Source of the DNA: Deltaproteobacteria bacterium | GTDB lineage: Bacteria; Myxococcota_A; Polyangia; JAAYKL01 | Reading direction: 5' to 3' | Length of the DNA stretch: 64,000 nucleotides | Assembly (NCBI GenBank): GCA_016935665.1 | Contig: JAFGQN010000151.1 | Location: 1-64,000 of the forward strand | Part shown: in pieces, positions 1 through 64,000 of the stretch | How the letters are laid out: each line of letters opens with the position of its first letter | Position numbering within the stretch: position 1 is the stretch's first letter | Made by a program: the position numbers and the translations under genes | The notes under the pieces: model-generated | The model's input: only the letters and a program-made list of their open reading frames with translations | Database searches by the model: none | What the model was told of the DNA's origin: nothing

Positions 1-480
1 CCGGATGCGTCTACTGTATCGCGAAATCTCCGTCATGCCGACAGCGTCGCTGTTGAAAATCTGCAAGCCCTGCTGCGCAGGATGTGCGTTGAAAGGCTTC
101 GCGCTGAAGGGCTCAGTCGCGTTACAGTGGATTTCGACGGTTCGGTGCAGTCGACCAAAGGCCACGCGGAAGGCACTGCTGTTGGATTCAACAAACAGAA
201 AAAAGGCCGCGCAGTTATTATCCGCTGTTTGCCACCATATCTCAGACCGGCGTGTTTTACGATTTTCATCACAGGAGCGGCAACGTTCACGATTCCAACG
301 GCGCGGCGTAATACATCAGACGCACATTGCTCGATTTGCACAGGGAACTTGCAGGGGTTGTCATGGAAAGCCGCATTGACAGTGCCTACTACAATGAGGT
401 CTTTTTTTCCACCCTTGATCAATGCCATGCGCAATTCACCCGCTCGGCGCGATTTGAGAGAGTTCCAAAGCTGAAAAAAA
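1..480 (+). pseudogene. IS1380-like transposase remnant, 5' end outside window
   Basis: Pieces of one DDE transposase lie in two frames. Frame 1 (positions 1 to about 213) encodes a stretch containing [18 protein letters not shown]. Frame 3 then continues with [19 protein letters not shown] and [12 protein letters not shown], stops at a TAA at 309-311, and resumes with a segment ending DSAYYNEVFFSTLDQCHA and FERVPKLK. The D-D-S order, the motif 'GxxxGYNxxxxGYHPL' (here [15 protein letters not shown]) and RSGNVHxSxGA are typical of IS1380-family transposases as I know them. A frameshift near 214 and the internal stop show it is dead. After about position 480 the similarity fades, and I cannot say what 480-790 holds; the inverted repeats of the element are not identifiable. 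Confidence 0.75.
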
Positions 481-791
481 AAATATTCGGCGAAGGCAAG
501 CAGCACAGAAAAACAATGCCAAAGCGACCTGCGCACTGGCATTTTCAAAGTCTGGGAACGTTCCGTCAGCATTTTTTGCACACTGCAGCAGAAATTACCC
601 GCCCACAGGGAGAACTCACGCTGACAATGAACGCGGAAAAAGCGTTTCGTCGCGACGTCTTTTATTACATGAAAGCTCTGGGAGCAGAAGCTGCCGTCAA
701 TGACGCAGCCTGTCCAAACACTTTTGACCCTCGCGTTTCGGACTTCATCGCTGCAAATTCAAAACAGGCTCAAATGTTTGCAATGTTAGGG

Positions 792-2147
792 TCAATAGTA
801 CATGGTGAGACGTAGCCAGCTTTGGAGGCTGTTGGCGAGAAAGTCTTCGCGGCCGCCAAAGCCTTTGGCGACCATGAACCACATTTGAGCGTCTTCAGTA
901 AAATCCCACTTGATGTCGGCTTCAACCATAGCCGATCCATCGCTGAGCGCCTGAAAGGATGACAGACCAATGGACCAGAAGTCTGCCACGGGATGTTCCA
1001 ATGATTCGAACAGAAAATGGCGACCCAGCATTTTTAATTGGCCTTCGAGAACGTTTATCCAGCTGTTTAAATCGTAACTGCCGTTTTGCTGCAGTGGGCC
1101 ACGGCCATAGTAAAAGTATTCGACCATCAGGTGAGTTTCGAATGGAAAATAGTACTCCAGGCCGCCTTCGGCTTCGGTATAGTTTTTTTCGTTCTTTACC
1201 TGATTATATGCGGCCTCGCCCCAAAGCCGAACGCCCTCAAAATCGATTACTGCATCTCCGCCCATCATCAGGCGCATATGGTTGGTCATGGGTGTTCCAT
1301 TCAATGCATTTTGCACATTAATCATCTGCGTTCGGGTGTGGTAGGCTACAACGGAAAACTGAACCGGCCCAAGGGGAAATTGAAACCGGCCGCCTCCCAC
1401 CCAGTTGTCAAAATCGTTGTCTGGCGATGCCGCCACAAAGTCGAAGGATGTGCGGCCCATGGGCACCACCAGTCGTGCCGCCACAATGCCCTCCTGCTGG
1501 TAAGTTGGGTCCAGCATGTCCTTTTGAACAAACACGTCGGTGGGGTTCCACACATATCCCGCTCCCTGTCCAAGAGGCTGCTTTCCTATTGTCAGCAAAA
1601 AATTGCCAACGGGTATTTTTACATACGCGTTGTCGAGCCAGGCGCGATTTTCAAAAGCGTAAGGGGTCATCAACAATGCCGCCAAAGCGGGGTTCTGCTG
1701 CAACGCCCGTCCGGTTGTCCGAGGCGGAACGATTTCGGACATGCCAAACTGCGCATCCCCTGCAAAAATGCGGGCTACGCCATCGGCTTTAAGTTCAATA
1801 TTTTTTGCCAGCGCCGCGTCCATATCCAATTGAATCAGCAAGTAATCGTATACGTGTTTTTGGACTTTATCGGTGTCGTCTTTCATGGCCAGCAGCGTCA
1901 GCTGATTTTCGAATCGTCCCGAGAACGCAGGACCGCTCGCTATCTCGGTCCTGGCTGTCTCCTCCGGTGCGTCGGCGTTACTCTCCTTTGAGGACTCGCC
2001 GCCTTTCTGGTCTGACTCAGCTGATGGCGTATCATTATCGTACTCCCCTGAAATAAATGCATCTTCATCAAAAGCCACGGCAGGAGGTGACAAAAGAAAA
2101 AGCAGTTGCGTCAACATTAGCAGGTTTATAAAAGTACGACCTGTCAT
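792..2147 (-). CDS. outer-membrane beta-barrel protein of an RND exporter operon
   Basis: 451 residues with a signal peptide (hydrophobic residues 8-25, cleavage probably after AVA), then an acidic Ser/Glu-rich linker (about residues 27-70) and a long series of alternating beta-strands ending in an aromatic C-terminus (LTMYY), as expected for an outer-membrane barrel. No specific family was recognised, but barrel proteins of this size commonly close operons of the type TetR, MMPL exporter, LolA-like protein. The start ATG overlaps the stop of the upstream LolA-like gene by four bases (ATGA), so the two are almost certainly translationally coupled. It may act as an outer-membrane conduit or receptor for what the exporter moves; this is inference from position. 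Confidence 0.7.
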   Translation of the reverse strand: MTGRTFINLLMLTQLLFLLSPPAVAFDEDAFISGEYDNDTPSAESDQKGGESSKESNADAPEETARTEIASGPAFSGRFENQLTLLAMKDDTDKVQKHVYDYLLIQLDMDAALAKNIELKADGVARIFAGDAQFGMSEIVPPRTTGRALQQNPALAALLMTPYAFENRAWLDNAYVKIPVGNFLLTIGKQPLGQGAGYVWNPTDVFVQKDMLDPTYQQEGIVAARLVVPMGRTSFDFVAASPDNDFDNWVGGGRFQFPLGPVQFSVVAYHTRTQMINVQNALNGTPMTNHMRLMMGGDAVIDFEGVRLWGEAAYNQVKNEKNYTEAEGGLEYYFPFETHLMVEYFYYGRGPLQQNGSYDLNSWINVLEGQLKMLGRHFLFESLEHPVADFWSIGLSSFQALSDGSAMVEADIKWDFTEDAQMWFMVAKGFGGREDFLANSLQSWLRLTMYY

Positions 2148-2929
2148 TTTTTTAGTCCTGTTTCGGTGAAAAGCGAATCCGACAATTTTATGTTTACCTC
2201 GGCATGGGCCACTTTCATTACTGTTTTACCACCATCGACCAGGCTCGTCATCGTGTAGAGGAACGGTACTTTCACACCTTTGACATCCCGATAATCCGAC
2301 ATGTCCAGCTGCTTGCTCTGCTCACCGTATTTGTCGAAATACAATACCCGCAATGTGGTGAAGTCTGTTTTTGAAATCCACACAGTTGTCTTTTTGTAGC
2401 TTTTGGGACCTTTTTCCGTAGGCGTCAAAACGAGTTTGTAACACAAGGTCTCGTTCAGCTTTTCCTCGCCCTGGAGGGTGCCTTTCCAGGATTTTGCCAT
2501 TTTTCCCATGGCCATGTCGTCGTATGAGAAATCGCTGCCCTGCACTTTTCGATTGCGCGCGGATGATGCAATTTTTCGAACGCGATTGGTCGATGGAAAA
2601 TAGCTCCAAATATCGTCGCCACTGTTCAGCGTTAAGATTTTCATACCCTTGACCTGGGACGGCGCCAGGTATTCGGTAAGGCCCTTTTCGTTGTCGTCTT
2701 TAGTGTACGACACCATTTTAAAACTGCGCTGATCACCTGTGGGCGAATAGACCGTTTGGGTCAGATATATTTTGGTGGTGTCCGCCCGTGCTTCGTCATC
2801 GACCTTTTGCAGAATGTCCGCCGCACTGAACGGTGGCTTGCCACCAACAACTGCCGCGGAAGCAAAGATTACCGCCAATGCGATTGAAATGGATACATAC
2901 CGTGATGGTTGTCTTTTAAAGCGTTTCAT
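2144..2929 (-). CDS. LolA-like outer-membrane lipoprotein-sorting family protein
   Basis: 261 residues. An N-terminal signal peptide or anchor (residues 11-30) precedes a LolA/LolB-like fold of the group often annotated 'outer membrane lipoprotein-sorting protein'. Supporting stretches are ILTLNSGDDIWSYFPSTNRV, the run 'GSDFSYDDMA' and the closing beta-strands DYRDVKGVKVPF; proteins of this group typically sit beside MMPL-type exporters. The gene overlaps the exporter upstream and the barrel gene downstream, each by ATGA, and has a good ribosome site (GAGGTGG) inside the end of the exporter gene. Likely role: a periplasmic chaperone passing a hydrophobic cargo between the exporter and the outer membrane. 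The cargo is unknown. Confidence 0.8.
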   Translation of the reverse strand: MKRFKRQPSRYVSISIALAVIFASAAVVGGKPPFSAADILQKVDDEARADTTKIYLTQTVYSPTGDQRSFKMVSYTKDDNEKGLTEYLAPSQVKGMKILTLNSGDDIWSYFPSTNRVRKIASSARNRKVQGSDFSYDDMAMGKMAKSWKGTLQGEEKLNETLCYKLVLTPTEKGPKSYKKTTVWISKTDFTTLRVLYFDKYGEQSKQLDMSDYRDVKGVKVPFLYTMTSLVDGGKTVMKVAHAEVNIKLSDSLFTETGLKK

Positions 2930-5685
2930 TTTTCCACCTCCTGTTTTTTAAAAATTAGCGCTGCCACTGCCGGTAAAAATGCAATCGAAATGACCAGACA
3001 GCAGATGACGCCCAGAGTGAGCAGTATTCCCATACCGGCAAGGCCCCTGTGGGCCGCGTCCGCAATGGAACCAAACGCGATGGCGGTAGTCATCGAGGTG
3101 AGCACCAGGGCGCGTCCGGTGTGTTTGAGCACGTGGGGCAAATTCTGGATGCCGCGGTTTTGAATGCCGTGCAGAATGTGCACAGCGTCATCAATGCCAA
3201 TACCCAGAATAAGGGGCAGCGCCATCACATTGGCCACGTCGAATTTGTGTCCAATCAAAGTAAAAATGCCCACCATCCATGCAAAACCCAATAACAGGGG
3301 CAGCATCCCCACCAGCGCATATCCCAAGTGGCGAAAGTCAAGGAGCAGAATCACAAATACAGCGCCCAGCGCCAGGAAAATAGCGAGGATTCCCTTTTCG
3401 CCGATAAGCGTGATGAGTCGGTCCATCAATACCACAGTGCCTGTGACCCCATTTGAAATTTTTTCAGTGGCCTTGTTAAAGAGTGTCATTTTGTTGCCGT
3501 CCCACAGGTCCACGGCGGCGTAGATGGTCACCAGGTTTTCCCCTTTGTGGCTCACAAACCGATCGCGAATTTTGGTGGGCAGTTTATCCACCGACAGCGG
3601 TTCCACACTGGCCATTTCAGTCAGTCGCTCGGCCAGCATGGGAATATACGCCCGCTGCCAATTGGCCACGTGTGTCTTCAGATGCGCATCGGTTTCGAAC
3701 TGTTTTTTCAGATTGATGATTTTCGAAAACTGCCGGTCCTTTCCACCACTCAATTCGGTGCATTGTCGTGCCAATCGGTTTTTCATGGACAGATATGCAA
3801 ACTGACCAATCTCCAATATATTTTTGTTGAGTCGCTCCATCTCCAAAAGCAGTCGCTCTTTTTCTTCATCGGAAATTTTTTCCTGTAGCTGGTAATTTGG
3901 AAAAGGGGCCATTGCACCGCCGGTGGGCAACCCTCGCGTCAGCCTGGATGGCACCCAGGCCTCCGCATTTTGGGCGATGGCGCGTATTACCGGCGTACGA
4001 CGTTTCTGTTGCTGCGCCGACGGTACGTACTGAGAGATACTGTCCACCTGGCCCACCAGACGGTTCTTTTTAATGCGATCGGTAATTTTACGGGCGTCAT
4101 CAACGGTGGGCACACTCACCATGGCAAAATCGGGATTGATTTCAAACTCTCTAAGGATTTCCCGATGCAGCAGTACGGATGGCATATCCGCCGGCTCGAT
4201 TTCCAGCATGTTGGATTCAAATGACGCACCTTTGGCCTTCCACGCGAAAAATACAGTCACCAGGACAAACACCACTACTACCGAAATAGCCACAGGCCGT
4301 CGCATCACCGCCTCTCCGCCTTTTCCCAGCAGGGGAATGGGCACGCCGGATGCCCTTTTGCGGTTTGAGTTCCTTGTCACTTTCTGGCGAATTCTATCGG
4401 CAACCACGTACATGGCCGGCAACACGGTCATTGACGAAATCAGTGTCAGCACAATGCCCCCGGCAAGCACCACACCCAGTTCGATAAACGCATCCAGCCC
4501 CGTGAAAGCCAGCACCACAAAGGCGGTGGCGGTGGTCAGCGCCCCCGTCACCACTCCATTGCCACAGCTGGCGTACATGGCGCGAATACTTTCCGTTGCG
4601 TTGTCGTATCGGGCGCGGGCTTCGGCATACGCGGCGTTGAGATGAATGGCGAACATGGTGGTCATCAGGTTGAGCCGGCCAAATGCCAGCGCAATCAAAG
4701 GAAGCGTCCAGACAATGCCGGTCATTAAATTAATGATGGCCAGAAGGGGCGCGGACCACATGCGAAACGCCACAATGAACAGCACCAGAATCAACACCAG
4801 GGACCAGAGGGTTCCAAAGCCCATATCCTGCTGAGTCACCTCCATTTCCTCCAGCGACAGAACAGGCATTCCGGTCATTCGAATGTTCAAATCCGGAAAA
4901 TCCTTCTGCACCAGACGCACCTGCCGGCGAAGCGATTTGGCGCCATCCATTGTTTCTTCCATTTTGTCGATGGAGATGGTGGGCACGACCATGGCGATAA
5001 GAATAGACTCATCCTGAGAGAACATGTACTGATCGCCGATGGTCATGGCATCCACGGCATTCTCAGCATGGCTGGCCCGCTCTTTTGGGGTGGCTTTGGT
5101 AACCCCTTCCAACCACTTAACGATGGCTTTTAAATTGGAAATGGCGCCGTCTTCCTTCTCGCGCTCGGTGACCGCCGCGCTGTCTTCAATGTATTCCATT
5201 TCCAGAAATTCGTTGTAGGCGGTGAGCAGGTCCGCCATTTCCAGATTGGAAAATAGTGGCTCCAGATTTTCGAGGTCCGAGTGGGTGGTCAGCATGAGTC
5301 CATGCTTCGTAAGATAGTCGGTATCCAGTTTTAAAACAGCGTGTTTCACGTAGGGCGCTGTTTTTCCGGTTTCCCCGCTGGTATAGGTCACTTTGGACAG
5401 CCTCGGTTCCAACCTGTCGATAAACGCGATTTTGTCTTCCCGACGGCCTCCTTTGACACCAATAATAATCTGAGAGGCCGAGTCATATTGTTTCAGGATA
5501 TCATTGTATTCAACGGCGGCCGCATCGGTTTTGGGAAGCAAATCGAGAATACGGGTTTCCATCTTGAGTCCGCGAAGTTCCACAATTACGCCGCTGGCAA
5601 TCAGCAAGACAAAGGCGCCCAACAGCACCCACCAGGGTTTGGTGGACACCAGTTGGACGAGGCGATCATACAGTCGTTCTCGCAT
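2926..5685 (-). CDS. MMPL/RND-superfamily exporter, first-half membrane motif deleted
   Basis: 919 residues from an ATG at 5685 preceded by AAGGGAGGAATAGGC; the frame is open further upstream, but that stretch overlaps the TetR gene and has no support. The architecture is the duplicated RND plan: TM1 (about 20-37), large periplasmic loop, TM cluster, TM7, second loop and second TM cluster. The second half carries an intact GIGIDDAVHI motif. In the first half, LNLMTTMFA runs directly into IHLNAAYAEARA (junction near residue 346), so about 11 residues with the usual GLGxDxA motif are missing and TM4 is too short. Same operon as the TetR gene upstream and the LolA-like gene downstream. Substrate unknown; HpnN-like lipid exporters are the closest type I can suggest. 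Confidence 0.85.
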   Translation of the reverse strand: MRERLYDRLVQLVSTKPWWVLLGAFVLLIASGVIVELRGLKMETRILDLLPKTDAAAVEYNDILKQYDSASQIIIGVKGGRREDKIAFIDRLEPRLSKVTYTSGETGKTAPYVKHAVLKLDTDYLTKHGLMLTTHSDLENLEPLFSNLEMADLLTAYNEFLEMEYIEDSAAVTEREKEDGAISNLKAIVKWLEGVTKATPKERASHAENAVDAMTIGDQYMFSQDESILIAMVVPTISIDKMEETMDGAKSLRRQVRLVQKDFPDLNIRMTGMPVLSLEEMEVTQQDMGFGTLWSLVLILVLFIVAFRMWSAPLLAIINLMTGIVWTLPLIALAFGRLNLMTTMFAIHLNAAYAEARARYDNATESIRAMYASCGNGVVTGALTTATAFVVLAFTGLDAFIELGVVLAGGIVLTLISSMTVLPAMYVVADRIRQKVTRNSNRKRASGVPIPLLGKGGEAVMRRPVAISVVVVFVLVTVFFAWKAKGASFESNMLEIEPADMPSVLLHREILREFEINPDFAMVSVPTVDDARKITDRIKKNRLVGQVDSISQYVPSAQQQKRRTPVIRAIAQNAEAWVPSRLTRGLPTGGAMAPFPNYQLQEKISDEEKERLLLEMERLNKNILEIGQFAYLSMKNRLARQCTELSGGKDRQFSKIINLKKQFETDAHLKTHVANWQRAYIPMLAERLTEMASVEPLSVDKLPTKIRDRFVSHKGENLVTIYAAVDLWDGNKMTLFNKATEKISNGVTGTVVLMDRLITLIGEKGILAIFLALGAVFVILLLDFRHLGYALVGMLPLLLGFAWMVGIFTLIGHKFDVANVMALPLILGIGIDDAVHILHGIQNRGIQNLPHVLKHTGRALVLTSMTTAIAFGSIADAAHRGLAGMGILLTLGVICCLVISIAFLPAVAALIFKKQEVEK

Positions 5686-5687
5686 GC

Positions 5688-6296
5688 CTATTCCTCCCTT
5701 TTTAAAGCCACCCCTTGCACAAAGGCATCCCAAAAGGCGGTGGCCATGGTTTTCATCCCTGGTGTGGGCAGAATCATCCAGTGAAAGATTGCGCCATCGA
5801 GCCATGCGGCAAATGCGGCCGCCACCGATGCCGTATCGATATCCGATCGCACCTGATGTGCATCGATGCCGGCTTCCAGCAGGCCGGCTATCATACTTCG
5901 ATATTCCTGAAACATATTCTGCAGCAGCGCCAGGTTGCCCTTTCCACGGTTGAGCAGCAACATGTATTCCAGGAAGAACCCGTACTGTTCCCCCACGTGC
6001 TCCAGCACATCAACCATCGCATATGTGGAGCTTTTCAATGCCTCCAGGGGCGTCAGAGTCAAATCCACCGATTTTTCAATTTCTGTTCCCATGTGCGACA
6101 ACATTATTTCGAACGCCCCGTGAATAAGCTCCTCTTTGTTTTTGAAGTACTCGTAAACTGTGCCTTTTCCGATACCGGCAGCTTCGGCCACATCATCGAT
6201 GGTCACTTTATCAAATCCATATTTGCCAAACAGTACGCCGGCGGCGCCGGCAATCTCCATTCGTCTCATTTCCCTGTCCACAATTTTTGGCGCCAT
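5688..6296 (-). CDS. TetR-family transcriptional regulator
   Basis: 202 residues. The N-terminal helix-turn-helix is clear (about 25-46: FDKVTIDDVAEAAGIGKGTVYEYFKNKEEL), followed by an all-helical ligand domain without recognisable specificity. The start has AGGAGACT upstream. Its stop codon lies within the ribosome site of the exporter gene, so it is the first gene of a four-gene operon with the exporter, LolA-like and barrel genes. Two palindromic sites lie just upstream, consistent with autorepression of the whole operon and release on binding a hydrophobic ligand. The ligand is inferred only from the operon context. Confidence 0.9.
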   Translation of the reverse strand: MAPKIVDREMRRMEIAGAAGVLFGKYGFDKVTIDDVAEAAGIGKGTVYEYFKNKEELIHGAFEIMLSHMGTEIEKSVDLTLTPLEALKSSTYAMVDVLEHVGEQYGFFLEYMLLLNRGKGNLALLQNMFQEYRSMIAGLLEAGIDAHQVRSDIDTASVAAAFAAWLDGAIFHWMILPTPGMKTMATAFWDAFVQGVALKREE

Positions 6297-6318
6297 TTTT
6301 AGTCTCCTGTTTTTTTCC

Positions 6319-6364
6319 GACTAATCAGTCAGTTTAAAGTTTAATTCCGACTGACCAGTCAGTC
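6319..6364. promoter_or_regulatory. paired TetR-type operator sites
   Basis: A perfect 7-bp inverted repeat with a 2-bp centre, GACTGAC-CA-GTCAGTC, lies at 6349-6364. A degenerate second copy, GACTAATCAGTCAG, lies at 6319-6332. Their centres are 30 bp apart, about three helical turns. Both sit between the TetR start at 6296 and upstream DNA, where the operon promoter should be. Repeats of the TGACTGACNNGTCAGTCA type are typical of TetR-family operators, so autoregulation is the likely function. Confidence 0.7.
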
Positions 6365-6568
6365 AATAAAAAACGCATCCTTTTTTTGAAGGGGTTCAAG
6401 TGACCCGTTTGACCATCGAATTGAGTCAGATAGCACCCTGTTTTACCAGTATTTCCAGAATGGATATGCAATAATTTCAGTATATTATGAAAATTTCAGT
6501 GTTGGCAGAGAGTTTGCGTTCTAAAAGTCACGCGAGACGGATCTCGCAATGACACACAAGGATCACGG

Positions 6569-7282
6569 ATGATGAAAACGTTATTCTTTTTCACTGCAGT
6601 ATTTCTTTACACGCTCTCAGTTAACGCATTCACAGTACGCAGCACCAAGTATGGCGAGCTCGTCAAATGGGAATCCGACGAGATAGATGTATATCTGAGT
6701 CCAACCCTGGAAATGCTGGGGCCATCAGATAAGGTCTATTACGCCGTGGAGGATGCATTTTATACATGGTTGCACGAAGCGGACATTAAACTGCAGGTCA
6801 ATTTCGTTTACGCCGACTGCGAACCGGGATATGCATCGGGTGGCGCCAATACCAACTGCATCACCGTAAAAAGCAACCGGGACACCGGAAACGAAGAGGC
6901 AGGTGGCAACGCCTCCATCACTTACTCTCAGTCCTCCGGAGAAATTTTTGACGGTGATATTGTATTTTATCTGGAAGCGGGCAACTGGAAGTTCGAGGAC
7001 GCCGAAGACGGTCTGGATTTCAAACACGTGGTCCTGCATGAGGTGGGTCATTTTCTTGGCCTGACCCATTCCGACATCGACAAGGCAGTTATGTTTCCCA
7101 CCGTCAACCTGCACACCAGAAAGGTAAGTGTTCTTCACGAAGACGACATTTACGGCGCGCTGGCCCTTTATGACACCAGAGAATTGGAAGAAGGCACGTC
7201 CTGTCAGATGAGTCCTGTAGCCGCTACGGCCAAAGGCGGCCAAAGTGGCCTGTGGACGTTGCTAACGTCACTGCTTTTCTAG
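6569..7282 (+). CDS. secreted matrixin-type metalloprotease (M10-like)
   Basis: 237 residues with a signal peptide (residues 1-20, ending VNA). The catalytic zinc motif HEVGHFLGLTH (His157, Glu158, His161, His167) is followed by a Met-turn at Met175 (AVMFPTV), which defines a metzincin of the matrixin type. No long propeptide or cysteine switch is visible; two cysteines at 84 and 97 could form a disulfide. The C-terminus has a lone Cys followed by a short hydrophobic tail (GLWTLLTSLLF), which may be a weak sorting or anchor signal. Ribosome site AAGGATC precedes two adjacent ATG codons. It stands alone between divergent and convergent neighbours. Role: degradation of extracellular protein. 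Confidence 0.88.
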   Translation: MMKTLFFFTAVFLYTLSVNAFTVRSTKYGELVKWESDEIDVYLSPTLEMLGPSDKVYYAVEDAFYTWLHEADIKLQVNFVYADCEPGYASGGANTNCITVKSNRDTGNEEAGGNASITYSQSSGEIFDGDIVFYLEAGNWKFEDAEDGLDFKHVVLHEVGHFLGLTHSDIDKAVMFPTVNLHTRKVSVLHEDDIYGALALYDTRELEEGTSCQMSPVAATAKGGQSGLWTLLTSLLF

Positions 7283-7330
7283 ATAATTATTGGAAAAAGG
7301 GGCATATTCCGGGGAATTTAGGGGGCCGCT

Positions 7331-8350
7331 CTACTCGAACGCTTTCATCGCCCAGCCGGCGAATCCCATTTTTTCAACCCAGGTTTTGGTGAGGTCGGCG
7401 TTGATGGCTTTGGCGATGTTCACTTCGCCCAGCGCCAGATCCATCTGATCTTCCCGTCTCATGGTTTCACCCAGTTTGAGAGAGAATTTGATCATCAGCT
7501 CATCGCGCTCTTCCACTTTAATTTTGCCGTTGGTCAACGCGATTTCGATGGCGCGCACGAAACCATCGGTATCCACACGGATTTTGGTCTCGTAGAAAGC
7601 ACGACGGCCGCCTTCGCGGGAGCGGGAAGCGGAACCGGCAGTGTTCTGGGGAATCCGATACATGGTGGGAATTTCACCATTGTAAACGAATTTACCGCCG
7701 CCAGCGGAGTAACGCATCCAGCAGTGACTGTCTTCAGATACCTTTTCCGGTGGGAAGGGGTATTTGTAGGCCACATCGGTGCGAACACAGGTGGCGCTGG
7801 TGAGGTTGGTGTATCCTTTTTCGGTACCAATTTCGATCCAGGCATTGATTCCCTGAGGGGGATTGCCCTGGTGACCTTCGATGATTTCCTGAATGGATCC
7901 CGACAGGTTGTCCCATTCCACTTCTTTGCTGTTCTCATCGATTACTTTAAATGTGGAGTATACCACGGACGCCTCGGGATCGGCGGCAAACACTTTGCGG
8001 GCCACTTCGACGCGTTTGAGATCAGACAGGTCGTCCGCATCGATGAATACAACAAAATCTGCATTGTTTTCATAGGCAAAGCGGATACCCACGTTACGGC
8101 AATGTCCGGGGCCGGCATTCACAGTCTGTTTAATGATGGTGATTTTCTCAGGCGCCTTGGCTTTTACTTCTTCGAGATAATCCACAGCTTCCTTGCAGGG
8201 GGAAACGTCATCGATAATAACGCAGTGCCAGTCGCTGTCGGTTTGATTGAAGATGGTATCCATAGTCTCATCGAGATAGGTTTTGGTAATGTTGTTTTCG
8301 TCTCTCCAGTGAGGAATCACGAAACAGGCTTTGCCTTTCAGGTTAGTCAT
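7331..8350 (-). CDS. family 2 glycosyltransferase
   Basis: 339 residues. A GT-A Rossmann-like domain is evident: the N-terminal strand CFVIPHWRDE, VIIDDVSP at about 44-51, NAGPGHCRNVGIRFA at 78-92, and the metal-binding DXD motif FIDADD at 102-107. After the catalytic half comes DSHCWMRY, a typical acceptor-side acidic motif. No membrane segment is present, so it is cytoplasmic or peripheral. The start has an excellent ribosome site (GGAGGATTAAT). The gene is monocistronic. Substrate and product cannot be told from the sequence; cell-surface polysaccharide or glycolipid synthesis is the usual role. Confidence 0.88.
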   Translation of the reverse strand: MTNLKGKACFVIPHWRDENNITKTYLDETMDTIFNQTDSDWHCVIIDDVSPCKEAVDYLEEVKAKAPEKITIIKQTVNAGPGHCRNVGIRFAYENNADFVVFIDADDLSDLKRVEVARKVFAADPEASVVYSTFKVIDENSKEVEWDNLSGSIQEIIEGHQGNPPQGINAWIEIGTEKGYTNLTSATCVRTDVAYKYPFPPEKVSEDSHCWMRYSAGGGKFVYNGEIPTMYRIPQNTAGSASRSREGGRRAFYETKIRVDTDGFVRAIEIALTNGKIKVEERDELMIKFSLKLGETMRREDQMDLALGEVNIAKAINADLTKTWVEKMGFAGWAMKAFE

Positions 8351-8602
8351 ATTAATCCTCCAAAGTTGGTGTTAAAGTTGAGCACACAATTCGGTGTCGT
8401 ACTTAATTTTCGAATTTGAGGGTTTATCAGGATTCATTTTAAAGCACAACGTGTAAAGTTTAGTCCTAAATCATTTTAGTTTCGTAACTAGATTTTATTA
8501 ACGAAGGGCTGACACCCCCTCATAATCGCGGCCTGAAATGTTTAAGAGAGAGTTTTAGAAAGTTTTCCCACGAATTTATTTCCTCGAATTTATTTCAATG
8601 CT

Positions 8603-9073
8603 ATGGTGCGCGCGATGAAGTATGTGAGCATAATTTTTATTAGTTGTTTCATGTTGTTTGGCTGTGCCAAAGAAATCGGTGACTCCTGTAGTAGAGACAT
8701 GAATTGCTCTGTGGATGGTGATCGCACATGTGACGGAACACAGCCGGGCGGGTATTGTCTCATCATTACCTGCTCCCCGGACGAATGTCCCAGCGAGGCG
8801 GTTTGCGCGGAATTCACCACACCGTCGCCGAATTTCGAAGCGGATTCGGATTCTTCAGAATCCCAGGGGCTCTACGCACGGATGGCGCCCAATCGGACCC
8901 GCACGTACTGCCTTAGAAAGTGCAAAAAAGACAAAGACTGTCGGGATCGCTACCACTGCGCGATGGGCGCCGAGCTGGAAGACGAGGTGACAGGGCTCAA
9001 CGGACTGATTATCGACAGCACGTGGCAGGGGCTCGGCGTGTGTGTCCCTGGCAAACCGTTGCCAGAGAAGTAA
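8603..9073 (+). CDS. Cys-rich lipoprotein of unknown function
   Basis: About 156 residues. A signal peptide ends in the lipobox LFGC, so the mature protein is probably anchored to a membrane by lipid. The mature part holds many cysteines in spaced pairs (for example DSCSRDMNCS, TCSPDECPSEAVC, YCLRKCKKDKDC), a pattern common in surface lipoproteins of myxobacteria and relatives and probably forming disulfides. A central Ser/Asp-rich stretch separates two Cys clusters. The start is uncertain: an ATG at 8615 would give MKYVSII, a more usual signal-peptide beginning, and neither ATG has a good ribosome site. No function assigned. Confidence 0.7.
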   Translation: MVRAMKYVSIIFISCFMLFGCAKEIGDSCSRDMNCSVDGDRTCDGTQPGGYCLIITCSPDECPSEAVCAEFTTPSPNFEADSDSSESQGLYARMAPNRTRTYCLRKCKKDKDCRDRYHCAMGAELEDEVTGLNGLIIDSTWQGLGVCVPGKPLPEK

Positions 9074-9207
9074 CCCTGGCACATCACTGACAGATAAATG
9101 CTGTCGGATGGTGATTTTTTTGGGTCATCGGATTGCCGACTTTTCTCTTTCGATCTAATTTGTTATTAAATCAGGTTTAGCGCGGAAATTTCAGGATATC
9201 AGAAATT

Positions 9208-9777
9208 ATGACCATACCCGGACTGATTATTGTAAACATGCTGGTTGGCGCATCCGTTGCCTGGGCTGCAAGGGTTCAAATTCGCAGCCTGCAGCGTCCG
9301 GTGTTTTCCAGTCGATATTTCATCGCATTGATAATGCTGGAGATTATGATTTTTCTTCCCGTGGGAATTTATTTCAACGGATTTTACCCGGACTGGTCCT
9401 GGATGTACCTGGTGGATACCCGCAGCATCCCCGCCGGACTCACTGCCATGGCGCTGGTGCTTTACCCGGTGGCGGCCACCATGGGATATCTGGTGGGATA
9501 TTTTTCGGCCCGTGGCAACAGCGACTGGGTTTCGCTCATTTTTCTTGTTTTTTTGGGATTCGGGCTGGTAAGCCTGTTTATCGTCGGCGCCAACAAATTC
9601 ACTCTCCTGGGAACGTTCGACCAGTACCACAATAACGTCAATCTGCGCAGCTGGACAGCCACGTCGCTGTTTCCATCCATCGTCGTTTGCTGGCTGGGCG
9701 TTGCGGCATCCTGGGGATACATTCTGCTTCGATTCTGGAAAGAGGGGCACATCTCCCCGTCATCCGGAAAGAAGTAA
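9208..9777 (+). CDS. integral membrane protein of unknown function
   Basis: 189 residues with about five hydrophobic segments (near 5-20, 38-58, 78-100, 108-127 and 153-174) and a short basic, Ser-rich C-terminus. I recognise no family. It ends 23 bases before the polyprenyl synthase and runs in the same direction, so it is likely the first gene of the isoprenoid operon. A role near prenyl-lipid metabolism is conceivable but rests on position alone. Confidence 0.7.
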   Translation: MTIPGLIIVNMLVGASVAWAARVQIRSLQRPVFSSRYFIALIMLEIMIFLPVGIYFNGFYPDWSWMYLVDTRSIPAGLTAMALVLYPVAATMGYLVGYFSARGNSDWVSLIFLVFLGFGLVSLFIVGANKFTLLGTFDQYHNNVNLRSWTATSLFPSIVVCWLGVAASWGYILLRFWKEGHISPSSGKK

Positions 9778-9800
9778 ACCTCAACACACCCCAGGTTACC

Positions 9801-10835
9801 ATGAAGATCAAACTGAATCGCATCGCACAAGCTGTTCAAGACCGGCTGAAAATCGTGTTTCAATCTGTGTTTGATATTGAGCAAAAAGACTTATTTTATC
9901 CCGTACCGCCTCTGGAAATCACCACGGAAATCGAGGCACTGACGCTGCGGGGGGGCAAACGACTGCGGCCCGCGCTGATGGTAGCGGGATATGAACTTTT
10001 CAGCGACAATGCGCTAAACGACAATGCGTTGCTGGATTCGGCCTGCGCCATGGAAATGCTGCAAAGTTATTTCCTCATTCACGACGACATCATGGACAAC
10101 GACCCAGTGCGCCGCGGTGGCCCCTCGGTGCATGCGAGCCTGCAGCAGAAAACCGGCAATCGGGAACTGGGTATCCACCTGGGTATCCTGGCTGGCGATT
10201 TGGCCTGCGCTGTATGCGAATGGCTGCTGGCGAGATTGGATTGTACTGCAGAGAAACGCCGACGTGTGCAGGAAATTTTTTCAAGAATGCATATGGATGT
10301 CATATTTGGACAATCCCTTGATTTGATTGGGAATGCAGCGCCCGACGAAATCGTTCAGCGCAAAACAGCCAGTTATACCACCATTGGTCCGCTGTGCTGT
10401 GGCGCTGTGCTCGGAGGAGCGAGCGAAACGGAGGTGCGGCATATGGCGGAACTGGCAAGACCCCTTGGCATCGCGTTTCAGTATCGGGATGATTTGATCG
10501 GTGTGTTCGGTGATAGCACTGTGGTGGGCAAACCAGTGGGCAGCGATGTGAAAAACAACAAACACACATTACTTATGGAAAATGCACTGAAACATCTCGA
10601 TGAATCGAATGCCACGGCGCTCAAACATCTGTTGGAAAAAAAGAATATGAGTGAATCTGATATTGCATCCGCGCTGGCATTGATAGAAAAATCCGGCGCC
10701 AAAGGGAGCAGCGAAGCCCATATCAGTGAGTTGTTTAAAACGGTGGAGACGTCGCTTGAGGCTCTGACGTTTCGGGAAGACGGGGGGGCGTTTCTGTTGT
10801 GGCTGTCCCGCTTGCTGGCATTCAGGGAAGCGTGA
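9801..10835 (+). CDS. polyprenyl (geranylgeranyl/farnesyl-type) diphosphate synthase
   Basis: 344 residues. The trans-isoprenyl synthase signature is complete at the front: GGKRLRP (51-57) and the first Asp-rich motif DDIMD (95-99) followed by DPVRRGGPSVH. The second Asp-rich region reads QYRDDLIGVFGD (DDLIG at 230-234), followed by GKPVGSDVKNNKHT, the form seen in many actinobacterial and myxobacterial GGPP synthases. The enzyme condenses IPP with an allylic diphosphate; chain length cannot be fixed by eye. The chosen ATG (9801) makes the N-terminus match family length; an upstream in-frame ATG would overlap the membrane-protein gene. The stop overlaps the mevalonate kinase start (TGATG). 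Confidence 0.88.
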   Translation: MKIKLNRIAQAVQDRLKIVFQSVFDIEQKDLFYPVPPLEITTEIEALTLRGGKRLRPALMVAGYELFSDNALNDNALLDSACAMEMLQSYFLIHDDIMDNDPVRRGGPSVHASLQQKTGNRELGIHLGILAGDLACAVCEWLLARLDCTAEKRRRVQEIFSRMHMDVIFGQSLDLIGNAAPDEIVQRKTASYTTIGPLCCGAVLGGASETEVRHMAELARPLGIAFQYRDDLIGVFGDSTVVGKPVGSDVKNNKHTLLMENALKHLDESNATALKHLLEKKNMSESDIASALALIEKSGAKGSSEAHISELFKTVETSLEALTFREDGGAFLLWLSRLLAFREA

Positions 10836-11725
10836 TGACGGCATATACCGGACACGCCGGCAGCAAGGTGATTCTTTTGGGGGAACACGGGGTCGTCCAT
10901 GGCACAGATGCGTTGGTGGTTGGACTGCAGACAGGCCTTAGCGCCACCGCAACGCAGGCCGATGAATTTTCGGTTTCCATCCCCGACTGGTCCCTGTCCA
11001 ACCGCGACATTTTGCAAAAATTGTGCGAGGCGTTTGGCCGCATGTTTGACATTCTGGAATGTCGCGGTGCGCGCATTGCGTTTAAAGTAAATGCCGATAT
11101 TCCATCACGCGCCGGCCTCGGCGCATCTGCGTCCCTGGGAATGGCCTGTGCGCGAGCCACCTGTGGACTGCTGAATCTGGATGCTGACGAAGAGCTGATT
11201 TTTAATGCTGTTCTTTCGTTTGAGAATGTATTTCATCACAATTCATCCGGCGTTGATATCCGAGCGGTGGCCCGAACCGGTTGTGGCGTGTACCATCGCA
11301 AACGAGGCTACCAGCCCCTGGCTGCGCCAATTCCCTCACTGATGGTGATACATTCCGGCGCCCCCGGCGCCACCCGGGACACCGTATTGAAATTCGAACG
11401 GCGGTTGCAGACCCATCGGCTCGCCTCCAGCCAGCTCAAACGCATTCAGGACATGGTCCGCGTCGGCGTTGACGCGCTGATGTCAAAGGACACCGCGGCA
11501 TTGGGAAAGGCGATGAATGAGGTTCAGGATGCGCTTTGCTGGTTTGACATGTCCACAGATGCGCTGGACCATATTTGCCAGCTCGCACTCAACGCCGGGG
11601 CACTGGGCGCCAAACTCACTGGCGGCGGGGGCGGCGGCTGTGCCATAGCGCTGCTGGCAGAAGAAGGGCAAAGAGAGGAAATGAAACGGAAATTCGCGGA
11701 TGCAGGATATAGAGTGGTGATGTAA
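10835..11725 (+). CDS. mvk: mevalonate kinase
   Basis: 296 residues, GHMP kinase. Motif 1 is KVILLGEHGVVHG (11-23), the ATP-binding glycine/serine loop is PSRAGLGASASLG (90-102), the catalytic Asp is in SSGVDI (Asp141), and the C-terminal motif is TGGGGGGCAIALL. The EHGVVHG form is typical of mevalonate kinases rather than galactokinase or homoserine kinase. It phosphorylates mevalonate to 5-phosphomevalonate. The start overlaps the stop of the prenyl synthase (TGATG) and the stop overlaps the next start (TAATG), a tightly coupled set. An ATG upstream inside the prenyl synthase gene is less likely. Confidence 0.88.
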   Translation: MTAYTGHAGSKVILLGEHGVVHGTDALVVGLQTGLSATATQADEFSVSIPDWSLSNRDILQKLCEAFGRMFDILECRGARIAFKVNADIPSRAGLGASASLGMACARATCGLLNLDADEELIFNAVLSFENVFHHNSSGVDIRAVARTGCGVYHRKRGYQPLAAPIPSLMVIHSGAPGATRDTVLKFERRLQTHRLASSQLKRIQDMVRVGVDALMSKDTAALGKAMNEVQDALCWFDMSTDALDHICQLALNAGALGAKLTGGGGGGCAIALLAEEGQREEMKRKFADAGYRVVM

Positions 11726-12669
11726 TGTACGGAATTTCAGTCAGTGCACCGGGAAAATTGTTTCTGAGTGGCGAGTATGCCGTTCTCGAAGGGGCAGAAG
11801 CCGTGATTTCGTCTGTGGGCCGTCGCGTTACCGCCACAACGGTGCGCGATAATATTCCCCAGTCTAAATTGCTCAAAGATGTGAGAGATGCGGTGGCGCA
11901 GTTTCTGTACTATCGAACCGGCGCCAACGCGGGGCAGCTTCCCAATATCGAAATAGACAGCAGGGGATTTTCGGTGGGCAATCACAAACTGGGAATTGGC
12001 TCCTCTGCCGCAGTGTCCGCCTCTGCCACCGGGGCTTTATTTGAGTGGGCCGGTCTGACCATAAATGACCATCGCGACACCATTTGCCAGGTGGCCACCG
12101 ACGCGCATCGCACCTATCAGAACGGCAGCGGTTCCGGAGCGGATGTGGCGACGTCGGTTTATGGCGGCACCATCATTTTCTCTCACAATCAACCGGTGAT
12201 TCAATCGACAGTGTCACAAATCAGGAAGGTCTTTATCTGGACCGGAAAATCCGCTTCCACGGTCTCACTGATGGAAGAGGTGCGGGCGCTGAAATTGCGA
12301 CAACCCGAGGTATATGCCAGCGAGATGGGGCGGTTGGTGACGCTGGCCCATCAATTGGCTCATGAGTTTTGCTGTGGCGGGGCCCCGAAACTGATCGCCC
12401 TCACGCGGCAGTATGGGGATGCGCTTCTGGCACTGGGAACAGCGGCCCATATTGACATCGTTACGGAGCAAATGAAATCCATTGCAACGGTGGCCACGGC
12501 TTGTGACGGTGCATCCAAACCGTCCGGCGCCGGTGGGGGGGATGCTGTGGTAGCCCTGTTTGAGAATTCGGCGGATGCCAATAGATTTGTTTCAATCATG
12601 CATCAGCAGAATCTGGAAGTGCTCGATTTCGATACCCATGTGGCTGGCCTGCGACGCGAGGATGTTTAA
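11725..12669 (+). CDS. phosphomevalonate kinase, GHMP type
   Basis: 314 residues. GHMP kinase motifs: SAPGKLFLSGEYAVLEG (7-23), KLGIGSSAAVSASATG (88-103), NGSGSGADVATSVYGG with the likely catalytic Asp140, and KPSGAGGGDAVVALF near the C-terminus. The SGEYAVLEG and GSGSGADVATSVYGG signatures are those of bacterial and fungal phosphomevalonate kinases. It converts phosphomevalonate to mevalonate diphosphate. Start and the preceding stop share TAATG. Together with mvk it gives two consecutive steps; the diphosphomevalonate decarboxylase is not in the window. Confidence 0.87.
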   Translation: MYGISVSAPGKLFLSGEYAVLEGAEAVISSVGRRVTATTVRDNIPQSKLLKDVRDAVAQFLYYRTGANAGQLPNIEIDSRGFSVGNHKLGIGSSAAVSASATGALFEWAGLTINDHRDTICQVATDAHRTYQNGSGSGADVATSVYGGTIIFSHNQPVIQSTVSQIRKVFIWTGKSASTVSLMEEVRALKLRQPEVYASEMGRLVTLAHQLAHEFCCGGAPKLIALTRQYGDALLALGTAAHIDIVTEQMKSIATVATACDGASKPSGAGGGDAVVALFENSADANRFVSIMHQQNLEVLDFDTHVAGLRREDV

Positions 12670-12779
12670 CCACCCGTTGATTTGAACCAATGTTCGCCTT
12701 GGCGGCTCCATCCGCACCTGCCGCAAAAAAAACCATGGAGGTGTCGACGTTTGCGAGTATACACCTTATAAATGTCAAT

Positions 12780-13583
12780 ATGAAAACTATGGACGAAACA
12801 TATCCTGTGGCCCTGGTCACCGGGGGCGCCGGGGCCATTGGTCAGGCCATTGCCGAAGGCCTGCTTAAAAAGGGATTTGCCGTAACGGTGGTGGTGCGTT
12901 CCGACAGTCAGGGAAAACGCGTTGTGTCCGCACTCGAAACCAACGCTTCGGCGCCCATTTCGTACAAAACATGTGATTTGTCGGTGCACCGGGATATTCT
13001 GGCCCTGGCGGACAGCTGGTCGGGACCGCTTCACGTACTGGTAAATAACGCCGCCACCTGCCCCAGGCAACGAACTCTGAATGCGGAAGGCATTGAAATG
13101 CAATTTGCCACCAATGTACTCGCCTATTTTCGCATGATGAACGCGTTTGCGGACGTGCTGACCCAGTCTGCGCCCGCGCGGATTGTGAACGTGGCCAGTT
13201 ACTGGGCAGGGGGCCTGCGTCTCGACGATTTGGAGTTTACAAAACGCCCATATGACAACGACAGCGTGTATCGGCAATCCAAACAGGCCGACCGCATGCT
13301 GAGCCGGGCGTTTGCCATGCATTTTGACGCCCATGGAATTACGGTGAACGCATGTCATCCCGGCGACGTTCGCAGCAAAGTATCGCGGGACCTGGGATTT
13401 GGGGGTCATGAATCCCCGGCGCAGGGAGCCGCCACCCCATTGTATCTGGCCACATCGTCGGACGTGGCCAGAACAAGCGGTGCATACTTTGCCCACCAGC
13501 GGCAGGAAAGATGTCAATTTTCGGAGGATATGGCACAGGTGATGGAACTTTATGCGGTTTGCGGCCGCTATGACCGAAAATGA
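12780..13583 (+). CDS. short-chain dehydrogenase/reductase
   Basis: 267 residues from ATG 12780. Rossmann motif TGGAGAIG (14-21), NNAA (89-92), and the catalytic Ser140, Tyr164 and Lys168 (YRQSK) are all present, so it should be an active classical SDR using NAD(P)H. The run HPGDVRSKVSRDLGF is reminiscent of retinol dehydrogenase/WW-domain-oxidoreductase-like members, which reduce hydrophobic carbonyls; substrate remains open. The start is uncertain: ATG 12735 follows the isoprenoid genes more closely but gives an atypical N-terminus, and neither has a clear ribosome site. It lies about 110 bases after the phosphomevalonate kinase gene and may be co-transcribed. Confidence 0.85.
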   Translation: MKTMDETYPVALVTGGAGAIGQAIAEGLLKKGFAVTVVVRSDSQGKRVVSALETNASAPISYKTCDLSVHRDILALADSWSGPLHVLVNNAATCPRQRTLNAEGIEMQFATNVLAYFRMMNAFADVLTQSAPARIVNVASYWAGGLRLDDLEFTKRPYDNDSVYRQSKQADRMLSRAFAMHFDAHGITVNACHPGDVRSKVSRDLGFGGHESPAQGAATPLYLATSSDVARTSGAYFAHQRQERCQFSEDMAQVMELYAVCGRYDRK

Positions 13584-13937
13584 TGGGCCATTTGCCCTCG
13601 CCAGGGCAACCATAAAAATGGATTTCGGAGTTTGGCTGCGGATATAAAATAACTTCGATAACCAAAAAAATTAACTTGAGGAGAATATTTATGGAACGAT
13701 TCGGTGGCTGATGAGTACTTTATGATCGGCCAATGAAGTTTTAACGATGAGCGTCACTGAGGTGCGTTCCGTGCAACACGTTCAACGGTCCGTGCGAGAT
13801 GCCATGCGTTCAGACTGGCCGACGGCGCTATACTGGAAAATGCCGGAATGTTCCAGAATATCGATGAAATTGAATCGGTGCCAATCGTTTCCGTGCTTCA
13901 TTTTTGCTGAAACGGGAGAGCTGCATATCGAACTATC
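13584..13937. other. intergenic stretch with possible gene remnant
   Basis: No convincing gene. There is a strong ribosome site (TTGAGGAG) at about 13677-13684, followed by ATG at 13691, but the frame closes after six codons (MERFGG). A later patch in another frame (about 13820-13910) reads DGAILENAGMFQNIDEIE and looks protein-like before a stop. This could be the frame-broken remnant of a small gene. Promoter for the downstream histidine kinase not identified with certainty. Confidence 0.35.
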
Positions 13938-16583
13938 ATGAGTTATGTCATTTGGGAAAAAATACAAAATACTCACAAAAAACCTGCTTCATATTTGGAA
14001 ACTGGTATACTCACCACAAATATGCGACGCGTAATAGATCAAAATGGCGCTCCAGGTCAGCTGCCTCTGTGGACCTGGATAGTGCCCCTGCTGATTTTTC
14101 ATCTGGCCACCCGTCTGGTAGCATTGATGGGAGCGCCCTCCCCTGTGTCCATCTGGTATTTGTCATTGCCCATTGCAATGACAATGATTCACTGGTGGGG
14201 TCCAAGAGTGCTCCTTGGATTGTATGTAAACGCCGTCGCCAGCGCCTTCCTGCTGGGGGTGGATGAGCCAACGACCTGGCTTTACAGAGCACTTCCCGAA
14301 GTGACTGCCGTATTCACATCCTGGCTGCTTTTCACGCGGTTGTTCAAAGGCAAATGCTGGTTGCCGGACACCGCGAACACCGTTGCATGGTTCCTTTTGG
14401 GGGTGCTTGTTCCCCTCATCTTCACGGTGACGGGACTGTTTAACACAGAAAACATGGAATTGGGATTGTTTACAAAACGATTTATGTGGGTGGCATGGTG
14501 GGCGTATATCGAAGATGTGTTCAGCACCCTGGCCATTGCTTCGCCACTGTTCATTTTCAGCACACCGTTTCTCGAAGAGCGCAGGTGGTCGCTCACAGTG
14601 GGTGCTCGTCGGCCCGCATGGATTCCCTCCAAACGAACGAAACCCGCTTCATTTTGGGAATTGGCCGCTCTGTGTTCAGGTGTCGCCGCGCTCAGTGCGA
14701 CCATGCCGTTCGAAAAATACTGGTTTTTGTACGGTGTTTTTTCGCTGTGGAGCGCGCTGCGTTATGGAATAGCGGTGGCCACCACTGTAAATTCCGCCAT
14801 GGTGGTTCTGGCGTTCATCATCCCGATGCTGTTCACCGAAAACGACCCTGGAACAACCCGAATGTTCAGCGGCCTGGTCTCGGTGCATCCTGGTATGACG
14901 CTGCTCTATGTGATTAGCCTGATTACTGCACGAAGTTTCAGCGATATCATGAATGAAATGAAAGAACGCATTCAGGCGGAGGTGGCATTGCGCAAAGAAA
15001 AAGCGTTCACCGACACCGCATTGGATGCGCAACAGGATGTGTTCCTCGTATTTGAACCGGTTTCGGGAAAACCGATTCGATGGAATGAAGCGTTTCGAGC
15101 GGCAAGCGGTATCAGCGATGAAGAAATTCAAAACACGCGCATCCCCCACGACTGGGTTCAACCCAAAGAGCTGGATTCGGTGCTGAAAAAAATGGATGCG
15201 CTCATGACGCTGCAAAGGGGAACGCTGGAACTTACCTTTTTATCCCGTAGCGGCGTGCAGATTCCCATGGAATATGTGGTATCGGTAATGACCGAGGAAA
15301 ATTCGGAACAGACAAGCTACATAATTGCCGTTGGTCGCAACATTTCCGAGCGAAAGCGCGTGGAGCACGAGCGAAAGGAATTGGAGGCGCAGTTGCGTCA
15401 GGCCCTGAAAATGGAAGCCATTGGCACTCTCGCCGCGGGTATTGCCAACGATTTTAATAATATTCTGTCCACCATCATCGGTTTTTCCGAGCTGGTTTTC
15501 GACGAAGTTAAACAGACGCCCCATTTGAAATCCCATATGGAACACGTCCTGTCCGCAGGAGACCGGGCCAAATCCCTGGTACGACAGATTCTGGCATTCA
15601 GTCGCCAATCCGAAGGCACGCGCACGTTCTTTTTACCCGCCACAGTGCTAAGGGAAACCATTAAACTGCTGCGAACATCTGCTCCAGCTAATATTGAAAT
15701 CAAAGAAGAAATTCTCGAGAGCGCCAGCTCGGTAAACGCAGATCCCACACAGTTTCACCAGGTTTTGATGAATCTATATACCAATGCCTGCCACGCCATG
15801 GAAGATACAGGGGGCAGGTTGACCATTTCGCTGCAGCGGGTGCTGTTGAGTCGGGACGACCTTAAAAATGAACCACAGATTCCTCCAGGCGATTATGTGG
15901 AACTGGCTGTGACGGATACGGGAACGGGGATTTCCATAGACATCCTGGACAAAATATTTGAACCCTATTTTACCACTAAAAGCATCGGTCGCGGCACTGG
16001 GCTGGGATTGGCCATTGTCCACGGTATTGTGAAAAGCAGTGGTGGTTTTATTCGCATTGAAACCGAGGAAGGGGTGGGCACGGAGTTTCAGGTATATTAC
16101 CCCGTTTCAAGTGACGATGAATCATTGAGCCCATCCGCCGCCACCGACACCTTGCCCGCCGGTACCGAACATATTCTGTATGTGGATGACGAAGCCGACA
16201 TCCTGGCGGTAAGCGAGCGCATCCTTTCCAAAGCGGGCTATAAGCTGACCACCAGCCGTTCCGGTGTTGAAGCACTCGAACTGTTCAGACAGAACCCATC
16301 GGCCTTTGACCTGGTGATCACGGATCAGGCCATGCCCGAAATGGGAGGAATGGAACTTTCGAAGGAGATTTCGTCCATTCGCCCCGATTTACCCATCCTG
16401 CTGTACACCGGCTATGCCACCGACGTCGACCGGGAAAATCTGGACCAATTCGGTATACATAAAGTGCTGGTCAAACCCCTGCGAATGAACCTGCTTGGCG
16501 CTGCAGTACGTGAAGTCATCGACAATTTTCCCCGTGAACGGGAATCCCGACCCACAGAATCCCCCCTGAAACCGGGGCTGTGA
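13938..16583 (+). CDS. hybrid sensor histidine kinase with Asn in place of the phospho-acceptor His
   Basis: 881 residues (or from ATG 14022; neither start has a clear ribosome site). The N-terminal 330 residues are a multi-span MASE1-like membrane sensor. A PAS domain follows (about 355-470), then a HisKA dimerisation helix, HATPase (N-box NLYTNACHAME, DTGTGIS, GRGTGLGLAIVHG), and a C-terminal receiver with phospho-acceptor Asp796 (VITDQAMPEMGG), LYTGY and VKPL. In the H-box the sequence is GTLAAGIANDFNNIL where relatives have GGIAHDFNNIL: residue 504 is Asn (codon AAC, 15447-15449). Autophosphorylation on the usual site is therefore impossible; the nucleotide-binding and receiver residues look intact. 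It ends just before the convergent Ser/Thr kinase gene. Confidence 0.9.
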   Translation: MSYVIWEKIQNTHKKPASYLETGILTTNMRRVIDQNGAPGQLPLWTWIVPLLIFHLATRLVALMGAPSPVSIWYLSLPIAMTMIHWWGPRVLLGLYVNAVASAFLLGVDEPTTWLYRALPEVTAVFTSWLLFTRLFKGKCWLPDTANTVAWFLLGVLVPLIFTVTGLFNTENMELGLFTKRFMWVAWWAYIEDVFSTLAIASPLFIFSTPFLEERRWSLTVGARRPAWIPSKRTKPASFWELAALCSGVAALSATMPFEKYWFLYGVFSLWSALRYGIAVATTVNSAMVVLAFIIPMLFTENDPGTTRMFSGLVSVHPGMTLLYVISLITARSFSDIMNEMKERIQAEVALRKEKAFTDTALDAQQDVFLVFEPVSGKPIRWNEAFRAASGISDEEIQNTRIPHDWVQPKELDSVLKKMDALMTLQRGTLELTFLSRSGVQIPMEYVVSVMTEENSEQTSYIIAVGRNISERKRVEHERKELEAQLRQALKMEAIGTLAAGIANDFNNILSTIIGFSELVFDEVKQTPHLKSHMEHVLSAGDRAKSLVRQILAFSRQSEGTRTFFLPATVLRETIKLLRTSAPANIEIKEEILESASSVNADPTQFHQVLMNLYTNACHAMEDTGGRLTISLQRVLLSRDDLKNEPQIPPGDYVELAVTDTGTGISIDILDKIFEPYFTTKSIGRGTGLGLAIVHGIVKSSGGFIRIETEEGVGTEFQVYYPVSSDDESLSPSAATDTLPAGTEHILYVDDEADILAVSERILSKAGYKLTTSRSGVEALELFRQNPSAFDLVITDQAMPEMGGMELSKEISSIRPDLPILLYTGYATDVDRENLDQFGIHKVLVKPLRMNLLGAAVREVIDNFPRERESRPTESPLKPGL

Positions 16584-16614
16584 AATGACAGACGCGCTGT
16601 AACGGATAGCTATT

Positions 16615-18213
16615 TCAATCGAAAATGCTGTCCACGTCCCGTTCGATGAATCGGTCGCGGGTGGCATCCTGTGTTTTGGCCGACGCGCCGGCTGCCGTTG
16701 ACGATGCTTTTCGGTCTGAAGTCGTCGAATGGACTTTAATTGCCGGGCCCTTCACCCCACGACTGGACGCTTTGCTTTTTTTGTTGCTGGCAGCTGGTGA
16801 TTTTTGACTCGCCCCACTGACCGCCCGATTGTCGCCATCCTCTGGTGCCGTGACATCTGGCCCCTCGCCATTTATGTGCCGCACTTCCGGAAGCTCAACA
16901 GTGGGTGGCAGCACTGCCCCTTTCTCTAATCCCGGAGATGCGGCGGGAACAACAACAACCGCTCCGTTTGATGTGGTGTCGTCTAACAGAGTGGGAGACA
17001 CCGGCACGATGTTGGCATGATTGGTTTTAGTGCGTTGAGTGCTCAGAATAAACGCCACCCCCACCAGCGCCACCACCAGAGAAACAATAATAATTCCGAT
17101 AAGCAACGTGAATGTTCCTCTTGACGATTCCACCGCTGGGCGGGCCACATCAGTCTGTGACACCTGAGTCATCCCCGTGACTTCCCGCAGTTTTGCCTCA
17201 ATGTAGCGGCGATGGGCGCCCGAGGTGACCGTAGGTTCGATACTGACCGTTTTGACAGCGGGAATTCTGGGTCCTGGCGGAATGGAGCTGGGATAGACAA
17301 ACGATTTTCGATCGTCAATATTGGCCGCCGCCGCAGCACGCAGCAGAGCGTGCCGCATCTGCAGCGCCGAGGTATACCTGTCCTTACTGGACTTCGACAT
17401 GGCTTTTAGGATAACCGCCTCAATTTCCAGCGGCACATCCGGATTGACTCTGCGGGGCGCGGGAAACGGTTTGGTGGCAATTTTCAGCAGGACGTCGTTG
17501 AAATTGTCACCGGTGTAGGGAAGCTGGCCCACAAAACCTTCGTACAACACCACGCCAACGGAGTAAATATCGGCAGTATGATCGATATATCGCGACCCTT
17601 TGGCCTGCTCGGGCGCCATATACAACGGAGTCCCCATGGCGATGCCGGTCTGAGTCAGACTGAGCGCCGCATCCGACTCGAGGTATTTGGAGATACCAAA
17701 ATCGAGCAGTTTGACGAAATTGTCTCTATCTCCAATATGGGTAATAAAAATATTGTCCGGTTTCATGTCCCGGTGCACAATTTTTTTTTGGTGAGCCGCG
17801 TGTAACCCAAGCAGTGTCTGCGCAATAATATCAACAAAAAGAGGGGGGCTGGGACCCACCCACGAATCAAACCACTGGCCCAGCGACTGCCCATTCAAAA
17901 GGGGCATAATCAAATAGTAAACGTCGAAATCGCCATCATCGGGATGATGGGTTCCGAAGTCAATCACTTCGCAAATATTGTCATGACCGATGGAAGCAGC
18001 GATTTGCGCTTCCTGATGAAAGCGGTGCAACGCCGCGTCATCACTGCCTTTGTGGACTTGAAGGGTCTTAACGGCCACCTCCCGTTTCAGAATAATATTG
18101 GTGGCCCGATATACATGTCCCATGCCGCCGCTGCCGATAACATCGTCAATGCGATATTTTTTATCCAGGATGGTTCCTGGGGTCATATTAAGTAAAGAAG
18201 CCTGTTGTCTCAC
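16615..18213 (-). CDS. membrane-anchored Ser/Thr protein kinase (PknB/Stk type)
   Basis: 532 residues from a GTG at 18213 that has AGGGGA six bases upstream; the ATG further up (18279) and the internal ATG (18186) lack this. The kinase domain (about 20-290) is complete: glycine loop GSGGMG (28-32), Lys49 in VAVK, HRDMKPDN (Asp149), DFG (171-173) and APE. One membrane helix follows (about 367-390). The last 140 residues are low-complexity, with Ser/Ala/Lys and a Pro/Val-rich part, and carry no sensor domain such as PASTA. Typical of myxobacterial eukaryotic-like kinases signalling from the cell surface. Its target is unknown; the adjacent hybrid kinase is convergent and not in the same operon. 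Confidence 0.88.
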   Translation of the reverse strand: MRQQASLLNMTPGTILDKKYRIDDVIGSGGMGHVYRATNIILKREVAVKTLQVHKGSDDAALHRFHQEAQIAASIGHDNICEVIDFGTHHPDDGDFDVYYLIMPLLNGQSLGQWFDSWVGPSPPLFVDIIAQTLLGLHAAHQKKIVHRDMKPDNIFITHIGDRDNFVKLLDFGISKYLESDAALSLTQTGIAMGTPLYMAPEQAKGSRYIDHTADIYSVGVVLYEGFVGQLPYTGDNFNDVLLKIATKPFPAPRRVNPDVPLEIEAVILKAMSKSSKDRYTSALQMRHALLRAAAAANIDDRKSFVYPSSIPPGPRIPAVKTVSIEPTVTSGAHRRYIEAKLREVTGMTQVSQTDVARPAVESSRGTFTLLIGIIIVSLVVALVGVAFILSTQRTKTNHANIVPVSPTLLDDTTSNGAVVVVPAASPGLEKGAVLPPTVELPEVRHINGEGPDVTAPEDGDNRAVSGASQKSPAASNKKSKASSRGVKGPAIKVHSTTSDRKASSTAAGASAKTQDATRDRFIERDVDSIFD

Positions 18214-18476
18214 ACTGATTCCCCTGTTTGAGAGTGTCCCGCCAGCAACGCAGTTATCTATGATAACGTTATAAAACATTGCTGCAAAGATGCAAATGAT
18301 GACAACGCATAAACACGGTATTTAATTCCAACATTATCAAATGACGAACAGAATCGGCAATACCTCTAAACAGCCCAATGCCATTGAGTTTCCCTTTCGC
18401 TAAAAGATGCACAGACACTGGCGCTGACTTCAGAATCCTGCTAGTTTTCGGTATTCAATTTTTTTTGGAGGATACC

Positions 18477-19154
18477 ATGAAAAAAATATTGGGCGGTGTC
18501 GGTACCGCTGTGGCCGTTGTCGCTATTATTGCCTTTAAATTTCTTGCGCCTTCTGCAGAAGTCGCGGTGAAAAACGCCACTGGATCGGGCTGGGATGAAG
18601 CAAGGGACTATTTCGCAACGGAAATATCGAAACTCATGAAACCCGACTTCGAGGGTTTAGTGCTCGACGAGACGAATCAGGAAAACATCACCAATTGCAT
18701 TGTGGACAAGTCCATTAAATTTTTAAACGAAACCGATTGTTCCTATTTGTACAATACGGCCACCACGTCCGAAACGGAACACCTGGCCAATCAGGAAACG
18801 TGCCTGGCAAAAGTCAGATTTACCGAGCATCAGGAAGGGTTTCGCCTGGAGTGTCTCAAAACGTATTTGCCCAGAAGCTGGAAGCTGATGGAAAAAGTGT
18901 TCATGGGGATTTACGAGGAAGCCTACATCCGTCAGGGCATCCCAGAGGCCGAAGCAAAACAGATTGGCGAATGTATTTCCGGCAAACTTGTGGCGCTGTT
19001 CGATGGGCGCCAGTACAAACTCATCGATGATCAGTCCAGGGATGTGGAGAATCTGTTCTTTCCGGCGGATAAGTACATCCCCGATTTTGAAAAAGATGAA
19101 GAAATTGTTGTCATCCTGACCGAATGCGCGCCAAAGGATGACGCCGCAGAATAA
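18477..19154 (+). CDS. exported or membrane-anchored protein of unknown function
   Basis: 225 residues from an ATG with a good site (TTTGGAGGATACC). An N-terminal hydrophobic segment (4-24) acts as signal or anchor; no lipobox. The rest is acidic, helical and contains five spaced cysteines that could pair in the periplasm. No family recognised. It is divergent from the Ser/Thr kinase, sharing a roughly 260-base upstream region, and is followed by the trp promoter on the same strand. Confidence 0.75.
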   Translation: MKKILGGVGTAVAVVAIIAFKFLAPSAEVAVKNATGSGWDEARDYFATEISKLMKPDFEGLVLDETNQENITNCIVDKSIKFLNETDCSYLYNTATTSETEHLANQETCLAKVRFTEHQEGFRLECLKTYLPRSWKLMEKVFMGIYEEAYIRQGIPEAEAKQIGECISGKLVALFDGRQYKLIDDQSRDVENLFFPADKYIPDFEKDEEIVVILTECAPKDDAAE

Positions 19155-19179
19155 GGCAACGGGGGATTCCACAAACAGG

Positions 19180-19208
19180 TTGACATCCCAAAAAACAGGT
19201 TGTAACTT
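19180..19208 (+). promoter_or_regulatory. promoter of the trp operon
   Basis: A consensus -35 (TTGACA, 19180-19185) and a -10-like TAACTT (19203-19208) are separated by 17 bases. A 10-base direct repeat AAACAGGTTG (19173-19182 and 19193-19202, 20 bases apart) covers the -35 and the spacer and could bind a regulator. Initiation about 7 bases past the -10 would fall at or next to the A of the leader-peptide ATG at 19215. Confidence 0.7.
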
Positions 19209-19214
19209 GCGGCT

Positions 19215-19286
19215 ATGAATTTTTTGATCAACAGTTTTTGGTTTTGGCGTGGCTCAGTGAGTCAGGGCGGGCCTGTATTGCGTTAA
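19215..19286 (+). CDS. trpL: trp operon leader peptide
   Basis: A 23-codon reading frame starting MNFLINSFWFWRG and ending VLR. Two Trp codons (19239-19241 and 19245-19247) are separated by one Phe codon, which is far above chance and is the hallmark of trp leader peptides. It lies directly before an intrinsic terminator and trpE. When charged tRNA-Trp is scarce the ribosome should stall on the Trp codons, letting the region around 19266-19274 (GGGCCT) pair with the terminator's 5' arm. No ribosome site precedes the ATG and the frame is closed just upstream by TAA, so translation may start on a leaderless transcript. Confidence 0.85.
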   Translation: MNFLINSFWFWRGSVSQGGPVLR

Positions 19287-19315
19287 TCAAAAAAATTTAT
19301 TGCAACAGATTTTTA

Positions 19316-19347
19316 AAAGGCCCACCGAAACGTGGGCCTTTTTTTTT
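19316..19347 (+). terminator. trp attenuator (intrinsic terminator)
   Basis: A 10-bp stem, AAAGGCCCAC (19316-19325) with GTGGGCCTTT (19332-19341), closes a six-base loop CGAAAC and runs into nine T residues (19339-19347). The 5' arm AGGCCC (19318-19323) can instead pair with GGGCCT (19269-19274) inside the leader gene, extended by two more pairs after one mismatch; that is the antiterminator. A small hairpin GGCTC-AGT-GAGTC (19251-19263) right after the Trp codons may serve in pausing. Confidence 0.88.
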
Positions 19348-19419
19348 GTTTGAGGTATAGCGCTGTTTTTAATATCGATTTTCAGAATTCGTAAACAGCG
19401 CCACTTTTGGAGGTAAGGG

Positions 19420-20985
19420 ATGCAAGCGTACACAGTTTTAAGAGAATGTCGGTTCAGTTCGGACCCGTTTACCATTTTCTCCGCATTGACTGCGAGCCGG
19501 ACCGATGCGGTGTTGCTCGAATCCATGGACGGCAACGGGAAAAACAATGTGGCCAGTATGCTGTTTGTGCAAAACGCGGTGCGTGTGGAAGCCAGGGGAC
19601 GAATCGTTTCCATTACCGCATTGACGCCTAACGGTAAAAATGCACTCATGGCCACCCGAAATGCCCTTGGCAAACTGGCATCCATGAGCGAAACCGAATC
19701 AACACTGACGTTGACGTTTTCACAGGAGCGCCCTACGGGCGATGATTTAACGCGTATCAAGGCCGTGTATCCATCAGATGTGCTGCGCGTGCTGGTTCGC
19801 AACTGGAATCTGGGAACTGACGATAAACAGCGACGTTTGAGCTTGCCGGGGATTTTCTCGTATGATCACCTGGATCATTTCGAGGTATTGCCGGAGGCTA
19901 AAAAAGACACGCTGAATTTTGCCGATTTTGTTTTTTACCTGCCGGAAGTGGCCGTCAAAGTGGACCACGAAAAGAATTCGGCATATGTGCTCGTTCACGG
20001 TTACAATGCCACCAGCTACGATGCGCAGTACAGCGCCGATGTGGCAAGGGCCGAAGACTTCGCCCAAAAGGTTGCGGCAGTGACCCAGGAAACCAGTCAT
20101 GATTTGAAAAATCTGGCGGGTCACGAAGTGAGCATTGATGCCACTGCGGATTTAAGCGACGAGGGATATGCGGCGCTGGTGGAAAAACTGAAAAAACACA
20201 TTGTATTGGGGGACGTGTTTCAAATTGTACCTTCCAGAACATTCAGCGCGCCCTGTGCCGATGCGGCAAAGGCCTACAGCGTTCTGCGCCAGCTGAACCC
20301 CAGTCCCTACCTCTTTTACGTCAGCCACCCCGATTTTACACTGTTTGGATCTTCTCCGGAAACCAGTGTGAAGGTGGAGGGCAATCCGCTGGTGGCGTCC
20401 ATTCGCCCCATCGCCGGAACGCGTCGGCGCGGTTACCGCAAAGACGGGGTGCTCGACCGGGACCTGGATGGCCGATTGGAAGCGGAACTGAAGCTGAATG
20501 AAAAAGAACTGGCGGAGCACATGATGCTGGTGGATTTGGCGCGCAACGACGTGGCTCGGGTTTCCAAACCGGGCAGTCGCTATGTATCGCGGCTACTGGT
20601 GGCGGAACGGTATTCCCACGTGATGCACCTGGTCTCCCAGGTGGAAGGGGAACTGAAAGACGATTTGGATGCGCTGCACGCCTACCTGGCCAGCGCCAAT
20701 ATGGGCACGCTTGTGGGGTCCCCAAAAATTGAGGCCGCCAAATTGCTGCGCCTGAATGAAGAAAACAAACGCGGCCCCTATGGCGGGGCGGTGGGGTACC
20801 TGACATCAGATGGGGAAATGGATACAGCCATCATCATCCGCTCAGCGCTGGTTAAGGATAATACGGCCTATGTGCGGGCCGGTGCGGGGGTGGTGTTTGA
20901 TTCCGATCCCATGGCCGAGGCCCACGAGACCAGAGCCAAAGCCAGCGCGGTGCTCAAAGCGATTTCACTGTCGAGGGAGGTGTGA
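19420..20985 (+). CDS. trpE: anthranilate synthase component I
   Basis: 521 residues with ribosome site TTTTGGAGG. The feedback site LLES (32-35) and NPSPYLFY (293-300), which bind Trp in characterised TrpE enzymes, are conserved, so allosteric inhibition by Trp is expected. The chorismate-binding C-terminal domain is complete: IRPIAGTRRRG, DRELxAxxKxxAEH-like stretch, DLARNDVARV and GPYGGAVGYL. With TrpG it converts chorismate and glutamine to anthranilate. First structural gene of a six-gene operon controlled by the attenuator upstream; its stop is directly followed by trpG. Confidence 0.96.
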   Translation: MQAYTVLRECRFSSDPFTIFSALTASRTDAVLLESMDGNGKNNVASMLFVQNAVRVEARGRIVSITALTPNGKNALMATRNALGKLASMSETESTLTLTFSQERPTGDDLTRIKAVYPSDVLRVLVRNWNLGTDDKQRRLSLPGIFSYDHLDHFEVLPEAKKDTLNFADFVFYLPEVAVKVDHEKNSAYVLVHGYNATSYDAQYSADVARAEDFAQKVAAVTQETSHDLKNLAGHEVSIDATADLSDEGYAALVEKLKKHIVLGDVFQIVPSRTFSAPCADAAKAYSVLRQLNPSPYLFYVSHPDFTLFGSSPETSVKVEGNPLVASIRPIAGTRRRGYRKDGVLDRDLDGRLEAELKLNEKELAEHMMLVDLARNDVARVSKPGSRYVSRLLVAERYSHVMHLVSQVEGELKDDLDALHAYLASANMGTLVGSPKIEAAKLLRLNEENKRGPYGGAVGYLTSDGEMDTAIIIRSALVKDNTAYVRAGAGVVFDSDPMAEAHETRAKASAVLKAISLSREV

Positions 20986-20986
20986 C

Positions 20987-21613
20987 ATGCCGGCAAAAAA
21001 ACTAAACGTCCTGTTTATCGATAACTTTGACTCGTTCGTGTTTAACCTGGTAGACGAGTTCGAAAAAAGGGACTGCAACGTGCAGGTATGGCGAAATGAT
21101 ATTGGCGTGGCCAAAGTAAAGGAACTGTATCTAAGCCTTAGCGGTCCATCACTGGTGGTATTGTCGCCGGGACCGGGCTCTCCCAAAGATGCAGGCTGTT
21201 GTGTGGAGCTGGTGCAAAAGGAAACCGACATGCCAATTTTTGGGGTGTGCCTGGGACAGCAGTCCATTACAGAGGCCTGCGGCGGCAAGGTAGTGCAGGC
21301 AGGCGAAATCGTACACGGCAAATCGTCGATGCTGCAAATCGATGCATCGAGCGAGATGCTCAAGGGACTGCCCAATCCCCTGTCGGTAGGACGATATCAT
21401 TCCCTGATTTGCCAGGTGGATGAAACGCAGTTCAACGTGACGGCGCGCCTCGGGGATATGATCATGGCCATTGAACACCGCACACGACCCCTTAAAGGAG
21501 TGCAGTTTCATCCGGAATCGGTACTGACGCCCGAAGGGGGCATCATCATTGACAACATCATGGAATGGGCCATGGCGTATCACCAGCAGAAACATGAGGG
21601 GGGAGGCCAATGA
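20987..21613 (+). CDS. trpG: anthranilate synthase component II (glutamine amidotransferase)
   Basis: 208 residues, class I glutamine amidotransferase. Catalytic triad: Cys88 in GVCLGQQS, His175 and Glu177 in QFHPES. LSPGPGSP (59-66) forms the oxyanion strand and IDNFDSF marks the N-terminus. It supplies ammonia to TrpE; a separate TrpG and not a fusion, and not joined to TrpD. An additional function in p-aminobenzoate synthesis (PabA) is possible, as no other copy is visible. Starts one base after the trpE stop with GGGAGGTG as ribosome site, and overlaps trpD by ATGA. Confidence 0.95.
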   Translation: MPAKKLNVLFIDNFDSFVFNLVDEFEKRDCNVQVWRNDIGVAKVKELYLSLSGPSLVVLSPGPGSPKDAGCCVELVQKETDMPIFGVCLGQQSITEACGGKVVQAGEIVHGKSSMLQIDASSEMLKGLPNPLSVGRYHSLICQVDETQFNVTARLGDMIMAIEHRTRPLKGVQFHPESVLTPEGGIIIDNIMEWAMAYHQQKHEGGGQ

Positions 21614-22620
21614 AACAGTATATCGAACCGATTACCAATCGTCAGGATTTAACCGAAGCGCAGACCGCAGAGGTGTTTACGAAAATGGTGCTGGGTGAAA
21701 TGGATCCCATCGAAATATCCGCCCTGCTCATTGGACTGCGGACCAAGGGGGAATCCCCCGCCGAAATCGCCGGTGCGGCAAAAGCCTTAAGGAAATGCGC
21801 CCTGCCATTTGCGCGTCCCGATTACGAATTTGCCGATTCCTGCGGTACCGGTGGCGACGGCGCCCATACCATTAATGTTTCCACTGTCGCGGCATTGGTG
21901 GTGGCGGGAATGGGGATTCCTGTGGCCAAACACGGCAACCGGTCCATATCGTCGAAGTGCGGTTCCGCCGATGTCTTTGAAAATCTGGGCATTAAACTGG
22001 ATGCCACAGCGGCGGTGTCACGCCAGTGTCTCGATGAAGCGGGCATCTGCTTTCTGTTTGCCCCGGCATACCATGCGGGATTGCGGCATGCGGGACCGGT
22101 GCGAAAGAAACTGGGAATGCGCACCATGATGAATCTGCTGGGACCGCTGGTGTCACCGGCCGCTCCCACCTGTCAGGTCATGGGCGTCTACGATCCCGCG
22201 CTGTGCACCACACTGGCCGAGGTGTTCAATGCCCTGGGCACCAAAAGCGCACTGGTGGTCCACGGCAGCGGTTTGGACGAAATTGCCATTCACGGTACCA
22301 CCACCTGCGCGCTGTTAAACGACGGCAAGGTGACCTCGCTGGAAATCAGCCCATCGGATGCGGGATTGACCACATATTCTCTCGACGATATTCGGGGCGG
22401 AGAGCCCATGGAAAATACACAAATCGTGCGGGATATTCTAATGGGCAAAGGCAGGGAAGCCCACAACGCAGCGGTGGCCATCAACGCCGGGGCGCTGGCC
22501 TGGATATGTGGCAAGGCCGACAGTCTCAAAGCGGGAACGGCTTTGGCCATGGAAGTGATGCAAAGCGGCAAATGTATTGAGATTGTCGAGAAGTTCAAGG
22601 AGTTGAGCCATGGTGCTTAA
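21610..22620 (+). CDS. trpD: anthranilate phosphoribosyltransferase
   Basis: 336 residues, the usual family length. The PRPP-binding loop GTGGDGAHTINVSTVAA, the anthranilate-site motif KHGNRSISSKCGSADV, and LGPLVSPAAP are all present. It transfers the phosphoribosyl group of PRPP to anthranilate. The start overlaps the trpG stop as ATGA and the end overlaps the start of trpCF by 11 bases, so translation is coupled across the middle of the operon. Confidence 0.96.
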   Translation: MKQYIEPITNRQDLTEAQTAEVFTKMVLGEMDPIEISALLIGLRTKGESPAEIAGAAKALRKCALPFARPDYEFADSCGTGGDGAHTINVSTVAALVVAGMGIPVAKHGNRSISSKCGSADVFENLGIKLDATAAVSRQCLDEAGICFLFAPAYHAGLRHAGPVRKKLGMRTMMNLLGPLVSPAAPTCQVMGVYDPALCTTLAEVFNALGTKSALVVHGSGLDEIAIHGTTTCALLNDGKVTSLEISPSDAGLTTYSLDDIRGGEPMENTQIVRDILMGKGREAHNAAVAINAGALAWICGKADSLKAGTALAMEVMQSGKCIEIVEKFKELSHGA

Positions 22621-23971
22621 ACGAATTGTTGAAGACAAGCGGCTGGAATTGGATGCCAAATATCCAAGTCGCTTCATGCCATCGCTGGATGATGTGCCCA
22701 AAAGCGACCGCAGTTTCGAAGACGCGCTGCGCCAGCCGCACACGGGATATATTTTTGAGTGCAAAAAGGCGTCGCCGTCCAAAGGTCTCATTCGGGCCAA
22801 CTTTGACCCGGTGGCCATAGCCAAAGAGTACGCCAGGTTTGCAGACGCCATCAGTGTGTTGACCGACGAAAAGTATTTTCAGGGGTCGCTGTCGTACTTG
22901 ACGGCAGTACGCAATGCGGTTCCAGTGCCCGTATTGTGCAAGGATTTTTTTCTGGAGCCATTTCAGATTGTGGAGGCCCGAAAAGCGGGAGCCGATGCGG
23001 TGCTGCTGATGTTGAGCGTGCTTTCCGATGAGGAGTACGCCACGTGTTCAAAAACCGCTGCGGCGCTGCGGGTGGACATACTGACTGAGGTTCGCGACGA
23101 GGCGGAGCTGAAGCGGGCGCTGGCGCTGGGCGCCCGCATCATTGGCATCAATAACCGCAATCTGGACAACCTGAAAGTGGATTTGCACACCACCGAAGTG
23201 GTGGCGCCACTGGTGCCCAACGACAAAGTGGTCATCAGCGAGTCGGGCATTTCCACCCATGAGGATGTGCAACGGCTTTGCCACCTGGTTAATGGATTTC
23301 TGGTGGGCAGCTCGCTGATGGCGCAACAGGATATAACCCGGGCCTGCGGAGAACTGGTTTATGGCCGCGTCAAGGTGTGTGGGCTAAGGGACAACAGGCA
23401 GGCTATGGCCATCAAAGACGCCGGAGTTCGTTTTGGTGGACTGATTTTTGCTCCAAAATCCAAACGGGGGGTGAGCGTCGAAGAGGCGCATCGGGTGAAA
23501 GCCGGCGTGGCGCTGGATTGGGTGGGCGTCTTCGTGGACGCACCGCTTGAAGAGGTTGTGCGCATTGCCAAAGAATTGTCATTGTTCGCCGTCCAGCTTC
23601 ACGGACAGGAGGATGAAGCGTACGTGGTCGCGTTGCGCGAAGCGTTGCCTAAGGGTGTGGAAATCTGGAAAGCCGTGGCGGTCACCGATACCGCACCTGC
23701 AATGGACGCTTTTGGGGGCGACCGCATGCTGTTCGATGGCAAAGAAGCGGGTAGTGGCCAGCCGTTTAACTGGTCACTTCTTGGCGCTGTGGATGTGCAG
23801 CATCATATTGTAGCCGGTGGTATTGGCGCCCAGAACGCGGAAGAGGCCGCCGGGCTTGGGGCGTTTGCCCTGGATGTGAATTCGAAAATCGAACGCGCGC
23901 CCGGCGACAAGGATTTGAATAAACTTGGCAGTTTTTTAAAAGTGCTTAGAGGCCAGTCCATCGCGGGCTGA
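22610..23971 (+). CDS. trpCF: bifunctional indole-3-glycerol-phosphate synthase / PRA isomerase
   Basis: 453 residues: two TIM barrels in one chain, as in E. coli. The TrpC part (about 1-250) has [24 protein letters not shown] and SESGI. The TrpF part (about 253-453) begins KVCGLRDN, and contains [17 protein letters not shown] and [14 protein letters not shown]. The enzyme isomerises phosphoribosylanthranilate and then closes the indole ring. Separate genes are the commoner state in many deltaproteobacterial relatives, so the fusion may be a useful marker of descent. Start overlaps trpD; a 19-base gap to trpB. Confidence 0.95.
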
Positions 23972-23990
23972 TTATAAGGAGAAGATTACC

Positions 23991-25181
23991 ATGAAAGAGA
24001 GCGGTCGATTTGGCGAGTTTGGGGGCGCCTATGTGCCCCAGATTCTCTATCCGGTGCTGGAGCAACTGGAGGAACAGTTTCTGGAAGCCCGGCAGGATGA
24101 ATCATTTCAACAGGAATTGCAGCAGTTGCTCGCGGATTATGCCGGACGGCCAACGCCACTGTATCGCTGTCGCAATCTGTGCAAAGACACCAAAACCCGT
24201 ATTTATCTGAAGCGCGAGGATTTACTCCATGGTGGCGCACACAAAACAAACCAGGTACTGGGACAGGCACTATTGGCAAAACGGATGGGAAAGAGCCGTT
24301 TGATTGCGGAAACCGGTGCGGGTCAGCATGGCGTGGCCACAGCGGTGGTGGGGGCATTGTTTGGTTTTGAGACCCGTATCTACATGGGCGCCAAGGACGT
24401 GGCCAGACAACAGCCCAATGTATTTCGAATGAAAATGCTCGGCGCCGAGGTGGTGAGCGTGACCACCGGATCACAGACATTAAAGGACGCTATTAACGAA
24501 GCCATGCGCGATTGGGCGGCCAGCTACGAAACCACCCACTACATGTTGGGCACTGCCGCGGGGGCACATCCGTTTCCCACCATTGTGCGTGAATTCCAAA
24601 AAGTCATTGGCATCGAAGCCAGGGAACAGATTTTAGAGAAGGAAGGACGTCTACCCGATGCGGTCATCGCTTGCGTGGGCGGCGGCTCCAACGCCATTGG
24701 CGTGTTCCATGAGTTTATAAAAGACAATGAAGTGCAGCTGATTGGCGCCGAACCCGAAGGACTGGGCCGAGACACCGAAGAGCATGGCCTGTCGCTGCAA
24801 AAAGGAACCCCCGGAGTGCTCCATGGCGCATACACGCATATTCTGCAGGATAAAGACGGCCAGATAATCGAATCGTATTCGGTATCCGCAGGACTGGATT
24901 ACCCCGGGGTTGGACCGGAACATGTCCATCTGATGAAAACCGGACGGGCGCAATATGTGGGTGTCACCGATGAGATGGCGCTTAACGCGTTTACCGCACT
25001 GTGCCGTGAGGAAGGCATCATTCCCGCTCTCGAATCCTCCCACGCGCTGGCATACGCTATGGTGCTGGCCAACCAGGATAAGAACAAAGAACAGATTCTG
25101 GTGGTCAATCTCTCCGGTCGCGGAGACAAGGATATGGAGACGGTGGCCACTATATTTGAGGGGAGGAAAGCCAATGACTAA
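23991..25181 (+). CDS. trpB: tryptophan synthase beta chain
   Basis: 396 residues with ribosome site AAGGAGAAG. The PLP-binding Lys85 lies in [19 protein letters not shown] is the catalytic Glu region, and [10 protein letters not shown] binds the PLP phosphate. It is the canonical TrpB1 form (not the TrpB2 type), expected to pair with the alpha subunit encoded next. Catalyses condensation of indole with serine. Its last 8 bases overlap trpA. Confidence 0.97.
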
Positions 25182-25989
25182 TCGATACGACCGAATGTTT
25201 GAAAAACTGGATTCGCAAAAACGCGGCGCATTTATTCCATTTGCAGTGGTGGGCGATCCCGATATTGAAACCAGTCTGACTATTATTGAAACGTTGGTGG
25301 AAGCCGGCGCGGACGCGCTGGAACTGGGCGTTCCCTTTTCCGACCCGGTGGCGGACGGCCCCGTGATTCAAGCCGCGGTGGTGCGCGCATTGGAAGCCGG
25401 CGCCACACCGTCTCTATGTTTTGAAGTGATTCGCAAAGTGCGCGACAAGTACCCTGAAATTCCCATCGGCATTCTAACCTATTGCAATCCGGTGATAAGT
25501 GCTGGTCTCAATTCCTATTTTGAAAACATTGCCAACTCCGGAATTGATTCGGTGCTTACCGCGGATATGCCCGTGGCGGAAGCCGATGCGTATGTGGCAG
25601 CAGCAAAGGCCAACAGTGTGTTGCCCGTTTTTATTGCGCCTCCCAATGCAGATGAAAAAACCACCTTAAAAATTGCGCAATTGACAGGTGGGTACACATA
25701 TGTGGTGACTCGCAAAGGGGTGACTGGAACCGACGAAGACGTGCAAACCGGATTTTCAACAGTGATTGACGGATTAAAAAAAGCAGGTGCGCCAAAGCCA
25801 GTGGTGGGATTTGGCATCTCCAAACCTGCTCATGTGACTGCATCCATTGGCGCTGGAGCCGCTGGCGCCATCAGCGGATCGGCGGTTGTCAAAATCATTG
25901 AAGCACACCGAAACAACATTGATGAAATGAAGAGCGCCCTGAATGCATTTGTTCGGGAGATGCGTGCTGCCACGCTATGGAATAAATAA
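25174..25989 (+). CDS. trpA: tryptophan synthase alpha chain
   Basis: 271 residues. Catalytic Glu50 in [11 protein letters not shown] and Asp61 in VADGP match the Salmonella pair Glu49/Asp60; the substrate loop VTRKGVTGT and the phosphate-binding GFGISKP and GAISGSAVV are present. It cleaves indole-3-glycerol phosphate to indole for TrpB. The start ATG (25174) lies inside the end of trpB, preceded by GGGGAGGAAAG; last gene of the operon. Confidence 0.96.
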
Positions 25990-26002
25990 CGCTCAAAAAA
26001 AA

Positions 26003-26032
26003 ACAGACCGCCTTCCAGAATAGGTGGTCTGT
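26003..26032. terminator. hairpin after the trp operon
   Basis: ACAGACCGCC and GGTGGTCTGT form a 10-bp stem (one G-T wobble) around a ten-base loop, 14 bases past the trpA stop. On the plus strand it lacks a T-run; on the minus strand it is followed by nine T residues. It probably ends trp transcription, but the U-tract is on the opposite strand, so efficiency from trpA is unclear. Confidence 0.55.
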
Positions 26033-26233
26033 TGCAACTCTCCCAACACCAACCGCGATTCCAAAGCATAAGAGAATTGCGTCGACACAGTACCGACAAC
26101 ACCACGTTTGGCCCAAAAGAATCCCAAATACTTAACTGCGACATTTTTCAAAAGCGGTTTGATGTTTTTAAAGGAGCGATATACACTTGCGCCGTCTATC
26201 TGATTTCATTTTTGTTTCGTGAAAGGAGCGCCT

Positions 26234-27832
26234 ATGGCCACCTCACAATGGAGTGAATCCATCTTTGGAATTCTAAGAGAGAACAGTCAACTCGATGTGG
26301 ATACTGCGCATTTGGCGCTGAATATTTCAAACGGCACGCATCAAAAAATTTTTTCCCTGGGCACATACGGTTTTGTTGTCTGCAATTTTATTGACCGGGA
26401 ATTGCTGCTGGTGGATCCATGGCCCACCCATTATTCCAGATGGATTGATGCGCCCAAATGCCATCCCAGGTTTTTGGAAAAAGAAGATTCACCACCGGCG
26501 GATGCAAGTAAGGAAGTACGCGCCTCATATGCGAAATCCAAACGCGCCAAATCCCGCATCGCGGAGCTGGCCAGCTTTTTGAGGCGTGCGGTGGAAAGCG
26601 GTTTCACATTGTCTGGTATATTGTTGTCGCACAGCCATTTTGATCATGCGGACGACATTGGTCTGCTGATTGAACTGCTGATTACTGACGACGATGAGGC
26701 GTCCGACAGGTCAAAGAGCAATCGTATACGACGCTGTCTCGATCGGCGGGACAGGGTTTTTCATGTGCGCGGGAATCCGTTGTCCATGGCCCAACTTCCC
26801 GTTATCGCGGCAGATATCGATACCATCTTTTTTGTTCAAACCGCAGTGTTTGGATTGCCCCTGACCAATTTTTTTCCAGGTATGGGGGCCGAACAAAGCG
26901 AGTATTTCTGGCACAACGAATCGCTGAGAGATGGCGCTAAGGAAACCCGCAACCTGAAAATCCCAAAAACACTGCCTCGCTACAAACGATGGCATGCGTT
27001 GCGACGGCATTACCATTGTCCGGTAACATCATCGGCGCCACTGAACACTGCCGCATTTCTGGAAATGTGCCGACCTAATGGCGCGCGGGTTTTTTACAAC
27101 GATTCCTACAATTATCTTCAGGAAAAGGCTCAACAGACCAAAGCGGGCGTAAAACTGAAAAATGTGACGCTGGGACATTTTCATGTGGCGCCCTTTGTGT
27201 TTGACCACATCAATGTGGGCGTTGCCAGACACCTGAGCAATGAATTGCGCCATCAGAACAACGGGTCACTGCAGCGAACAACGTCATTTGTGGTGCATGC
27301 GAAAACGGATCCGCATAAGCGAACAACCTGTTTTATCGGCAGCGCCGGAGAAATGAGTAAAAAGCATACCAAAAGCTTTGTAAATTTCTCTACCAAAGCG
27401 GATTTGCTGATCTATGCGGGATTTCGCAGATTCCCCGCAGACGCGCAGGCCAAAACCCGTGCGGGGCAACGCCTTATCAACAGAGTTCTGGATTTTAGTG
27501 AGCAGATAGACGAAGGATTTGAATGGCTTGTACAACACGTTGAAGTGTGCGAGGCAGTGGTTTTTGCTCATTTTGAGGAGTTTATGACCCGCTTAAGAAA
27601 TACGGCGACATATCGAAAGGATGTGGCTGACGCGTTGCCGTTCGCATTGATTCAGATTAAGAAGCAGATTCGCCATCTGGAAGCGGCCAAAAAACCGCAA
27701 TTGGCAAAAGCGTGGGAAGACTTGCTTGAAAACAATCGCATCTATGTGCTGGCCAGACGGGGCACCGGATTCGAAAAGGCTATCCCAGGCACCCCCGAAG
27801 CGTTTGAAACCGAAGAAAACGTCTGGGTATAA
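26234..27832 (+). CDS. metallo-beta-lactamase-fold protein
   Basis: 532 residues from ATG 26234, which has GAAAGGAGCG upstream; a GTG at 26219 is in frame but less likely. The metal motif HSHFDHADD (His133, His135, Asp137, His138) identifies the MBL fold, and the strand before it (YGFVVCNFIDRELLLVDPW) is the expected N-terminal beta unit. The later 'FTGD' position seems to read CFIGSAGE, i.e. Ser instead of the bridging Asp, so a full binuclear site is doubtful. The C-terminal 150 residues are helical and unassigned. No signal peptide. Stands alone after the trp operon; substrate not predictable. Confidence 0.75.
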   Translation: MATSQWSESIFGILRENSQLDVDTAHLALNISNGTHQKIFSLGTYGFVVCNFIDRELLLVDPWPTHYSRWIDAPKCHPRFLEKEDSPPADASKEVRASYAKSKRAKSRIAELASFLRRAVESGFTLSGILLSHSHFDHADDIGLLIELLITDDDEASDRSKSNRIRRCLDRRDRVFHVRGNPLSMAQLPVIAADIDTIFFVQTAVFGLPLTNFFPGMGAEQSEYFWHNESLRDGAKETRNLKIPKTLPRYKRWHALRRHYHCPVTSSAPLNTAAFLEMCRPNGARVFYNDSYNYLQEKAQQTKAGVKLKNVTLGHFHVAPFVFDHINVGVARHLSNELRHQNNGSLQRTTSFVVHAKTDPHKRTTCFIGSAGEMSKKHTKSFVNFSTKADLLIYAGFRRFPADAQAKTRAGQRLINRVLDFSEQIDEGFEWLVQHVEVCEAVVFAHFEEFMTRLRNTATYRKDVADALPFALIQIKKQIRHLEAAKKPQLAKAWEDLLENNRIYVLARRGTGFEKAIPGTPEAFETEENVWV

Positions 27833-27897
27833 AAGGTCACGCACACCGTTTTGGGTCCGATAACCAACAGACAAAACGACGTTCTTCTATTTTGGGT

Positions 27898-28983
27898 TTA
27901 TTTGGGTTTCTTGCGACTAAAGGCGCTAATGGCGCCGGAAATCATATGCAGAGGACGCACTTTGGCGGGTACGCCAGCCTCGAGCACCGCCTGTGGCATT
28001 CCAAACACAATGGCCGTGTCCTCGGATTCCACAATGACAGATCCTCCTGCCGCATGAATGACCTCGCAACCGGCAGCGCCGTCGTTACCCATGCCAGTCA
28101 TCACCACCGCCAGCAGTTTTTCGCGCACCGCGTTGGCCGCCGAAATAAACATCTGATCCACACAGGGAGAATAACGGCATTTGGGCGAACGGGGCACTTT
28201 CTCCCCAAAATATCCCTCCGCCACTCTGGAAATTTTAATATTGGCATCACCGGGACTGATGTACACCGAACCGTTTTTCAATACTTCTCCCTGTTGCAGT
28301 TCCAGCACCCGCAACTGAAAAAGCCGGTCGAGCCGCGCTGCAAACGTGGCGGTGAACTGAGCAGGCATATGCTGCGCAATCACAATGGCAGCGTTCAGAT
28401 GGGCCGGAATGGTGCTAAGGACTTTGGTCAAAGAAGCGGGCCCCCCGGTGGAAGCGCCAATCACCACGACTTTTTCGGCCGGTTTGCCAATGGCTTCCTC
28501 TTCGTCCTTTTCGGGAAATGTCATCAGAGGAAACATACCGGTGGCAGAGTCACCCGATGTGAGGGACTGCATGGCGATGGCATTGAATTTTCCGGCCGCC
28601 ATCACTTTTTGCACCACGTCTTCCCGAATTTTTTTAATTGCCGGCGAAATCATGGTGCTTGGCTTGGCCACAAAATCCAGGGCCCCCAGCTCCAGCGCGC
28701 GAAACACATTTTCCTTTTGGCTGTGGGAACTGATCACAATAACGGGCGTGGGTTGCCCGGACATCAGTATGCGAAGAAACCCAAATCCATCGAGCCTTGG
28801 CATCTCCAAATCCAGGGTAATCACCGTTGGCTTCAGATTCATGGCCAGCTGCAGCCCTTCCTGGCCATCCGCTGCTTTGCCAACGACCTGCACATTCTCA
28901 TTGCCGTCAAAAAATTCGGCAATGCTTTTGCGGTTGTACGCTGAATCATCGATAATCAGCAGGCGAATGGGTTCGTTAGACAA
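27898..28983 (-). CDS. cheB: chemotaxis response regulator / protein-glutamate methylesterase
   Basis: 361 residues from a TTG start at 28983, placed by GGGAGG six bases upstream and by the domain boundary; no ATG fits. N-terminal receiver domain with phospho-acceptor Asp58 (ITLDLEMPRLDG), then a linker and the CheB methylesterase domain with GASTGGP (catalytic Ser), IAQHMP (catalytic His) and TGMGNDG (catalytic Asp). It removes methyl groups or deamidates receptors when phosphorylated by CheA. Last gene of the chemosensory operon; its start overlaps the end of cheR by 8 bases. Confidence 0.93.
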   Translation of the reverse strand: MSNEPIRLLIIDDSAYNRKSIAEFFDGNENVQVVGKAADGQEGLQLAMNLKPTVITLDLEMPRLDGFGFLRILMSGQPTPVIVISSHSQKENVFRALELGALDFVAKPSTMISPAIKKIREDVVQKVMAAGKFNAIAMQSLTSGDSATGMFPLMTFPEKDEEEAIGKPAEKVVVIGASTGGPASLTKVLSTIPAHLNAAIVIAQHMPAQFTATFAARLDRLFQLRVLELQQGEVLKNGSVYISPGDANIKISRVAEGYFGEKVPRSPKCRYSPCVDQMFISAANAVREKLLAVVMTGMGNDGAAGCEVIHAAGGSVIVESEDTAIVFGMPQAVLEAGVPAKVRPLHMISGAISAFSRKKPK

Positions 28984-29836
28984 AGGCTTCCTCCCGCTTC
29001 TGATAGACCATGGCATTATGAAGTTCAACTGGCGCAAACGGTGTCTTCTGATTAAACAGCGACTCAGTGTGCCCCAACAGAAGATACCCCGATGCATTTA
29101 AATGACGGTGAAACAGCTCAATGGTATCGGTTCGGGACTGTCGGTCGAAATACATCAACACGTTACGGCAGAATATGGCGTCAAACTTTCCAAGCATCCC
29201 CGCTCGTGCCGCGTCCAGCAGATTGATTTTGGCAAAATTGCATTTCTCCTTGATGCTGTTTTTCAGCGCCCATTCCGTACCTACCCGGCGAAAGTACTTC
29301 ATGCGAAGATAGTCGGAGGTATTTCGAAATGCGGATTTACTGAAGATACCGGACCGGGCACGCGCCAGCATTCTGGAGCTGATATCGCTGCCAAAAACAC
29401 GAACATTCCAGTTGGTGAACAGCTCCGATTCGGCAATGAATATGGCAATGGAATACACCTCTTCGCCCGAGGAACACCCCGCGCTCCAGATGTTCAAATG
29501 TCTTTTGCGGACATTGCGACGCTGAAGTGATGGAAGAATCTCAGCGGAAAATGCATTTAACTGATAGTCTTCTCTGAAAAAGTACGTTTCATTATTGGTG
29601 AGCATCTCAATGGCCGACTCCAGTTCTCCGGACTGAGATGTGTTGGAAAGAAGGTCGGCGTATTCTTCAAAACCGTCAAGGGACAAATCCAGAATCCTGG
29701 CCGAGAGTCTGCTCTCGAGAAGATACCTGTCGCCATCGTTAAACAGAATTCCAAACCGCTCGTTGAACATTTCGCGAAGTTTCTGGAACGAATCGATAGA
29801 AAGGGAGCAGTTGTTATGCACGTTGGATATTGACAT
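28976..29836 (-). CDS. cheR: chemoreceptor protein-glutamate methyltransferase
   Basis: 286 residues. N-terminal CheR all-alpha domain (about 12-80), with NNETYFFRE leading into the SAM-binding Rossmann domain: IWSAGCSSGEEVYSIA (motif I), GSDIS, and CRNVLMYFD. No TPR extension. It methylates receptor glutamates with SAM. It lies between cheW and cheB in the same operon, 12 bases after the cheW stop; the ATG has a poor ribosome site, so coupling to cheW is likely. Confidence 0.94.
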   Translation of the reverse strand: MSISNVHNNCSLSIDSFQKLREMFNERFGILFNDGDRYLLESRLSARILDLSLDGFEEYADLLSNTSQSGELESAIEMLTNNETYFFREDYQLNAFSAEILPSLQRRNVRKRHLNIWSAGCSSGEEVYSIAIFIAESELFTNWNVRVFGSDISSRMLARARSGIFSKSAFRNTSDYLRMKYFRRVGTEWALKNSIKEKCNFAKINLLDAARAGMLGKFDAIFCRNVLMYFDRQSRTDTIELFHRHLNASGYLLLGHTESLFNQKTPFAPVELHNAMVYQKREEAFV

Positions 29837-29848
29837 TGGGTCACATTT

Positions 29849-30319
29849 CTAACTGGCGGTGACGGAATTGGCAAGCATCACGAGGTCTATCTCAAAGAGC
29901 AGTCCATCCTGATCGCCGAACACATCCGATGCCCACGAAACGTCTGTTGAACCCAGAGCGGAATGGTCACGACGCTGGTTTTTGTGAATGGTTATCACAC
30001 CGAACACCGTATCCACCACCAGAGCGATACTTTTTTCCTCCACTGCAATGATAATCCATCGCTGTTTTACGCGGCGTACATCGTTCACCTTGAATCGCCT
30101 GCGCAAATCCACGACTGGAATTGCGGCTTCCCGATGATCCAGCACTCCGATGACACTGGGGTCATCCGCGGGTAAAGGAGAGATTTCGCGGGGCAAAATA
30201 ATTTCCCGCACATGCATGATGTCCACAGCGCACAGTATGCTGCCAACCGAAAACTTGACGATTTTCCGCTCCTGCTCGGGCACCTGTCGATTTAATCCGG
30301 TGAACAGAGAAAGACTCAT
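29849..30319 (-). CDS. cheW: CheW-like coupling protein, second copy
   Basis: 156 residues, a single CheW domain: KIVKFSVGSILCAVDIMHVREII, GVLDHREAAIPVVDLRRRF and IALVVDTVFGV are the standard strands. It joins CheA to receptors. The start overlaps the stop of the preceding CheW gene (ATGA), so the pair is translated together. Two distinct CheW proteins in one operon suggest that they bind different receptors or that one modulates assembly. Confidence 0.88.
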   Translation of the reverse strand: MSLSLFTGLNRQVPEQERKIVKFSVGSILCAVDIMHVREIILPREISPLPADDPSVIGVLDHREAAIPVVDLRRRFKVNDVRRVKQRWIIIAVEEKSIALVVDTVFGVITIHKNQRRDHSALGSTDVSWASDVFGDQDGLLFEIDLVMLANSVTAS

Positions 30320-30849
30320 CGCAGTGCCTCATGCATTATTTCTTCAAGATCAATAATCGTCACCTGGGTGTGTTTGTCCGGACGTACCACGCCAATAACC
30401 TTTTCGGTAACCGGGTTTTCTTCAAGTACGGGATTTTCCTCGAATGTACTGGCGGGCACGCGGCGCACAAGGGTTACCCTATCGACCAGAATACCAAACT
30501 GCTCTCTGGGAGTGTTGTACAACAGGATGCGCGATGATCTGTCAATAATGGCCGGATCGAGTCCCAGCAGCTGCCTGAAATCCACCAGTGTGACCACACC
30601 GCCTCGAATGGAGACTACGCCAATGAAGTACGAGCGCGTCCTTGGGACCTCGGTCACCGGTGGGGGCTGTACAATCTGCGAGATAAGATTCAAATCCACA
30701 CCAAACTCTTCCTCACCCAGATTAAAACACAGAAAACCAATCGTGGGTTCATCGGAGGAGACGGGTTGTACACTGGCGGGATGTCTGGTGTGCCCCAGCA
30801 TACTTGTGGGGTGCCTTGAACTGATAATTGTTGTATCGCCTGCTGCCAT
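30316..30849 (-). CDS. cheW: CheW-like coupling protein with N-terminal extension
   Basis: 177 residues from ATG 30849, which has GGATAAGGG just upstream; in-frame ATGs at 30864 and 30903 lie inside cheA. About 30 unordered residues precede the CheW domain (FLCFNLGEEEFGVDLNLISQIV; YFIGVVSIRGGVVTLVDFRQLLGL; FGILVDRVTLVRRV). The arrangement cheA-cheW-cheW-cheR-cheB marks a complete core of a receptor-linked chemosensory system, apart from receptor and CheY. Confidence 0.9.
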   Translation of the reverse strand: MAAGDTTIISSRHPTSMLGHTRHPASVQPVSSDEPTIGFLCFNLGEEEFGVDLNLISQIVQPPPVTEVPRTRSYFIGVVSIRGGVVTLVDFRQLLGLDPAIIDRSSRILLYNTPREQFGILVDRVTLVRRVPASTFEENPVLEENPVTEKVIGVVRPDKHTQVTIIDLEEIMHEALR

Positions 30850-30853
30850 ACCC

Positions 30854-33025
30854 TTATCCTGCATACTGGCTGCTATCGTCCGTTGTGGCGAAAAATTCTT
30901 CAATCACCGCAACGGTATCCAGCACCAGCGCCAGTTTCTGGTCACCAATGTCGGTGACGCCCGAAAAGCAACCCGCCTGCGCCATCGCGGGCCCAAGGGG
31001 TTTGATAATCACATCCTGTTGTCCCACCAGCGCGTCCACCACCAGTCCCACTCGACGTTGTCCCAGCGCGGCGACCACCACCCGGGAATTGGGTTGCGGC
31101 GGGCCAGGCCTGTAAAAATTGAAAAATGAATCCAGACGGCATAGCGGCAGTGTCTGCCCGCGCAGGGTCATGGTTTCGGTGTTCATAACCTGGTGGATGT
31201 CTTTTTCCTTGAGCATTATCGCCTCCGCCACCGTATTGAGCGGAATGGCATAAACGGCCTTTGCCACCGATACCAGCAGCGCCGGTGTAATGGCCAGAGT
31301 AACGGGCATGGTAATGGTGAATTTGGTGCCAATGCCCAGTTCCGACTGCACTTCCACAATGCCGCCCAGCGCCGATATATTGGTTTTCACCACATCCATA
31401 CCCACGCCGCGGCCCGAAATTTCCGTTGTCACTTTGGCAGTGGAGATTCCCGGAATGAAAATCAGGTTGTTCAGCTCCCGAGTGGACATCACCGCCGCCT
31501 GTTCTTCGCTGACCGCACCGGAACGAATGGAAGCCTCCAGTATTTTTTCGGAGTCAATCCCCGCGCCGTCGTCCTCCACTTCGATGAGAACGTGATTGCC
31601 TTTCTGATATGCCGTCAGCGCCACGGTGCCATTTTCAGGTTTGCCCATCATGGCACGGTCTTTGGGCTTTTCGATGCCGTGATCGATGGCATTGCGGATA
31701 ATATGCATCAGCGGATCGGACAACTCTTCGATAATGAGTTTGTCCACTTCGGTGTCCGCACCGGAAACAATAAACTCAATTTCCTTGCCCAGATTGCGCG
31801 ATACCTTTCGAATAACCCGGGCCAGCCGATCGAACATTTGTCCCACCGGGACCATGCGCACTTCCAGAATCCCTTCTCGGATTTCGGCCAATCGCCGTTC
31901 GAAGCCGCGAATGATGCGGTGCAACTCAATGGCCAAATCCCGTCTGCCCGCCACCGTGCGCAATTCGTCGCTCACCTTGCTGATGGAACTGCGCACCAGA
32001 CCCAGTTCACCCACAGAATTCATCAGGCGATCCAGCCGGGAAATATCCACGCGCACCGTTTGACTGACAGATCGAAGGGAAATTGATTTTTCCGGTCCGG
32101 CATCGATTATGATGGAATCCTTTTCCGGCACGTGCTCGACGATTTCGGCGGGGGGCGGACTGGTATCCTTTTTGTCCGCCGATGGCGATTGGACCGATGC
32201 ATACTCAGGTTTAGCGAATTCCCCGGCGCCCGCCACCACCAGCAACAGCTGCGCGTTGAATTCGTTGGAGACCTGCTCCAGTTCCGACTCTTCCTTTTTG
32301 AGTGCCAGCAACACCTCAATATCGATTTTATTCACATCGTCGCTCTCATCGCAGGGCAGATAGGTGATAATTTCACCCATCGGCTTGAGCGCCCCCTTGA
32401 TGGCTTCGAGCTCGGTGTCGATGGAAATCAGCGAAAAACTGGCCCGTACTTTATAGAGAGGCCGTCCCTTATCGAGATTGGTCACCAGACGATGCTCTTC
32501 GAATTCTGTGAGCACCTCCAGAACATCTTTGCCCACCAGTTGCTTTACATCTCTGGGCTGTGGCGGGCCAGAGGGGGGTTGCATCGCCACTTCCGGCCCA
32601 TCATCCACTGGTCTCCCCTCTGACCGCTGTGCCTCTTTGGGCTGCGGCACCTCCAGCTCCATATCGTTCAGCAACCCGGTCTGGCTGATGTGATTGAGTG
32701 CCTGGACCACCACATCGATACTGCTGAGCAATGCATCGAGCGTGTCTGCGTTCAGCTCGGTTTTGCCCAGGCGAATGTTGTCGAGAAGCGACTCTTCCCG
32801 ATGGGCGAAATGCGACAGATTTTCGGCGCCAAAAGTGGACGAAAGTCCCTTTAACGTGTGCCAGCATCGGAACGCTTCGTTAATCAGATCCGGGTCCACC
32901 TCCTCATCGTCCCTGAGGTTGGTGTCGATTTCCATCAAAACGTTGCTGAGCGCCTCCACGAACTCCTGGGCTTCACTCAGAAACTCCTGAATTGCCCGGG
33001 GACTTGGAGATTTTTTACTGTTCAT
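30854..33025 (-). CDS. cheA: chemotaxis histidine kinase CheA
   Basis: 723 residues with the standard order: Hpt domain with phospho-acceptor His56 (CWHTLKGLSSTFG), a P2-like response-regulator-binding domain (about 185-260), a linker, dimerisation region, HATPase (HIIRNAIDHGIEKP; VEDDGAGID; GRGVGMDVVK) and a C-terminal CheW-like domain. All catalytic motifs look intact. Ribosome site AGAGG. First gene of cheA-cheW-cheW-cheR-cheB on the minus strand; folD lies 170 bases upstream in the same direction. Output may be motility or another function, because neither receptor nor flagellar genes are in the window. Confidence 0.95.
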   Translation of the reverse strand: MNSKKSPSPRAIQEFLSEAQEFVEALSNVLMEIDTNLRDDEEVDPDLINEAFRCWHTLKGLSSTFGAENLSHFAHREESLLDNIRLGKTELNADTLDALLSSIDVVVQALNHISQTGLLNDMELEVPQPKEAQRSEGRPVDDGPEVAMQPPSGPPQPRDVKQLVGKDVLEVLTEFEEHRLVTNLDKGRPLYKVRASFSLISIDTELEAIKGALKPMGEIITYLPCDESDDVNKIDIEVLLALKKEESELEQVSNEFNAQLLLVVAGAGEFAKPEYASVQSPSADKKDTSPPPAEIVEHVPEKDSIIIDAGPEKSISLRSVSQTVRVDISRLDRLMNSVGELGLVRSSISKVSDELRTVAGRRDLAIELHRIIRGFERRLAEIREGILEVRMVPVGQMFDRLARVIRKVSRNLGKEIEFIVSGADTEVDKLIIEELSDPLMHIIRNAIDHGIEKPKDRAMMGKPENGTVALTAYQKGNHVLIEVEDDGAGIDSEKILEASIRSGAVSEEQAAVMSTRELNNLIFIPGISTAKVTTEISGRGVGMDVVKTNISALGGIVEVQSELGIGTKFTITMPVTLAITPALLVSVAKAVYAIPLNTVAEAIMLKEKDIHQVMNTETMTLRGQTLPLCRLDSFFNFYRPGPPQPNSRVVVAALGQRRVGLVVDALVGQQDVIIKPLGPAMAQAGCFSGVTDIGDQKLALVLDTVAVIEEFFATTDDSSQYAG

Positions 33026-33196
33026 TTAAACCTCTCGAAAGCCGAAAGCATGGGTCGCATTTTGATCCGAAAAATAATGTAGCATACTTTTTTGACCCTC
33101 CCAAAGTTATGGCATTTTTAATGCCAAATTGGAAAATCAAACATGAAACATCAAGTGCCGCCCGTTAGCGGAAAAGGCCGAGTCCATAATCCGGGG

Positions 33197-34087
33197 TCAA
33201 TGAAATGTGGGAATGGGCAGATTGTGCTGGATGCAGTATGCCTTTAAAATATTGCGAATCAGAAACGCCACAGTCACTGGACCCACTCCGCCTGGAACCG
33301 GAGTAATGGCGTGCACCTTGTCGTAAATTTCAAGGTCTGCATCGCCAACGATTTTATCGCCCAGCCGCGCGATGCCTGCGTCGATGACCGTCACCTCCTC
33401 TTTTCCCGTGGCCGCCACAAGCTCCTCGTTGACCAGACCCACCACACCAGTGGCCGAGATAATGATGTCCGCGCCGCGCACTTCCTGCTCCAGATTCCGG
33501 GTGAATTTATCGCACATGGCCACCGTGGCCCCTTCATTCTGAAGCATAATGGCCAACGGTCGCCCCACAATGAGCGACTGCCCAATCACCGCTATTTTCT
33601 TCCTCTGAAGCCCGCTGACGCTCCCTTTTTTGGGGTACACGGTATCGAGCATGTGAACAATGCCAAAGGGCGTGCAGGGATGCAGGTAAGGAATTTGACT
33701 GCGCACCGTCAGGCGCCCCACATTGAGAGGATGCAGGCCGTCCACATCCTTGTTGGGATGAATTTCCTCAATGACCGGTTCCAGCCGAATGTGCTCGGGC
33801 AACGGCAGCTGCACCAGAATACCGTGGTACGATTTGGAATTGTTGAAGCCTTCAATGAGGCCGCGCAAATCGTCCTCGGTGATATCGCTGTCCAGATTCA
33901 CATTTACCGTTTCAATGCCCACCCTGCGACAGGCCTTCAGTTTGTTTTGCACGTAAATAGTGGATGCGGGGTTCTCCCCCACCTGCACCACAACAAATCG
34001 GGGCTTGGTTTCCAGCTGCTGGATTTTCTGTTTCACCTGCCGCCGAATATCACGGGCGATTTTCTTTCCGTCGATTAATATGGTCAT
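33197..34087 (-). CDS. folD: methylenetetrahydrofolate dehydrogenase/cyclohydrolase
   Basis: 296 residues, the usual length. Catalytic Tyr45 and Lys49 in PASTIYVQNK, the folate-site stretch HGILVQLPLPEH, PNKDVDGL, GQSLIVGRP for NADP binding and TPVPGGVGPVT near the end are all present. It interconverts methylene- and formyl-tetrahydrofolate. Downstream of a small membrane-protein gene and upstream of cheA, all on the minus strand; linkage to chemotaxis is probably incidental. The glycine-cleavage subunit gene diverges nearby, which fits one-carbon metabolism. Confidence 0.96.
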   Translation of the reverse strand: MTILIDGKKIARDIRRQVKQKIQQLETKPRFVVVQVGENPASTIYVQNKLKACRRVGIETVNVNLDSDITEDDLRGLIEGFNNSKSYHGILVQLPLPEHIRLEPVIEEIHPNKDVDGLHPLNVGRLTVRSQIPYLHPCTPFGIVHMLDTVYPKKGSVSGLQRKKIAVIGQSLIVGRPLAIMLQNEGATVAMCDKFTRNLEQEVRGADIIISATGVVGLVNEELVAATGKEEVTVIDAGIARLGDKIVGDADLEIYDKVHAITPVPGGVGPVTVAFLIRNILKAYCIQHNLPIPTFH

Positions 34088-34150
34088 GATGCAACTCGTT
34101 TGGCAAAAGGTTGTGGGACGATTTATCTGTTTAAAGTATAATTCCCGGGA

Positions 34151-34432
34151 TCACAGACCCAAATCAACGTTGTCCATTTTTTTCAAATCGTCAATCTGCT
34201 CCTTCGCTTCTTCCTCCCCCTGCTGCCGAACTTCCGCCGCCCCAACTTCGGCCATCGCCGCCTGATGGGCCACAATCGAACTCACCGTCAATGCCGCTCC
34301 CAACAGCAGCGCCGCCAGCAGCGCCACAACACCGTTTCGCAGCGATACTTTGAACCCCATCACAATGGACATAATATTCACAACAATTGCCGCCAATATC
34401 AAAACCACACCCGTCAGTGTTAAAAGATTCAT
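34151..34432 (-). CDS. small two-helix membrane protein
   Basis: 93 residues with two hydrophobic segments (about 5-27 and 33-55) and a charged, helical C-terminal tail (EEEAKEQIDDLKK). Ribosome site GAAAGGGC precedes the ATG. No family recognised. It runs in the same direction as folD with a gap of 63 bases. Divergent from gcvPB. Function unknown. Confidence 0.7.
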   Translation of the reverse strand: MNLLTLTGVVLILAAIVVNIMSIVMGFKVSLRNGVVALLAALLLGAALTVSSIVAHQAAMAEVGAAEVRQQGEEEAKEQIDDLKKMDNVDLGL

Positions 34433-34547
34433 ATTTTGCCCTTTCTAATACCATCGGTTTTGTGCATAAGAACTTAAAACGGTTCTTGTCGGTTTGAAAG
34501 ACTGTATTCGCATTTTTTTGAATCTACAAACCTGTATTGGTCCCATG

Positions 34548-34569
34548 GCCGGTATCCAACGATGCCGGC
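34548..34569 (+). promoter_or_regulatory. hairpin in the gcvPB leader
   Basis: GCCGGTATC and GATGCCGGC form a 9-bp stem with one G-T wobble around the four-base loop CAAC, ending 20 bases before the gcvPB start codon. It is close enough to affect translation or mRNA stability. It does not look like a glycine riboswitch: neither conserved aptamer core is visible in the 150-base leader. Confidence 0.4.
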
Positions 34570-34588
34570 ATCCTGAATTGAGGCGTTT

Positions 34589-36085
34589 ATGAGCAAATAT
34601 CCCGGAGTCCCATCCATTGGGTTCAACGAAGCATTAATTTTCGATAGCAGCCGCGAAGGGCGAATGGGATGTTCCCTTCCCGGTCTCGATGTGCCAGAAG
34701 TGGACACAGCAGACGTGCTGCCCGACGCACTTATTCGCACAAGGGACGCCGAACTCCCCGAACTGAGCGAACCCGAAGTCACCCGGCATTTTACCCGTCT
34801 GTCCACCTGGAATTTCAGTGTGGATCACGGTTTTTATCCCCTGGGCTCCTGTACCATGAAGTACAACCCAAAAGTCAACGAGCTGACCGCGCGTTTGCCC
34901 GGCTTTTCAATGCTGCACCCCTACACACCGGTACATTTGTCTCAGGGCGCTATTGAACTCATGATGGCCCTGGAGGAAGCGCTGCGCGAAGTGTCGGGAA
35001 TGGCTGCCGTTTCTCTGCAGCCGGCCGCGGGCGCTCATGGAGAACTCACCGCAATGATGGCGGTGCGCGCGGCACTTACCAAACGAGGCAATCCCCGTAA
35101 AAAAGTGCTGATTCCAGACACCGCTCACGGCACCAATCCCGCCACCGTCACCCTGAACGGCTATGTCACTGAACCGGTGGCGTCTTCTGAAGACGGTTAC
35201 CTCACCGCAGATGCCGTGCGGGAAAAAATGAACGATGACGTGGCCGCTCTCATGTTGACCAATCCCAACACCCTTGGTCTTTTCGAGAAGAATATCAAGG
35301 AGATATGCGATGTGGTCCATAGTCGCGGCGGCTTTGTATTTGGAGATGGCGCCAACCTGAACGCCATTATGGGCAAGGCGCGTCCCGGCGATTTTGGCGT
35401 GGATGCCATGCAGTTCAATCTGCACAAAACCTTTTCAACCCCCCATGGCGGCGGTGGTCCCGGCAGCGGCCCCGTTGGCGTGTGCGCGGAACTGGCGCCG
35501 TTTTTACCGGGTCCGCGCCCGGTGCGCAACGCCGACGGCACCTTCGATTTGGTCACTTTGCCGGAATCCATCGGTCGCGTCCGATCGTTTTTTGGCAACT
35601 TTGGCGTCATGGTGAAAGCGTACACCTATCTGCGGGAACTGGGCGCCGCCGGACTCGAAAAAGTATCCGAAATGGCCGTGCTCAACGCCAATTACCTGCT
35701 GTCGCTCATCGGCGACACCTGGCATGTGCCCTACGGCAACGGCCGATGCATGCACGAAGTGGTGGCCAGCGATAAACACCTCGCCCACACCGGTGTCACC
35801 ACCCTCGATGTGGCCAAAGGACTGGTGGACAGAGGTTTCCATCCCCCCACCGTGTACTTCCCACTGGTGGTAAAAGGCGCGCTCATGTGCGAGCCCACCG
35901 AAACCGAGTCCAAAGACACTATCGAAGAGTTTGCCGCCGCCATGCTCGAAATCGCCGACCAGGCCACAATCGACCCCGATGCACTGCACAGAGCCCCGGT
36001 CAACACCCGAATCACACGACTCGACGAAGCCACTGCCGCCCGCAAACCCATCCTCACCGCGTCCATGGGAGAAAAAGATGAATAG
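34589..36085 (+). CDS. gcvPB: glycine dehydrogenase (decarboxylating) subunit 2
   Basis: 498 residues, typical for the C-terminal half of the split P-protein. The PLP lysine is Lys280 in FNLHKTFSTPHGGGGPGSGPVG; SCTMKYNPK, DTAHGTNPA and GDGANLNA are also conserved. It decarboxylates glycine together with subunit 1 (GcvPA), which, with GcvT and GcvH, is not in this window. Ribosome site TGAGG. Its 3' end overlaps the next gene by 8 bases. Confidence 0.95.
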   Translation: MSKYPGVPSIGFNEALIFDSSREGRMGCSLPGLDVPEVDTADVLPDALIRTRDAELPELSEPEVTRHFTRLSTWNFSVDHGFYPLGSCTMKYNPKVNELTARLPGFSMLHPYTPVHLSQGAIELMMALEEALREVSGMAAVSLQPAAGAHGELTAMMAVRAALTKRGNPRKKVLIPDTAHGTNPATVTLNGYVTEPVASSEDGYLTADAVREKMNDDVAALMLTNPNTLGLFEKNIKEICDVVHSRGGFVFGDGANLNAIMGKARPGDFGVDAMQFNLHKTFSTPHGGGGPGSGPVGVCAELAPFLPGPRPVRNADGTFDLVTLPESIGRVRSFFGNFGVMVKAYTYLRELGAAGLEKVSEMAVLNANYLLSLIGDTWHVPYGNGRCMHEVVASDKHLAHTGVTTLDVAKGLVDRGFHPPTVYFPLVVKGALMCEPTETESKDTIEEFAAAMLEIADQATIDPDALHRAPVNTRITRLDEATAARKPILTASMGEKDE

Positions 36086-36614
36086 AGAGAGCCTTTTTGC
36101 GCTGGTGGCCCACCGTTTGGGCGAAGACAGCCCCACCCTGGCCCATTGCGTCGCCACCGAGCGCTGCATGATGGCGCTGGCCCACCGCTTTGGCGAAGAT
36201 GCCACCCAGTGGGGATTGACCGGCCTGGCCCACGATTTGGATTTGAACGAATGCGAACCCGACCTCTCCAATCACACCCTCATCGCGCAAAAAGTGCTCG
36301 AAGCCGAAGGTGCTCCAAGTGAAATGATCGCCGCCGTCCTGGGTCACAACAACAAGGGCCCAAGAAACACCCTCATGGCAAAAGCCCTATGGGTGGTCGA
36401 CCCAACAACTGGAATGATTACAGCCACTTCTCTGGTACTCCCCTCTAAAAACGTTGCCGACGTCCAGGTAAAAAGCGTCAAAAAACGCATGAAAGACAAA
36501 CGCTTCGCCGCCGCCGTCAACCGCGACCAGATTCGTGCCTGCGAAAACGACCTCAACATCCCCCTCGACGATTTTTTACACCTCTGCATCACCGCCATGA
36601 CCGAGTCCGAGTAA
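36078..36614 (+). CDS. HD-domain protein, putative hydrolase
   Basis: 178 residues. His23 (LAHCVATER), the His52-Asp53 pair in GLAHDLDLN and a later LGHNNKG make an HD-type metal site, as in small HDIG/COG2316-like hydrolases. Length and lack of extra domains suggest a nucleotide or phosphate-ester phosphohydrolase. The start at 36078 (GGGAGAAAAAG before it) lies inside the end of gcvPB, so they are coupled. No signal peptide. The substrate cannot be inferred. Confidence 0.8.
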   Translation: MNRESLFALVAHRLGEDSPTLAHCVATERCMMALAHRFGEDATQWGLTGLAHDLDLNECEPDLSNHTLIAQKVLEAEGAPSEMIAAVLGHNNKGPRNTLMAKALWVVDPTTGMITATSLVLPSKNVADVQVKSVKKRMKDKRFAAAVNRDQIRACENDLNIPLDDFLHLCITAMTESE

Positions 36615-36736
36615 TCGATTTTTTTTGTCAGATTTCGCTCAATCGGTGGAATGACAGCACGACATTCGGATAACCAGGCGGGGGCAGTTGCGATTTCGTT
36701 CCGGTCAGGAATCCGCAGGATCCTTTTCACTGGATA

Positions 36737-37645
36737 CTATATTATAGTTGCGAGCATAGCTGCGTTTGCGGATCCAATTTGGGCAGATGGCAACAGATAC
36801 TGCCTTGGCAGGTCCGAAACATTCGATTCTATCCAGTTATAAAAATAGGGAACAAGAATATGGTCGGTCTGAGCGGAACCATAACCTCCTCCATTCATTA
36901 CTCCCAAAGAGAACCACTCTCCGTCACGATATACAAGGGTCGGTCCACCGCTATCACCGTGGTTGGCGCCGATGTAAGGATTGGATTCGCATAATGTGTC
37001 GAACAGATGCGGTGTCGGATGCATTATTCCTATCCGCTCCAACGGAATAGTTGATATGGGCCGTTCCACCGACCGCAAAACATCGGATGTGTAGCCGGTT
37101 TCGGCCGTCAATCCATATCCATACAATGTAACCCAGTCCCCTGCCTTCACTTCGCTTTGTCTGGCAGGGGTGGCCAGACGCCGAGACTGGACATTTGTAA
37201 CAGGAGAAGCCAATTTCAATATCGCTATATCATAGTCGGGATGCGTCACCGGAGCCGACGCCAGCGGCTTCCAGTTCGATGCCGGACAATTCAGCGCATT
37301 GTGACAGCCTACAGCGACACGGAATGTCGTCCATTGTGAAGGATCGATGCCGTTGGGGCAGGCTCCGCTGGTTACCGCCAAATCGACACAATGCGATGCC
37401 GTAAGCACCGCCGTTGGGGAAATTAACAGACCTGAACAGATCAGATCGTTCGGCCCGCTCGGATCACACTGAGAGGTCCGCAGCGCAATGGCGGATTCCA
37501 TCCACGCTTCGGCGCCGCCCACAATAAACATTGAATGCCCCTCGATACTGGCATCTTCCTGCCAGAGTGTTTCATCTTCACAACTAAAAAGCATTACAGA
37601 AAGCAGGCCAAATATCATAATGATAATACATTTTCTGTATTTCAT
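36737..37645 (-). CDS. trypsin-like serine protease, lipoprotein
   Basis: 302 residues. The signal peptide ends at lipobox LFSC (Cys22). An activation-like IVGG follows at 41-44, so a short propeptide of about 19 residues is likely. Catalytic triad: His85 in TASHC, Asp139 in PDYDIAILKL, Ser232 in GDSGGP. Several cysteines could form the disulfides of the S1 fold. Ribosome site AAAGGT. The run IVGGAEAWMESAIALRT matches secreted S1 proteases common in myxobacteria. Extracellular or surface proteolysis is expected. Alone on the minus strand. Confidence 0.92.
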   Translation of the reverse strand: MKYRKCIIIMIFGLLSVMLFSCEDETLWQEDASIEGHSMFIVGGAEAWMESAIALRTSQCDPSGPNDLICSGLLISPTAVLTASHCVDLAVTSGACPNGIDPSQWTTFRVAVGCHNALNCPASNWKPLASAPVTHPDYDIAILKLASPVTNVQSRRLATPARQSEVKAGDWVTLYGYGLTAETGYTSDVLRSVERPISTIPLERIGIMHPTPHLFDTLCESNPYIGANHGDSGGPTLVYRDGEWFSLGVMNGGGYGSAQTDHILVPYFYNWIESNVSDLPRQYLLPSAQIGSANAAMLATII

Positions 37646-37768
37646 AATGGTTACCTTTCTACTCTTGAGCAGATCGTCTATCGATAATTTTCACTGAAAT
37701 GGAACCAGTCAAGCAACCAGTCAAAAATCAATGAAGTCTTTACTTCCAGACATCCATTCAGATACTCA

Positions 37769-38137
37769 TTATTTCACACCAAATGATGTGGGTGTACGAC
37801 AATCCGTCGCTGCACAGCCGGACACATTGGTGCTACTGGCGGTGGGGATATACACCTGGAATATCTTCCCGGAGAGAAGTGCTGAAGTACCAAGGCTTAT
37901 AAAACGTGCAGCCTTGCTTTCATCGGTTTTAGCAATGGCGATATATCGAATCGTATTTCCGTCTAAAACCACGGAATTTGAGCAACGAACGTGAATACGA
38001 TTATCCACTTCAAGAACTTCATTTGGAGTGCACGAGAACCAGCCTGCCGAAGCGATTGAAGGCAAAGCGGTAAGTCCGGCAATTATCAGCGTGACAGTTA
38101 AAAGGGTCTTGTTCATTCTGGAAACTAAATTTTTCAT
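37769..38137 (-). CDS. secreted small protein of unknown function
   Basis: 122 residues. A signal peptide (residues 1-31, ASA cleavage) is followed by about 90 residues rich in beta-strand and with four cysteines (FSC, RCS, SGCAATDC). Ribosome site GGAAG seven bases before ATG. No family recognised. Upstream of the trypsin-like gene by 123 bases on the same strand. Confidence 0.72.
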   Translation of the reverse strand: MKNLVSRMNKTLLTVTLIIAGLTALPSIASAGWFSCTPNEVLEVDNRIHVRCSNSVVLDGNTIRYIAIAKTDESKAARFISLGTSALLSGKIFQVYIPTASSTNVSGCAATDCRTPTSFGVK

Positions 38138-38444
38138 TGTTCTTCCTTTTCCGGCTTCAAAGTTGAGCCTTTTTTTAATGAGTTGTCGCCGCAGCGATAC
38201 AGCGGTATTTCAAAAACCATCAAAATCGCGCGGTTTTCAGGCCTGGAAAAACAAAAGCGATTTGACTTCTGTATTCCCTATGACGCACCTGTCTTTATTT
38301 AGCTCATTTTTTTTATCATGACGTGAGGCACCAGGGAAAGATAAAAAATATACAAAAAGACATTTTGTTTCTCCTTCCATATGGCGCAACTGACATTGAG
38401 TGCACCGGAACATCGCAGAGTGCGCCGGAACGAAAACGATTAAA
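38138..38444. other. AT-rich intergenic region
   Basis: Between the small secreted gene and the next candidate gene. I see no coding-like frame or strong hairpin here. It presumably carries the promoter of the minus-strand gene. Nothing else can be supported. Confidence 0.5.
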
Positions 38445-38816
38445 ATGAAAATTTCTCGATTAAAAAAAGGCCCTCGAAAGACCCACGGTTTTAATTCGCC
38501 TCCGCGGGTTGTCACGTTCAGCGCACCATTCAGATCACTCGAGTATCATTGGATTGATGGTGCGCGCCCCACCCCCTCCGGGATATTGATATGCGGCAAC
38601 ATCTCCTTCCCCCAACACGAAAAGCCCCACTGGCATATCCGCTTCGAGCCACCGGGGCCCGTCCACACAGTTGCCGACGCCAATTCCATCACGTTCCAAT
38701 TCAAAGCGGCCCACTTCGAAACCGGACGTTCCCACCTCGGCGAACGCACTGTCGTCAAGTTCGCCAGGACATTCAACTTGAACAACCGCCCCCTTTGGCC
38801 TTACCACAATAATTAG
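38445..38816 (+). CDS. possible small protein of unknown function
   Basis: 123 residues with His, Pro and aromatic-rich parts (for example HEKPHWHIRFEPPGP) and C-rich third codon positions, which support coding on this strand. The start codon has no clear ribosome site. The complementary strand also holds an open frame (38535-38807) of more hydrophobic, Gly-rich protein, so the true strand is open. No family recognised in either. Confidence 0.4.
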   Translation: MKISRLKKGPRKTHGFNSPPRVVTFSAPFRSLEYHWIDGARPTPSGILICGNISFPQHEKPHWHIRFEPPGPVHTVADANSITFQFKAAHFETGRSHLGERTVVKFARTFNLNNRPLWPYHNN

Positions 38817-39036
38817 CTGAATCTCTGTTTGTCACATCCCGCCACTATTCGCCAGACAGCCCGACGCGTATCATAAATTCATGACGCAAGCGAACACTGG
38901 TATCGTGTTCATCAGAAAAACATGCGCTTGCTGTCAGGTAAAAAAAGAAATCAGTTGATTATCCAGCGTCCGTTTTGTTACATCCTTTCCCATGGAAAAA
39001 GCGTGATTGTAAACAAAAGTTTAGGCGAATCTCATA

Positions 39037-40134
39037 ATGAAAAAAATATATTCAGGTATGCTCACAGCAATTTTTCTGGTTATGTTCAGCGGCGTCACAG
39101 AGGGATGCAATACTGATACTGAGTCAGACGAGATGGCGGACACAAACACGGAAACCGGAATGGGAACTGAAGCAGAAACGGCAACTGAAACAGAAACCGG
39201 CATTGAAACAGAAACTGCAACTGAAGACAGTATCCCAACTGCACAATCACTGGCAAACAACGCAAGTAAACAGAACTACATCAACTGGCTCTCAAAGGTG
39301 GCCGTGGAGCGCACTTTAGGTTCTGCGGGATGGCAGAGTGTTCAGGATTTGTGTTCAGCCGAATTCAGGAAGTTTGGGTATACAGTAGAACTGCAGACGT
39401 TTTCCAAAGGGACAAATGTAATCGGCCGACTGGAGGGAACCTCTCTTCCTGAAACTCATGTGGTGGTAGCTGCTCACTACGATCATATTGAAGGCTGCAT
39501 TGGAGCGGATGACAACGGCACCGGTGTTGCCGGGTTGTTGGAAACCGCACGAGTGTTGTCACTGAAGTCTCACGATAAATCACTGATTGTGGCCTGCTTT
39601 GACCAGGAAGAAAACGGATTGCTCGGTTCCACAGCATTCGTGGAAGATTCCGTCGCAAACAACGAGAATATTGACCTGGCCTTTATTTACGAAATGATTG
39701 GCTATATTAACGACTCCCCAAACAGCCAGCTTCTGCCCCCTGGTTTTGACCAGCTGTTTCCAGATATGGTCCTTGCCATTGAAGCCAATGAAAATCGGGC
39801 AGACTTCGCTGCCATTCTGGCCAATGAAGCAGCTGGTGACGCTGCTGTCCAAATGAGCAATTTCGCACAAAAGGACGGGCTGACCGCATATCCCATCGTC
39901 GTTCCCAATGCGTTGCAGCAGTTGGACGCGTTGTCTGACCTGCGTCGCTCTGACCACGCGCCCTTCTGGGATGCCGGATTTTTAGCCATCAACATCACCG
40001 ATACTGCCAATATGCGCTACGCCGCTTATCATTGCCGCGAAGGAGAGGATGTCATTGAAAACCTGAATCATGACTTCGCTTACCTAATCCTCAGAAGCAC
40101 CATCTTCGCCGCAGCAACTGCGTTGAACAAATAA
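39037..40134 (+). CDS. M28-family metallopeptidase, secreted
   Basis: 365 residues. Signal peptide with probable lipidation at Cys24 (VTEGC; Glu at -2 is unusual), then a Thr/Glu/Ser-rich linker (about 25-65), and an M28 aminopeptidase domain: zinc ligands His147 and Asp149 area in AAHYDHIEG, GADDNGTG, catalytic Glu191-Glu192 in DQEENGLLGS, and His307 in SDHAPFWD. The metal site looks complete. Such domains are aminopeptidases or glutaminyl cyclases. A decayed copy of its two ends lies at 44994-45298. No partner on this strand. Confidence 0.9.
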   Translation: MKKIYSGMLTAIFLVMFSGVTEGCNTDTESDEMADTNTETGMGTEAETATETETGIETETATEDSIPTAQSLANNASKQNYINWLSKVAVERTLGSAGWQSVQDLCSAEFRKFGYTVELQTFSKGTNVIGRLEGTSLPETHVVVAAHYDHIEGCIGADDNGTGVAGLLETARVLSLKSHDKSLIVACFDQEENGLLGSTAFVEDSVANNENIDLAFIYEMIGYINDSPNSQLLPPGFDQLFPDMVLAIEANENRADFAAILANEAAGDAAVQMSNFAQKDGLTAYPIVVPNALQQLDALSDLRRSDHAPFWDAGFLAINITDTANMRYAAYHCREGEDVIENLNHDFAYLILRSTIFAAATALNK

Positions 40135-40216
40135 CGTACCTGCAATATCGCCGTTTTTCTCACGGATGAAAAGGCGTCTGTATTGGTCACGCTCACATGA
40201 TGACCGACCAGCAACC

Positions 40217-40861
40217 TTAATGAAATGCAATTCCCAGATACAATCCCAGCTCGGGAATCACATGGGTATCTCTGAATGTGACGTTATCGTCGTAGGTGTT
40301 GTAATTGGATCCTTTGTCGGTTTTAAAAGTGAGTCCCAGTTCAAATCCCAGATAGAATCCCGCCCTTCCCCCCTTCCACCACGTCAGGTCCAAACCGGTA
40401 GTGAGACGCCACAGCAGCCAGCGCAGATCATCATCGTAACCATCATTCCCCGGGTCCACCGTGCCCGAAAAAAAACCAATCCCCAACAGGATAGGCCATT
40501 TTAACTGAAATCCACCCCGGCCAACCGCCCCTCTTCCCAGGGGCGTAAATACCGGACCGGCAGAAAATCCCGAATGATACACCCCGTTTGCCAGATGGTG
40601 TGTTGTTTGCGCCTGCAATCGAACATAACGAAGAACATCTGCATCGACTTTCAAACTGATTGGAGAGGGGACTTTAACCCATCCTAAAAAAATACTCCGT
40701 ACACCTGCCGACAGCCGCACCTCCGCGTTGGTAATATCCCTTGAGGTCGCATTCGATAACTGCGCGCATAACAAAACGCATGCAGTAACACCAGCGAATA
40801 ACATTTTTGCTTTCATACGCTTTTTATATCGCGGTGCAACGACAAACATCACCCCACGCAT
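40217..40861 (-). CDS. putative outer-membrane or secreted beta-rich protein
   Basis: Up to 214 residues. A basic stretch followed by a hydrophobic signal peptide (about 19-37) precedes repeated amphipathic beta-strands with Gly and aromatic residues (GFFSGTVD, FYLGFELGLTF, ELGLYLGIAFH), ending in Phe-His as many barrel proteins end in an aromatic. Start unclear: ATG 40849 and 40816 are alternatives, the last giving a normal signal peptide. No family assigned. Confidence 0.6.
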   Translation of the reverse strand: MRGVMFVVAPRYKKRMKAKMLFAGVTACVLLCAQLSNATSRDITNAEVRLSAGVRSIFLGWVKVPSPISLKVDADVLRYVRLQAQTTHHLANGVYHSGFSAGPVFTPLGRGAVGRGGFQLKWPILLGIGFFSGTVDPGNDGYDDDLRWLLWRLTTGLDLTWWKGGRAGFYLGFELGLTFKTDKGSNYNTYDDNVTFRDTHVIPELGLYLGIAFH

Positions 40862-41159
40862 TCTCCTTTCAATGAATACATCATATGAACCCCGCCATAT
40901 TGTCCATGGAATGACGGGCGATGAAAAGAAAAAAAACGGAACCAGTTGGTGAATAGTGAATTGGATGCATTGGGATTCTTTTTGATTTACAGCTCAGAAT
41001 CAGTGCAACCCTTGTCATGGTAGTAAATGTATGAATATGATATCAACGGGGTCGGTGCACACCATGGGTGCATTAATCCTCCCTCAACCAGACCACTGTA
41101 AAACCCGCTCGAAGCGAATTGGAGGGGCCAGTCATGTTTTTCTGCAGATGCGAAACCAT

Positions 41160-42977
41160 CTATTTTGAAGGTATCACACATTCCAGAGATGGTTCAGCAT
41201 TGTCAAATCGCGCCACATCGCACTCCATTCCACCTGGCGCCCCTTCTGCCCCTTCACCGCCATTCGATGTCTCTATTCGCGTCGATTCCGTATAGGTAAC
41301 GACACTGCCTTCGGCATGGACGATACCAAGAGACGGTCCACCGGCGCCACCGGCACCCGAGCCACCACTGCCACCTGTTCCACCGGCGCCGCCTGCGTGT
41401 CCACCTTCAAGAGTAATCTCGTCAGTCTTTGTGCACACGCCCCCCTCGCCGCAGGTCTGGGCGCATGTTTCGCTTTCTCCCGCTTTGCCGTCGCTGCCGA
41501 AAGTCCCCTCTTCGCCGCTTTCACCGCTTCTACCATACCCGCCAGGACCGCTTTGCAGCCAGCAATCGACGAGAGAGATATTGCTACCGCTATCCGAAAT
41601 AAAAATCGCCACGGATGCCCCTCCGCCGCCCCCGCCGTTGCCACCCAATCCACCTTGCCCTCCACAACCACATCGGCCCTCCGATCCCGAATAGGTTTCC
41701 CAGCCTTCCCTGCAAAGACACCCCTGGGCACCACAGCTCATTGTATTGCAAAAGTACACACAACTATTCTGCTCTCCGCTACCACCGACAGTCCCATTTT
41801 GCCCTGGAAAGCCGGGATTTCCTGGGGCGCCGGCACCAGGGATAAATCCATTGAACGAAAAAACACCCTTGTCGGCGCCGCTCCCATCCGCGCCCCTCGT
41901 ACCATCGCCGCCAGTGCCGCAGCCCTGGCCAACGGCTGTGCCTGTGCATTTTGGCGGATCTGGATTATACCAGGGAGCATAATAACCCCCTGCCCGGGCG
42001 TCACCCGCTTCGATTCGCGTGTTTATCAGTTGCACATCAGATCCGTTTTCTATCCAGATGCCATAGCAGCTCCCGCCATCCCCTGTGGGATTGGTTAATG
42101 CTTCGTCCCACGTATCGATGGATAGTGAGTGCAGCACTACCGATGAGCGGTGCACCTTTAAACCAACGCAATCGGTCGATGTCCCTTCGAGCGGCGTAAT
42201 ATGTGTCGCATAGGCAGCATTCTCACTGCAGTCCCTCGACCAGACGCCTGATTGAACCAGCCACCCGCCTCGCAGGGCAACGTCTGTCAGCTCATTCAAG
42301 GCAACGTTTTCAAAATAAATGTTTGGTGCCAGGTAAATATCTGTTTGGTCAACTGTGTGTTCAAGGGCGCGGGCAATTGATTTAAACGGCGTTTCCCTCG
42401 ATCCATCGCCATCGGCTTCAACATCAGGGTCCACAAAGACACCGTTGCCAGGTTCATCCATGGGGTTACAGTGATATGCCACGTCTGTAAGCAGATAGTC
42501 TGCTGGATCTGTTCCTGACTCGACACTTGTTTCAGTATCTGGAAATTCACCTGTTTCAGTATCTGGAAATTCACCTGTTTCAGTGTCTGGAAATTCACCT
42601 GTTTCAGTGTCTGGAAATTCACCTGTTTCAGTGTCTGGAAATTCACCTGTTTCAGTGTCGTCACTAATGACTATAGTGACGGGCGTGTCCGTTGAATCTT
42701 CAGCTACAGTAGCTTCGGTGGTGTCAGACGTTGTTTGAGTATCTGAATCCACGCCGGTGTCTGCGCCATCCTCTGAATCAGAGTCAAAGGTAGTATCAGT
42801 TGATGGTTTTACTTTTCCTTTCGGTTTTTTTTTATCTGTGTCGGGATAGCAATTCCCCATTTTACAATAGCCATTGGAACAGTCGTCATTCGATTTGCAA
42901 ACAGTAAGGTTGTCAATGCAGGCGGTGCCAGCACAACAGACAACCATCCAGCAAATGGTCCATTGTATTTTGTCCAT
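41160..42977 (-). CDS. Gly-rich repeat lipoprotein with probable beta-helix
   Basis: About 605 residues from ATG 42977; the frame runs on upstream into the caspase-like gene but without support. Signal peptide ends at GTAC (lipid Cys20), then a CxxxxDC-rich patch (CKSNDDCSNGYCKMGNC) and a Ser/Thr/Asp/Glu-rich linker including five copies of DTETGEFP. A domain with RETPFKSIARAL, DVALRGGWL and NGSDVQLINTRI is typical of right-handed beta-helix surface proteins. The C-terminal 200 residues are Gly-rich (collagen-like GxxG runs) with paired cysteines. It starts 13 bases after the caspase-like gene ends, on the same strand, so a shared operon and surface function are likely. Confidence 0.85.
   Translation of the reverse strand: MDKIQWTICWMVVCCAGTACIDNLTVCKSNDDCSNGYCKMGNCYPDTDKKKPKGKVKPSTDTTFDSDSEDGADTGVDSDTQTTSDTTEATVAEDSTDTPVTIVISDDTETGEFPDTETGEFPDTETGEFPDTETGEFPDTETGEFPDTETSVESGTDPADYLLTDVAYHCNPMDEPGNGVFVDPDVEADGDGSRETPFKSIARALEHTVDQTDIYLAPNIYFENVALNELTDVALRGGWLVQSGVWSRDCSENAAYATHITPLEGTSTDCVGLKVHRSSVVLHSLSIDTWDEALTNPTGDGGSCYGIWIENGSDVQLINTRIEAGDARAGGYYAPWYNPDPPKCTGTAVGQGCGTGGDGTRGADGSGADKGVFSFNGFIPGAGAPGNPGFPGQNGTVGGSGEQNSCVYFCNTMSCGAQGCLCREGWETYSGSEGRCGCGGQGGLGGNGGGGGGASVAIFISDSGSNISLVDCWLQSGPGGYGRSGESGEEGTFGSDGKAGESETCAQTCGEGGVCTKTDEITLEGGHAGGAGGTGGSGGSGAGGAGGPSLGIVHAEGSVVTYTESTRIETSNGGEGAEGAPGGMECDVARFDNAEPSLECVIPSK
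42529..42648. repeat. 24-bp tandem repeat, five units
   Basis: Five units of GTTTCAGTRTCTGGAAATTCACCT, contiguous, followed by a partial sixth unit (to 42659). They encode the DTETGEFP repeats of the lipoprotein on the minus strand. Units 1-2 have A and units 3-5 have G at one position, which suggests recent unit gain or slippage. Confidence 0.95.
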
Positions 42978-42990
42978 AGAACATTTCACT

Positions 42991-44664
42991 TTAAACGCCT
43001 CTGAAGAATATCGATAAGGCAAGACCACCGGCAAGATGCACTGTATATCTGGCTTTGTCGCCTGTGCCTGTTGAATAAATCGAGCCGATGTAACATGACA
43101 GCTCGCTGAGCCATCTGCCATTGCCCGCTGTAAGCAGCATGCCTGCCTCAACGTTAAACTGAATTTCCCACCCCTTACTTTTAAATTTCTCTCTGCCCTT
43201 AAATTTTTGCCATATTTTCCCTCCCAAAAGGGCAACCCCCAGGGAGGCATCAAATGTCTTAAAGGACGTTCTCCTGCCGCTGCTTATACCGGCCAGAGCC
43301 ATTCGTGCTTCATAGGCAAGTTCGGGATAATTCCGACCGTCGTAGCCAAACCCAGCTTTTGCCGCAGCAAACCATTTTTGCCAGTCAAATCGTAGCGGAA
43401 CAAAAAAACGATGCCTTGGGTGCAGCATTTTATACGATGCCAGCGAAAAGTCATATCCAGAGCCAAAAATAAACGAGGTTCCCGGTTTTATTGTAGAGGC
43501 CCGGATCGTTGAGTCGACGCCCATGCCCTTTGAAAAGAGTGTATCCACACGTTCCCCCACGCGGGATGCAGGTGCACAATCGCGCTCGGAATGAATGACC
43601 AGTGTCTCTCCCGCATCAAGCTGAACGACAAGACGGTCTTTCAGTTTGCTGTTACCGAAAGTAAAAAGTTCGATCTTTCCAGGAAAAACCACTATTTCCT
43701 TTGGTGCGCCCGCCTTCTTGTCAAAAAACTTTACCAAATGGCCATCGGCGTGCGATAGCGCAAATTTTCCGTGCATTTTTTCTGACAGGATTATTCTGGC
43801 GCCATCAGCGTTGGGAAAACTGAAATAAACAGGCGCCTTTGAATGCAGCTTAGATACAAACTGTTCGGGCACCTGATGACGATTATGCCTGACTGTGTAT
43901 GCCACGGTTTTCGCTCGCGCATATTGCCATATTCCATCCAGAGTGATTCCAGGGCCCTCAAATCGAGCGCTATTCAGCGCTTCAATGAAGTAATGGGTAA
44001 ATACACCACCGATTTGCTTGTCTTCATAACTGGGTTGATCCGCACCGCTGGACACAAACCATATACTCCCCTTTGTGGACAGCACATGTTCGGGCAATTC
44101 CTTTACCATGTTCAGTCCCCGTGTAGGCCGAATTCCCTTTTTTTGCAGCAGTGTATCCAGACTTCCAGAGTAACACGCATCAAAAACACCAATAGAAAAG
44201 TCCGCACCCACATCGTTAAAGAGCTGAGTTAATTTTTTTGCAGGCAATGGGCCATCTGCAAGCAGCAAACGGCCGGACAGTCCATGTCCGGAGTAATAGA
44301 GCAAAAACATGGATTCCACATCTGCGATCAATCTGCTGTCCCTTTCTCTTTGAAGGGACAATTCCCTGAACGCTTTGACAACCGCATCCCGGGTAGCGTT
44401 TTGTAAAAGCCGTGTTCGAGATGGTGACGAGTCAAAACTGGCAACATTGATTAATTGTTGCCGAAGTCGTCTGGCCTCCTGTTTTGCATGCAAAAGCCTG
44501 GGAAACGGCTCCGTTCCATCTTCGTCCGTACCGATGTCATTGCCAATAATGAGCGCATATCGCATGGTCACCGCATGAGCTATAGATACCTGCAAGAGTA
44601 TGGTCAATACCATACAAGCCCCAACCAACGAGGGCACAGGGTAAACCATGGCTTTTTGAATCAT
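42991..44664 (-). CDS. exported caspase-like (C14-type) protein
   Basis: 557 residues from ATG 44664 (open upstream to 44766 but without signal character). Signal peptide about 6-31 (IAHA). The caspase-like domain has catalytic His127 in LYYSGHGLSG and Cys164 in FDACYSGSLD, both in the right fold context (YALIIGND at the start). The C-terminal 200 residues appear beta-rich with alternating patterns (RFFVPLRFDW; EIQFNVEAGMLL; HLAGGLALSIFF) and may form a small barrel, unusual for caspases. Next gene on the same strand is the Gly-rich lipoprotein 13 bases away. Caspase homologues usually cleave after Arg/Lys or Asp; the specificity here is not known. Confidence 0.85.
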   Translation of the reverse strand: MIQKAMVYPVPSLVGACMVLTILLQVSIAHAVTMRYALIIGNDIGTDEDGTEPFPRLLHAKQEARRLRQQLINVASFDSSPSRTRLLQNATRDAVVKAFRELSLQRERDSRLIADVESMFLLYYSGHGLSGRLLLADGPLPAKKLTQLFNDVGADFSIGVFDACYSGSLDTLLQKKGIRPTRGLNMVKELPEHVLSTKGSIWFVSSGADQPSYEDKQIGGVFTHYFIEALNSARFEGPGITLDGIWQYARAKTVAYTVRHNRHQVPEQFVSKLHSKAPVYFSFPNADGARIILSEKMHGKFALSHADGHLVKFFDKKAGAPKEIVVFPGKIELFTFGNSKLKDRLVVQLDAGETLVIHSERDCAPASRVGERVDTLFSKGMGVDSTIRASTIKPGTSFIFGSGYDFSLASYKMLHPRHRFFVPLRFDWQKWFAAAKAGFGYDGRNYPELAYEARMALAGISSGRRTSFKTFDASLGVALLGGKIWQKFKGREKFKSKGWEIQFNVEAGMLLTAGNGRWLSELSCYIGSIYSTGTGDKARYTVHLAGGLALSIFFRGV

Positions 44665-44993
44665 GGCGGCGTTTCCATTACAATTAAATGCGCCAGGGCA
44701 TTTGGGGGATGTAAAACTGTCATTTGGGCGAAACCTTCCATTGGGCCTAAACGTCGATTCATCCATTTACATATGTGCTTGGGCCATTGGATAGCATCTA
44801 TTCAATAATATGTATATGCTTTAATGTATGACATATTGTTGTGTTGAAACAGCAGACACGTCCCTTTGATTTCCCGTTTTTCAGACCCGGAAATTGCGTT
44901 TCGAACGGCCCCGACAGATGGTCGGCATATACCCCTTCCGGATGCGAATTCTATAATTCATTTGGGAGGGGTGCGACAGCAACACAGCGTTGA

Positions 44994-45298
44994 GGTGAAT
45001 CTCAAAACGAAGAATATATATTCAGGTATTCTCACTGGATTGTTTCCGGTTGCGACAAGCTGTGTCACAGAAGTATATAGTATCGATGCAAGGCCATGGT
45101 GAAGTAGCGGAGACGACAAACCACTTATTGTAAACTGCTTTGATTAAAGGCAAAAATGAGTCGACTGCTGACTCCGCTGTTCAGATGAGCGTTTTCAATC
45201 ATAACGAAGGGCTAACCTCGCTTTTTAATTCGTCGATTCATTTTGACAGCGTTATCAATGCCAGTAAGAAATACTTGACAGAAAATACTTCCGGGTAA
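44994..45298 (+). pseudogene. decayed copy of the M28 peptidase gene
   Basis: Two separated blocks match the gene at 39037. Block 1 (44994-45083) corresponds to its leader region and codons 1-26: KNIYSGILTG against KKIYSGMLTA, and VTEV against VTEG; the start codon is ACG. Block 2 (about 45165-45224) reads ADSAVQMSVFNHNEGLT where the intact gene has GDAAVQMSNFAQKDGLT. The middle is deleted and stops intervene, so it is non-functional. The two copies lie either side of the caspase-like/lipoprotein pair. Confidence 0.75.
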
Positions 45299-46023
45299 CG
45301 GTAATTTTTTTTAGTCCAGAGGGGCTGAAGAATGATGTGCTTGAGGTGGATAGATACATTTTTTCAGTATCCTGCGTTTCTTTTTTACGTCCCGTTATGT
45401 GCACTGAGGAGGGATTACCCCATCGCTCACAATTCCAATGACGAATTTAAAGAACACGGCAAAAACATGCGCAAAAAACATGCGTTCCTTTTCGCGGATA
45501 TAGAAAATATTCAAAAAATCAGCCATCCTGGCGGGCCGTTGTTTTTTTGCTGGCCCCCGAGTGCAGCTACAGCGTAAAGCGCGTCCTTTGCGTTAGGGGA
45601 TGCCGGAAATTTTTGTTTCTTCTTTTTGGCGTATGCATCAAGGACGGCAATTTCAGTTGTTGAAAGGACATTCAACGCCGGTGCTTCGGGATTGTAATGC
45701 GCTATCCATCTGATTTTTAACTTCCGCCATGCGAGTGCGCATTTTGTTTGGTAAAAAATGTTCAGAATTCAAAATAGATACACTGCGGCAAAATGCTCTT
45801 TTTCGACTCAATATTGTGGAATTGTGTGATTTTGTCATGCCTGACAATACAAGGATTACATATCGTCACGATTTTGCTGGTGGCCAGGAATGCCATATAT
45901 CGGGTAGACTATATTCCCATGGCATCAGCGCCTGTATACTTATGGTTTCGTCCTTTTGGTATTCAGCATCAATCGACTCAGACAGTTTTGTTTGTCGTAA
46001 AACATATGGTCGTTTTGGTTTGG
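45299..46023. other. AT-rich region without a recognisable gene
   Basis: Downstream of the decayed peptidase and before the end of the macroglobulin gene. Several short open frames occur, but none has a good ribosome site or coding-like codon use. Nothing functional can be assigned. Terminator of the macroglobulin gene not identified. Confidence 0.5.
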
Positions 46024-49000
46024 TTATTTCACAATTACCGTATCTGTCCCCGAACGGCCATACGTTTCCGGCGCATACATTTCGTGGACTTTGGCCGGAG
46101 GCACTGTAAATTCACCCGGGGTGGTGGCCCTGGCTTCATACGAATACGTGTAGACGCCATCCCACAACATCGTAGTAAACGCTTCAACCCGCTCATCTTT
46201 CATGTTCTGATGTTCAAACCACGGCCTGTGCCACCACCAGAAATTTCGCTGATTCAATAATGATACATCTTCGACATTCTGTTGTACCGCCAATGCGGGA
46301 TTCACCGCTTCAAGACCCGCCGGTAACGGATCCACAAGCGCCACATGATATCGTCTTCCCGGCGCCACCATGGTTAATATCACTTTTACCCGCGCCCCCG
46401 CTTTAATATGCCACCCCCCTTTTTCGTCCCGCCACACATCTTCATCGTTGTTAACCGACATATACTCCCGTTTCACAGCAAATCCCTTTTCCATCGCCGC
46501 CAACTGCAGACTCTTCGGTGCGTAATTCATCCCAATTCGATAATACATCCGTCCATCGCCGTTTTTTTCAATGACCAGATTCTCCGCCGTCACGGGTATC
46601 TGTTTCATCGGAATAGTCGTCTGGTGTCTTTCTGTGGTGCGGCCTTTGAACGTGTGCCCGGTGGTTACATTGTCGCCCAGCCATAGACGCGTTACAAAGT
46701 CCGGCGTTACTTTTTCCACTTTTTGAAAATAGTTGTCCAGGGCGATGAGCACGAACGCGTTTTCCTGGGTACTTTCCCATCTTCCTTCTTTACGATGAGC
46801 CAGCAGACCACTCATCAGTTTCATCACCAGCGGGTTTTGCCAGTCCTTTTCCAGCATTGCATTCAACCATATCGCGTCGACACGACGATTCGAGTGCATC
46901 AACACATATTCCCCATCTTCGTATTCCGTCACAAAATGAGCGGTTTTGGTGGTTTCCGACACACTGTTGTTGGCATTCTTCTTCAACCTGGACTGCAATT
47001 CATCCAACCCGTCTGCGCTCTCATACAACCACCCCTGTGCTTCAAGAGGCATTTGTTTCAGGTTCACGCCCTTTAAGAAAACCTCAATATCTGCTGTGAC
47101 ATCACTCCCCATTTTTTTAAGGACGTAAATGGCGTATGCGCGAATGGACTGTTTACTTTCAAGAGAATACCACTCCGGCAGGTACTGTTCGATATTGGTT
47201 AGATAGTATTGGGCATTTTCCAGCACCTGCGCATCAACATCAAACCCTTTTTTCTTCGCAATAACCAATGCATGCGCCACATGCACATTCACAAACGGCC
47301 ACGATATTCCGCCCCGCTGCCACATCCCAAATCCATTGCGCCAATCCTGACGTTGCGATAGTTTTTTGATGGCCTTTTGCACCGCTTCTTTCAGTGCCGC
47401 TTCATCCGGCTGGTCTTCGCTTTCAAAGGCTTTCAACACATCTTTCAGTGTGGCAATGGCAATTATTTTAGATGCCAGCTGTTCGCTGCACTCAAAGGGA
47501 TAGTCCCTTAAATAAATGAAAGCATCGGTCAGTGTTTGCAGTCCAGTAGACGAGGTGGTCACTGTAAGGCCACCAAACTCTGTCCAAATGTCCCTGGGTG
47601 CTTTTACCGACTGAATGACGTGCGCATCAATGACGCTTCCGTACGTGGCAAACGACTCCGTGGTGGCCGGTGTCCATACCGGCAGAGTTACCTTCGCACT
47701 GTCCGCGTCCGATTGCGAGGCGGCAACCACCACAAAATCGGCTTTCCCTGCATTTGTGGCCAGGGTGGGGAACCGCACTTCCACCCGTCCATTGGCGGGG
47801 ACGTCAATCCGTTTTCCCACCTCCGATTTTCCCGCTCCATTGTGGGATAATGCATTCATCGTTTTATCCATCACCACATTGCTTCCTCGCATTGCCACCG
47901 ATACCTGCTGCGATGTATCCGTGGTGTTTTGAACCACCACAGGAAACTCAAACCTGTCACCAAAATTCAAAAAACGGGGAGCAGACGGTCGAACCATCAA
48001 CGGGAGCCGTACTGTCTGCATGGATTCGCCACTCCCAAACCGATTGGCCTCATCCGCAGCCACAGCCATCACTCGATAACGGGTCAGCGTATGAGGCAAA
48101 TTGAATGAAACGCGAAGACGGCCATTGGCATCTGTAATAGCGGCGGGCTCATAAAAAGCCAACGCGTCGAAAATACTTCGGATCAAAATTGGAGCAGCTG
48201 CGTCTCCACCAGCTCCTGACTTTTTCATTTTTGGCACTGATGCGCGCGCCATTCCAGGCGCGGGCGGCGCAAGGCGATATAGCGGCCCCCCCCCGTCACC
48301 ATCTGCCAATACCACTCCCGATTCCATGACCGGCATCACCGCCTGAGTCGCTACTAATGCTCCTTCCATGCCAGCCAGCCAGTTCAGATCCGCCGGTCTG
48401 AAGATAAACCCTCTCGAATGGGCATCGATTACTTCCGGCGGCATCGGTGCAAAGAACGTCTCCATCGGGTCTTTTAGTGTATAGCCCGAAAGCGCCAACA
48501 CGGCCTCGTCCACGACCCATATCGCCAGTTCTGCATTTTTAACCGGTTTCCCCGCATAATCTGTGACCAACACTTCTATCGCTGACTTTTCTGCCGGCTT
48601 CAATACCTGTCGCTTTGGCATAACCTTTACGTCAAGGCGATTTTTGTACGACGAAACCTTTAATTCGATATTACCTGTAGCGGTTGATACCTTTCGGTAA
48701 GTCGTTCCGTTCTTTTCTTTGTCCATCACCCCTTCCACATCCACCTGCACCGTTGCAGCAGGTACTTCAAGAGTGCTCAACGGAACCGTTATGGTTTCGC
48801 TGTTGCTGTTCAATCGAATTCTTTTTTTGTACCGAATACCTTTCTTGCGCAGCGTCACCAACGCCTCGGCGGGATACACGGGGGATTGAATCAGCAGTGT
48901 CGCCATATCATCGGGATGGTATATGTCCTTATCCGGTATCAGCTGAACAGTATCACTTTTGTTTTGCACCATATCATCTTTACCATCGCCCTGAACCCAC

Positions 49001-52000
49001 AACCGAATAAACGATTTTGTCTGACGATTTTTCTCATCTTTAGTGGTGGCTTCCAGTCGATAGCTGCCCCCTTTGTTCGGCGCAAAGTGACACGTATGAA
49101 CTGATTTTTCAGATTGAAATGTACAACGGTTCACTTCTGTTTCGGTATCTGTTCGCACACCATCTTTCCAGTGCGCATCATTTCGAAAAAGTTTTACCAG
49201 CACGGTGTCGTTAACGGTTCTGTTTCCCTCTATATCGGTCACCACCACATCCACAGGTATTTCAGAGTTGGCATTGAAAAAGTTTTTGTGCATCTTCAGT
49301 CCCACATATCGTCTTGATGGATGAACCAGAATATTGGTGGATGAGGTCCATTGCTGACGATTGACATCCATCACGTGGGCCGACAAATTCACATTGGCCG
49401 GCAATTGATTCGTCATGGACTGAAAATGAATCTTTAGTCTGTGGTTACCGTCCGCATCGGTCATACCCTTAAAATCAAAATGAGAATTTCCATCCGTATT
49501 TTTCTGCCAGAAACACCACCATGGATTAAATTCACCAAAATGAAAATCGCTGTGATTCGGGGGCGTGTAGGATGCTGTTGACGTGCCTACCGTCCAGTTT
49601 ACCTCAGCACCAAAGAGCGCTTCTCCGGTGTAAAAACTGGCAGACACTATGGCTTCCTGCGTTTGTCCCAGCACGTGCACATCGCCAGACACCGAAGTGG
49701 TCACTTCGAATTCAGGTCGACGGAATTCCTGGACGTCAAAGTAGATGTAGCGATATTTGTACGGAAAGGCCAAACCCGAGTCATTGGTTTGCAGTTCAAT
49801 AAACGCTCTTCCAGTATTCATGTTTTCAGGCAGCTTCGTCGAAATATGAAAACCGCCAATGTCACTCAGGTTCGCCGATCCGTTGGCAATCTCGTTGCCT
49901 TGTGGACCTGTCATTGTCCACATCACTTTTTTGGAAGGTCGGACTCTACTGGACACTGTTCCCGCCCTGTTCATTTCCATTTCGCGCATCCAGCCTTTCA
50001 CATGAAGTGTTTCACCAGGTTTGTACATGCCCCTGTCTGTTGCGCTGTATACCGAAAGGCTATTATCGGGAGTTGTGTTCACCCATCCTCGACCGCTGCC
50101 CACGTGTCCACGTGTCCCTGGAATATGAATCATCATATCCGAATCGGTTTTTACCGCCAGGAATGCAGCGCCCTCCTTTCCCAATTTCACTTCCGACAGG
50201 CCAGATTCATCACTGCGGCCCGCCACTTTATTGTCGGGCCACAAAACGATTTTCGCGTTGACTTTTGGCTCGCCCGTTTTCAGAGAACTCACGAATGCCA
50301 ACATGCCATTTGTTTCCTTGAACGTGGACACGCCAATATCGGTCACCTGTACCCACACCAGCACCTCCTGTCTGTCCCACCTGTTCTTTGGCTGTTTGGT
50401 TGGTGCCACCCACAATGCAAACTGACCGCTGCCATTTTTGAGATACGGTTCAAAATTAATCGTCACACTTTGCCATTTGTCATTGGTTTTCAGCTTCGCG
50501 GTCGCATCATGCAGTACTTTGCCTGGCATTTCGTCCGACGGTTCATCAGTGTATCGCCTATTATCCACCCACTCGAAAAAAGGAATAGCATCCGCCGCGT
50601 CTACGCTGTGAATTTTAATTTTCAATTTGCCCAGGTTCACTGCATGTACCTGCAGCGCCTTCTTTAAGAAGGGCGACAGCGTCACCAGTTTATCCGGCGG
50701 TCCAATCAATGTCGGACGCAGCTGGTCGGTTACAATTTTATACGTCGCGTCCGTTTTCAGATGTTGACCGTGCTCATCTGTCAGCTCCTTTTTAAGTTCC
50801 ACCGTGTACCTGGTGCTACCTTCTTTCAGCCCACTGATACTCAATCCATTTCCATGCCACTGAATCTCCATGTTGTTGATGTTCGGAGATACACTCACAT
50901 ACGCGTCTTTAAATTTGCTCACATCAAGCGCGTTGTTAAACCGCACGTAAATGCTGTCATCCGGACGACATTTTTCAACACCGCCACATCCCACTTCTAC
51001 CACCTGCAACGGCCCATAGGTCGAAAACTGCGTAATTTGAGCGGCCGCTGTTTTCAAAGGGCCCTCCGCTGATGGCGCGCCCTTTTTCAAAGAAACATTT
51101 ATCGTTGTATTTTTTTTAAACGGATCATGGTGCAAAACCATCCGATGAGCATGGGATTCATTTGCATTTCCACCCATTTGCCGGCGCCATTTTTCTTGCT
51201 CGTCATTTGGAGCCATTCGAAATGAAACCGGTTTTCCCGCTTCATTAATCCCCAACCATTCCAGAATCTGCTTTTCGTTCACGTTCTGGTCAAAATCCAG
51301 CACCACAGGCTCGTCCAGCTTATTCCCCTCCCCCAAAGGATGCGCCACACTCATTTTAACGGGCGGTGTTTCGAACGTGTAACTTATCTCATCATGAAGC
51401 GTTGCACCATCCACTGCAGCAATGCCTTTGGGAATTCGCACCTGGTACTTCGTGGCCATGGGCAGTCGTTTTGTAGGTCTGAAGAACAGAGTCTGAGTTC
51501 CCAACCATTCCCATTCGCCTTCTACTTTTGGCGTCATTTTAACTGGCGGTTTTTTGGTGATGGCACCATCCGACACCGCTGTCATCGGCCTGGAAAACGT
51601 GATACTTATCTGTGTTGCGATGTCCACCTTTCCCGATGGCGCATATCGGAGCACCGTCATTTTTTTGTCGTTGCTATCATTCGGTTTTTGTCCGCTTTCA
51701 GGTGTCCAGTTGGCCTCAATGATTTTTCCTTTTGTGGGTGCAGGTTTGGAGGCTTTTCGCATGGCAAACAAATTTTCGATTTTATTCGGCGATCGTTTAT
51801 CACCGGTTCGGTTCAACAATTTACGTACGGTCTCATCATCCAGCCACTCTCCCTCAACCGTTTTAGGCGGCGATACATTGGCCGGCTCCGTTGACTCCGT
51901 TATTTCCAATACCAACCCCTCTTCGTCCGCCTCTGTCGAAAAATGAATGTCTCGGTCATCATCGCTTTTCATGGCGTTTGACCCATCACTTTTCTTTGTG

Positions 52001-52098
52001 CTGGTTGTTACTACTTTGATAGATGGTGTGGGATGGCAACAACTCATCACAATGGCAATCAGTCCCCACATCACACTGTTTTTCATTAAATTTTGCAT
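46024..52098 (-). CDS. alpha-2-macroglobulin family lipoprotein
   Basis: About 2,024 residues from ATG 52098 (TGGAGAATCA before it); the frame extends upstream to 52209 without support. Lipobox VMSC (lipid Cys20) places it at the membrane, facing the periplasm. The chain shows Ig-like macroglobulin domains, MG2 (VKGWMREMEMNRAG), the A2M domain (RYRVMAVAADEANRFG) and a thiol-ester motif YPFECSEQ with Cys1537 and Gln1540. A reactive thioester would trap invading proteases, as in YfaS/YfhM. The gene is unusually long and stands alone on the minus strand; the penicillin-binding protein 1C gene that often accompanies YfhM is absent here. Confidence 0.93.
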   Translation of the reverse strand: MQNLMKNSVMWGLIAIVMSCCHPTPSIKVVTTSTKKSDGSNAMKSDDDRDIHFSTEADEEGLVLEITESTEPANVSPPKTVEGEWLDDETVRKLLNRTGDKRSPNKIENLFAMRKASKPAPTKGKIIEANWTPESGQKPNDSNDKKMTVLRYAPSGKVDIATQISITFSRPMTAVSDGAITKKPPVKMTPKVEGEWEWLGTQTLFFRPTKRLPMATKYQVRIPKGIAAVDGATLHDEISYTFETPPVKMSVAHPLGEGNKLDEPVVLDFDQNVNEKQILEWLGINEAGKPVSFRMAPNDEQEKWRRQMGGNANESHAHRMVLHHDPFKKNTTINVSLKKGAPSAEGPLKTAAAQITQFSTYGPLQVVEVGCGGVEKCRPDDSIYVRFNNALDVSKFKDAYVSVSPNINNMEIQWHGNGLSISGLKEGSTRYTVELKKELTDEHGQHLKTDATYKIVTDQLRPTLIGPPDKLVTLSPFLKKALQVHAVNLGKLKIKIHSVDAADAIPFFEWVDNRRYTDEPSDEMPGKVLHDATAKLKTNDKWQSVTINFEPYLKNGSGQFALWVAPTKQPKNRWDRQEVLVWVQVTDIGVSTFKETNGMLAFVSSLKTGEPKVNAKIVLWPDNKVAGRSDESGLSEVKLGKEGAAFLAVKTDSDMMIHIPGTRGHVGSGRGWVNTTPDNSLSVYSATDRGMYKPGETLHVKGWMREMEMNRAGTVSSRVRPSKKVMWTMTGPQGNEIANGSANLSDIGGFHISTKLPENMNTGRAFIELQTNDSGLAFPYKYRYIYFDVQEFRRPEFEVTTSVSGDVHVLGQTQEAIVSASFYTGEALFGAEVNWTVGTSTASYTPPNHSDFHFGEFNPWWCFWQKNTDGNSHFDFKGMTDADGNHRLKIHFQSMTNQLPANVNLSAHVMDVNRQQWTSSTNILVHPSRRYVGLKMHKNFFNANSEIPVDVVVTDIEGNRTVNDTVLVKLFRNDAHWKDGVRTDTETEVNRCTFQSEKSVHTCHFAPNKGGSYRLEATTKDEKNRQTKSFIRLWVQGDGKDDMVQNKSDTVQLIPDKDIYHPDDMATLLIQSPVYPAEALVTLRKKGIRYKKRIRLNSNSETITVPLSTLEVPAATVQVDVEGVMDKEKNGTTYRKVSTATGNIELKVSSYKNRLDVKVMPKRQVLKPAEKSAIEVLVTDYAGKPVKNAELAIWVVDEAVLALSGYTLKDPMETFFAPMPPEVIDAHSRGFIFRPADLNWLAGMEGALVATQAVMPVMESGVVLADGDGGGPLYRLAPPAPGMARASVPKMKKSGAGGDAAAPILIRSIFDALAFYEPAAITDANGRLRVSFNLPHTLTRYRVMAVAADEANRFGSGESMQTVRLPLMVRPSAPRFLNFGDRFEFPVVVQNTTDTSQQVSVAMRGSNVVMDKTMNALSHNGAGKSEVGKRIDVPANGRVEVRFPTLATNAGKADFVVVAASQSDADSAKVTLPVWTPATTESFATYGSVIDAHVIQSVKAPRDIWTEFGGLTVTTSSTGLQTLTDAFIYLRDYPFECSEQLASKIIAIATLKDVLKAFESEDQPDEAALKEAVQKAIKKLSQRQDWRNGFGMWQRGGISWPFVNVHVAHALVIAKKKGFDVDAQVLENAQYYLTNIEQYLPEWYSLESKQSIRAYAIYVLKKMGSDVTADIEVFLKGVNLKQMPLEAQGWLYESADGLDELQSRLKKNANNSVSETTKTAHFVTEYEDGEYVLMHSNRRVDAIWLNAMLEKDWQNPLVMKLMSGLLAHRKEGRWESTQENAFVLIALDNYFQKVEKVTPDFVTRLWLGDNVTTGHTFKGRTTERHQTTIPMKQIPVTAENLVIEKNGDGRMYYRIGMNYAPKSLQLAAMEKGFAVKREYMSVNNDEDVWRDEKGGWHIKAGARVKVILTMVAPGRRYHVALVDPLPAGLEAVNPALAVQQNVEDVSLLNQRNFWWWHRPWFEHQNMKDERVEAFTTMLWDGVYTYSYEARATTPGEFTVPPAKVHEMYAPETYGRSGTDTVIVK

Positions 52099-52258
52099 TG
52101 ATTCTCCATCAGAATTGGGGGGTTGTTTGAAACCCAACGGCGTTTTGTCGATGTTTAAAATATAGCAACCGCTCGTTAATACTTCAAATTCGCACCCGGT
52201 TTCTTTCATCTGACGTATATACTTTCGCCTGGCACTAAAAAATTTAAGGGCGAAAACA

Positions 52259-53749
52259 TTGAATTGGTGTACACTTTCAAGGAGCGTATTGTTTATATCA
52301 GGAGCCTATTTATTTATGACAACAGCATCCTTTTCGGCAAAAACCAGGAAACCAACTCTATTGGCGGGTGACTTTGTCATCCTCCCCTATCTCGACGCAA
52401 AAACACCCGCGTTTGACCAGCGTCTGTTGCCTGACGATTACCAAACGTTACCGATACCCGACAAAAAGGGCGAATTCCGTATCGTCTCTCTAACTGCCAT
52501 ATCTCGCAAGCAAATTGCCGTAGCCGTCTGCCGCCTCGACCTGGAACACCAGGCTGCGTTTCGGCAGGCCCGCCAAATGGTGACCAAAGCACTGGCCCAA
52601 TGTGAATCGCTGGGCTGCAAACGGGTAGTTACTTTGGTGGATAAAGCCCATCCGCGCCTGGCTAGCGCCGTTTGCGAAGGTGCTCTCACTGGTGGATACC
52701 AGTTCGATAAATATCTTTCCAAAAAGAAACCGCCTATTTCGGTAGTCTTGTACAGTCCCTTTGGCAACACGCACTTCAGGTCATCACGCATCGTATCCGA
52801 GTGTATCAATTATGCCAGGGATACATTGAACGAACCCCCTGTTGCCATTCACCCCGTCAGCCTCGCCGCGGCGTACAGGGAAACCGGAAAGGTCCATGGT
52901 CTGAAGGTAACAGTCTGGGACGAACAAAAATTAGCCCGTGAAAAATGCGGTGGCATCCTGGCTGTAGGAGGTGGAAGCGCCACCAAACCGCGGCTGGTCG
53001 TGGCGCAGTATGCACCCGCCAAAGCGAAATGCCACCTGGGCCTCGTGGGCAAGGGAATTACTTTCGATTCCGGAGGCTACAGTCTGAAACCATCCAAAAG
53101 TATGGCCGAAATGAAGTTTGATATGGGCGGCGCGGCTATGATGTTTGGGGCAGCGTGCGCCATCGCATCTCTAAAACTGCCGATTCGCGTCACTGCATGG
53201 ATGCCCCTTGCCCATAATGCCATCAGCCAGGACGCGTACAATATTTCCGACGTGATTTCCACCCGCAGCGGTCAAACAGTGGAAGTGCTCAACACCGACG
53301 CCGAAGGTCGCATCATCCTGGCAGACGCCCTTGCTTTGGCATGCGAAGAAAAACCCGATTATCTTATCGATTCCGCCACCCTCACCGGCGCGGCAGTGGT
53401 GGCCCTGGGAGAAGATATTGCCGCTTTGTACGGGGACAACCGTGCGTTCAATGATTTACTCATGAATGCCGGAGTGGAAGCCGGCGAGGACCTGTGGCCC
53501 ATGCCGTTGCACACAGGATACGACGAACAGCTTAAGTCAACTATTGCCGATATGAAAAACACTGGTGGGTCATGGGGTGGCTCCATCACTGCAGCGCTCT
53601 TTTTAAAACGATTTGTCAAAAATGTGAATAACTGGATACATCTCGATATTGCCGGTCCTGGATGCAAGGCCGACGCCCTTGACCACCTTGGAAAAGGCGC
53701 CAAAGGATTTGGTATCGCCACCATCGTGGAATTCGCCAAATCCCTTTAA
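52259..53749 (+). CDS. leucyl-aminopeptidase family (M17) peptidase
   Basis: About 496 residues. Metal and active-site residues of M17 are in place: Lys265 and Asp270 in VGKGITFDSGGYSLKP, Asp288 in MKFDMGGAAM, and Asp347, Glu349 and Arg351 in NTDAEGR. The start is uncertain: a TTG at 52259 (AAGGGC upstream) gives a hydrophobic signal-like N-terminus, a TTG at 52289 has AAGGAG, and ATG 52316 would remove most of that. If the signal is real the enzyme is exported, which is unusual for M17 but suits its neighbours. Divergent from the macroglobulin gene; convergent with the sulfatase-like gene. Confidence 0.88.
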   Translation: MNWCTLSRSVLFISGAYLFMTTASFSAKTRKPTLLAGDFVILPYLDAKTPAFDQRLLPDDYQTLPIPDKKGEFRIVSLTAISRKQIAVAVCRLDLEHQAAFRQARQMVTKALAQCESLGCKRVVTLVDKAHPRLASAVCEGALTGGYQFDKYLSKKKPPISVVLYSPFGNTHFRSSRIVSECINYARDTLNEPPVAIHPVSLAAAYRETGKVHGLKVTVWDEQKLAREKCGGILAVGGGSATKPRLVVAQYAPAKAKCHLGLVGKGITFDSGGYSLKPSKSMAEMKFDMGGAAMMFGAACAIASLKLPIRVTAWMPLAHNAISQDAYNISDVISTRSGQTVEVLNTDAEGRIILADALALACEEKPDYLIDSATLTGAAVVALGEDIAALYGDNRAFNDLLMNAGVEAGEDLWPMPLHTGYDEQLKSTIADMKNTGGSWGGSITAALFLKRFVKNVNNWIHLDIAGPGCKADALDHLGKGAKGFGIATIVEFAKSL

Positions 53750-53784
53750 TCTTTTTTGCTTCGCGTGGCCACTGTCACAACAGA

Positions 53785-55488
53785 CTATTCAATATAGCCA
53801 GCGGCTTTTAACGCATCAAGGGTTTCGTCATCCAACTGACGGACGGGTTTATCTTCGCCTTTTTTTGTGGGTTTTCCCACAAACCTCGCTGCGTCCTTTA
53901 ATTCATTGAGCCAACGTTTTTCGGATGCGGCCTGTTTATCCGCCTCGGCGAAAATATTGTGCTGTTCGCCTGGATCGTTATTTAGGTCGTACAGCTCATA
54001 CCTCGGTCCGGGAATTTGCAAAGACGGATTTTCCTGCCACTCTTTGCTTTTATGTTTTCCCCCCATAGGCGTCCAGTCCACATTTTCGTAGCGAATCAAT
54101 TTCATTCCGTTTTTGCGCGCCGCCTGCCGCTTCACCCCCTGGGCATCATAAGCGCTCAAAATCACCTTCTCAAAGGTTCGATCATCGATGTCGACAAAAA
54201 CCGATTGTCCCCACTTTGTTTTTGAACCCAACCCCGCCAAATGCATCAGAGTTGGTGCAATATCCGTATGCGTTCCACCCGCTTCAAATACGCCCTGCTC
54301 TCCCACATTAGTACTGTGCACAATAAAAGGCACACGCAATACCGGTTCCCACATGTGCCATGCATGCTGAAAACAGTCGTGATCTCCAAAAATCTCCCCG
54401 TGATCTCCAGTAACCACCAGGGCCACCTCAGTCCACAATCGTTCGCCGTGCAACCACTCCACTAATTGCCCTATCATTTTATCAACATAGTGAAGCTCAT
54501 CGTTGTATGCTGCTTTAATTCCCGCCACCTCTTCATCGGTCAACGGATGGACGCTTTCTTTTTTGGGCGCGCGAATCACATTGAACTGGTTTTTTGAAAA
54601 AAGCCGTTCATTTTCCGGAGCGTTATAAGGAGCGTGTGTATCTGTAATAAACAGAACACATAAAAAATCACTGCCTTTTACCTTTTCCATCCAATCAATG
54701 GCGTCCTCCACAATGGTTTTTGCCCGCGGAAAATCGCCATATTCAGCGGCATCCTTAAAAATATCGAATCCCTGATGGTACAGCCACTTTTTTTGAATGA
54801 GAGGATTACCAATAAAGGCGCCCGTGCGATAACCCTTTTTTTTAAAACGCTCTCCCAGAGTTTGCACATGTGCCGGCAGTTTTCTGTCGTTCAGTTCCAT
54901 ACCATGCACGTTTTTGGGAACCCCCGTCAAAATCGTAGTGAAGCTGGGCCTCGTCCACGACGAGTTACTAACCCAGTCCGTCAGCACGACCCCTTCTTTG
55001 GCCAACTGATTTAAATTGGGTGTGGTCGTTTCCATCGATCCATACACACCCATATGTTCGGCGTTAATGGCGTCCAGCACCACCAGTATCACTGGTCTTT
55101 TTCCGGAATTGTCAATCTTCCACGAATCCGGCCTCTTTCTTACCTCTAAACCGGCGTAATAATAATGAGATGTCATGCCATCTGGCGTTCTCTCTTCGGC
55201 ACTTGCTTCCCTTTTTGGCACGGCATCCGCCATATCGCCCTTTAATTTAGTCCTCAAAAGCGCGTTATCTTCATCCGCGAGAGCCGTTTGCCTTTCAGCA
55301 GCAGCAACTGTTTTTTCTCCCTTTTTTACAACACTCGCCATATCCCTCAAATGGTTCGGTTCATTCGAGAAATACTCATCAGATACTGCATTTTTCTCAT
55401 GAACGTCGCCAGGACTGGCGCCACATCCCGCAAACACGGTGATGTACACAATTAAAAAGGAGTAAAAAAATAGTCGCTTCCCGGTCAT
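53785..55488 (-). CDS. sulfatase-superfamily lipoprotein
   Basis: 567 residues from ATG 55488, followed by a signal peptide with lipobox FAGC (Cys22). A linker rich in Lys/Glu/Ala leads into the alkaline-phosphatase-like fold: metal Asp139 in VVLDAINAEHMG, NSSWTRPSFTTILTG, and VTGDHGEIFGDHD. Where formylglycine sulfatases have C/S-x-P-x-R, this protein has S-W-T-R-P-S, so the nucleophile may be Thr179 and the enzyme could be a phosphodiesterase or phosphotransferase and not a sulfatase. C-terminal segment ELYDLNNDPGEQHN is a standard sulfatase ending. Function on surface esters is likely. Confidence 0.88.
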   Translation of the reverse strand: MTGKRLFFYSFLIVYITVFAGCGASPGDVHEKNAVSDEYFSNEPNHLRDMASVVKKGEKTVAAAERQTALADEDNALLRTKLKGDMADAVPKREASAEERTPDGMTSHYYYAGLEVRKRPDSWKIDNSGKRPVILVVLDAINAEHMGVYGSMETTTPNLNQLAKEGVVLTDWVSNSSWTRPSFTTILTGVPKNVHGMELNDRKLPAHVQTLGERFKKKGYRTGAFIGNPLIQKKWLYHQGFDIFKDAAEYGDFPRAKTIVEDAIDWMEKVKGSDFLCVLFITDTHAPYNAPENERLFSKNQFNVIRAPKKESVHPLTDEEVAGIKAAYNDELHYVDKMIGQLVEWLHGERLWTEVALVVTGDHGEIFGDHDCFQHAWHMWEPVLRVPFIVHSTNVGEQGVFEAGGTHTDIAPTLMHLAGLGSKTKWGQSVFVDIDDRTFEKVILSAYDAQGVKRQAARKNGMKLIRYENVDWTPMGGKHKSKEWQENPSLQIPGPRYELYDLNNDPGEQHNIFAEADKQAASEKRWLNELKDAARFVGKPTKKGEDKPVRQLDDETLDALKAAGYIE

Positions 55489-55607
55489 GGCGCCAACAGC
55501 ATATCGAATCTTCCATGTTTTCCCACTGTTTTTTCGCAGGGTGAGCAAATCCTGCAAAAAAATTCCATATATTTGACTAGCCGTATCCTTTCCGATACGA
55601 TTGGCTA

Positions 55608-55892
55608 ATGACATCCGAAACCAATACATCCAGGAATGACCCTTTAGGGCTGGAAGCCGTTGCCGCTGTAGTGCAACGACTCGTGGAATTAAAAAAAGAG
55701 TCTCTCAGCGAGCATTCGTCTGCAGATAAACGATTTGCCATGATTGTGCAGCAGCTCGAAGAACATTTCAGTGCCGCCCAGCAGCGATATGACCTGCTAA
55801 AAGATCGGTATTCGCTATTGAAAAGAACCAATGCGGCTTTATGCGACGAGCTTGTCTGGCTGAGAGACCAACTGGACGACTTGACAACGTGA
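55608..55892 (+). CDS. small coiled-coil protein
   Basis: 94 residues, entirely helical, with heptad-like spacing over about 30-90 (QLEEHFSAAQQRYDLLKDRYSLLKR). No signal peptide. Weak ribosome site. It lies 7 bases before the next gene and is probably co-transcribed with it; divergent from the sulfatase-like gene. Function unknown, perhaps a partner of the regulator downstream. Confidence 0.65.
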   Translation: MTSETNTSRNDPLGLEAVAAVVQRLVELKKESLSEHSSADKRFAMIVQQLEEHFSAAQQRYDLLKDRYSLLKRTNAALCDELVWLRDQLDDLTT

Positions 55893-55899
55893 GGAACGG

Positions 55900-56385
55900 A
55901 TGACCCGAGAAGACATTAACGCCCGATTGGAAAACGCGGCCCATCTTATACAGGAAATTCGAAATACAGAAACCGTACTGGACGAATTGTTTTTCTCCAG
56001 ACCCACCATCTCTGTAGCGCCGCCTCCAGTAAATTTTTTTTCAGGTTCTGTGCAATACTCACTTGCAACTTCCGATGGAGATACATCTGTCGACAAAAAT
56101 ATGGATAACGGCCTCGGAACCTTAACAGCCACACTCACGTCCCCCATGGAACACGGTCCAGTAAATTATCCCGAAAACTTTGGTGAAATAATTGGCCAAC
56201 GCATTCGTGTATCACGATTGACAGCGGGTATCACGCAAAATGAATTAGCGGACAAAACCGGTATTAAAAGACCTAATATTGCTCGGCTCGAAAAAGGGCT
56301 CAGTCTTCCCAACCTGTCGACACTGGTTAAAGTATCATCAGCGCTACAAATTCCCCTGTACTCCCTGCTGAATACCAATTTTTAA
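55900..56385 (+). CDS. XRE-type regulator with N-terminal helical region
   Basis: 161 residues. A C-terminal HTH_3 domain (about 95-155; RIRVSRLTAGITQNELADKTG, RPNIARLEKG) follows an unrelated N-terminal part: a short helix that could pair with the coiled-coil partner and a Pro/Ser/Thr-rich linker (35-90). Ribosome site GTGAGGAACGG. Most XRE regulators have the HTH at the N-terminus, so the C-terminal position is unusual. Target genes unknown; the clpB gene is convergent. Confidence 0.85.
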   Translation: MTREDINARLENAAHLIQEIRNTETVLDELFFSRPTISVAPPPVNFFSGSVQYSLATSDGDTSVDKNMDNGLGTLTATLTSPMEHGPVNYPENFGEIIGQRIRVSRLTAGITQNELADKTGIKRPNIARLEKGLSLPNLSTLVKVSSALQIPLYSLLNTNF

Positions 56386-56642
56386 ATTGAATTTTCAGGT
56401 CCGTTTTTTTTAAATAAAAACACGTAATTTTAGGTATTTAACTCTATGTAGTTAATGTATTTGACGCAGTTTGTTTTTGATTTCGTTTGGATGTCTGTAT
56501 CATTACTCAGACAAACTGTACAAAATAGCAGGTTAACGACCGTGTATTGGTGCTTAATTTTTCATATTAAAATACGATATTAGTATCTCAAGAACATATT
56601 ATTTCACTTATTGATGTTTGATAGATTCATAAATTCGAATAG

Positions 56643-59222
56643 CTATTCGATAGACGCACCCAAAACGTGCAAATGCAATCCGTCGTCGTAGGCGTCCAGC
56701 ACAATGGTTTGATTGGAGGTTATTTCGCCGGCAATAATTTTTTCAGAGATTGCTTCCAGCACATTCTCCTGCAATACCCTTTTCAACGGCCTGGCCCCAA
56801 AGGCGTTGTCGTATCCTTTTTGAGACAGCCATTCCAATGCAGGATCTGATATCTTCATAATTAACGAACGGCTCTCCAACATTCTGGCCACGTTGCCCAG
56901 TTGTATCTCGGTTATTTTTTTCAAATCGGCTTTCTTCAATCGATTGAAAATCAGTATGCCGTCAATTCGATTAATAAACTCAGGTCTAAACACCGATTTC
57001 AGGGACCCCATAATATGATTCTCCACTTCAGATGCATCATCGGTTTCCAATATGTACTGAGACCCAATATTGCTTGTCATGATGATAATGGTATTTTTAA
57101 AATCCACGGTGCGCCCTTTTCCATCCGTCAATCGTCCATCGTCCAATACCTGCAATAAAACGTTAAACACGTCGGGGTGTGCTTTTTCAATTTCGTCCAA
57201 TAACACAACACTGTAGGGTCTGCGACGCACGGCTTCGGTCAATTGTCCCCCCTCATCAAATCCCACGTATCCAGGGGGGGCGCCTATCAACCTGGCCACG
57301 GCGTGTTTTTCCATGTATTCGCTCATATCAATTCGTATCATATTTGATTCATCATCAAACAAAAACTCTGCGGCTGCCCTGGCCACCTCGGTTTTTCCCA
57401 CACCGGTCGGCCCGGTAAATAATAGCGAGGCAATGGGTTTGTTAGGATCCTTCAAGCCAGCTCGCGACAAACGAACTGCTTTGGCCAATCGAATAATCGC
57501 CGCATCCTGTCCCACCACCCGTTCCCGGATGCGCTGTTCCATATTGAGCAGGCGCTCCTTTTCTCCCTCCACCATTTTAGATACGGGTATCCCCGTCCAC
57601 TTTGAAACCACAAGGGCAATATCTTCTTCAGTTACCTCTTCGCGAATGTATGAATCCTCTTTATCTACAGCCTGAAGTTCCGCCGATACCTGGTCCAGTT
57701 GTTTTTGCAATGCCGGCAATTGGCCATATGTAATTTCGGCCGCGCGCTGATATTCCCCCTGGCGCTGAGCCATTTCTGATTCGGTTTTCAAACTGTCCAT
57801 TTGCATCGCCAGAGATTTGGATGTTTGCACCAGGTCCCGCTGTCGCGTCCATTTTGATCGCATGGCCGACAACACCTCATTTTTTTCCGCCAGTTCTTTT
57901 TCAATCTCTTCAATTCGCTCTTCGTCCCCTTCCATTTTCATGGCCTGCAACTCAATTTGCTTCCGCATAATTTTTCGCTGCAAATCATCAATGGGCGTTG
58001 GGAGCGATTCCACCTCCATCTTTAAACGACTGGCAGCTTCGTCCACAAGATCAATGGCTTTGTCGGGCAAAAACCGGTCCGTAACGTATCTGGACGAAAG
58101 TGTCGCCGCAGTCACAAGAGCACTGTCCTGAATCCGAATGCCATGATGCACCTCATATTTCTCTTTGAGTCCCCTGAGAATATCGATAGTATCCTCCATA
58201 GTGGGCTCGGTCACCATTACAGGCTGAAATCGTCTCTCCAGTGCTTTGTCCTTTTCCACATATTTTCGATATTCGTCGAGTGTCGTTGCTCCAATACATC
58301 GCAGTTCTCCACGCGCCAGTGCGGGTTTCAACAGATTTGCCGCATCCTGAGATCCTTCCGCTGCTCCCGCGCCAACGATGGTATGCATTTCGTCGATAAA
58401 CAGAATGATTTGGCCATTTTTTCCCTGGACTTCCTTCATTACAGCTTTTAAACGCTCCTCAAATTCTCCACGAAATTTTGCACCAGCTACCAACGCCCCC
58501 ATATCCAGTGTCAGCACCAGCTTGTCTTTTAGACTATCAGGTACGTCACCATTAATGATTCGTTGGGCAATGCCATCCACAATAGCGGTTTTTCCAACTC
58601 CTGGTTCACCTATTAGCACTGGATTATTCTTGGTTCTTCGGGACAAAACCTGCAGTGTGCGACGCACTTCCTCATCACGGCCAATAACCGGATCGAGTTT
58701 TCCAAGTCGCGCCAACGCCGTTAAGTCGATCGCGTATTTTTCCAGCGCCTGAAATTTGGATTCCGGGTCCTCGTCAACGACTCTCTGGTTACCTCGAATT
58801 TCCTTTAGGGCCGACACAATAGTATCTTCATTAATACCAAGTTTTCGCAGTACTTTCTGCGTTGTAAATCCGGAGCCTTTGGCCATGGCCAATAGAAAAT
58901 GTTCTGTGGATACGTACTCGTCCTTTAGTCCGTCAGCAATGGACTGAGCAGCATCAATCAGGTTCTTCAATACCGCCCCCACAAACGTATCGGTTCCTTT
59001 TACCTTTGGGATCTTGTCAAATTCGTTTTGGATGGTGACGCGCATCATCTCCATCGGCACCCCTATCCGTTCCAGAATAGGTTGTACCAGCCCCTCATTC
59101 TGGTCCACCATGGAGGCGAGCATATGGATGTCTGTGATTTCCTGATGTTCAATTTTCCTGGCGATGGACTCGGCCCCCGCCAATGCTTCTCTGGATTTTA
59201 CGGTTAATTTGTCTAGTCTCAT
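56643..59222 (-). CDS. clpB: ATP-dependent disaggregase ClpB
   Basis: 859 residues, full ClpB length. N-domain (1-145), AAA1 with Walker A GEPGVGKT (205-212), the coiled-coil M-domain (about 410-530), AAA2 with GPTGVGKTE and a C-terminal D2 small domain. FIDEMH and [12 protein letters not shown] are the Walker B boxes; no ClpP-binding IGF/L loop is obvious, which separates it from ClpA/ClpC. With DnaK it resolves aggregates after heat stress. Ribosome site AAGGT; no heat-shock promoter was confirmed. A 257-base gap separates it from the convergent regulator. Confidence 0.97.
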
Positions 59223-59393
59223 TTTTTTACCTTCGCTTTGGCCTTAAAGGTATTCGCCACTGATTCCCAGTCAATACACTAATTATTCGGTGCAATGTCG
59301 TGGCAGGGAATAAACGGCTTTATTCAGCACAACGACATTTAACGAAAATATATTTGGTGTTCTGTATACTACAGCCGTTATTCTTCGCATCAA

Positions 59394-60194
59394 TTAATTG
59401 TTGATGAATTGGTCAATGCCCACAATTTCCAGCGTTGGACGACCCTCTGCGGCCAATCGCGCGTTTCGTTCCGCAATCCATTCCATAATCAGGGGGAACG
59501 CCTGCGCCGTATTTCGATTGGTATCATGCAGCAGAAAAACTCCGCCCTCCGGATTCTCTTCAATCACCCGTTGACTTCGCCGCAACAGCGCCCGCGGGGT
59601 TTCCGCCATCCAGTCCAGGGGATCGAGATTCCACATCACCACCGTGTAACCGTTTCGGGATAAGCTGGTAATATTGTCCCGATTAATGCGACCAAAGGGA
59701 GGCCGAAACAGCTTTAGCGGTTGCCCGGTTAATTCCGAAACCTGGTACGCCACCTGTTGTACTTCACTTTTCCAGGTCTCCGCATCCAGGGCGGTAACGT
59801 CTTTATGCGAAAATGTGTGATTGCCAACCAGATGCCCACGACGAATAATGTCTCTCAAGACGGCTTTGTTTTCATCACCAGCCGCTGTCCTTGAATGGAA
59901 CCGGTGGCCATTGATGAAAAACGTCCCCTTGACGTGATATTTATCCAGCTCATTCAACAAAATAGGTGTCGTGCGGTGGTCCGGTCCGTCGTCAAAGGTG
60001 AATGTTATTTTGTTTTTAACTTCCTCACCTCTCACAATTCGTCCCTGTCCCACCAGGTGATTCCAGCGATTGCCATCTGCTGCTTTAATTTTATACCGAA
60101 TGTCTTTCAGTGACCCAAAGCCCAAAACGACAATTGGAACCAGCAATATAACCAGAATGATTAGTTTAGGCAGGGTTTTGTCTTGTCGATGCAT
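59394..60194 (-). CDS. NodB-type polysaccharide deacetylase
   Basis: 266 residues. One N-terminal membrane helix (8-28), then NodB homology domain: Asp68-Asp69 in TFDDGPD, His126 and His130 in HTFSH, RPPFGRINR, and LLHDT (His223). The five motifs are intact, so a metal-dependent deacetylase acting on peptidoglycan or another amino-sugar polymer on the outer face of the inner membrane is likely. The start ATG overlaps the ssb stop (TGATG). Confidence 0.92.
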   Translation of the reverse strand: MHRQDKTLPKLIILVILLVPIVVLGFGSLKDIRYKIKAADGNRWNHLVGQGRIVRGEEVKNKITFTFDDGPDHRTTPILLNELDKYHVKGTFFINGHRFHSRTAAGDENKAVLRDIIRRGHLVGNHTFSHKDVTALDAETWKSEVQQVAYQVSELTGQPLKLFRPPFGRINRDNITSLSRNGYTVVMWNLDPLDWMAETPRALLRRSQRVIEENPEGGVFLLHDTNRNTAQAFPLIMEWIAERNARLAAEGRPTLEIVGIDQFINN

Positions 60195-60673
60195 CAAAAC
60201 GGAATATCGTCATCATCACCGAAACTGGGTGGGCCATCGTATCCGCCTCCATTGAACCCGCCTCCGTCGTTGCCTCCACCAGGGAATCCGCCACCGCCGG
60301 AATGACCCCCTTGAGACGGTCCACTGCCGCCTTCGGTTCGACCGCCCAGAAATACGACTTTTTGTGCGTTCACTTCAGTCATATATCTTTTCTGACCGGT
60401 TTTTTCGTCATCCCAACTGCGCGTGCGCAATCTGCCTTCGATGTATACCTGACGTCCTTTACTTAAAAATTTGCCAACGTTTTCCCCCTGTTTACCCCAG
60501 ACCACCACATTGTGCCATTCTGTCCTCTCCTGCCGTTCACCGGTGTTCGATTGATACGATTCACCTGTGGCGACCGGAAATCGACATCTGGCAGTCCCAC
60601 CCTGTGTATAACTGACTTCAGGGTCTTTTCCCAAATTTCCAACCAAAATTACTTTGTTTACACCATCAGCCAT
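60194..60673 (-). CDS. ssb: single-stranded DNA-binding protein
   Basis: 159 residues: OB-fold (1-112) beginning [17 protein letters not shown] with WHNVVVWGK, followed by a Gly-rich disordered tail (about 116-150) and the conserved acidic tip DDDIPF that binds replication and repair partners. Typical bacterial SSB. Ribosome site GAGGTAA. Thirty bases downstream of the mutase gene, same strand, and overlapping the deacetylase gene. Confidence 0.97.
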
Positions 60674-60703
60674 CTAAATTACCTCATTTCTAATACTCTC
60701 AAA

Positions 60704-62980
60704 TTATCTAAACATCGACAGTGCCTTTTGCTTGTCACTTTCGCTAATATCATTTTCCAGGCGATTAATCCATGCTTTTGCCGCATGCCCAACCAACCCA
60801 ATGGCGTCTTCGCCGAACGGTCTCAATTGGGCTTCAAGCCAGCGCTCCGATTCTGATCCGGACCGAATTCGGTCTACCAGATTTGGCAAAATGTGGGTGC
60901 AAAGGAATATTTTGTTGTCCACTGTAACAAGGTCGGAAACCAGGAGCGACTCATTGGGTATTTGCGGGAACACATCTCCCAATACATCTTTTCCAAGGCA
61001 ATATCGGATAAACGTGTTTCCTATTTCAAAGGCACGTGCATCCGTGGTCGCGATAATGGTGTCCAGCATCTCATCGCTAATCGTGGACAACTCTTCCGGG
61101 GATGTATCATCAAGGGTACCTCCCACCTTTTGCAGTGACGGTACTTCCACATATATTTTGGTCTTCGGTTCTGTTCCGGACGGCCGTATGACCAGGCGAA
61201 TGACCATTCCATCTCCACCATCCAGCTCGAACAGCAGCACATTGCGACTGGCTGCATCGGTGGAACTCAACACGGGTCCACCCACCTTCTGATAATCAAC
61301 AAAACGAATCACCGTCATTCCAGCAATTGTTTTAGGCGGATTTTCCCTCAGAACCTCCTGAATATGCCGAATCCGGTACAATCCCTCAATACCGTCCATC
61401 ACCAATGATCGCTGAGAATTGCGATAGTAGCCATACACCCTATATATATCGCGCAGATATTCTTCAACCGTTTTATCCCCATCTTTTAAATCGCATATCA
61501 AACCCGATAGCTGAACAGCCGCTCCGCATGCGTCTTTGTCCCGTACATCGGGCGATACCAGATAACCATGACTTTCCTCATTTCCAAAAATGTAATCCGA
61601 AGGCGTCCCTGTCACACTGTCTTTGTCGGGTTTGGGCGGAAACGGAAACGCACCGTGCTCCTCAAGGCAACGCACCACATCGCCGATGTACTTGCATCCC
61701 ACCATCAAATCACCAACCACCTGCAATCCGTTCGCTGCAGCGATTGTTCGCTGAAGACTGGTAGTAACCAATGTATTTACAAAAATACCGCTTTCGGTCA
61801 GCGTGCCCTGCTTTTTCCTGTCAGAGATAATCGATTGCACCAGCAACACACCGATTAAGTGGCCATTGATAAACTCCCATTGCCCCGACCTTCGTTTGGC
61901 TATCATACCTAAACGATCCGCGTCCGGGTCACTGGAAAATCCCACGTCACATCCGGTTTCCGTCGCGGTCTGCTCAAGACGGTCCATGGAATCAGGTACT
62001 TCGGGATTGCCAATTCTGTATCGAACACTTTTAAATGAACCATCATACGCTGCCTGGTCCGTTACCGTAACCACCTCGAAACCAATTTTGTGGAGAGCCT
62101 CATGAACCGTTGTCATTCCGGTGCCGCACAGAGGCGTATAACCAATTTTGGCACTGCGGGAAGTTGTATGTATCAAAGAGGTATTCAGCGAAATGTATTT
62201 ACCATGTACCTTGGGTGATACAAATTCAATCTGTCCCGCCGCCAATGCGTCTTCATATGCCATCGTCTTTATGTAGCGCACATTCTCCACGACCTGCAGC
62301 AGCTTCTCATCATCCGGTGGGATTTCCTGTCCACCATATCGATTGTAAAATTTCCCGCCGTTGTCATCCGGATGATTGTGAGATGCGGAAATATTGAGTC
62401 CCCCGGCGGCGCCATATTCGCGAATCAGAAATGATAATTCCGGCGTAGAAATGTATTTATCGGTGCATTTTTTTTGATGGGGCCCATCCTGCAGAGGTCC
62501 TATCACAATCGCTTTGATGCTGTTGGCTGCGTAAATAGTTGCGGAAATGCGGGCCATGTCCAGGGAAGTTAATTCAAACAAGACCCCTTTTACTCCCTGA
62601 TACAGCCCCCGCAAATCAAAAAACTGACGTACATCGTGCGCCACCACCACTGTCAGTGCATCATTGGGATGGGACTGGCTTTTCAGATAATCGCAATGTC
62701 CCTGCACGGACAATCCAACTGTATAAGGATTGATACGATTGGGACCCGCTCCGACCGGACCCCGTCGCCCCCCCGTACCAAAGGGCATCATGCGCCAAAA
62801 GCTGTCCAGCAGAGTCTCCCAATTCTCCATTTTTACCAAATGGCCAATATACGGTCTGTAAGGTTCATATTTTTTTTCAGACCACCATGTAATGATGTTG
62901 TCAATCGCCTTTTTTCTGATGTCTTCTTCCACGGATAAAGTCACAAACGCGGTTTTTATTCTACTCAGTTCGTCAGTCAT
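60704..62980 (-). CDS. phosphohexomutase (phosphoglucomutase/phosphomannomutase family)
   Basis: 758 residues from ATG 62980 with GAGG upstream; GTG 62995 is an alternative. The catalytic serine Ser200 sits in NISASHNHPDDNGG (phosphoserine loop), the metal loop is DPDADR, the sugar-binding GNEESHGY, and the phosphate-binding RPSGTEPKTK near the C-terminus. It is longer than usual (about 450-550); an N-terminal addition of about 60 residues and a C-terminal helical addition of about 120 are seen, as in eukaryotic-like PGM2 forms. It isomerises hexose-1- and 6-phosphates. First gene of the mutase-ssb-deacetylase set. Confidence 0.9.
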   Translation of the reverse strand: MTDELSRIKTAFVTLSVEEDIRKKAIDNIITWWSEKKYEPYRPYIGHLVKMENWETLLDSFWRMMPFGTGGRRGPVGAGPNRINPYTVGLSVQGHCDYLKSQSHPNDALTVVVAHDVRQFFDLRGLYQGVKGVLFELTSLDMARISATIYAANSIKAIVIGPLQDGPHQKKCTDKYISTPELSFLIREYGAAGGLNISASHNHPDDNGGKFYNRYGGQEIPPDDEKLLQVVENVRYIKTMAYEDALAAGQIEFVSPKVHGKYISLNTSLIHTTSRSAKIGYTPLCGTGMTTVHEALHKIGFEVVTVTDQAAYDGSFKSVRYRIGNPEVPDSMDRLEQTATETGCDVGFSSDPDADRLGMIAKRRSGQWEFINGHLIGVLLVQSIISDRKKQGTLTESGIFVNTLVTTSLQRTIAAANGLQVVGDLMVGCKYIGDVVRCLEEHGAFPFPPKPDKDSVTGTPSDYIFGNEESHGYLVSPDVRDKDACGAAVQLSGLICDLKDGDKTVEEYLRDIYRVYGYYRNSQRSLVMDGIEGLYRIRHIQEVLRENPPKTIAGMTVIRFVDYQKVGGPVLSSTDAASRNVLLFELDGGDGMVIRLVIRPSGTEPKTKIYVEVPSLQKVGGTLDDTSPEELSTISDEMLDTIIATTDARAFEIGNTFIRYCLGKDVLGDVFPQIPNESLLVSDLVTVDNKIFLCTHILPNLVDRIRSGSESERWLEAQLRPFGEDAIGLVGHAAKAWINRLENDISESDKQKALSMFR

Positions 62981-63118
62981 TCTGTCAGTCCTCACAAGGT
63001 CCCTTGTTGTAAAAATGATTCGGCATTCATTTTGCCAGTGACGGATACGTCAATTTCTGTAAATATTGGGCATACAGCAAAGTCACAGCGTTCAACATCT
63101 ACAAGGGAATGTCAAACA

Positions 63119-63520
63119 ATGGTCAGAAAAATCCTTCACCTGCAAACCACCAGTTCTCAGCAGATGGTCGATGTCACGAGGCAATTACGCGAACTCGCAT
63201 CTGCTCACCCAGAGGCATCACTTATGGCTCTGTATGCACGAGGCGCCACTGCTGCCATCATGATTCAGGAAAACTGGGACCCAAATATCACCACCGACAT
63301 TTTAAGATGTCTTTCGCAGATTGCTCCACCAGGACAGTGGCTGCACGACCACGTGGACGGTAACGCCGATGCTCATATCAAAGCCGGGATAGTCGGTCCC
63401 TCTGAAACCATCCCATTGGAAAAAGGCGAAATGTTGCTCTCCACCTGGCAAAACGTCTTTTTCTGCGACTTCGATGGCCCCCGCTCCAACCGAGAACTCG
63501 TGGTTACGCTGCTACCGTAG
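63119..63520 (+). CDS. YjbQ/UPF0047 family protein
   Basis: 133 residues from ATG 63119 (AAGGGA upstream); an earlier in-frame ATG at 63032 gives an unsupported extension. Family signatures: TAAIMIQENWDP (43-54), GNADAHIKAGIVGPSETIPL (81-100) and STWQNVFFCDFDGP (108-121). Members are trimeric and linked to thiamine-phosphate or metabolite repair. The conserved His of the PHTTAA motif found in many members appears replaced (ARGATAA). Divergent from the mutase gene. Confidence 0.85.
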   Translation: MVRKILHLQTTSSQQMVDVTRQLRELASAHPEASLMALYARGATAAIMIQENWDPNITTDILRCLSQIAPPGQWLHDHVDGNADAHIKAGIVGPSETIPLEKGEMLLSTWQNVFFCDFDGPRSNRELVVTLLP

Positions 63521-63703
63521 GACGTAACCAACGATATTAGCCCTGCCCATCCAGAGAAAGTCCAGTGGCCTATTCGTACGGCGCAGGCTTTAAATACTGT
63601 ATTTGCGCATCCGTCCATCCGAACCGGCAAATCTCCATGTGCGGCCAAACTATTTTTATTCAACTGAACCATCATTCGAAACAGAACTGTTTGGAGGCGG
63701 TAT

Positions 63704-64000
63704 TCAGTGCTCGCCCAAAGCGTTTGGCCAAATGATTTTGTGGAGCTGCAACTGCAGACGAAATGGCTTTTTAGAAGAAAGTATCCATCCGGCCACCTGC
63801 CGTTTATCCAATTCGGATACTGGGGAAATGTGAACTGGAAACATGCTTGTGAGCGCGTACTTGTCCTCCATCACCACTGCGAAATTGAAATCTGCTTCGT
63901 TGGTAATCACGAACTTTATCTGAGCCTGAGAATCCTTGAGATGAACAATATTTTCCTCACTCAGCACTGCAACCACCCCGGACCCTGGCGTCTTGATGTC
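63704..64000 (-). CDS. queE: 7-carboxy-7-deazaguanine synthase, C-terminal part
   Basis: The 3' end of a gene that runs off the right edge; no start is visible. The visible part begins DIKTPGSGVV and includes LKDSQAQIKFVITNEAD, VHISPV and the closing segment RLQLQLHKIIWPNALG, which is diagnostic of QueE. QueE is the radical-SAM enzyme of queuosine biosynthesis; its CxxxCxxC cluster would lie upstream, outside the window. The stop is 183 bases from the YjbQ-family gene's end, with which it is convergent. Confidence 0.85.
   Translation of the reverse strand, partial: DIKTPGSGVVAVLSEENIVHLKDSQAQIKFVITNEADFNFAVVMEDKYALTSMFPVHISPVSELDKRQVAGWILSSKKPFRLQLQLHKIIWPNALGEH

Follow-up and report, generated by a model that had tools for sequence, protein, structure and literature searches.

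A predicted tryptophan attenuator with a probably leaderless control peptide before the trp operon of a Myxococcota-type bacterium, and its likely counterparts in planctomycetes

The E. coli trp leader carries Trp codons, forms 1:2, 2:3 and 3:4 helices and precedes an operon whose gene order is that of the locus described here; unlike this locus, E. coli trpL has a Shine–Dalgarno (SD) sequence and a 5′ UTR. Leader ORFs that start at the very end of the transcript are known from other bacteria. In Sinorhizobium meliloti, the 5′ end of the trpL transcript is the ATG of trpL, as related in PMC7298713 (citing Bae & Crawford, 1990), so that a leaderless ORF with Trp codons, followed by a terminator and antiterminator, precedes the trpE-type gene trpE(G) (PMC7298713). 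RNA-seq in Streptomyces lividans identified trpL1 (trpE) and trpL2 (trpS) as leaderless Trp leader peptides (PMC8079986), and the ilvB leader peptide of C. diphtheriae is leaderless as well (PMC5784534). In mycobacteria, leaderless poly-Cys ORFs act as control ORFs by attenuation, according to the account of Canestrari (2020) given in PMC9031893. With such leaders in rhizobia and actinobacteria, the arrangement considered below is thus of a known type. For Myxococcota and Planctomycetota, we found no report of a leaderless trp attenuator in the open literature, which is weak evidence, as subscription papers mostly fell outside its scope.

The window, by which we mean the whole stretch of 64,000 nucleotides analyzed, is part of an 8.16-Mb genome of metagenome type, whose nearest named relatives are metagenome-assembled genomes (MAGs) labelled Deltaproteobacteria or Myxococcota. 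Profile searches identified a complete trpEGD(CF)BA operon in it, preceded by a short ORF with Trp codons and by an intrinsic terminator, which lies between this ORF and the first gene. The features are as follows.

19180–19185, plus strand: −35 box TTGACA, read directly; TTGAC is conserved in relatives
19203–19208, plus strand: −10-like box TAACTT, weak (3/6 to TATAAT), after a 17-nt spacer
19215, plus strand: predicted transcription start, coinciding with the first base (A) of the leader ATG, placed from the −10 box, 6 nt before the ATG
19215–19286, plus strand: trpL leader ORF, MNFLINSFWFWRGSVSQGGPVLR, 23 codons, stop TAA at 19284–19286
19239–19247, plus strand: control codons TGG TTT TGG (Trp-Phe-Trp), with TGG at 19239 and 19245
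19266–19274, plus strand: region 2, GGCGGGCCT, antiterminator 5′ strand, pairing with region 3
19315–19347, plus strand: intrinsic terminator, an 11-bp stem (19315–19342) plus T tract
19318–19326, plus strand: region 3, AGGCCCACC, shared by the antiterminator (3′ strand) and the terminator (5′ arm)
19409–19413, plus strand: GGAGG ribosome-binding site of trpE, read directly
19420–20985, plus strand: trpE, anthranilate synthase component I (NF010079, 603 bits; TIGR00565, 521 bits; both over cut-off)
20810–21613, plus strand: ORF holding trpG, domain from about residue 66 (TIGR00566, 165 bits, over cut-off)
21610–22620, plus strand: trpD (TIGR01245, 401 bits)
22610–23971, plus strand: trpCF fusion (NF006945, 581 bits)
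23991–25181, plus strand: trpB (TIGR00263, 624 bits)
24955–25989, plus strand: ORF holding trpA, domain from about residue 82 (TIGR00262, 297 bits)

A 258-aa ORF without an NCBIfam match (18378–19154, plus strand) lies just upstream of the trp promoter. The locus resembles S. meliloti trpL in layout, not demonstrably in sequence family. The S. meliloti peptide has 14 residues and precedes trpE(G) (PMC7298713), whereas the window peptide has 23, with Trp-Phe-Trp, and precedes the whole trpEGD(CF)BA operon. The S. lividans leader MFAHSTRNWWWTAHPAAH differs in preceding a single trpE gene and in being actinobacterial (PMC8079986), and the mycobacterial ORFs differ in their cysteine codons and downstream operon, as far as PMC9031893 describes them.

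Orthologues were collected by TrpE searches. The attenuator is present in six genomes, labelled as four genera, namely the window's own and G001, G002, G004, G005 and G006; TrpE is 57–87% identical in the five relatives. In the TrpE tree, the six attenuator-bearing proteins of Myxococcota type form one clade (100/99). G008 and G010 lack a leader of this type and have trpE directly behind another gene. Across the leaders, F-W-[FY]-W-R and GG[CT]GGG are conserved, and the N-terminus M[NST]F is moderately so (5/6 genomes). The distance from the second Trp codon to the stop codon is exactly 39 nt in all six genomes, with peptides that vary between 23 and 25 residues. The G004 leader (L010, minus strand), MNALHANYYFGFWRDVTTAVGHSLR, lies 170 nt ahead of the trpE match; it has Gly in place of the first Trp codon but retains the second, at the usual 39 nt from the stop. 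Elsewhere in the window genome, the DNA motif for W-[FY]-W-R has four other matches; the three forward-strand ones do not resemble leaders, and one further match lies on the reverse strand. In G006, a cobalamin-riboswitch-like sequence was noticed by eye on the opposite strand, approximately 300–400 nt upstream of trpE (L008).

The sequence-only reading had placed a 23-codon peptide with two Trp codons before a terminator, and a promoter (TTGACA, 17 bases, TAACTT) whose start would fall about at its ATG, with no ribosome site. All of these parts are where it had put them, and the predicted start gains support from the six-genome comparison. Taken singly, the window promoter is weak and would not convince; the −10 boxes are poor across the genomes (mostly 3/6), and a stricter promoter scan of the window called none at the trp leader. 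The comparison settles that the layout exceeds chance. TTGAC occurs 35–37 nt upstream of the leader ATG in all six genomes, and TA at the matching −10 distance in all five plus-strand orthologues. These five also have a TTGACA/TATAAT-like pair (at least 8/12 matches) with the −10 box 3–9 nt before the leader ATG, against a shuffle expectation for such an ATG-abutting promoter of 0.19 on average (maximum 2), while other offsets gave 0–1. The sixth genome, G004, has the same promoter layout. No in-frame start lies upstream of 19215, the frame being closed by a TAA at 19203–19205. No SD sequence precedes the window ATG, and no SD-like 4-mer was found at 4–12 nt before the leader ATG in five genomes; in G004, a GGGAGG ends 1 nt before it, too close to act on that ATG, so that the relatives too have no usable SD. 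Judged from promoter position, by which a 1–3-nt UTR is indistinguishable from zero, the predicted start falls 0–3 nt from the ATG in all six genomes. We infer that transcription starts at the leader ATG and that the ORF is likely leaderless, or has a 5′ UTR of at most 1–3 nt.

One alternative accepts the attenuator but has the transcript come from upstream, from another promoter or by readthrough from the same-strand gene at 18378–19154, with the leader translated from an SD-less 5′ UTR. The weak −10 box, the result of the stricter scan and the adjoining gene on the 5′ side would suit it. We nevertheless consider it unlikely, given that TTGAC keeps its position in all six genomes despite differing upstream sequences, that no other promoter offset is enriched and that the orthologue alignment shows little conservation 5′ of the −35 box. 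In a crude scan of approximately 300 kb of the genome, promoters next to start codons were not over-represented overall; leaderless translation as a common feature of this genome is thus unsupported.

The proposed pairing of a leader segment with the 5′ arm of the terminator is likewise borne out, with GGCGGGCCT in region 2 facing AGGCCCACC in region 3. The terminator stem-loop reads AAAAGGCCCAC-CGAAAC-GTGGGCCTTTT, and the window leader RNA folds with z = −4.0. To compare the two states, for which the sequence-only reading had proposed folding, the modelled ribosome reached 12 nt past the A-site codon, and the RNA extended to the end of region 3. With the ribosome at either Trp codon, 7.2–8.9 of the nine region 2:3 pairs were predicted to form in five genomes, and the helix was also predicted in G004. 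A ribosome that has reached the stop codon covers region 2, and region 3 is then predicted to be essentially unpaired and available to the terminator. The naked RNA forms a complete terminator in every genome folded, and sequence further upstream, in most genomes including the Trp codons, sequesters region 2. Region 2 begins 17–18 nt after the second Trp codon. Prediction and conservation thus agree on mutually exclusive antiterminator and terminator helices that would be set by ribosome position. Counted on hand-cut segments (MAFFT shifted region 3 of G001 by one base), standard pairs occupy 90.7% of cells in helix 2:3 and 97.9% in helix 3:4, compared with at most 58% in slid registers. Each helix contains one compensatory change, in G006, which is carried through regions 2, 3 and 4 and turns Gly-Gly-Pro of the peptide into Gly-Gly-Phe; with six sequences, the covariation lends support but by itself is not significant (89–96 of 500 shuffles equal it). 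No known riboswitch or T-box family reached threshold in the window, and Rfam Trp_leader (RF00513) scored 21.9 bits, below its gathering threshold of 41 bits.

Taken together, promoter position, absent SD, Trp-to-stop spacing and two-state folding, all drawn from sequence and comparison, argue for ribosome-mediated Trp attenuation with a leaderless ORF or a 1–3-nt leader. The Trp attenuation reading itself is strongly supported, and we hold it highly probable that an attenuator of this kind controls trpEGD(CF)BA, with transcription starting at or a few bases from the leader ATG. In the proposed mechanism, RNA polymerase would start there and a ribosome would load on the 5′-terminal AUG and translate the leader ORF. 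Under a shortage of charged tRNA-Trp, the ribosome would stall at the Trp-Phe-Trp codons and block the pairing of regions 1 and 2, leaving region 2 free to form the antiterminator with region 3, so that transcription would continue into trpE. With Trp in good supply, the ribosome would reach the stop codon and cover region 2, and region 3 would pair with region 4 as the terminator. Readthrough in the cell would accordingly be Trp-dependent.

The leader RNA or peptide may, besides attenuation, also act in trans like S. meliloti rnTrpL and peTrpL. The leaderless build shared with S. meliloti trpL (PMC7298713) and the N-terminal M[NST]F of five of the six genomes could be read in this way, but the attenuator itself accounts for the conservation, and we regard such an added role as improbable. 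That the ORF is incidental and that some other ligand or a protein sets termination at a real terminator and hairpin is highly improbable: it could draw on the single Trp codon of G004, but F-W-[FY]-W-R is conserved, the Trp-to-stop spacing is fixed, the stop codon is sited to cover region 2 and known riboswitch families are absent at threshold.

The analysis of ribosome-mediated, leaderless attenuation was extended to trpE leaders from public genomes, comprising 33 from planctomycetes, each with a Trp-rich ORF (loci L051 and L060–L098; leader ORFs 200–510 nt upstream of trpE), and 21 from gammaproteobacteria. The planctomycete (100/100) and gammaproteobacterial (100/100) TrpE clades are separate from the Myxococcota-type clade. 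Among the planctomycetes, 30 of 33 leaders have a promoter (at least 9/12 matches) whose −10 box ends 5–10 nt before the ORF, with 0.66 expected from shuffles; the count did not require A at −10 position 2, so that TTTAAT and TCTAAT boxes are included, and the start codon of one locus (L085) was reassigned by hand to an upstream in-frame ATG. None of the 33 ORFs is preceded by an SD-like motif, and a terminator-like hairpin follows in 32 of them (7/33 in shuffles). Gammaproteobacterial leaders, treated identically, gave one abutting promoter in 21, and their promoters peak 29–46 nt upstream, where 5′ UTRs of the usual kind would put them; this contrast indicates that the method can tell a leaderless trpL from one with a 5′ UTR. 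In Phycisphaerae and other planctomycetes, leaderless trp attenuators seem to be the norm. According to a comparative study, planctomycete non-SD genes show nucleotide biases that would suit leaderless mRNA and/or ribosomal protein S1 (PMC5397173), which fits leaderless trp leaders in this group.

Similar leaders were sought before other biosynthetic genes of the related genomes. Upstream of leuA in G004 (L140, minus strand), a Leu-rich ORF ending in ALGLLSPLLLPAPSL begins 35 nt after TTGACA, and in G010 (L138, minus strand) one ending in SLGLLVIIILSCGLPGGP begins 38 nt after TTGACA and is accompanied by a terminator; both are probable leaderless leu attenuators of the Myxococcota-type family. 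In G008 (L133, minus strand), a Leu-rich ORF, MNAITTNLSFAAISLDLLLGLLGLGLAAGLCGEP, lies approximately 195 nt upstream of leuA and is followed by a terminator-like hairpin; it has no abutting TTGAC promoter. The search for ilvB leaders in these genomes gave nothing convincing.

The sequence-only reading had interpreted the locus as Trp attenuation with a leaderless control peptide, and had called this an unusual arrangement, in which 70S-type initiation could make stalling depend on different factors. The comparison supports both attenuation and a leaderless ORF well. Its view of the arrangement as unusual is right only in part: Sinorhizobium and Streptomyces have an established leaderless trpL, and mycobacteria have leaderless ORFs that attenuate. 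With trpL::egfp in S. meliloti, provision of an SD left peptide accumulation upon tetracycline unchanged (PMC7298713), so that a functional difference due to 70S-type initiation remains speculative.

What the window locus itself would provide is ordinary tryptophan feedback control; the more interesting result is the recurrence across phyla. The leaderless trp attenuator, known from rhizobia and actinobacteria, very probably extends to Myxococcota and Planctomycetota, two further phyla where leaderless RNA appears to encode the control peptide of the textbook attenuator and to serve for its translation. The trp and leu leaders of the Myxococcota family, nearly all planctomycete trp leaders examined, and those of rhizobia and actinobacteria lead us to suggest, tentatively and with some doubt, that selection has repeatedly favoured leaderless initiation at attenuators under ribosome control. 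If so, the first ribosome could load once the 5′ end emerges, and attenuation would be tied to factors that favour leaderless translation, such as IF3 or initiator tRNA levels. Whether attenuators generally use leaderless loading to couple the first ribosome to RNA polymerase thereby becomes testable.
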